A stretch of 27,369 nt of DNA from a virus. The notes under the pieces are model-generated. The model made no database searches. It had not been told where the DNA came from and saw only the letters and a list, made by a program, of their open reading frames with translations. This document shows, in pieces, positions 1 to 27,369 of this stretch. A program made the position numbers and the translations under genes. The stretch spans positions 1-27,369 of IMG/VR virus record IMGVR_UViG_3300005086_000009. One strand, given 5' to 3'. Each line of letters begins with the position of its first letter. Position 1 is the first letter of the stretch.

Positions 1-224
1 CCCCTCTCTCCTCCAAAGGGAATCAAGCCAATCATCCAATGGCACCAAGCGGCTCCACGGGTCCTTCCTAGGGCCTCAGATACAGGGGTCGCCATCAGCG
101 CGGGCCTTCTTCGCATGGGGGATTTTTGTTGGGTGGGAAAATGGGAATTTCGTTGTGATTCTATTTGGATGTGGTGGCTGCGTTGATGTGAATGCCGGTG
201 CGGCTGATTCGATGAGGAGTGTTC

Positions 225-2060
225 GTGTCTGACGATAAGAGCATGCTGAAGCGGCCTGACTTGGAGCTGCCAGAAGGATTTGAGCTTCGGCAAACCGATG
301 ACGGGGTGTGGGACGTCTGCGTCAAGCCGGGCGCGACGTATGACGAGAGGACGCTCGGTGAGCTGACCCGACTTCGGGCCGAGCTGGAGGCGCTGATCTC
401 ACCGGCCCCGACTGCGGCCGATCCGGCCGAGCCGAATGGCGGACCTGTGGAGACGGAACTCATGGCGCCCTGGGTGAACCTCGATCCGTCCTTCATCTTG
501 GAATGCATGAGCCGCAACGTGACTGGAGACGCCGAGCTATACGCAGCCATGCACCGAGGGCAGATGGCCATCAACATCACCACCGGCGGCGACCGCAAGA
601 CGCCGGAGACCCTCCGGTTCAACGGCCATCACTGGGAGATGGACGAGGCCAGCGTCTACGCCCACTCCCTGGTGGAACACGTGGCGCTTGCCTACTGGCA
701 CGCCCACCAGGTGACGACGGTCTCCATGTTCCGGCGGCGGATTGAAGTCCTCCAGAACGACCTGAAGCAGGCCACGGAAGATTCGGTCAAGGCGCACATC
801 AAGGGCGACATCAACTCCCTTGAAAGCCAGCTCGCCGAGCGAACCAAAAGCGTCAAGAAACGGATCAGCCAGCTGCGGTCGCCGACGCGCGAGTCCGGAG
901 TGTTGACCAAGGCCCGTTCCATCACGGGCATGCCGCTCAACTGCAAGTCCAGCTGGCTCGACAACAACCCCCACCTGCTGCCCGTGGCCAACGGCATCAT
1001 CGACCTGGAGGACGGGGGCAAGTTCCGCCCAGGCCGTCCGGAGGACTGGATGGTTCGCGCAGCGCCTGTGGAGTGGAGGGGGGCGGATTTTGACCGCCAA
1101 CCATGGATCGAATTTCTGAACGGCGTCTACACCAACCCGGAGACGAACGAGATCGAGACGGAATTGATCAAGTTTGCCCAGCGGTTGCTCGGCTATGCGT
1201 TGCTCGGAGCAACGCCGCACCACATCCTGCCGATCCTGACCGGCCGCGGCCGCAATGGTAAATCGACGCTGCTCAACACCATCTATTCCGTGCTCGGTCC
1301 CCTGGCTGGAGGCCTGCCTGCCGAGCTGCTGCTCGACCAGGGAGTGAACCGCTCGGCGGATTCGCCGACGCCGTCGATCATGTCTCTCAAGGGGCTGCGC
1401 CTGGCCTGGGCATCGGAGACTGCCGAAGGGCGCAAGTTCTCCATTGAGCGAGTCAAGTGGCTGACCGGCGGCGACCCGCTGACCGGCCGCCATCCGAACG
1501 ACAAGTATCCGACGACGTTCGACCCGACCCACCTCATGTTCCTGCTGACGAACAACCTGCCTTCAGCGCCAGCCACGGACTACGCGTTCTGGAAGCGCGT
1601 CATGGCCATCCCGCACCGGATCTCGTTCGTCCATGGCGAACCGACCCAGCCATGGGAGCGGAAGATAGATCCCGATCTGGATAAGAAGCTGGCGGCTTGC
1701 CTGCCTGGGATTCTGGCCTGGCTGGTCGAGGGGTACCTGGCGTGGAAGGAATTCGGACTCTGCCCGCCTCGGGTCGTGACTGAGGCGACGGACAAGTACC
1801 GTGAAGGCGAGGACACCCTGGGCGAATTCCTCTTCGAGTGCTGTGAGATCGGCGAGAACCTCAGGGTCGGTGCGTCCAAGATCTATAGCGTTTTCGAGGA
1901 GTGGTACCACAAGCGGGTCGGCAAGTTTCCTCCCGCTCAAAAAAAGTTCGGGAACTGGATGAATGACAAGGGGTTCGAGCGGATCAAGTCCGGGACGATG
2001 GTCTACATAGGCCTCCAGCTCAAACAGCAACACCAGGATGGGTTCCACCTGGAAGATTAG
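225..2060 (+). CDS. P4/D5-family phage replication helicase (primase C-terminal type)
   Basis: Predicted superfamily 3 type DNA helicase that would open the phage origin and drive fork movement. About 611 residues from the GTG at 225, chosen because GAGGAG at 214-219 lies 5 bases upstream; an in-frame GTG at 219 has no SD. Residues 168-219 are charged and helical, likely a coiled coil. A Walker A motif, GRGRNGKST, lies at residues 340-348 with Lys346, followed by LKGLRLAWASE, which resembles the Walker B region, and by LLTNNLP, which resembles the sensor motif of P4 alpha and D5-like proteins. The C-terminus looks like the winged-helix end seen in this family. There is no zinc or Toprim primase domain here; those are in the next gene, so the P4 alpha functions appear split. 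The gap after it is the candidate origin. Family call is firm, exact role is inferred. Confidence 0.88.
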   Translation: MSDDKSMLKRPDLELPEGFELRQTDDGVWDVCVKPGATYDERTLGELTRLRAELEALISPAPTAADPAEPNGGPVETELMAPWVNLDPSFILECMSRNVTGDAELYAAMHRGQMAINITTGGDRKTPETLRFNGHHWEMDEASVYAHSLVEHVALAYWHAHQVTTVSMFRRRIEVLQNDLKQATEDSVKAHIKGDINSLESQLAERTKSVKKRISQLRSPTRESGVLTKARSITGMPLNCKSSWLDNNPHLLPVANGIIDLEDGGKFRPGRPEDWMVRAAPVEWRGADFDRQPWIEFLNGVYTNPETNEIETELIKFAQRLLGYALLGATPHHILPILTGRGRNGKSTLLNTIYSVLGPLAGGLPAELLLDQGVNRSADSPTPSIMSLKGLRLAWASETAEGRKFSIERVKWLTGGDPLTGRHPNDKYPTTFDPTHLMFLLTNNLPSAPATDYAFWKRVMAIPHRISFVHGEPTQPWERKIDPDLDKKLAACLPGILAWLVEGYLAWKEFGLCPPRVVTEATDKYREGEDTLGEFLFECCEIGENLRVGASKIYSVFEEWYHKRVGKFPPAQKKFGNWMNDKGFERIKSGTMVYIGLQLKQQHQDGFHLED

Positions 2061-2103
2061 CGCAAAGGTCCGCATCGTCCACCTATCGTCCGGCCTATGG
2101 TCC
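2061..2103 (-). repeat. Left iteron array, four GGAC-type units
   Basis: Read on the minus strand, four adjacent units each begin GGAC: GGACCATAGGCC (2092-2103), GGACGATAGGT (2081-2091), GGACGATGC (2072-2080) and GGACCTTTGCG (2061-2071). They fill the sequence directly after the helicase stop codon with no spacer. The same unit types recur in the opposite orientation at 2278-2319. Confidence 0.75.
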
Positions 2104-2113
2104 TGGTCTCAAC

Positions 2114-2129
2114 CCCCTGAAATCAGGGG
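2114..2129. promoter_or_regulatory. Perfect 16-bp palindrome, possible operator
   Basis: CCCCTGAAATCAGGGG has 7-base arms around a central AA. No T-run follows, so it is not a standard terminator, and the 2-base centre is too tight for a good RNA hairpin. It looks more like a binding site for a dimeric protein. It lies 30 bases before the TATAAT hexamer at 2160-2165, for which I see only a poor -35 match. Confidence 0.4.
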
Positions 2130-2277
2130 CAATGGATACGTGCAAGGGAGCGTAGGGAGTATAATCCCTTATACAAAAATATCTTGAATCAGAAAGGTCT
2201 CAAAAAGATGAAAAAAGAATTTGGTCCCTATAGTCCCATATCTGCCGGAACCGTTGCCACACCATGCTTCAAGGCGT

Positions 2278-2319
2278 GGACCTTTGGCCGGACCATAGCG
2301 GACCATGCGGACGATAGGC
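2278..2319 (+). repeat. Right iteron array, four GGAC-type units
   Basis: Four adjacent plus-strand units begin GGAC: GGACCTTTGGCC (2278-2289), GGACCATAGC (2290-2299), GGACCATGC (2300-2308) and GGACGATAGGC (2309-2319). Each has a close counterpart among the four inverted units at 2061-2103. The array ends just before the primase SD. Confidence 0.75.
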
Positions 2320-2335
2320 AGCGGGGGGTGGCGTG

Positions 2336-3763
2336 ATGGCTCCGGAGCTGGTGGATCTGGTGCGGGCGCGGGTGGGTGGCGCAGGCTTCCAAGCCCCCGT
2401 CGGCGGCCGCGGGGAATACCAGGGGCCGTGTCCTGTCTGCGGCGGCAAGGATCGCTTCCGCGTCTTTCCAGACCAGGAGCCCTCCGGCGAACTGGCCGTG
2501 AAGGCCGGGGCGCGTGGCGGGTACTGGTGCCGCCAGTGCGACATCTCCGGCGACTACATTCAGTGGTTGGTGGACATCGAAGGGTGGGATTGGACAAAAA
2601 TTTTCGAGTTTCTCGGGGTAGAGGGCGAGGCCCCGGCGCAACGCATCATGCCGAAACCGAGACCGGCACCGCAGCAGGCAAGGGTCGGGCGGGAGCTGAC
2701 CGATCTGCTGCCCGTGGAGCTGCCGCCGGAGAAATGGCGGGAGCACGCCTTGAAGTTCGTGAACGAGTGCGCGGCGCAGCTGGAGCACAACCCCCACCTG
2801 GTGCAGTGGCTTGAAGGCCGTGGAGTGCCGCTCTCCATCGCCCGAGAATCCAGGTTGGGGTGGCACGCCGGCAAGCCGCAGCGGAGCAACCGTCCACCCT
2901 GCGACTACCGCAGCCGAGAGGGGTGGGGACTGCCGCGCATTCTCAATGACAACGGGCGGCCTAAATCCATCTGGCTGCCCCGGGGGCTGGTCATTCCGAA
3001 TTTTCGGGATGGCGAACTGGCAGCCGTGCGCGTGCGACGTCCCAATTCTGACGTGCCGCCGGATGACGACAAGTACAAGCTTGTGGCCGGGTCCAATCAG
3101 AAAGTGACCATGATCACGCCTAACGCCCGGGACTACGTGGTGGTGGAAGCCGCCCTGGACGGGCTGGCCATCGCAGCCGCCAAGGTGGACGGCGTCGGCT
3201 TCTGCTCCATGGGCACCCTGACGGCATACCCCGACATCCAGGCGGCCGAGTGGTTGTCCGAAGCCAGGCACATCCTCAACGCCCTGGACTTCGAGCCGCA
3301 AGGGAAAGGCGAGAAACACGGAAACAAGTTCCGCCATTGGTGGGGTGAGCGGTTTCCGCAGTGCCGCCGCACTCCGGTGCCCGTGGGCAAGGATCCCGGT
3401 GAACTGGTCGAGCAGCTCGGCCGCGCCGCCCTGGGAGATTGGCTCAGATCCCTGACTGCGCCAGCCATCGACGTGTCGGCCTTGGCCCCCAAAGGAACGG
3501 TAGAAAGCGCGCCTCTGCCTACGACGAAGAAATACCAGATCCCCGACGACATCGAGGAATTGCGCGTCATCCTGTCCGTCAGCGGAACGGACATCCATGT
3601 CGGAGAATCCGGCGCGTTGCTGGGGTGTCAGGGACCTGAGGAATATCACGGCCGGGTCGCCGTACTGGCCCACCGGCCTGTGGTCAGGAAGTGGATCCAG
3701 GAGGTGGGTGAGTTGGTTGTCAACAGCCGGAACTTCATGAAACCGCTGGAGAAGACGCGATGA
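2336..3763 (+). CDS. Phage primase with zinc ribbon and Toprim-like domain
   Basis: Predicted DNA primase partner of the upstream helicase. About 475 residues from the ATG at 2336; a run of G at 2322-2327 is the likely SD, and a GTG at 2333 is a less well spaced alternative. The N-terminus has a four-cysteine zinc ribbon, C32, C35, C65 and C68, with the CPVCGGKDRF signature typical of P4-type and CHC2-like primases. Near residue 267 the stretch DYVVVEAALDGLAIA matches the start of a Toprim domain (Glu271), followed by a LDFEPQG segment where the acidic DxD-like motif is expected and by a GKDPGEL motif seen near the end of such domains. There is no ATPase motif, so helicase activity must come from the neighbour. 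The last roughly 100 residues are not recognised. It overlaps the next gene by 4 bases. Confidence 0.82.
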   Translation: MAPELVDLVRARVGGAGFQAPVGGRGEYQGPCPVCGGKDRFRVFPDQEPSGELAVKAGARGGYWCRQCDISGDYIQWLVDIEGWDWTKIFEFLGVEGEAPAQRIMPKPRPAPQQARVGRELTDLLPVELPPEKWREHALKFVNECAAQLEHNPHLVQWLEGRGVPLSIARESRLGWHAGKPQRSNRPPCDYRSREGWGLPRILNDNGRPKSIWLPRGLVIPNFRDGELAAVRVRRPNSDVPPDDDKYKLVAGSNQKVTMITPNARDYVVVEAALDGLAIAAAKVDGVGFCSMGTLTAYPDIQAAEWLSEARHILNALDFEPQGKGEKHGNKFRHWWGERFPQCRRTPVPVGKDPGELVEQLGRAALGDWLRSLTAPAIDVSALAPKGTVESAPLPTTKKYQIPDDIEELRVILSVSGTDIHVGESGALLGCQGPEEYHGRVAVLAHRPVVRKWIQEVGELVVNSRNFMKPLEKTR

Positions 3764-4059
3764 TGCCGCAGGAAGAGATTGAGCTCAGCGAGGCGGAGAT
3801 GGAAGCGGCCCTGAAGATCGTAAAGACTCAAACTGCTCCTGACAGAACAGGAATAGTTAGGGGGGCGCGGTTTTCCTTGAGCGTCAAGATCGGGGGGAAA
3901 ATGGAGATGGTGATGGTGTTCTGCAAGGACAAGCCATACCAGCGGAAGCTCAAGAACGGGAAGAAGGTATGGGTCGTGGACGTCTTCGGATACGGCGTCA
4001 GCGGTCCCGTGTATGTCACCAAACTTCGTCAGCGATGCGAGGAGGCGCAAGATGGTTAA
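3760..4059 (+). CDS. Small unknown protein of the replication module
   Basis: Not recognised. The 99-residue protein starts at an ATG overlapping the primase stop codon (ATGA), with GGAG at 3748-3751 as a possible SD; the ATG at 3763 is an equally possible start. The first 30 residues are acidic and helical. The rest alternates charged and beta-type residues (RFSLSVKIGGKMEMVMVF), with a Lys-rich stretch around residue 63 and no cysteine motif or membrane segment. Codons around 3825-3860 are noticeably less GC-rich than in its neighbours, which hints at a different origin. Its place between primase and terminase suggests a replication or DNA-binding accessory role, but nothing in the sequence proves that. 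Confidence 0.7.
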   Translation: MMPQEEIELSEAEMEAALKIVKTQTAPDRTGIVRGARFSLSVKIGGKMEMVMVFCKDKPYQRKLKNGKKVWVVDVFGYGVSGPVYVTKLRQRCEEAQDG

Positions 4060-4597
4060 GGATCGGCGTTCGTTCAAGACGCAAAAGGATGCGATAGCCT
4101 TTCTGGTCGGCGAGGGGTTCGATTCGAACAAGTCGAATTTCAGCCGGCACACGAGGGAAGGCAAGGTCGGCAAGTCCGCCGAAGGGGTGTTCGAGGCGGA
4201 AGCGCTGCTTGCCTACGCGAGGCTCCACGTCAAGACGGTTGATTCTGGAAAGACGTTGTCGCGCGAGGACAAGGAACGATCAAAGGCCAAGGCCGATGCT
4301 GAACTGGAACTGGTCCAGGAGAAGGCCCGGCGCGAGCGGATCAAGCGCGAAAAGGAAGAGGGGCGCGTCGTTTCCAAAAGCGACCTTCACGTGGAGCTCG
4401 GCTCCAGGGCCGGCGTTCTGGATTCCATGCTGCGCTCGGCGCTTCAGAAACGGATCCGCGAGTTCGTGGACATCGTCAACGGCAAGCCGAGCCTGGCCGG
4501 GGAACTGCTGTCCGAGCTGAATGCCACCTTGGACCAGGCTATGAACGAATACGCTCGCACCGATACGTTCAAGGTGGTGTTTGCCGATGAGGACTAG
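4052..4597 (+). CDS. Terminase small subunit (Nu1/DUF1441-like)
   Basis: Predicted DNA-recognition subunit of the packaging terminase. The start at 4052 is set by AGGAGG at 4040-4045 with a 6-base spacer; an in-frame ATG at 4013 lies inside the previous gene without SD. The 181-residue product opens with what looks like a winged helix-turn-helix (DAIAFLVGEGFDSNKSNFSR, then EGVFEAEALLAYARL). A long charged helix rich in Lys, Arg and Glu follows (about residues 65-105), then a helical C-terminal part that would contact the large subunit. This order, helix-turn-helix then coiled coil, matches Nu1-like and DUF1441 small subunits. It sits directly before a GpA-type large subunit and its end overlaps that gene, which strongly supports the call. 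Confidence 0.72.
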   Translation: MVKDRRSFKTQKDAIAFLVGEGFDSNKSNFSRHTREGKVGKSAEGVFEAEALLAYARLHVKTVDSGKTLSREDKERSKAKADAELELVQEKARRERIKREKEEGRVVSKSDLHVELGSRAGVLDSMLRSALQKRIREFVDIVNGKPSLAGELLSELNATLDQAMNEYARTDTFKVVFADED

Positions 4598-6539
4598 CGT
4601 TCGAGAGATAGAAGTCAGCGCAGAGTGGCTGCCGGATGGGGTCGAGCTCGATGTGTACGAGTTCACGACGTGTAAGGCAGAGCGGAAGATGTTTCGCAAG
4701 CGCAGCAGGATCAAGCCGAGCGTGTGGGCTGAGCGCCACCGTATTCTGCCGGATGATTCGGCGTTGCCGGGACCATGGCGAAACGATTCGGCGCCATATG
4801 TGACCGGGATTCTGGACGGCTCGGATTTCCCCGGTGTCCAGGTGGTAATCTGGTGCGCTGCGCCGCAGGTCGGCAAGACCGAAGCGGTCAACACCAAGCT
4901 GGGGCACACCATCGACCGTGACCCCGGTCCGGTGATGCTCGTCTACCCTGACCAGAAAACCGCCAAGCACAACATCGACAAGCGCATCAACGAAGGGCTG
5001 ATCAACACGAGCCCCCGGCTGTCCTCGTACAAAACCGGTGATGAAGATGACATGTCCAAGAGCGGCACGACCCTCCAGCACATGGCGATCCATCTGGCCT
5101 GGGCGAAGTCGCCGTCGAGCCTGGCCAACAAGCCGATCAAAACCATCATTTTCGACGAGGTGGACAAATATCCGACGGTGTCCTCGAAAAAGGAGGCCGG
5201 GCCCATCGCCCTCGGCGAGAAGCGCACCAGAACCTACAAGTGGACGCGCAAGATATTCAAGATCTCGTCCCCGACCATCGAGACCGGACAGATCTGGATG
5301 GCCTTGAACAACGAGGCGCAGGTGGTGTTCCACTACTTCGTGAAGTGCCCGAAGTGCGGACACATGCAGCTCATGCAGTTCGACCAGTTCAAGTGGCCCG
5401 AGAATGTGCGTGATCCGGAGCGCATCGAAACCGTGGAGGAGCTGGTTCACTACGAGTGCGAATTCTCCGGTTGCCAGTGGGACGACCAGGATCGGGATGA
5501 TGCCGTAGCCGGAGGGGAATGGCGTGACCTGGTCTCCGGGGCCGAGCTGTTCGCCTACCTGCGGGAGCATCGGCCGCGCAAGATCGGATTTCACACCCCC
5601 GCATGGCTGTCCAGGTTCGTGACGCTGGCCGAATGCGTTGCCTCATTTCTCAAGGGGCAAAAGGACATCGGCGGATCGGAATGGAAGGAGAACCTCAAGG
5701 ATTTCATGAACGGTTACAAGGCCGAACCGTGGCAGGACTACACGGTGGAGCGGGACGAGGACCGCATCAAGAAGCTGAAGGACGAGCGGCCCATGGGCGT
5801 GGTTCCGTCCGGCGGCGTGGTGGCCGGCATCACGGCCGCGGTGGACACCCAGGACAACGGCTTCTTCTACGAGATCCGCGCATGGGGATATGGCCTGCAG
5901 CGTGAGTCATGGCAGATCCGGTCAGGGTTCGTGACGACCTTCGCAAGCCTGGACGAGATCCTGTGGGACGAGGAACTGGCGGACGTGGACGGCAACCAGT
6001 ACCGAATCGAGCTCGCCGTCATCGACTCGGGCGGACACCGGACGAGCGCCGTCTACGACTGGGCCCGCACGCGTCGCGGCCGCGTTTTCGCCTACAAGGG
6101 CGAGCGAACCATGAGCAAGCCGCACGACTTTTCCATGCTGGACTTCTACCCGCCGGACAAGAAGGGGCGGAGGAAGCCCATCCCCGGCGGGCTCAAGCTG
6201 CTCAAGGCGGATTCCAAACTGTACAAGGACCGGCTTTCCACCCTGCTCGAGGTCAGCCATGCGGATCCGGGGGCATGGCACCTCAACAGCGAGACCAGCA
6301 GCGACTGGTGCAAGCAGATGACCGTGGAATACGTGGATGACAACGGCTTCTGGCAGTGCCCCGAGCACAAGGCGAACCACGCATGGGACTGCAGCTACAT
6401 GAACCTGGTGGCCGCCGCGGTGAAGCGGATCGAATTCCGCAAGCGGTCAACCGTGAAGACAAAGGCCAAGGCAACGCCGAAACCGGCGCCGTCCCTGGGC
6501 GGTTGGGTTGAAACCTCTGACGACTGGCTTGGAGAATAG
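4587..6539 (+). CDS. Terminase large subunit, lambda GpA family
   Basis: DNA-packaging motor ATPase and nuclease. About 650 residues from the ATG at 4587, with AAGGTGG at 4571-4577 as SD; a TTG at 4581 is in frame but less likely. The ATPase domain shows a deviant Walker A, APQVGKTE, at residues 92-99 and Walker B IIFDE ending at Asp190-Glu191. A zinc-type knuckle of C254, C257, C291 and C296 follows. The nuclease half has AAVDTQDNGFFYEIRAWGYG beginning at residue 417, with Asp420 matching the known GpA catalytic region, AVIDSGGHRTSAVYDW with Asp480, and a late NHAWDC motif. Length and motif order are normal for the family. GpA-type enzymes usually cut at cos sites, so this phage likely has cohesive ends. 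Confidence 0.95.
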   Translation: MRTSVREIEVSAEWLPDGVELDVYEFTTCKAERKMFRKRSRIKPSVWAERHRILPDDSALPGPWRNDSAPYVTGILDGSDFPGVQVVIWCAAPQVGKTEAVNTKLGHTIDRDPGPVMLVYPDQKTAKHNIDKRINEGLINTSPRLSSYKTGDEDDMSKSGTTLQHMAIHLAWAKSPSSLANKPIKTIIFDEVDKYPTVSSKKEAGPIALGEKRTRTYKWTRKIFKISSPTIETGQIWMALNNEAQVVFHYFVKCPKCGHMQLMQFDQFKWPENVRDPERIETVEELVHYECEFSGCQWDDQDRDDAVAGGEWRDLVSGAELFAYLREHRPRKIGFHTPAWLSRFVTLAECVASFLKGQKDIGGSEWKENLKDFMNGYKAEPWQDYTVERDEDRIKKLKDERPMGVVPSGGVVAGITAAVDTQDNGFFYEIRAWGYGLQRESWQIRSGFVTTFASLDEILWDEELADVDGNQYRIELAVIDSGGHRTSAVYDWARTRRGRVFAYKGERTMSKPHDFSMLDFYPPDKKGRRKPIPGGLKLLKADSKLYKDRLSTLLEVSHADPGAWHLNSETSSDWCKQMTVEYVDDNGFWQCPEHKANHAWDCSYMNLVAAAVKRIEFRKRSTVKTKAKATPKPAPSLGGWVETSDDWLGE

Positions 6540-6540
6540 A

Positions 6541-6747
6541 ATGAGCGACTTGCTGAAAGGAATGGAAGAGATAGCGAAGGCGGCCCGGATAAACAGGAAT
6601 GCGGTCCTGGATGCGATCCGGACATTGGAGTTCCCGGCCAAGAAGAGGGACGGGACCATCACCGGCGACGGACCGTGGTATGCCAAGCGCTCCGAGATCG
6701 AACGGTGGTGGGACGACCGCCTCAAGCTCGGATTTGGCAGCCATTAA
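6541..6747 (+). CDS. Small helix-turn-helix protein next to terminase
   Basis: A 68-residue protein starting at 6541, one base after the terminase stop, with GGAG at 6531-6534 as SD. The segment EEIAKAARINRNAVLDAIRT looks like a helix-turn-helix, and the following WYAKRSEIERWWDDRL resembles the wing and last helix of excisionase-like, MerR-like or Nu1-type winged domains. It is too short for an effector domain. Because the only real gap in the packaging and head operon, with phased CATTTC repeats, starts right after its stop codon, it may bind there and control head-gene transcription or take part in DNA recognition for packaging. DNA binding is a reasonable guess from the fold; the target is inference. 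Confidence 0.68.
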   Translation: MSDLLKGMEEIAKAARINRNAVLDAIRTLEFPAKKRDGTITGDGPWYAKRSEIERWWDDRLKLGFGSH

Positions 6748-6763
6748 AACGTGTCAATAGTTA

Positions 6764-6783
6764 ATGTCAGCATTTCATGACAT
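6764..6783. promoter_or_regulatory. ATGTCA/TGACAT inverted repeat
   Basis: Perfect 6-base arms at 6764-6769 and 6778-6783 separated by 8 bases. The second arm runs into the CATTTC-type array, so the two may form one operator region. Confidence 0.4.
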
Positions 6784-6820
6784 TCCGTGACCCATTTCCC
6801 GCATTTCACCGCATTTCGTG
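6771..6820 (+). repeat. Five CATTTC-type repeats at near-helical spacing
   Basis: CATTTC or CATTCC occurs at 6771, 6781, 6793, 6802 and 6812, so steps of 10, 12, 9 and 10 bases. Several copies extend to GCATTTC or end in a GTGA or ATGA tail. Spacing close to one DNA turn would place all copies on one face of the helix, as expected for a cooperatively bound protein. Candidate roles are an operator for the adjacent small helix-turn-helix protein or a terminase-binding site. Confidence 0.6.
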
Positions 6821-6844
6821 AGTCCGGCCAAAAACAGGGGGTAG

Positions 6845-6880
6845 CCTCCGTGGTGACATGGTGAAAACCAACCACGGAGG
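6845..6880 (+). promoter_or_regulatory. RNA hairpin masking the SD of the gpW-like gene
   Basis: CCTCCGTGGT (6845-6854) pairs perfectly with ACCACGGAGG (6871-6880). Inside, after a GACA bulge at 6855-6858, TGGT pairs with ACCA around a GAAA tetraloop (6863-6866). The 3' arm contains the GGAGG SD at 6876-6880, five bases before the TTG start at 6886, so the folded RNA would block ribosome entry. This suggests translational control of the connector gene. Confidence 0.65.
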
Positions 6881-6885
6881 ACTCC

Positions 6886-7116
6886 TTGCCCATCGACAGC
6901 CGAGATGATCTCGTTACCCGCCTGACCGAAGTTCGGGCCGCCATCACCAGGGCCAGGGACGCCAGGGCGGTGTCTTCCGGCGACGGATCCTCCGTTGAGC
7001 GCCAGTCGCTGGCGACCCTGCTTGCCGAGGAGAAGGACATCATGCGGCGCATCAGCCGCATCGATGTTTCCAGGACCGGCGGTCGGGCCAACCTGGCAGG
7101 CTTCGGGAGGGAATGA
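6886..7116 (+). CDS. gpW-like head-tail connector protein
   Basis: A 76-residue protein that by place and layout matches lambda gpW, which closes the filled head and makes the platform for tail joining. The order terminase, W, portal is the same as lambda A-W-B. It starts at TTG 6886, fixed by GGAGG at 6876-6880 with a 5-base spacer; no in-frame ATG is nearby. The sequence is helical (DDLVTRLTEVRAAITRARDA, then RQSLATLLAEEKDIMRRIS) with a short Gly/Ser turn between, compatible with the helix-hairpin-helix pattern of gpW. It overlaps the portal start (ATGA). The SD is buried in a strong hairpin, and the TTG start is weak, so expression is probably kept low. Direct family membership needs a profile search. 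Confidence 0.65.
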   Translation: MPIDSRDDLVTRLTEVRAAITRARDARAVSSGDGSSVERQSLATLLAEEKDIMRRISRIDVSRTGGRANLAGFGRE

Positions 7117-8654
7117 TGAGCCGACTCGGCGCATTCATCGACACCCTCATCGAGCCGTTCGCTCCGAAGCGAGCCCTGGCCCGGCGCAAGGCGCGGACGC
7201 AGTTCCAGCTCGCCGGGGGCATGTATCGCGGAGCGGACAACACCCGGCTGACCATGGACTGGATCTTGGGCCGGGACACCTCCACTCCCTCCAACTGGGA
7301 ACTCAACGCCCTGCGGCAGCGAACCCGCGACCTCAACCGCAACAATCCCATCGCATCCGGTGCCACGGACACCATCGCGCAGAACGTGGTCGGCACCGGC
7401 CTCAAGCCGCAGTCCAAGCTGCGCGCCGACCGTCTCGGCATCTCCGAGGAGAAGGCCAACGAACTGCGCAGGCAGGCCGAGTCCGTGTGGGAGGAGTGGT
7501 GTCCGATCGCTGACGCCTACGACATCCAGCATTTCGACGACATTCAGTTCATGGTCCTGTGGAAGATGGTCGAGGACGGCGAGCTCCTGGTTCTTCCGAC
7601 CTGGATTACCGATTCCTGGCGGCCGTTCGGCCGGGCCGTGGAGGTCCTCGAGATCGACCGGCTCAAGAAGCCGAGTGGTCAGAAGGATGTGCCGGAAACC
7701 GGCATCGAGCTCGACGCCATGAACCGGCCGTTCCGGTACTGGATCGAGAAGGCCAGGAAAAAGCCCGGCGACAAGATCGAGTTCTCCGGCATCACCAAAC
7801 GCGACAAGATGGGCCGTCCCAAGGTCCTGCATATCTACAATCCCAAGCGGCCCGGGCAGATGCGCGGAGTCCCCCATTTCGCGGCCCTGGTCGGTCTGTT
7901 TAAGCAGCTGGCCGACTATCTCGAAGCCGAAGTCGTGGCCGCCCGCGTGGCCGCCTGCCTGGCCGTGTTCGTCACCCACAACGAGGACGCCCTTGAGGAA
8001 GCGCTGGCCCAGGCCGATCCGGAACTGCTCGAAAAGATGGTCACCGACCGCAACTCGGGGCGGGTCCAATCCATCAAGCCGGGCATGGTCTCCCACCTGG
8101 AGTCCGGCGAATCCATCGAGGTGGTGGACCCGCGCCGCCCCGGCGACGCCTTCGAGCCCTTTGTCGCTTCCATGCTCCGGTTCATGTCCATGGCGCTGGG
8201 GCTCTCCTACGAACAGCTCACCAAGGATTTTTCCAAGACCAACTATTCGTCCGCCCGGGCAGCCCTCCTGGAGGGCCGTCGCATGTTCAAGCGCTGGCGC
8301 ACGTGGCTGGCCCGCAAGCTCTGCCAGCCCGTGTGGGAACTGGTTCTCGAGGAGGCGTGGCTGCGCGGCAAGTTCGACGCGCCCGACTTCTACGAGAAGA
8401 AGCACGAATACTGCCGCGCCCTCTGGATCGGCGGCGGCTGGGGCTGGGTGGACCCGGTGAAGGAGGTCCAGTCCTCGGATGACGCGATCGCCGCCGGCCT
8501 GTCCACCCTGGCCGACGAGTGCGCCGCCCAGGGCCGCGACTGGGAAGAGGTCCTCGAGCAGCGGGCGCGGGAAAAGGCGAAGGCCGCCGAGCTCGGCCTC
8601 GATCTTGGCATCAAGGCCAAGAAGGAAACCAAAGAGGAGAAAGAGGATGCCTAG
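7116..8654 (+). CDS. Portal protein, lambda gpB family
   Basis: Forms the dodecameric ring at one capsid vertex through which DNA enters and leaves and on which the terminase and connector dock. About 512 residues from ATG 7116, preferred over ATG 7113 because GGGAGG at 7105-7110 is then 5 bases away. Recognisable family stretches include LNALRQRTRDLNRNNPIASG near residue 65, the VVGTGLKPQ segment, IEVVDPRRPGDAFEPFV near residue 330 and the GLSYEQLTKDFSKTNYSSAR stretch near residue 365, which is a hallmark of lambda-type portals. The C-terminal tail is rich in Lys and Glu, as often seen. Length fits the family (lambda gpB is 533). The stop codon overlaps the protease gene start. Confidence 0.94.
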   Translation: MSRLGAFIDTLIEPFAPKRALARRKARTQFQLAGGMYRGADNTRLTMDWILGRDTSTPSNWELNALRQRTRDLNRNNPIASGATDTIAQNVVGTGLKPQSKLRADRLGISEEKANELRRQAESVWEEWCPIADAYDIQHFDDIQFMVLWKMVEDGELLVLPTWITDSWRPFGRAVEVLEIDRLKKPSGQKDVPETGIELDAMNRPFRYWIEKARKKPGDKIEFSGITKRDKMGRPKVLHIYNPKRPGQMRGVPHFAALVGLFKQLADYLEAEVVAARVAACLAVFVTHNEDALEEALAQADPELLEKMVTDRNSGRVQSIKPGMVSHLESGESIEVVDPRRPGDAFEPFVASMLRFMSMALGLSYEQLTKDFSKTNYSSARAALLEGRRMFKRWRTWLARKLCQPVWELVLEEAWLRGKFDAPDFYEKKHEYCRALWIGGGWGWVDPVKEVQSSDDAIAAGLSTLADECAAQGRDWEEVLEQRAREKAKAAELGLDLGIKAKKETKEEKEDA

Positions 8655-10029
8655 CGAATTTCGACACCCCCGCGCGGTCGGGAACCTGATCTCCGGGGCC
8701 TGGGCCCTGCATCCGGACAAGCTGGCCGAGTTCGATGTCCTGTTCCAGAACTACGTCCGGGACGGCAAGGGCTTGGTCGAGGCCTTCGAGGCAAAGGCCA
8801 CGCAGCGCCCCGCCGAACCGGAACCCTACCAGGTCAGGGAAGGCGTGGCCGTCATCCCCGTGGAGGGCACCATCGCCAGGCGCATGAACATGTTCATGCG
8901 CTTTTCCGGCGGCACGTCCACGGAGCTGCTCCGCAAGGATATCGAAACGGCTGCGGCGGATCCCGATGTCGAGGCCATTCTTCTCGAAGTGGACTCCCCC
9001 GGCGGCAGCGTCCACGGCCTGGCCGAACTGAACGAGGCTATCGGCAACGTGGAAAAGCCCATCGTCGTGTTCGCCGCCGAGCTCATGGCCAGCGCCGCCT
9101 ACTGGATCGGCTCCGCAGCGGCCAGAATCGTGGCTTCGCCCTCGGCCGAGATCGGGTCCATCGGCGTGGCCATGCTCCATGTGGACAAGAGCAAGCAGCT
9201 CGAAAGCGCCGGCGTCAAGGCCACCTGGCTGACTGCCGGGAAATACAAACGCATCGTGACCAACGTCGAGCCCCTGAGCCGGGAGGGCCAGGATTACCTC
9301 CAGGGGATGCTCGACCACTACTACTCCCTGTTCGTGGACGCGGTGGCGGACAACCGCGGGGTATCGACGGAAACCGTCCTTGAGAAGATGGCGGACGGGA
9401 AAATTTTCATCGGCGAACAGGCACTCACGGCCGGGCTCGTCGACGAGATTGGCGACATGGAGACCGCTCTGGCCCTGGCCAGGCAGCTCGCAACCACAAC
9501 CCAAGGAGGCAGCACAATGCCCACTCCCAAGCAGAGCGCGCCGGAAGGGCCGGACACCAACGGCCTGGACTACGCGTCCCTGTCTGTCGAGCAGCTCGAG
9601 GAACACCGCCCCGATCTGGTCGAACAGCTGACGGCAAGAGGCAAGGCCGAGGGTGTCGAGGAAGGCACCAAGGTCGAACGCAAGCGCGTGATCACCATCA
9701 TCGAGGCCGATGGCGACCAGCAGGTGGCTCTGGACTGCATCAACGACGGCACCAGCGCCGCCGACGCCGGCATGAAGTTTTTCCAGGCCGAGAAGGCCAA
9801 GCGCAGCAACGCGCTGAAGGAAATGGCGGAGGAAGCTCCGGAGGCGGTCGGCGCTGTCGAGCCCGACGAATCCGTGCCGGACGCCGAGTCCAAGACCCCC
9901 GACCGCGAACTGGCCGCCAAGGCCGCCAAGCTGGCCGCCGAGGAAGGCATCTCCGTAACCGAAGCCCAGGACAAGGTCCTGGCCAAGGATCCGGATCTCA
10001 AGAAACGTTTGAAGGAATCCCTGGTCTAG
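8647..10029 (+). CDS. Head maturation protease (S49, gpC-like) with C-terminal scaffold
   Basis: Serine-lysine protease that processes prohead proteins, fused to a scaffolding tail. The start at ATG 8647 overlaps the portal stop and follows an AAAGAGGAG SD. The 460-residue product carries an S49/SppA domain at about residues 65-285: DSPGGSVHGLAEL near 116-128 forms the oxyanion region, Ser149 in MASAAYW is the likely nucleophile and Lys201 in TAGKYKR, 52 residues later, the likely general base (the same spacing as in lambda gpC, 166 and 218). Residues 291-460 are acidic, helical and Ala/Glu/Lys-rich, as expected for a scaffold. A strong internal start makes that part separately (see 9517). 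Same design as lambda C/Nu3. Confidence 0.93.
   Translation: MPSEFRHPRAVGNLISGAWALHPDKLAEFDVLFQNYVRDGKGLVEAFEAKATQRPAEPEPYQVREGVAVIPVEGTIARRMNMFMRFSGGTSTELLRKDIETAAADPDVEAILLEVDSPGGSVHGLAELNEAIGNVEKPIVVFAAELMASAAYWIGSAAARIVASPSAEIGSIGVAMLHVDKSKQLESAGVKATWLTAGKYKRIVTNVEPLSREGQDYLQGMLDHYYSLFVDAVADNRGVSTETVLEKMADGKIFIGEQALTAGLVDEIGDMETALALARQLATTTQGGSTMPTPKQSAPEGPDTNGLDYASLSVEQLEEHRPDLVEQLTARGKAEGVEEGTKVERKRVITIIEADGDQQVALDCINDGTSAADAGMKFFQAEKAKRSNALKEMAEEAPEAVGAVEPDESVPDAESKTPDRELAAKAAKLAAEEGISVTEAQDKVLAKDPDLKKRLKESLV
9517..10029 (+). CDS. Nested capsid scaffold protein (Nu3-like internal start)
   Basis: In-frame internal gene within the protease gene, giving a 170-residue protein identical to its C-terminus. 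Evidence for a real start is AAGGAGG at 9503-9509, seven bases before ATG 9517, one of the best SD sites in the window and placed exactly at the boundary between protease and scaffold parts. The product is acidic and predicted helical (VEQLEEHRPDLVEQLTARGK, then ELAAKAAKLAAEEGISVTEA), with a basic end KKRLKESLV that could bind capsid protein. In lambda, Nu3 is made the same way inside C and scaffolds the prohead before removal. Expected in excess over the protease. Confidence 0.8.
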   Translation: MPTPKQSAPEGPDTNGLDYASLSVEQLEEHRPDLVEQLTARGKAEGVEEGTKVERKRVITIIEADGDQQVALDCINDGTSAADAGMKFFQAEKAKRSNALKEMAEEAPEAVGAVEPDESVPDAESKTPDRELAAKAAKLAAEEGISVTEAQDKVLAKDPDLKKRLKESLV

Positions 10030-10055
10030 CGGCCACATTCCCGGAGGAAACAACC

Positions 10056-10442
10056 ATGGCTTATTCCGCACCCGGAATCGACCTGAGCTTCGTTGCTGCC
10101 GAGGATCTGTCCGGTCATCAGTACCGGTTCGTGACGCTGGCCGGCGACGAGGATGTCCAGATGTCCAACGCGGCCACCGACTGGCCCGTGGGCATCCTGC
10201 AGAACAACCCCGAGGCGGGGGAGACCGCAGTCGTGCGCGTCTCCGGCGTCTCCAAGCTGGCCGCCGGCGCAGGTGGCCTGTCCCGCGCGGACAAGGTCAA
10301 GATCGAGCACGTCTCGACCAGCGACAACGGCAAGGGCATCGCAGCCGACACGGCTGCCGACAACGTGCGCGCCCGCGTGCTCATGGCCGCCCCGTCCGAG
10401 GACGACGTGGCCACCGTCCTGCTCGTGGACGCCGAGTTCTAG
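10056..10442 (+). CDS. Head decoration / capsid stabilising protein
   Basis: A 128-residue, beta-rich protein between scaffold and major capsid genes, the position of lambda gpD. It starts at ATG 10056 after GGAGG at 10041-10045. Composition is Ala, Val and Asp rich without cysteine. The pattern RFVTLAGDEDVQMSNAATD then PVGILQNNPEAGETAVVRVS resembles DUF2190-like capsid decoration proteins, which bind the outside of the expanded capsid and hold it against DNA pressure. A trimeric spike role like gpD would fit, but function is inferred from order and general resemblance. Confidence 0.72.
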   Translation: MAYSAPGIDLSFVAAEDLSGHQYRFVTLAGDEDVQMSNAATDWPVGILQNNPEAGETAVVRVSGVSKLAAGAGGLSRADKVKIEHVSTSDNGKGIAADTAADNVRARVLMAAPSEDDVATVLLVDAEF

Positions 10443-10473
10443 CGCAGCAACCGATAACAACGAGGTAACAATC

Positions 10474-11487
10474 ATGCCTACCCCGACTTCCAAAGACGTG
10501 CATGTCGATGCTGCGCTTTCCAACGTCAGCATCCGCCATCGCCCGCAGAAGTTCATCGCGGAACGCATCTTCCCCTCCATCAAGGTGGAGAAGTCCAGCG
10601 ACTACTATTACGAGTTCCTGCGCGGCGCGTTCTACGCCATCATCGCCGGTCGCCGCGGGCCCGGCTCCAACGCCAAGCGCTCCGGCTACAAGATCGCGAC
10701 GCAGAAATACTCCTGCGACGAGATCGCGCTCGCCCACGAGGTGCCCATCGAGACGATCCGCCGGGCGGACAACCCGCTCAAGCCGCTCGAAACCGGCACC
10801 CACTTCGCGTCCAACGCCGTCCTGCTCAAGAAGGACGTGGACCTGGCCACCATCATCATGAACACCGGCAACTGGACCAACACCGAGGACATCGCCGGCG
10901 GCTGGGCCCCCACCGACGCCACCAACACGTTCTACTCCGACATCCTGGACGGCAAGGAAGCCGTCAAGCAGGCCATCGGCGTCTACCCGAACGTCCTGAC
11001 CGTCGACTTCACCACCTTCAAGAAGGCCAAGCAATGCTCCCCGCTGCTGGACCGCATCAAGTACAGCGGCACCCAGGGCAAGCCCGCGGACGTCACCCCG
11101 TCCATGATCGCCGCCCTGTTCGAGCTGGAAGAGGTCATCATCGCCGATTCGGTCTACTCGGACGCCGAGGAAACCGTGGCCGGCGACGAGTTCAACATCG
11201 TCAATCCGTGGGAAGTGAACACGGGCAAGGGCTCCGCCCTGCTGTCCTACCGTCCCCCGGCGGGCGAGGGCGCCATCGACGTGCCGAGCGCCGGCTACAT
11301 CTTCAACGAGATCCTGACCGGCGACGACATCCCGGACGAGATCCTCGAGCAGGAAGCCACCCGCATCGTGCGCAAGTGGTGGGAAAAGAGCCCGAAGCAG
11401 TGGGTTGTCGAGTGCGCCGAGTCCTACGACATGAAGATCTGCTGCCCGCACGCCGGCTTCCTCTTCTACGACACCATCCTGACCTAG
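10474..11487 (+). CDS. Major capsid protein (gpE-like)
   Basis: Main shell protein, expected to have the HK97 fold. The start is ATG 10474 with GAGGT at 10462-10466; the reading frame is open further upstream but that part has no coding character. The 337-residue length is close to lambda gpE (341). Features typical of lambda-type capsids are the early FIAERIFPSIKVEKSSDYYYEF segment, which would be the N-arm and E-loop region, RRADNPLKPLETGTHFASNA in the middle and a W-rich tail before the end. GC-ending codons dominate, as expected for a highly expressed gene in this genome. The neighbours (scaffold and decoration protein before, small head protein after) match a lambda D-E-FI order. Confidence 0.9.
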   Translation: MPTPTSKDVHVDAALSNVSIRHRPQKFIAERIFPSIKVEKSSDYYYEFLRGAFYAIIAGRRGPGSNAKRSGYKIATQKYSCDEIALAHEVPIETIRRADNPLKPLETGTHFASNAVLLKKDVDLATIIMNTGNWTNTEDIAGGWAPTDATNTFYSDILDGKEAVKQAIGVYPNVLTVDFTTFKKAKQCSPLLDRIKYSGTQGKPADVTPSMIAALFELEEVIIADSVYSDAEETVAGDEFNIVNPWEVNTGKGSALLSYRPPAGEGAIDVPSAGYIFNEILTGDDIPDEILEQEATRIVRKWWEKSPKQWVVECAESYDMKICCPHAGFLFYDTILT

Positions 11488-11499
11488 AGGAGCTGACCA

Positions 11500-11802
11500 A
11501 TGGCCAAGAACGCAAAGATCGGCGACTACGTCACCCACGGCGAGGAGACCTGGAAGCTCAATGCCGAGCTGCCGGGCGGCAAGTTCCGCCTCATGTCCCT
11601 GGACGGCAAGCGGACCACGGTTGTCCGTGCGCAGCCCAAGGCCGGAAAGGCCCCCGAAGTCCCCGCCGACGTCCAGACCCGGCTCGACGAGCTGGAAGCC
11701 GCCTACACCTCCCTCAAGGACGCCGTCCTTGAACTCGACCTCGAGGCCCCCTCTCTCAAGGACTCCGTTGTGGAGATCCAGGAGAGCCTGAAAACCGAAT
11801 AG
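11500..11802 (+). CDS. Small head protein, possibly FI-like
   Basis: A 100-residue protein starting at ATG 11500 after GAGGAG at 11487-11492, directly behind the major capsid gene. The first 50 residues (GDYVTHGEETWKLNAELPGGKFRLMSLDGKRTTVVRA) look like a small beta barrel; the rest is a predicted helix with leucine spacing (LDELEAAYTSLKDAVLELDLEAPSLKDSVVEIQESL), likely a coiled coil. The place is that of lambda FI, which helps terminase dock on proheads, and both are small acidic proteins, but I see no sequence identity to support homology. Treat as a head-assembly accessory of unknown function. Confidence 0.75.
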   Translation: MAKNAKIGDYVTHGEETWKLNAELPGGKFRLMSLDGKRTTVVRAQPKAGKAPEVPADVQTRLDELEAAYTSLKDAVLELDLEAPSLKDSVVEIQESLKTE

Positions 11803-11820
11803 AACGCCTTAACCACCATC

Positions 11821-11872
11821 CTCCTCGAGGGCGGCCCGGTCTCACCGTTACCGGCCGGGCCGCCTGGAGGAG
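11821..11872 (+). promoter_or_regulatory. Strong GC-rich hairpin between head and lysis genes
   Basis: GGCGGCCCGG (11830-11839) pairs perfectly with CCGGGCCGCC (11855-11864). Beyond a small internal loop, CTCCTC (11821-11826) pairs with GAGGAG (11867-11872), giving 16 pairs in total. No T-run follows, so it is not a typical intrinsic terminator. It may act as an attenuator, pause or RNA-stability element that lowers lysis-gene expression relative to capsid. Confidence 0.6.
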
Positions 11873-11892
11873 ACGGCGACAGGAAACAGCGC

Positions 11893-12360
11893 ATGAACCC
11901 CATCAACTGGATATGCACCATGCTGGATCAGGTTACTTTCAAATCGTGCTGCGCGGCGGCTCTCGGCATCTTCGGGTGGATGCTCGGGGGGATAGATCTG
12001 CCGTTCAAGGCGCTGATGCTGCTCTTTGTCGCCGACTACGCCCTCGGCTTCACGCGGGCGCTTCGTGGCCGGTGCCTCAGCGTGACCAAGATCAAGCGTG
12101 GCATCTACAAGTTCATCCTGTACGCCGTGGCCGTCATGGTCGCCAATTTTCTCGACATGGCTTCCAACGGAGCCATCCCATGGCTCGACAGCCCGGCGCG
12201 CGACTTCATGATCTGTTACCTCGCCGTGTGCGAGTTTCTGTCCGTCTCCGTTCATCTCGCCGCCCTGGGCATCCGCATGCCTCTGTGGCTGCTTTCCCGA
12301 GTGGAGAGATTCCGCGACGTGGCCGAGACCGGCGACTGCAAGGGGGCGATGAATGATTAG
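11893..12360 (+). CDS. Phage holin family membrane protein
   Basis: Predicted inner-membrane holin, 155 residues, that would accumulate and form lesions to time lysis. The start is ATG 11893 with AGGA at 11881-11884. Hydrophobic segments lie at about residues 18-34, 36-54, 72-90 and 104-128; a basic stretch, RALRGRCLSVTKIKRG, at 55-70 separates the first pair from the second. The VADYALGFTRAL and KRGIYKFILYAVAVMVANFLD pattern is characteristic of the phage lysis holin family that includes TcdE-like proteins (Holin_4). The C-terminus ends in a charged cytoplasmic tail. It lies just before a DUF5675 gene and overlaps its start, so both are probably translated together. The strong upstream hairpin may limit its expression. 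Confidence 0.82.
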   Translation: MNPINWICTMLDQVTFKSCCAAALGIFGWMLGGIDLPFKALMLLFVADYALGFTRALRGRCLSVTKIKRGIYKFILYAVAVMVANFLDMASNGAIPWLDSPARDFMICYLAVCEFLSVSVHLAALGIRMPLWLLSRVERFRDVAETGDCKGAMND

Positions 12361-12769
12361 CCGCGCCGAACTCATCCGCGACGTCATGGACGAGCGGGTC
12401 TCCATGGGCAAGCTGTTTCTTTACGACGAAGAAGGCGGAGTCGTTCAGCGCCATGAGACGCTGGAGAATCCCTGGATGGACAACGTCCAGACCATCTCCT
12501 GCATTCCGGCCGGAGAGTACGTCTGCCGCCGGGTGATTTCGCCCAAATACGGCGAGACCTTCGAAATCACCGGCGTGGAAGGTCGCACCCACATCCTTTT
12601 TCACTGGGGGAACTACCCCAGCAACACCGAGGGCTGCGTCCTGCTCGGCACGAGCCGCGCGGTTGAAGTCCCTGCGGTGTGGTCCAGCAAGGCGGCGCAC
12701 GCCGAGTTCATGGAAGCGACCAGGGACGTAAACGAATTCCATCTCACTATCTACGAGGAGGCAGCATGA
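12353..12769 (+). CDS. DUF5675 protein, possible cell-wall lysis enzyme
   Basis: A 138-residue protein in the endolysin position between two holin-like genes. The start at ATG 12353 overlaps the holin stop, with AGGGGG at 12341-12346. Family-typical stretches are ETLENPWMDNVQTISCIPAGEY near residues 35-56 and EGRTHILFHWGN then NTEGCVLLG at 77-99. His80, His84 and Cys95 form a pattern reminiscent of the His/Cys active site of L,D-transpeptidases, where a histidine lies before a conserved GC motif. DUF5675 proteins are commonly found in phage lysis cassettes, but to my knowledge their activity has not been settled. No signal peptide is seen, so export would need the holin. Peptidoglycan attack is inference from place and residues. 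Confidence 0.75.
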   Translation: MISRAELIRDVMDERVSMGKLFLYDEEGGVVQRHETLENPWMDNVQTISCIPAGEYVCRRVISPKYGETFEITGVEGRTHILFHWGNYPSNTEGCVLLGTSRAVEVPAVWSSKAAHAEFMEATRDVNEFHLTIYEEAA

Positions 12770-13164
12770 TTGGTGTCCTTACATCTCTTGGGTCTCTCAT
12801 CATCGGCGGAGTGACCGATTGGTTCAAAGGCAAGCAGGAGATAGCCAAGGCCGAGACCGAAAACCGGGTCAGGATGCTCAAGGATGAGCAAAACCACAAC
12901 CACGAGTGGGAGATGAAGCAGATCGCCGGAGCCGGTTGGAAGGACGACATCCTTTTCTATGCCGTGCTCGGTCTGTGGGTCTGGTCGGCTTTTGACCCTG
13001 AAAGCGCTGCCAAGGTGTTCCACACCTGGGAAACCACCATGCCGGACTACATCATCGAGATCACGTCCTGGCTGGTGGCCGCCGTGCTTGGCGTCAAGAA
13101 GATCGGCGATTATCTGCCGGGCGCTATCCGAGGCATTCGGGATGCCGTGAAGGGGGACAAGTGA
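12766..13164 (+). CDS. 3TM holin-like membrane protein
   Basis: A 132-residue protein starting at ATG 12766 after GAGGAGG at 12755-12761, overlapping the previous stop. Hydrophobic stretches lie at about 1-18, 62-78 and 95-115; between the first and second is a charged helix (KQEIAKAETENRVRMLKDEQ). The GAGWKDDILFYAVLGLWVW segment followed by a second membrane pass and a basic end resembles the three-TM holin family found in gene-transfer agents and Pseudomonas phages (PF11351 type). It could serve as a second holin, an antiholin or a spanin-like partner. Its stop codon overlaps the next start (GTGA). Confidence 0.65.
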   Translation: MIGVLTSLGSLIIGGVTDWFKGKQEIAKAETENRVRMLKDEQNHNHEWEMKQIAGAGWKDDILFYAVLGLWVWSAFDPESAAKVFHTWETTMPDYIIEITSWLVAAVLGVKKIGDYLPGAIRGIRDAVKGDK

Positions 13165-13517
13165 CCGAGTTCACCTCTGCCGCAGACACCGTCCTCTCCC
13201 AGTTCGGGCGCGAGGTGGAATTCACCCGTAGCGGCGAGGATCCCCTCGATCCGTTTGACGCCGTGGTCCTGGACTACGGCTACGGACCGACTCCGCCCGG
13301 GTGGGCCGGTGATCCGTTCTTCGAGGGCGAGGCGCACCACGTGGAGATCAAGGTGCGGCCCGCCGACGTCGGCGCGGAACCGACCGCCGATGATACTTTC
13401 CTGTTCGATGGGCACGAGTGCGAGATTCGGACCGTCCATCCCATCCCGCCAGCCTCCTCCGAGACTTCCTGGTGGGTGTGCCGATGCGTGGCCGGGCAGC
13501 GGGGGACGTTCCGATGA
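13161..13517 (+). CDS. Head-tail joining protein (head closure)
   Basis: A 118-residue protein from GTG 13161, which overlaps the previous stop and follows AGGGGG at 13151-13156. Predicted beta-rich, with a long loop rich in Pro and Gly (YGYGPTPPGWAGDPFFEGE) in the middle and a two-strand end (DDTFLFDGHECEIRTVHPI). That layout and its position before gp10-like and tail-terminator-like genes fit a head-closure ring protein of the lambda FII or SPP1 gp16 type, which binds the connector and gives the tail docking site. There are two cysteines near the end without a metal motif. The call relies on order and shape more than on recognised residues. Confidence 0.6.
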   Translation: MTEFTSAADTVLSQFGREVEFTRSGEDPLDPFDAVVLDYGYGPTPPGWAGDPFFEGEAHHVEIKVRPADVGAEPTADDTFLFDGHECEIRTVHPIPPASSETSWWVCRCVAGQRGTFR

Positions 13518-14149
13518 GCCTGGACACCGTCAACATCAAGGGGCGGAACTACTCGTTCAGCGATGCCAAGACCGGGACCATGGTCACCGTGCGGGACGGG
13601 GTCACGCCGTTTCTGACCTACCTAGCCAAGTCGTTCCCCAAGGAATTCACCAAGGCCCTGGGGTCGGTCGGATGGTGGTTGCGCAAACGCATCCAGGACG
13701 CGGCCTACGAGGAGAATCCGCCGCATACCAACTGGCCGCCGCTGTCCGACATCCAACGGTTGCGCACCCTGGACGACGTCAAGCGCGAACGGTTGGGCAA
13801 GAGCCTCCGCACCCCGGCAACCCATGCCTTCGGCGCCCTGGTCAAGGCGGTGGGCTACAAGCGCGACAAGACGCTCATGCGGGTGCGGGTCGGGTGGCTG
13901 TCGTCGTCCGCCGCCTCCAAGGCGGCCAAGCTGCAAGCCGGGTTCTCCACCCAGGTCACGGGCAAGATGAAACGATTTTTCGCTGCCTCCGGGCTGGGCA
14001 TCCCCAAGGGCGCCACCATCGAGACCAAGGGGCGCGAGCTGATCCGCCCTGTGTTCGAGGACTCCCGTGAAGAGATCGGGCGGCGCATCGAGACGAAGAT
14101 TTCCGAATACCTTGGCCGGAGCGAAAGCCGCTTCGGCAAGGCTGCATAG
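13514..14149 (+). CDS. Tail completion / minor tail protein (gpZ or HK97 gp10-like)
   Basis: A 211-residue basic protein. The start is ATG 13514, overlapping the previous stop, with GGGGGA at 13501-13506. It contains WWLRKRIQDAAYEENPPHTNWPPLSD, where a long helix is followed by a proline-rich turn, then a helical stretch with many Lys and Arg, and a final charged helix REEIGRRIETKISEYLG. Such proteins, called HK97 gp10-like, virion-morphogenesis or gpZ-like, act at the upper end of the tail before joining to the head. The gene is placed exactly where lambda has Z (after FII, before U). Function from context and general look. Confidence 0.65.
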   Translation: MSLDTVNIKGRNYSFSDAKTGTMVTVRDGVTPFLTYLAKSFPKEFTKALGSVGWWLRKRIQDAAYEENPPHTNWPPLSDIQRLRTLDDVKRERLGKSLRTPATHAFGALVKAVGYKRDKTLMRVRVGWLSSSAASKAAKLQAGFSTQVTGKMKRFFAASGLGIPKGATIETKGRELIRPVFEDSREEIGRRIETKISEYLGRSESRFGKAA

Positions 14150-14158
14150 GAGACGGAC

Positions 14159-14617
14159 ATGGACTTTACCGACAGCTGCGACATCGCCACCGCCTGGTAC
14201 GAAGGTTTGCTTTCGTCCGTGGAGGTCAACGATTTCTGCGAAGCGGAGTTCGGATGCAAGCCGAGCCTCTTCCTGGATTTCGATCCGCGCGATCCGGAGG
14301 GCAGCCGCGACGCGCCCTTCATCGGGGTCATCCCCATTTCGGACCGGGATGGCGAGGAGATCGAGATGGGGGCGCACGTGGTCATGGTGGTGCTGGGCAT
14401 CAATGACAAAGCCAAGACGTCCGACGACGACGGGCGCGGCGTTCGATACCGGGGCGGCCAGACCCTCAAACGGATGGAAGCCATCGTCCGCGGCTATTTG
14501 TCCGCGCTGGAATACCCCCTGTCGGACTGGCAGGCCGAGAAGTCCAACCCCGGCAGGGGCTACTTCGAGCGGCACATTTTCATCACCGTCAACATCCCCA
14601 ACACGTTGGGGCTTTAG
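14159..14617 (+). CDS. Tail terminator protein (gpU-like position)
   Basis: A 152-residue acidic protein starting at ATG 14159 after AGGAGA at 14148-14153. Mixed alpha/beta pattern with a central beta hairpin (GAHVVMVVLGINDK), a helix (GGQTLKRMEAIVRGYLSALEY) and a last strand (RHIFITVNIPNTLGL). This matches the outline of the tail-terminator fold, which caps the tail tube and stops its polymerisation. It lies directly before the tail tube gene, the same order as lambda U-V. Sequence alone does not let me name the family, so homology is inferred. Confidence 0.6.
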   Translation: MDFTDSCDIATAWYEGLLSSVEVNDFCEAEFGCKPSLFLDFDPRDPEGSRDAPFIGVIPISDRDGEEIEMGAHVVMVVLGINDKAKTSDDDGRGVRYRGGQTLKRMEAIVRGYLSALEYPLSDWQAEKSNPGRGYFERHIFITVNIPNTLGL

Positions 14618-14626
14618 GAGGCGACC

Positions 14627-16066
14627 ATGACTCAGGCAAAAGGATTCAAGGGCAAGGCCCTGATGGGCTTCGAGACGGCCTTCGGTGCGATCAACGCGAA
14701 GGGGACCCGGAAACCGTACCTGATCCCGTTCAACACGTTCGAGCCGAGCGCCAGCCAGGCGCTGGAAGACGATCCGCTGATCCGCGGCAGCCGGAACCCC
14801 TCGGCTCCGGTGCGCGGCAACATCGACGAATCCGGCTCCGCGACCGTGCCGGTGGACGCCCACGCCATCGGCCTGTGGTTCAAGGCGCTTTTCGGCGCGC
14901 CCACCACCACCGTGGTCGGCGCGGTGAACCTGGACGACGACAACGCCGTGGATCTCGGCAGCGGCAAGGTGGGGCTGCCCGCCACCGCGCACGGGCTTGA
15001 GCCGGGGACGACCGTGCTCATCGACGGCACTGTCGGCTACGACGGCTATCACACCCTGGCCCCGGAAACCTCTGCGAACCAGTTGGTCATCACCGCCACC
15101 TACGCCGCCGAACTGGTGTCCTCGTCGGACACCGTGACGCCGGCGCGGCGCGTGACCCTGGACGCCGAGGCGGTGACCAACATTGGCGGCGGCCTGGTCG
15201 GCCTGCCCTGCGCCGGCCACGGCCTGCCCGTGGGCGCAGAGATCACCGTGGCCGGGACCGACAACTACGACGCGACCTACACGATCAAGCGCGGCACCAC
15301 GACCAGCGTGATCGCGGTCACCGCGACCTATGCGGCCGAAACCCTGAACGGCGACGAGGTCGCGGACTGCCTGTTTTACGAGCACGTCTACGCCATCGAC
15401 GACTCGCTCGATTTCGAGATGCCGTCCATCACCGTGGAGAAGCGGTTCCCCGACATCCCGCTGTACCTGCACGCCTACGGCCTCAAGGTGGGATCCGCCG
15501 ATCTGTCGGCGGGCGGCTCCGGCGTGGTGAGCGTTTCCCTGTCTCTGGTCGGGGTGGACGAGCAAAAGAGTTCCGATCCCTTCGACGCCGACGAGGGCGA
15601 CGTGGCCGTGCAGTTTCCGATGGTGCGCTTCAGCCAGGGGGACGCCCGGGTGGTCGACAACGGCGAGACCATCGGCAACCGGATGAATTCCCTGACGCTG
15701 AGCATCAACGCCGACCTGGACGACGGCGACGACCAGTACACCATCGGGTCCGGCGGCCGCCGCGTGGCGTTGCCCGAAGGCATCATGGGGTTGTCCGGCA
15801 ACATCTCCGGCCTGTTCACCTCCACCCGGTTCCTGGACCGGGCCGAGGCCGAGACCCGCGCCCCACTGCAATTCGGTTGGTACAAGGGCGGGTACGGCCT
15901 GACCGTGTCCATGGAGGAGACCGAGATCGAGCGCAAGACGCCCGGATTCTCCGGTCCCAAGGGCATCAAGGAGGAGTTCGGGTACCGGGCGTTTTACGAC
16001 ACCGGCGCGGCCGGATCGGCCATCGTGGTCACCCTCAAGAACGAAATCAAAACCTGGACGGAGTAG
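14627..16066 (+). CDS. Major tail tube protein with duplicated inserted domain
   Basis: Builds the tube through which DNA passes. The start is ATG 14627 after AGGAGG at 14617-14622. At 479 residues it is far longer than lambda gpV (246). The extra length comes largely from two copies of a beta-type module at about residues 96-170 and 175-248. Each has a GLP..(A)HGL..G motif, a YD.(Y)T.. motif and a closing VITATYAAEL or AVTATYAAET strand. The flanks, FETAFGAI near residue 15, DDSLDFEMPSITVEKRFPDIPLY near 258 and the MNSLTLSINADLDDGDDQY region near 359, look like tail-tube folds of the Phage_tube_2 kind. The modules probably project from the tube surface. The next genes are the G and GT chaperones, as expected. 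Confidence 0.85.
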   Translation: MTQAKGFKGKALMGFETAFGAINAKGTRKPYLIPFNTFEPSASQALEDDPLIRGSRNPSAPVRGNIDESGSATVPVDAHAIGLWFKALFGAPTTTVVGAVNLDDDNAVDLGSGKVGLPATAHGLEPGTTVLIDGTVGYDGYHTLAPETSANQLVITATYAAELVSSSDTVTPARRVTLDAEAVTNIGGGLVGLPCAGHGLPVGAEITVAGTDNYDATYTIKRGTTTSVIAVTATYAAETLNGDEVADCLFYEHVYAIDDSLDFEMPSITVEKRFPDIPLYLHAYGLKVGSADLSAGGSGVVSVSLSLVGVDEQKSSDPFDADEGDVAVQFPMVRFSQGDARVVDNGETIGNRMNSLTLSINADLDDGDDQYTIGSGGRRVALPEGIMGLSGNISGLFTSTRFLDRAEAETRAPLQFGWYKGGYGLTVSMEETEIERKTPGFSGPKGIKEEFGYRAFYDTGAAGSAIVVTLKNEIKTWTE

Positions 16067-16069
16067 CAC

Positions 16070-16366
16070 ATGAGCGAATTCACCTTCCCCAAGAACCCGA
16101 ACGAATGCCTGACCCTGGGGGTGGATGACTCCAAGGAATATCTGCGCCGCGAGGCCGAGGCCAAGGGCGACCCGATCAAGGGGCTCGAAGTGGCCCAGTG
16201 GGTCATCGAGACGGCCTACGGCGAGGACGTCTACGCGCGGCTCAAAGGGTCCACCCGCGACGTCAACACCCTGAACGCCATGATCACCATGGCCACCTTC
16301 GGGCTGCGGGACGAAATAAAAAACTTCACGAGGTCTGGGCATGGCGAACCGACCCGGACCGACTAG
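16070..16366 (+). CDS. Tail assembly chaperone G
   Basis: A 98-residue soluble protein, the unshifted product of the chaperone gene. The start is ATG 16070, three bases after the tail-tube stop, with GGAG at 16059-16062. The body is helical (SKEYLRREAEAKGDPIKGLE, then DVNTLNAMITMATFGLRDEI), typical of small tail chaperones that coat the tape measure protein and recruit tube subunits. The last 13 residues follow the slippery site at 16318-16324 and are used only by ribosomes that do not shift. The gene lies between tail tube and tape measure, the invariant place for this pair. Most ribosomes are expected to make this form. Confidence 0.82.
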   Translation: MSEFTFPKNPNECLTLGVDDSKEYLRREAEAKGDPIKGLEVAQWVIETAYGEDVYARLKGSTRDVNTLNAMITMATFGLRDEIKNFTRSGHGEPTRTD

Positions 16367-16686
16367 ACTACTGCCGGACGTGCGGCGAATCCGGGGCGGA
16401 GTGCGAGGCGTGCGAGTACGGACAGGGGCCGGAGCTCTGGCCGGAAAACACGGCGGCGTGGCGCTTGTGGTGCGGCCTGTCCACGCAGTGGCGGTCGTCG
16501 GGCTTCGGCGTCACCGGGCTGGATTACTCGGTCATCCGCGAGACGGCGGCCATGCTCATGCCGCCGGTGCGTTGCACCCCGCGCACGTTCGCAAAGGTGC
16601 AGGTCCTGGAAGGGGCCGTGCTGGAACGGCAGGCGGAACGGATGGAAGAGCGGCGGCGGGCTACAAGAGCGGGAGCAGGAACTTGA
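16070..16686 (+). CDS. Tail assembly chaperone GT made by -1 frameshift
   Basis: Frameshift fusion of about 205 residues: 85 codons of G to 16324, then a -1 slip and 120 more codons ending at the TGA at 16684-16686. The slip site A_AAA_AAC at 16318-16324 is in phase with the G codons (AAA at 16319, AAC at 16322). After the slip the frame continues as CTT CAC GAG GTC TGG and stays open for 360 bases. The T part has two CxxC pairs (CRTC, then CEAC) near its start, a W-rich stretch (ENTAAWRLWCGLSTQW) and a basic helical end. In lambda, GT binds tape measure and tail tube at a low ratio to G. Confidence 0.82.
16318..16324 (+). promoter_or_regulatory. Canonical -1 ribosomal slippery heptamer A_AAA_AAC
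   Basis: The heptamer matches the X_XXY_YYZ rule with Lys AAA in the P site and Asn AAC in the A site; both re-pair after a -1 shift to AAA AAA. It lies 14 codons before the zero-frame stop and leads into the open T frame. I see no clear strong stem-loop directly downstream, so the stimulating element is not identified. Confidence 0.82.
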
Positions 16687-16879
16687 GGGCGGCCAGGAAG
16701 ATGACGGTCCAGAAGATGAACTTGAGGATCTTCCCGACAGCTCCGAATCCGGCCTTGGCACCCTTCCCCGCAGCGTCGAACGACGCATCAAGCAATTCGC
16801 CCGCAGTGGGCGGTTCGTGCAGCTTCGGGTCGAGCATCTGCTCGCGCGTGTAGGTGTCTCCGGGGCTGATCGGCTTCAT
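16661..16879 (-). CDS. Antisense small membrane protein, candidate moron
   Basis: The only gene on the minus strand that I can support. From ATG at 16879 it encodes 72 residues: a polar, proline-rich N-terminus (MKPISPGDTYTREQ), a Gly/Ala/Lys-rich amphipathic middle and a C-terminal membrane anchor of about 20 residues (FIFWTVIFLAALKFLLPLL). 61 of 72 codons end in G or C, as in the real genes here. A GTG at 16897 would add six residues. There is no SD, but TTGACT and TATTTG with a 17-base spacer lie just upstream, which would start the RNA at about the ATG, so a leaderless message is possible. It overlaps the last 26 bases of the T frame. Function unknown; superinfection exclusion or another lysogeny trait is a guess. 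Confidence 0.65.
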   Translation of the reverse strand: MKPISPGDTYTREQMLDPKLHEPPTAGELLDASFDAAGKGAKAGFGAVGKILKFIFWTVIFLAALKFLLPLL

Positions 16880-16885
16880 GATCAA

Positions 16886-16914
16886 CAAATAGGTCACGGG
16901 ATATCAAAAGTCAA
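16886..16914 (-). promoter_or_regulatory. Possible minus-strand promoter for antisense gene
   Basis: On the minus strand, TTGACT (5 of 6 to the -35 consensus) is followed after 17 bases by TATTTG (3 of 6 to the -10 consensus). The expected start point is about 6-7 bases further on, at the ATG of the antisense gene at 16879. The -10 match is weak, so this is tentative. Confidence 0.35.
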
Positions 16915-16926
16915 TCGGGGTAATAG

Positions 16927-19350
16927 ATGGCCGCACAGACACAGATCATCGTATCCGCCAAGGACCTGGCCACCAGTACCATGCGCCGGATCGGGCTGGT
17001 CAGCCGCAACCTGACCAGCGAGCTGTTCTCCATGCGCAACGCCCTGATGGGCGGAGCGGTGGCCGGCATGGCGGCCATGGTCCGGCAGTCCATCGAGGCC
17101 ACTGACAAGATCGGCAAGGTGGCGGACAAGGTCGGCCTGACCACGGACCAACTCCAGGAGTTGCGCTACGCGGCCAATCTGGCCGGAGTGGCGCAGAACC
17201 AGCTGGACATGGGCATGCAGCGGTTTTCCCGGAGACTGGGCGAGGTGGCCCAGGGCCAGGGCGAACTGCTCAAGACGTCCAAGCAGTACGGCGTGGAACT
17301 GCGCAACGCCGATGGGTCCATGCGCTCCAACATCGACCTGCTCGGCGACTGGTCCGAGGTGATCAAGAACGCCGAGTCCGACCAGGAGGCCCTGCGCATC
17401 GCCTTCAAGCTGTTCGACAGCGAGGGCGCGGCGCTGGTCAACATGTTGCGCGGCGGGTCCGCCCAGCTGCTCGGCATGCGGCGCGAGGCCAACGAGCTTG
17501 GCCTGGTCGTCGAAGAACGGTTGGTGCGCAGCTCCGAAAAGGCGAACGACCAGCTGACCAAGATGGAGATGCTGGTCAAGGCCCGCCTGCGGTCCACCCT
17601 GGCCGAGCTGTCCCCCGACATCATCGATATCGCCAACGGAACCTTTGAATGGGTCAGAGCGAACCGAGAACTGCTTACCCAGGATGTGCCCGAATACGTC
17701 CGGCGAACGATCGAACAGGTCAAGAGCTTCAAGGGGATCGTGTCCGGCGCTGCGGACAGCGGCCTGTTGCAAACCGCCGGACTCGGTTACATCGGATACA
17801 AGCTCTTCGGATCCTTCGGGCCTGCCAAGATCATATCGGCTCTCTACGTCATCAAGCGCGGAACGGATGAACTGCAGAAGATCATGGAGATCGCGGCCGA
17901 GAAGTCCGGGCTGCTGATGGCCGCTCCCGAGGGGTACAAGGAAACGACGCTGGGAGACTTCATGCCGGGTGGCTCTATCGACAAGAGCTACCGTGAATTC
18001 ATGTGGAAGATCCTGCCGGGCGTCCTGTCGGGGAAGAACGACTTCTCCGGAAAGATGACCGACGACTACAAGGCGGCGCTTGAGGCCGCCAAGGCACAAT
18101 CCCTCCCGAAATCGCTCCTCATCGCCAGCCCCCCTTCGGAGTCCGTTGACCCGCGCAACAAGGAATACTCCGGTACGCGCCCAACGCCGTGGACCGAGCC
18201 GGTCACCCCTCCAACCCCTCTGTCCGACCAGCAGCTCAAGCTCCAGGAAAGCCTGACCCGCGAGACCCAGCGGTTGACCCTTGACCAGTACGCCTTCGCC
18301 AGGGCCGAGGCCGAGCGGACCTACCAGAAGGATCTGGAGATCGCCGGCAAGAGTGAGGAGCTGATCGCCCAGGCCGGGGAGCGCCGCCGCCTGTCTCTGG
18401 CGTCCATCGCCGACGAGGAGGCCAAAGCCAATGTGCAGAAGGTGGCGGACGCCACGGCCGCGCAGGAGGAGATAAGCCGGGAGATCGAACGCTACACCCT
18501 GGACGAGTACGAATTCCGGCGGCGCGAGGCCACGCGCTATTACGACGACCTGAAGGAGCAGGCCACCGAAGCTGGACTGGATACCACGGCGCTCGATGCG
18601 GGGCTCGCCCGGCAGATCGCCGCCATCAACCAGGAGCAGATCGAGGCCTCGAAGCGGGCGGCGCAGGCCGCCGTCGAAGCGGCGAAAAAGAGCCGCACGG
18701 CATGGCAGGTCTATGCCGAGGATTCCATGGACGCCATGCAGGCTCAGGCCGATATGGCGCGGACCGTCTACGGCGGCCTGGAGACCACCATCACCAACAC
18801 CTTCACCGGGGCCACGATCTCGGCCATGGATTTCTTCAACGCGGTGTATGCCGAGATGGTCAAAATCAAGATCGCCCAGCCCGTTGCCGGATTCCTCACC
18901 GGCGGCATCGGCGATATCTTTGACGGCCTGCTCGGGTCCGCCCAGGGCAACGTCCTTTCCGGCCGGGGCATCTCCTCGCTGTCCAACGGGATTTACAGCA
19001 GCCCCACCTTTTTTGGATTTGACCGGCATTACTCCAGGTTCGCCAACGGCGGCGTACTCGGAGAGGCCGGCACGGAAGGCGTGTTCCCCCTGGCCAGGAC
19101 GGCCTCCGGCGATCTCGGCGTGCAGGCCGTGGGCGGCGGCAACGGTGGCGGCAGCAATGTCCAGGTGATCATCCACAACGGTACGGGACAGGCGGTGACC
19201 ACGCGCAAGAGCACCGACAATTACGGCAATTCCCGGCTCGACGTCATGATCGGCGACGCCGCGGCCAAGCAGCTCGCCACGCCCGGCACGTCGCTCAACC
19301 GGGCCATGCGTTCCAGCACCGGCGCGAAACAACAGGTTGTCAGGAGGTAG
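16927..19350 (+). CDS. Tail tape measure protein
   Basis: Sets tail length and is ejected with DNA. It has 807 residues from ATG 16927, with GGGG at 16917-16920 as a modest SD. The N-terminal part has the family-typical segment ATDKIGKVADKVGLTTDQLQELRYAANLAGV near residues 58-89, then long helical regions, a hydrophobic Gly-rich stretch (ALMGGAVAGMAAMV) at about 39-52 and a proline-rich linker near 397-433. A long charged coiled coil covers about 435-600. The C-terminal part, AWQVYAEDSMDAMQAQADMA near 596 then TNTFTGATISAMDFFNAVYAEMVK, matches the conserved end of lambda-type tape measures. Length is similar to lambda gpH (853), so a flexible tail of comparable length (about 120-150 nm) is expected by the usual residue-to-length rule. 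Confidence 0.92.
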   Translation: MAAQTQIIVSAKDLATSTMRRIGLVSRNLTSELFSMRNALMGGAVAGMAAMVRQSIEATDKIGKVADKVGLTTDQLQELRYAANLAGVAQNQLDMGMQRFSRRLGEVAQGQGELLKTSKQYGVELRNADGSMRSNIDLLGDWSEVIKNAESDQEALRIAFKLFDSEGAALVNMLRGGSAQLLGMRREANELGLVVEERLVRSSEKANDQLTKMEMLVKARLRSTLAELSPDIIDIANGTFEWVRANRELLTQDVPEYVRRTIEQVKSFKGIVSGAADSGLLQTAGLGYIGYKLFGSFGPAKIISALYVIKRGTDELQKIMEIAAEKSGLLMAAPEGYKETTLGDFMPGGSIDKSYREFMWKILPGVLSGKNDFSGKMTDDYKAALEAAKAQSLPKSLLIASPPSESVDPRNKEYSGTRPTPWTEPVTPPTPLSDQQLKLQESLTRETQRLTLDQYAFARAEAERTYQKDLEIAGKSEELIAQAGERRRLSLASIADEEAKANVQKVADATAAQEEISREIERYTLDEYEFRRREATRYYDDLKEQATEAGLDTTALDAGLARQIAAINQEQIEASKRAAQAAVEAAKKSRTAWQVYAEDSMDAMQAQADMARTVYGGLETTITNTFTGATISAMDFFNAVYAEMVKIKIAQPVAGFLTGGIGDIFDGLLGSAQGNVLSGRGISSLSNGIYSSPTFFGFDRHYSRFANGGVLGEAGTEGVFPLARTASGDLGVQAVGGGNGGGSNVQVIIHNGTGQAVTTRKSTDNYGNSRLDVMIGDAAAKQLATPGTSLNRAMRSSTGAKQQVVRR

Positions 19351-19353
19351 AGC

Positions 19354-19734
19354 ATGGCGTCCGTTTGGCCCACAGCGCTTCCCCAGGCCCCTCTGTACGA
19401 CGGGTTCTCGAATCCCTATCCGAACCGGCTGCTGACGCTGTCCATGGACTCCGGCGACGACAAGACCCGCCGGCGCGGACCCAAGCCGAGACAGGTGACT
19501 GTCCGGTACTCCATGTCCTCCGACCAGGTCACCGCCCTGGAGACGTTCTGCAGGGACGTCATCCAGGACGGCTCGCTGTGGTTCGATTGGCCGCACCCCC
19601 GTCTTGAAGGGTACGTCCGGGCCAAGATCGTCCCGGCGGACTCCGGCCTGTACACCCAGGATCCGCATGGCCTCACCCGAAAGTGGATCATCGGCCTGAC
19701 CATCAAATACTGGCCCGACGCGCCGCTGACGTAG
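19354..19734 (+). CDS. gpM-like minor tail protein
   Basis: A 126-residue protein from ATG 19354, four bases after the tape measure stop, with AGGAGGT at 19342-19348. Beta-rich with aromatic spacing: LYDGFSNPYPNRLLTLSMDSG at the front, then RQVTVRYSMSSDQVTALETF, FDWPHPRLEGYVRAKIVP and KWIIGLTIKYWP. This looks like the small tail protein family that forms the distal tail ring (lambda gpM or Dit-like). The genes after it (DUF1833, NlpC/P60, tip protein) are the lambda L-K-I-J set, which fixes its likely identity as the M counterpart. Confidence 0.72.
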   Translation: MASVWPTALPQAPLYDGFSNPYPNRLLTLSMDSGDDKTRRRGPKPRQVTVRYSMSSDQVTALETFCRDVIQDGSLWFDWPHPRLEGYVRAKIVPADSGLYTQDPHGLTRKWIIGLTIKYWPDAPLT

Positions 19735-19743
19735 GAGGCAGGC

Positions 19744-20259
19744 ATGGCTCTTTCCCCGCGAACCACCACCGCCATGATGGCGCAGGATACGTCCGACCGG
19801 GACGTCGTGCTCATCACCATGACCCACGACTCCTGGACCGAGCCGGTGCGGCTGTCCACCGACCCGACCGAATGGCTGTACAACGATGCGGACACCGGCG
19901 AGCCGATCATGGGCACCGTCAGCCGCGGCGGGCAGTACCTGTTCGTGCCCATCAGCGCGTCCCTGCCCACATCGTCGGACGAGAGCCCGCCCGAGGGCAA
20001 GGTCTCCTTCGCCAACGTGGGCCGCATGGTCACGCCGTACCTCAAGATGGTGGATGAGGAGTACCCCCGGATCACCCTGGAGTTCGTCAACGCGGAGACG
20101 CCCGACGAGGTCGAAGTCTCCTGGCCGGAGATGGAGCTCGGGAGCGCCGAGTGGGACGCCTCCATGGCCGACGTTACGATCATCAACAACATCGCCTCCA
20201 ACGAGCCCATGCCCTGGCTGCGGTTCGTCCCGGCGTACTTCCCCAACCTCTTCGACTAG
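19744..20259 (+). CDS. DUF1833 minor tail protein (gpL-like)
   Basis: A 171-residue protein starting at ATG 19744 with AGGAGG at 19733-19738. It shows the DUF1833 pattern: early DVVLITMTHDSWTEPVRLSTDPTEW, PISASLPTSSDESPPEGKVSFANVGR in the middle, and YPRITLEFVNAETPDEVEVSWP then PWLRFVPAYFPNLFD at the end. DUF1833 occurs in siphophage tails at the place of lambda gpL, which forms part of the tail tip and carries an iron-sulfur cluster. No cysteine occurs here, so the iron-sulfur cluster of gpL is absent and this is an L counterpart by place rather than chemistry. Confidence 0.82.
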   Translation: MALSPRTTTAMMAQDTSDRDVVLITMTHDSWTEPVRLSTDPTEWLYNDADTGEPIMGTVSRGGQYLFVPISASLPTSSDESPPEGKVSFANVGRMVTPYLKMVDEEYPRITLEFVNAETPDEVEVSWPEMELGSAEWDASMADVTIINNIASNEPMPWLRFVPAYFPNLFD

Positions 20260-20267
20260 GCGGCGGC

Positions 20268-20675
20268 ATGGACACGAGCAAGTACATCGGCATCCCCTTC
20301 CTGGACCACGGCACGGACCGCAACGGATGCGACTGCTGGGGATTGGTGCATCTGGTCTACCGCGAGGAGCTGGGGATCGGGATGCCCGACCTGGGCGACC
20401 GATACTCCGACGCCTACGCGCGCGGCGAGGTGGACCACCTGGTGGACGGCGTGGCCGAGGAGTCCTGGAACGTGGACGTGACCGACGGGCCGTGGCGTCC
20501 CCTGGACGTGATGATCTTTCGTCGCGCCGGGGTGGAGGCCCACGTCGGGGTCTACCTGCGGCCCGGCACCATGCTGCACGTCGTGGACGGCATGGCCGTC
20601 GCCGAGGAACGGTACGACACGGCCCGGTGGGGCCGCAGACTTTCGAGGGTGCTCAGGCATGTCGATGCGCGCTGA
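20268..20675 (+). CDS. NlpC/P60 tail peptidase (gpK-like)
   Basis: A 135-residue cysteine peptidase of the tail tip, expected to cut peptide bridges in the cell wall during infection or to help tip assembly. The start at ATG 20268 is chosen for position directly after the DUF1833 gene; its SD is weak (GGCGG at 20260-20264). The NlpC/P60 signature is clear: catalytic Cys in GCDCWGLVHLVYR near residue 22, His in VEAHVGVYL near residue 90, and a MLHVVDG segment near 105. Lambda gpK also has an NlpC domain, in addition to a JAB-type one; only the NlpC part is found here. Its end overlaps the tip protein gene by 17 bases. Confidence 0.85.
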   Translation: MDTSKYIGIPFLDHGTDRNGCDCWGLVHLVYREELGIGMPDLGDRYSDAYARGEVDHLVDGVAEESWNVDVTDGPWRPLDVMIFRRAGVEAHVGVYLRPGTMLHVVDGMAVAEERYDTARWGRRLSRVLRHVDAR

Positions 20676-23600
20676 CCAGACCGTCGCCGTCATGGGGCGG
20701 CGCTTCGACTCCACGCGCCCGGTCTTTTTTGAAGCCATGGCCGGGACGACGCTGGAGACCGTGGTCGAGGAGGCCGTGGGACGGCTGCGCCGGGACCGGG
20801 TGTACACCCCCGCCCAGGCGCGCTCCCTGCTGCGCTACGCCCGGTGCCGCGTGGACGGCGTGGAAATCCCGAGGAAGCGCTGGGCGGAGACCCGGCCCGT
20901 TCCCGGCGTGCGCATCGAGGTCCTGCGCACGGTGCGCGGCGGCGGTGGCGGCGGCAAGAGCCCGGTCGGCATGATCGCGGCCATCGCGGTGATGGCGGTG
21001 GCGTCCTACGCCGCCCCGGCCATCCTTGGAGCCCTGGGCGGCGTCGAGGCCGGTTTCGTCGGCCCGCTGGCCGCCGGGCAGTTCTACATTTCCTCATGGA
21101 TGACGGCGGCCGTGACCGGCGGACTGATGATGGTCGGGTCGTATGTCACCGGTGCCCTGTTCGGCCAGGCCGCGCCGTCGATCGGCTCGTCGACCTACGA
21201 CGCGGGGAGCGAGTCGCCGACCTACTCCATCACCGGGGCCAGGAATTCGGCGAACCTCTACGGGTACGTCCCGCTGGTGCTCGGCACCCATCGACACACG
21301 CCGCCCCTGGGCGCGAAGAGCTGGACCGTGTGGGAAGGCGAGGACCAGTTCTTCAACATGCTCGTGGTCTGGGGGCACAAGGACATCGTGGTCTCCGACT
21401 TCCGCATCGACGAGACGTCCCTGGACGAGTTCACCGACGTCACCCACGAATTCCACCAGGCCACCACCGGGGACGACCTGACGCTGTTCGCCAAGTCGTA
21501 CAACGAGAGCAGCGTGGGCGCGGCCCTGACCGAGTCGGGCGGATGGGTTACCAGGACCGTAGGCGAGGCCGAGGAGCTGTCGTTCGACATCGCCTTCGAC
21601 AGGGGCCTGACCACCATCAACAGCAGCTCCGGAGCGCGCGGGGACCGGACCGTCGAGTTCGAGGCGCAGTACCGCGCCGTGGGTACGGCGACCTGGATCG
21701 ATTCCGGCCTCGGGACGTTCTCCGTGACCCGCGCCCAGACCAAGGAGTTCGTCTCCACGTTCCGCATCGAGGACCTGGACCTGGACACCTACGAGGTCCG
21801 CATCCGCAGGGTGACGGAGGACTCCGACAGCCAGTACGTCTACGACACCGCCAAGTGGTCCGTGGCCCGCGCCGTCCTCAACAAGCCCGCGTTCAACACG
21901 CCGATCCCCATCTGCGTGTCCGAGCTGCGCATCAAGGCCAATGACCAGTTGTCCGGATACGTCGACGACTTCAACGCGCTGTGCTCGTCGAACCTGCCGT
22001 CCTGGGACGGGACCGGATGGGAGACCGTGGCCGAGACCGCCAATCCCGCCGACCAGATGCGCTACCTGCTCACCACGCGGAGCGGCATGGCCAAGCCGTA
22101 CACCGAGACGAAGATGGACGACACCACCCTGGCCGAGCTCGCCGAGTGGTGTGCCGCCCAGGGTCACGAATTCAACTACGTCTGCGACAGCGAGACCCGG
22201 GTGTGGGAGCGGCTGACGCAGATCCTTTCCGCCGGACGGGCCGCCGTGACCACGGACGTCGACGGGCTGTGGGGCGCGACCATCGATCAGCCGGGCAAGA
22301 CCATCAAGCAGCTCTTCACCCCGCGCAACTCCTGGGGATGCAAGATCAAGCGCGGCTTCATGGAGCTGCCGCACGCGCTGCGCGTCTCCTACGTGGACGA
22401 GGACGACGACTACGAGACCAAGGAGGGCTTCGTCTACGCCGACGGCTACGACGAGAACAACGCCGTGGACATCGTGTCCTGGGATTACCCGGGCGTCACC
22501 AACTGGGCCGCCATCTGGAAGATGGGCCGGCGGCACCTGGCCAAGATCCTGCACCGGCAGCTGGGCATCACCCTGTCCACGGACTGGGAGTGGCTGGCCG
22601 CGCATCGCGGCGCCCTGGTCGGGGTGGCTTCGGACGTGCTGATGAACGTGTTCGGCTCGGCCCGTATCCTGCGGCTGCTGTTCGACATTGGTGAAGATGC
22701 CCTGGCCGAGATGGGTGACGAGATCCCGGATTCCTGGATTGTGTTCGACAATGGGGAGGTGCTCGTCGGGCGCGCGGAGGACATCCCCCTGGGCGAGGAC
22801 GACGAGCCGCTCGTGCCCGCCGGCGTGCAGATCGACGACACGGTCATCTTTTCCGATCCGGCCCCGGCCCGGTACGGCATCGCCATCCGGGACAACACGT
22901 CGCGGCTGACCACCTACGAGATCGCGCCCGAATACGGCGAGGAAAACGACGTGCTCCGTTTTTCCTACGTGATCACCTCGAAGCCGTCGCCGCAGCTCGG
23001 GGCGCTGTGCTCGGTGTCCATCCTGGGCGAGGAGTACGACGAATACCTCGTGTCCGCCATCACGCCCGGCGAGAACCTCACTGCGGAGCTGACGCTGATC
23101 CCCTCGGCCATGGACGAGATCGAGGCGTCCGTGTCCGGCGAGATCCCCGCCTACGCGCCTCCCGTCCGGCTCGACGTGACCAGGGGCCGATCCGTCCCCA
23201 CGCCGTCCATCACCCTGGTGCGCAGCGACGAGGGCGTGCTGGTGCGCGGCGCGGACGGCACGCTCGTGTCGCGCATCCAGGTGAGCTACTCCATCGGACC
23301 GGGTTCCGCCGCCGTCGACAGCGTGCAGGCGCAGTTCCGCCCTGCCGGGGAGACGGCATGGACCAGCGCCCCCAGCGTGATCGCTGGCGACCCGGTCATC
23401 ATCACCGGAGTGGAGGACGGCAGCGTCTACGACGTGCGCATCCGGGCCAGGAATTTCACCACCGGCGTCGCCTCCGCATGGGCGACGGTGGCGGGCCATA
23501 CCGTGGTCGGCAAGACCACGCCGCCGCCGAATCTCGACGGCCTGTACCGCCAGGGCAACAAGGTCTGCTGGCTCTACGACAACCCGCCCCTGGATCTGGC

Positions 23601-24543
23601 CGGCTACCGCGTCCGGGTGCTCTCCGGCCAGACCAGGAACTGGAACAAGGGCGCGGACTACCCGTCTCCCGGCGCGATCCTGACGGAACGCAACATCTCC
23701 ATCGAGAGCCTTGGGGCGTCCGTGACCACGATCATGGTCCGGCCGGTGGACGTGGCCGGGATCCTTTCCGCGGCCACGTCGTTCCTCGTGCTCAACCTCG
23801 GGGAGTACAGCCCGGACAACCTCGTGCTGGCGGACGACATCAAGGCGGCCGGTTTCCCCGGAACGATTACCCGCGCCGCCATCGACGAGGACGGCAACCT
23901 GACCGCCGACGATACCGGCGAGGTCTACCTGCCGGACGACGACGCGCTCTACCTGCCGCAGTCCACGGCGGCGTACCTGCCGCTGAACTACGAGGATGCC
24001 GAGTACGAGTTCTCCTACGTCCCCGACGGCGAGGCCGTCCCGGGCGTCCTGTATCTTTCCTCGAAGATCTCCGGCGACGGATGGATGATCGAATACCGCA
24101 GGCGGGGCGGCGATGAAAGCTACCTCGACCACGACGACATCGCGTACCTGCCGAACGACGGCCAGGCGTACCTGGGCGGCCCCTCGCCCTGGGCCAGCAT
24201 GCCGGGCGGCGGCGTGGACGTCGGGCGCGAGGCCCTGGACTTCCGGATCTCGATCGATTCCGGCAGCCGCCAGGGCGTCATCTCCGGACTGTCCGTGAAC
24301 CTCGACGTGCCGGACATCGTGGAATCGTTCGACGACGTGGTCATCACGGCGGCCGGAACCAGGCTGCCGATCACCAAGACGTACCGGGCCATCGACTACA
24401 TCGGCTCGATCACCCTCCAGGACGACGGGTTCGATGCGACCGGCGTCCGCGTGCTGGACAAGGATCCCGACCTGGGACCCACGCTTGCCGCCGTTGGGGC
24501 CGCGCAGGCGACCATCGACATTTTCAACATGAAGGGGCATTGA
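20659..24543 (+). CDS. Tail tip / host specificity protein with gpI-like N-terminus and gpJ-like body
   Basis: A 1294-residue protein that likely forms the central tail tip and recognises the host. The start is ATG 20659 inside the NlpC gene, with GAGGGT nearby. Residues 1-95 look like the small tail-assembly protein I, ending in a six-glycine run (95-99 region) followed by hydrophobic segments at about 103-125 and 145-168. The J-like part begins near SPTYSITGARNSANLYGYVPLVLG at 186-209 and includes the tip core. A fibronectin type III-like section lies at about 835-960. Near 1090-1175 there are repeated tyrosine-leucine-proline elements (VYLP, LYLP, AYLP, AYLP, AYLG). I and J are separate genes in lambda, so this is a fusion or a longer relative. 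Receptor unknown. Confidence 0.85.
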   Translation: MSMRADQTVAVMGRRFDSTRPVFFEAMAGTTLETVVEEAVGRLRRDRVYTPAQARSLLRYARCRVDGVEIPRKRWAETRPVPGVRIEVLRTVRGGGGGGKSPVGMIAAIAVMAVASYAAPAILGALGGVEAGFVGPLAAGQFYISSWMTAAVTGGLMMVGSYVTGALFGQAAPSIGSSTYDAGSESPTYSITGARNSANLYGYVPLVLGTHRHTPPLGAKSWTVWEGEDQFFNMLVVWGHKDIVVSDFRIDETSLDEFTDVTHEFHQATTGDDLTLFAKSYNESSVGAALTESGGWVTRTVGEAEELSFDIAFDRGLTTINSSSGARGDRTVEFEAQYRAVGTATWIDSGLGTFSVTRAQTKEFVSTFRIEDLDLDTYEVRIRRVTEDSDSQYVYDTAKWSVARAVLNKPAFNTPIPICVSELRIKANDQLSGYVDDFNALCSSNLPSWDGTGWETVAETANPADQMRYLLTTRSGMAKPYTETKMDDTTLAELAEWCAAQGHEFNYVCDSETRVWERLTQILSAGRAAVTTDVDGLWGATIDQPGKTIKQLFTPRNSWGCKIKRGFMELPHALRVSYVDEDDDYETKEGFVYADGYDENNAVDIVSWDYPGVTNWAAIWKMGRRHLAKILHRQLGITLSTDWEWLAAHRGALVGVASDVLMNVFGSARILRLLFDIGEDALAEMGDEIPDSWIVFDNGEVLVGRAEDIPLGEDDEPLVPAGVQIDDTVIFSDPAPARYGIAIRDNTSRLTTYEIAPEYGEENDVLRFSYVITSKPSPQLGALCSVSILGEEYDEYLVSAITPGENLTAELTLIPSAMDEIEASVSGEIPAYAPPVRLDVTRGRSVPTPSITLVRSDEGVLVRGADGTLVSRIQVSYSIGPGSAAVDSVQAQFRPAGETAWTSAPSVIAGDPVIITGVEDGSVYDVRIRARNFTTGVASAWATVAGHTVVGKTTPPPNLDGLYRQGNKVCWLYDNPPLDLAGYRVRVLSGQTRNWNKGADYPSPGAILTERNISIESLGASVTTIMVRPVDVAGILSAATSFLVLNLGEYSPDNLVLADDIKAAGFPGTITRAAIDEDGNLTADDTGEVYLPDDDALYLPQSTAAYLPLNYEDAEYEFSYVPDGEAVPGVLYLSSKISGDGWMIEYRRRGGDESYLDHDDIAYLPNDGQAYLGGPSPWASMPGGGVDVGREALDFRISIDSGSRQGVISGLSVNLDVPDIVESFDDVVITAAGTRLPITKTYRAIDYIGSITLQDDGFDATGVRVLDKDPDLGPTLAAVGAAQATIDIFNMKGH

Positions 24544-24544
24544 T

Positions 24545-25093
24545 ATGACTCTCCCTGATTCCGGCATTTTCACCGACACCTCCACCACCAACGGCCAGGC
24601 CAAGCAGGCGCAGGACGACATCCTGGAGGAGGTGCGCACCATCAAGACGGGATCCGCCGGCGCGCTGCAGGCATCCAACAACCTCGCGGACGTGGCCGAC
24701 GCGCCGACCGCGCTCGGCAACCTGGGCGGGGAACCGGCGGATGCGGACATCCTCAAGGCGGACACCGCCGACATGCTGCAGGCCGTGTACGGCGACGAGG
24801 CCCAGACGTACACGGGAACCGATCTGTCCGGCCTGACCGTCACCCGCAACCACATCTCGTGGACACTGACGGCATCGAGCGCCTTTTCCGCGAACTTCAC
24901 CCTTCCGTCGGGATGGACCGGGACGCTGGTGTTCCACGTCTATCCGGACGGCAACGATCTGGCCTTGTCCACCTCCTTCAAGTCGGTCGACGCCTATTCC
25001 GATCCGGACGCGGCGGCGGGAGAGATCCGCATCGTGGTCGAGGTGTTCAACTCGCGCATGACCATCGTGTCCCTGCAGAACGTGGCGGCATAG
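24545..25093 (+). CDS. Tail fibre-type structural protein
   Basis: A 182-residue protein starting one base after the tip protein stop, at ATG 24545, with AAGGGG at 24532-24537. The stretch GALQASNNLADVADAPTALGNLGG near residues 38-61 is a motif common in phage tail fibres (ASNNLxDLxDxxTAxxNLG). Residues about 80-180 form a beta-rich ending (TWTLTASSAFSANFTLPSGW, then TMTIVSLQNV-like strands) that could be a trimeric head or shaft cap. It probably attaches to the tip protein and adds to adsorption or baseplate stability. It is short for a full fibre and lacks an obvious receptor-binding motif. Confidence 0.68.
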   Translation: MTLPDSGIFTDTSTTNGQAKQAQDDILEEVRTIKTGSAGALQASNNLADVADAPTALGNLGGEPADADILKADTADMLQAVYGDEAQTYTGTDLSGLTVTRNHISWTLTASSAFSANFTLPSGWTGTLVFHVYPDGNDLALSTSFKSVDAYSDPDAAAGEIRIVVEVFNSRMTIVSLQNVAA

Positions 25094-25104
25094 GGGCGTC
25101 CCGC

Positions 25105-25866
25105 ATGGGTTGGTACGACGGCAGCAAGAAACAGCAGCTGATCAAGGAGCGCGGCTACACCATGGCCGACGCCGCTGTCCGGTTCTGGCCGAACAGCGTG
25201 CAGCTCAACTCGGCCGCGAAGGATGTCTTCCGCCTGTCGTACCTGCTCTTCGTCGATGTCTATGTCGCTGAAAAAGCCCTGCTGTTGCGGTTCCGCCAGG
25301 ACGAAGGGGAAGACTCGTATCTGGTTCATCACGGGACCAAAGGGGTTCTGCAGGTCTGTTGTTCGAGCTTCACCTCGAAGCAGGCGAAAGCCATGCGGCG
25401 CTGGCACGACGTGGACGAAGCCATGGACGTGGACTACGGGGCCATCGCCTATTTCGACGAGCCCCTGGATCTCGACGGGGTGTCCCTGTCCGGCGAGGTC
25501 CTGGAATGCGACGGGTACTCCTTCCGCCTGATCCGGAAGCAACAGAAGGTCGTCACCTCCCGGCCCAAGGCAAAGTTCTGCAAGGCCAGGATCCGCTTCA
25601 ACGCGGCGGCCCTGGACATGATCGACAGGCTCTCGTTCAACGAAAACTTCTACGTCTTCATCGAACGGGACAAGGTCATCCTGCAGTTCACGCCGGAGTG
25701 GGACCGGTCCACGTGGACCATCACCAGGGACGCAAGGAAGAAGAGCGGCCTCTTTACCTGCACCCAGCTCATGAAGATCCGCAATTTCAGGGACGGCGAC
25801 TTCCTCATCAGGAAATCGCAGGACGCCCCGAACGCGATAGAAATACTGTTGGACCAACCTCTTTAA
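25105..25866 (+). CDS. Unknown protein with two related halves
   Basis: Not recognised. 253 residues from ATG 25105; SD is weak (GGGGC before the start), so coupling to the previous gene is likely. The protein appears to hold two versions of one module. In half one (about residues 18-75) VRFWPN, then YVAEKALLLRF, SYLV and GVLQVCCSSF are found in that order. In half two (about residues 157-220) the equivalents are IRFNAA, FIERDKVILQF, TWTI and GLFTCTQLM. The order and spacing match, with beta-strand-type residues. No membrane segment, signal peptide or enzyme motif. Its position between fibre gene and the paired genes suggests an accessory virion or lysogeny function. The duplication is my observation by eye. 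Confidence 0.72.
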   Translation: MGWYDGSKKQQLIKERGYTMADAAVRFWPNSVQLNSAAKDVFRLSYLLFVDVYVAEKALLLRFRQDEGEDSYLVHHGTKGVLQVCCSSFTSKQAKAMRRWHDVDEAMDVDYGAIAYFDEPLDLDGVSLSGEVLECDGYSFRLIRKQQKVVTSRPKAKFCKARIRFNAAALDMIDRLSFNENFYVFIERDKVILQFTPEWDRSTWTITRDARKKSGLFTCTQLMKIRNFRDGDFLIRKSQDAPNAIEILLDQPL

Positions 25867-25876
25867 AGGAGCGGCA

Positions 25877-26137
25877 ATGTACATTTACCCCGATGGGAGC
25901 TTTCACGCGGATCTTCCGCCTGTCGTTACCCAGAACGGCATCAGGCGGGGCGGCGACAGCCTGACCCCGGAAGAGTGGGACAAGCTCGGATACAACAAGG
26001 TCGAGATGCTCAAGCGCGAGCCGTTCACCACGTATCGAACCCAGTACGTCAAGGGCAAGGACTGCGTGTACCGGGAGAAGATCGTCAGCAAGGTCAGGAA
26101 GGAAGAACCCCTGTTCGATGGAGGATACGATGTTTAG
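25877..26137 (+). CDS. Small unknown protein, paralogue of the next gene's N-terminus
   Basis: An 86-residue protein from ATG 25877, with AAAGGAG at 25865-25871. It starts MYIYPDGSFHADLPPVVTQN and has SLTPEEWDKLGYNKVE and KREPFTTYRT motifs, which match the first 65 residues of the following gene (FRYPDGTFKVSSP, SLTREQWDEIGYNEAT and KREPFTTSRT). It lacks the C-terminal half of that protein. The pair is likely a tandem duplication. Function is unknown; a tail fibre-assembly or adaptor role is possible because such genes lie right after fibre genes. The stop overlaps the next gene's start by 8 bases. Confidence 0.75.
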   Translation: MYIYPDGSFHADLPPVVTQNGIRRGGDSLTPEEWDKLGYNKVEMLKREPFTTYRTQYVKGKDCVYREKIVSKVRKEEPLFDGGYDV

Positions 26138-26786
26138 ATATCCGGACGGAACTTTCAAGGTCAGCTCTCCGGCCAAGGTCGAATACCAGGGCTACAACCG
26201 CAGGTTTCACAGCCTCACCCGCGAGCAGTGGGACGAGATCGGCTACAACGAGGCCACCCCGGTCAAGCGCGAGCCGTTCACCACGTCCCGGACCACGTGG
26301 GACAAGGGCGAGGACCTGATCTACCGCGAGACGGTCGTGGAATCCGTGGTGGACGAGGCGGCCAAGTACGAAAACCTGAAGGCGACCAGACAGCGGGAGA
26401 TCACCACAGGGGCGGACACCTTCCTCGCGGCCATGGCGCCGGAGTACGGGCCGGTCGTCCGCGAGACCTGGGAGACGCAGATCGCGGAGGCCGAGGCCGT
26501 CCTGGCCGGGACGCTCTCCGAGGCCGAGGCCGTGAACCTGGCCGCCATGGTGGCCAAGCGGGTCGAAGCAGGCGGCCAGGAGCTGACCGTCACCGAACAG
26601 GCGCAGCGCGTCCACGACAACCGGGTCGCCTGGGCGACGGCGAGCCACGGCGTGGTCGGCCTCCAGAACGGCTACCAGGACCGGCTCGACGCGGCCGTGG
26701 CCATGGTGGAAGGTGAAGACGTGACCGAGCCGGATTACGCCGGGGCGATCGCCGCCATCGAGGCGCTGGAGGTGGTGTATGGCTAG
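26130..26786 (+). CDS. Unknown protein with YPDG module and helical C-terminus
   Basis: A 218-residue protein; ATG 26130 is chosen because GGAGG at 26120-26124 lies 5 bases upstream. An in-frame ATG at 26118 has no SD. Residues 1-65 repeat the previous protein's module (YPDGTF, REQWDEIGYNE, KREPFTTSRTTW, IYRETVVESV). The rest is predicted helical and acidic: ATRQREITTGADTFLAAM near 74, then ETQIAEAEAVLAGTLSEAEA near 107 and QDRLDAAVAMVEGEDV near 188. This outline is like that of phage tail fibre-assembly or DUF4376-like proteins, where a small head is followed by a helical tail that binds fibres. That match is by general look only. Confidence 0.72.
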   Translation: MFRYPDGTFKVSSPAKVEYQGYNRRFHSLTREQWDEIGYNEATPVKREPFTTSRTTWDKGEDLIYRETVVESVVDEAAKYENLKATRQREITTGADTFLAAMAPEYGPVVRETWETQIAEAEAVLAGTLSEAEAVNLAAMVAKRVEAGGQELTVTEQAQRVHDNRVAWATASHGVVGLQNGYQDRLDAAVAMVEGEDVTEPDYAGAIAAIEALEVVYG

Positions 26787-27147
26787 ATACGACTTCACCG
26801 CCCAGCTGCCCGGCGCTGCGTTCCAGAGCGACGGCTGCTCGGGCGGCCTGTCCGAGTGGTGGAAGCGGCTGTTCCACAGCGAGACGCCCATTGAGCCGTG
26901 CTGTTTCGACCACGACGTGGAGTACCATTTCGGCTCCGGGCCCGATGCCTCCGCCTGGGAAAACTTCCGCGAGCGGACTGGTGCGGACTGGCGGTTCTTC
27001 GTGTGCAGCCTGCGCCGTCCCGGATTGACCGCCAAGCTGCTGGCTCCGGTCGTGTTCATCGCGGTCCGGATCGGCGGCGGCCGGTACTGGCACCGGAGCT
27101 ATAGCTGGGGGTTCGGATGGAAGGTTGAAGGACTGCGGAAGGGTTGA
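26779..27147 (+). CDS. Phospholipase A2-like small protein
   Basis: A 122-residue protein starting at ATG 26779, overlapping the previous stop by 8 bases, with GGAGGTGG just upstream. It has a SDGCSGG loop at residues 17-23 and CCFDHDVEYHFG at 41-52, where His45 and Asp46 form the HD pair of phospholipase A2-like folds and the glycine-rich loop could hold calcium. Then ADWRFFVCSL follows with a further cysteine, and a mildly hydrophobic APVVFIAVRIGGG. Similar small PLA2-like proteins occur at the ends of phage tail operons; a lipid-cutting role in entry or release is plausible. The canonical CCxxHDxCY is altered at the later cysteine (VEY), so activity is uncertain. The last gene of the operon; a terminator follows. 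Confidence 0.55.
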   Translation: MARYDFTAQLPGAAFQSDGCSGGLSEWWKRLFHSETPIEPCCFDHDVEYHFGSGPDASAWENFRERTGADWRFFVCSLRRPGLTAKLLAPVVFIAVRIGGGRYWHRSYSWGFGWKVEGLRKG

Positions 27148-27245
27148 GCAGCTGGGCCGAGCGGGAAACTGATCCTGCGTCTGCAAGCTTTTTTACTTTC
27201 GATTTCCTTCTTGTTTCATTTATTTCCTTTGTTTCCTTTGCCTTG

Positions 27246-27337
27246 AGAGTTGTCAGCCCTCGTCATGGGTGGGCGGTCGCCTTGACCGGGGCCGCCCTTT
27301 CCGGCGGGGGGGGGCGCCGACCCTTGCTGACAACTCT
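27246..27337. repeat. Long-range inverted repeat around terminator
   Basis: AGAGTTGTCAG (27246-27256) is perfectly complementary to CTGACAACTCT (27327-27337), with 70 bases between. The arms enclose the intrinsic terminator and the G9 tract. It could extend the RNA structure at the 3' end of the late message or mark a small inserted element. Confidence 0.6.
27271..27300 (+). terminator. Rho-independent terminator of the late operon
   Basis: GGGCGGTC (27271-27278) pairs with GGCCGCCC (27290-27297), one pair being U-G, around an 11-base loop, and TTT follows at 27298-27300. The T-run is short, so strength is moderate. It lies 124 bases after the last gene's stop, in otherwise non-coding sequence that also holds a pyrimidine-rich tract at 27187-27243. 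Confidence 0.55.
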
Positions 27338-27369
27338 TTAGATCCTTTACTTGGGGATGATGTAATTAC

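Follow-up and report, generated by a model that had tools for sequence, protein, structure and literature searches.

A putative phage replication origin with two layers of opposed repeats directly 3' of a P4-family helicase gene

Described origins associated with SF3 helicases

The replication origin of the Streptococcus phage Sfi21 (AF115103) lies, like the locus described here, immediately after the 3' end of a gene for a D5-type helicase, orf382. The annotated 302-bp non-coding origin of Sfi21 contains a perfect example (48/48) of an arrangement hereafter called the tetrad: two tandem units 8–9 bp apart, a core of about 61 bp, and two inverted tandem units. The Sfi21 units are spaced 8 bp apart and are accompanied by outer units. 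Sfi21 differs from the present locus in its unit, TTAGTTAC, which is not of the GGAC type, in its 71-bp core of 11% GC, and in its other neighboring genes. The 302-bp region is reported to be a replication origin that, acting in trans, confers phage-encoded resistance (PMC6356513). The annotated rep_origin of phiadh occupies the same place and also has the tetrad layout.

The SaPI origin likewise has two iteron sets flanking an A+T region. SaPI Rep and SCCmec Cch2 offer a further parallel as self-loading helicases with a C-terminal DNA-binding domain and with iterons directly downstream of their own gene (PMC7581432). Rep acts on those iterons through its C-terminal domain, apparently as two hexamers, and the C-terminus of the D5-type Cch2 binds repeats downstream of its gene (PMC7581432); the Cch2 unit differs (AAGTG) and is present in three copies only. 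Origin binding through the C-terminal domain is common to P4 alpha, SaPI Rep and Cch2 (PMC4234260, PMC7581432).

The P4 system of ori, crr and the alpha protein shares with the present locus an SF3 helicase, oppositely oriented repeats (type I in P4), and a similar C-terminal fold (1ka8). It differs in needing two separate sites (ori and crr), in the fusion of primase to helicase, in an ori lying away from the alpha gene, and in opposed repeats about 35 bp apart, shorter than here. Replication of the Sulfolobus plasmid pRN1 requires a 100-bp element that lies 3' of the P4-family helicase gene; the authors of that work described the element as a stem-loop with no iteron structure (PMC4234260). 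A mutation in the stem was rescued once symmetry was restored, and three-base deletions in the loop abolished replication (PMC4234260). In our analysis the arms of this element are 9-bp tandem units with GTCC/GGAC around a 66-bp A+T core. pRN1 differs in being archaeal, in its fused primase domain, and in that outer arrays are not clear. An earlier sequence-only reading of the present DNA had regarded the two-sided layout as different from that of P4. The layout is not foreign to known origins: crr and ori of P4 both carry type I repeats in both directions, and Sfi21, phiadh and pRN1 are two-sided.

The helicase–primase gap and its two layers of repeats

The window, that is, the whole stretch of DNA analyzed, is a 27,369-base virus record in which the genes run in one direction: a helicase, a 272-bp gap, a primase, the small and large terminase, portal and tail. 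The helicase scored 176.7 bits against TIGR01613, above the curated cut-off of 108.7, and so belongs to the P4 family. A Pox_D5 match was found in 33 of 45 relatives, and the window helicase scored 16.9 bits, under the 21.4 cut-off. Its nearest named relatives (75% and 67% identity) are in Pseudodesulfovibrio genomes. The gap is very probably the replication start point of a phage of sulfate-reducing bacteria. The features are as follows.

219–2060, plus strand: SF3/D5-type initiator helicase of the phage/plasmid primase P4 family, comprising the helicase part only (TIGR01613, phrog_1156 E 1e-78, D5_N)
2063–2103, minus strand: left outer array, four GGAC units facing away from the center, namely GGACCTTTG (2063–2071), GGACGATGC (2072–2080), GGACGATAGG (2082–2091) and GGACCATAGG (2094–2103)
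2146–2163, plus strand: left inner pair from the tetrad search, degenerate units GGGAGCGTA GGGAGTATA, 9 bp apart, facing the center
2164–2219, no strand: A+T-rich core by base composition, 56 bp, 27% GC, presumed melting site
2220–2237, minus strand: right inner pair from the tetrad search, units GGGACCAAA GGGACTATA, 9 bp apart, facing the center
2278–2318, plus strand: right outer array, four GGAC units facing away from the center, namely GGACCTTTG (2278–2286), GGACCATAGC (2290–2299), GGACCATGC (2300–2308) and GGACGATAGG (2309–2318)
2333–3763, plus strand: Zn-ribbon primase in the same gene run (Zn_Ribbon_Prim E 1e-11; phrog_849 DNA primase E 2e-19)

The eight outer units, each of 9–10 bp, are of the GGAC(C/G)AT type plus two copies of GGACCTTTG, and form two outward-facing arrays within which the units are spaced 9–12 bp apart. 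The first unit starts 3 bp past the stop codon of the initiator helicase gene, so that the repeats follow this gene immediately on its 3' side. Each unit was located directly, and the positions and orientations given in the sequence-only reading were borne out, as was its value of 75% A+T over 2161–2220, recomputed as 75%; of the extent it proposed, 2061–2319, the arrays are real and the right end falls one base beyond the last unit. When the gap was dinucleotide-shuffled 2000 times, no shuffle had four same-strand GGAC at 9–12 bp and one had a run of three. Among the top-ranked windows of a window scan, runs of four GGAC occurred only in those over the helicase–primase gap. The window contains four tandem GGACSAT pairs (0.01 expected), all inside the gap and nowhere else in the window; in a near-identical relative (a 48.6-kb record) they were confined to the same gap. 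The gap of the closest relative differs at 7 of 272 positions, none of them inside the eight units. A second, crr-like array was found neither in the window nor in the 48.6-kb relative, records that may be incomplete, and one array locus is present where the P4 origin has two repeat sites.

An unguided search between the arrays returned the inner pairs as the best tetrad (34/48), a score equaled by 1 of 300 shuffles. These inward-facing pairs are a second layer absent from the sequence-only reading, and they are degenerate here, with GGGA.. instead of GGACSAT. The dyad centers of the inner and outer layers fall at 2191.5 and 2190.5 (about 2191), and the spacers between the layers measure 42 and 40 bp, giving near-perfect symmetry. 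The position of the left inner pair is kept as GGAACCTTA GGGACTATA in locus L154 and as GGAACCTTA GGGAGTATA in L155, and both the 75% and the 67% relative retain the inner pairs in place despite single-letter changes. The arrangement is the Sfi21-like one of opposed tandem units around an A+T core (core about 60–70 bp), here with a core of about 56–58 bp and degenerate inner units. The automated tetrad test, applied to the window, chose the right inner and right outer arrays.

A near-perfect 16-bp dyad, CCCCTGAAATCAGGGG, was observed in the left spacer at 2114–2129 and is partly altered in L154 and L155. GC skew shifts mildly across the gap, from 0.015 to 0.117, a change too weak to serve as proof of an origin, and it was rejected as such. 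Hairpin priming sites in the outer–inner spacers were unsupported over 29 loci, with a mean folding z of about -0.15.

Conservation of the layout across related helicase genes

A motif-only scan of viral contigs gave the first lead linking GGACSAT arrays to such helicases. Many of its matches resemble coding repeats with a period of 9 or 12, and for this reason the scan was treated as a lead only and conclusions were drawn from a protein-homology set. To avoid circularity, the helicases of that set were gathered by protein similarity, with the query rows L020 and L006 coming from the motif scan. The comparison covered 63 distinct helicase–primase gaps (median 309 bp), mostly from metagenome fragments, and most of the gaps carry repeats. 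The units vary by lineage and include GGACCAT/GGACGAT, GGAGGAT, GGAAGAT, GGATAGT, GGAGGGT, AGGACTTA, CATGAGTA, TTATGACG and more. Exact 6-mer direct repeats numbered 56, 53, 32, 35 and 34 at spacings of 8, 9, 10, 11 and 12 bp, against about 3 in shuffles, and were hardly found at spacings of 6–7 or 13–16 bp. The tetrad scored above all 20 shuffles in 47 of the 63 gaps; in the other 16 of 63 the strict tetrad did not exceed the shuffled controls. Among the 31 A+T-rich cases, 25 had a core of 57–68 bp, and the median core length in relatives was 61 bp.

Tetrad scores of at least 38 were reached in 33/62 helicase 3' flanks of the first set and in 25/45 of a second set, made up of helicases outside the first, a few of them near copies of its loci. 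The controls, for which flanks of both sets were pooled, gave 1/82 in 5' flanks, 0/100 at 1.5 kb downstream and 0/135 in shuffles. The tetrad lies 3' of SF3 helicase genes irrespective of what comes next, also where the downstream gene is not this primase; the layout is conserved and coupled to the 3' side of the helicase gene. The sequence-only reading had proposed aligning the gap over related prophages, and had held that missing or scattered units in phages sharing this helicase and primase would speak against an origin. The comparison gave the opposite result, with layout and spacing kept though the unit sequence changes.

The layout rule is not universal, because phages with a gene directly after the helicase (Arthrobacter Asa16, Curtobacterium Kalimba, Rhodococcus Apiary and RcCronus) have no tetrad there. 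In Lacticaseibacillus R18.1 and Gordonia Patos the gap contains repeats, but the strict tetrad is absent. The core is longer in the mycobacteriophages and in Nostoc, and there it is not rich in A+T. Three Anayavirus mycobacteriophages carry AGCACAGAT/GGCACAGAT arrays in the tetrad layout after the primase/helicase gene (L245:4480–4730, L247:4270–4550 and L255:3718–3850), with a core of about 92 bp that is not A+T-rich, and in Nostoc phage Nsp-JY21 the primase gene is followed by ten repeats of the ATCCTCC/GGAGGAT type (L260:3964–4115); all are unannotated origin candidates. At L081:5892–6118 a GGACCAT array lies within the 3' end of a D5-type helicase gene and not after it; an origin can therefore be embedded in coding sequence. 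Across 31 related gaps (for example L020, L164 and L167), the top strand of the right spacer is A-rich (25/30 loci, mean AT skew +0.26) and the core is T-rich. The A-rich right spacer and T-rich core break the dyad and might thereby set the direction of unwinding.

From these comparisons, and by analogy with known origins, gap 2061–2332 is in all likelihood the replication origin of the phage, at which the helicase C-terminal domain would read the units and two hexamers on the inner pairs would melt the core. The support is strong because arrangement and spacing persist in relatives whose units differ in sequence, and the origin candidacy advanced from the sequence alone thereby gained support from relatives and described origins. 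The gap might instead be a transcription control region, with the units as operators of a repressor or of an autoregulated helicase and the core as a promoter for the primase–terminase genes. The gap does lie between co-directional genes, and a promoter search of it returned a single weak promoter-like site, inside the core on the minus strand; a promoter may also sit within an origin. However, this sole match has the wrong direction, the tetrad stands 3' of SF3 helicase genes whatever follows, with or without this primase, and it is also present in experimentally supported origins (PMC4234260). We consider transcription control very unlikely as the role of the gap.

Recognition of the units and the proposed origin design

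Unit similarity covaries with the helicase C-terminal domain, whose identity gave the best correlation (Mantel 0.515, 46 loci). The partial correlation for the C-terminus was 0.295 given the ATPase domain, 0.459 given the primase zinc ribbon and 0.445 given the primase TOPRIM part, and the reverse partials (ATPase or primase given the helicase C-terminus) were near zero, in tests that are liberal for related sequences and whose permutations do not fully remove shared ancestry. A winged helix is predicted at about residues 518–601 of the helicase. The AF2 model of the helicase (pLDDT 89) found its best fold matches in AsfvPrimPol hexamers/dodecamers (E 5e-29). The C-terminal model matched the P4 origin-binding domain 1ka8 over 80 residues at 3.5 Å with a Z of 8.1, close to the value that unrelated winged helices can reach when the domain is this small, and matched RFX DNA-binding domains at Z 8.8–9.5. 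By fold only, the domain qualifies as a C-terminal winged-helix origin-binding domain.

Either the helicase or the primase had been named earlier as the binding protein. The helicase part of that proposal stood, with covariation pointing to the C-terminal domain as the probable reader, and the primase part was disfavored. The primase gene is adjacent and encodes a zinc ribbon, but primase similarity explains nothing given the helicase C-terminus (partial r about 0), and the layout is also found beside helicases without this primase downstream. Recognition by the primase or another protein is thus rated a shade lower still than transcription control. Least probable of all is that the inverted arms form a DNA hairpin, as in the stem-loop origin proposed for pRN1, and are not protein-binding iterons: the arms are complementary, and rescue of the pRN1 stem mutation by its partner is the best argument for a hairpin (PMC4234260), but each arm is itself made up of tandem repeats (identity within an arm 13.4/16), the outer units do not suit one stem, and a hairpin is disfavored because its register pairs no better than the cross register (13.6 vs 13.3; 9 vs 6 loci, 16 equal, among 31) and because six loci have unequal arm spacing that breaks the stem.

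For the origin with the helicase as reader, we infer binding, hexamer assembly, melting, priming and direction by analogy. The winged-helix C-terminal domain of the SF3/D5 helicase would bind the GGAC-type units. The inward-facing inner pairs beside the A+T core would seat two opposed helicase hexamers, as proposed because of established SF3 helicase behavior and the symmetry of the element, and the outward-facing outer arrays may load or hold further protein. ATP-driven helicase action would then melt the core, and the product of the adjacent primase gene could make primers on the exposed single strands before the host replisome takes over. Such double-hexamer loading is likened, by analogy, to that of SaPI Rep, SCCmec Cch2 and P4 alpha.

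The probable origin is a further case of the known helicase-coupled iteron kind, and the unit-independent layout rule is its most notable aspect; no published description of this rule was found among the open-access papers searched. We lean slightly towards the view that phages, satellites and archaeal plasmids with P4/D5-type SF3 helicases share a single origin design: a tetrad right after the helicase gene, with an A+T-rich core of about 60–70 bp and units that change with the C-terminal domain. If this is true, the pRN1 'stem-loop' would be a pair of iteron pairs, and iteron and stem-loop origins would be united. SV40 T antigen and papilloma E1 form facing double hexamers, and the fixed core length would likewise be the distance set by two facing hexamers. 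This makes a fixed-distance prediction for double-hexamer loading, with which the three-base deletions in the pRN1 loop already agree (PMC4234260). Given a P4/D5 helicase gene, the origin would be predictable within the next few hundred bases with no need of the unit sequence, and the pairing of C-terminal domain and unit would offer a natural code for studying origin recognition by SF3 helicases.
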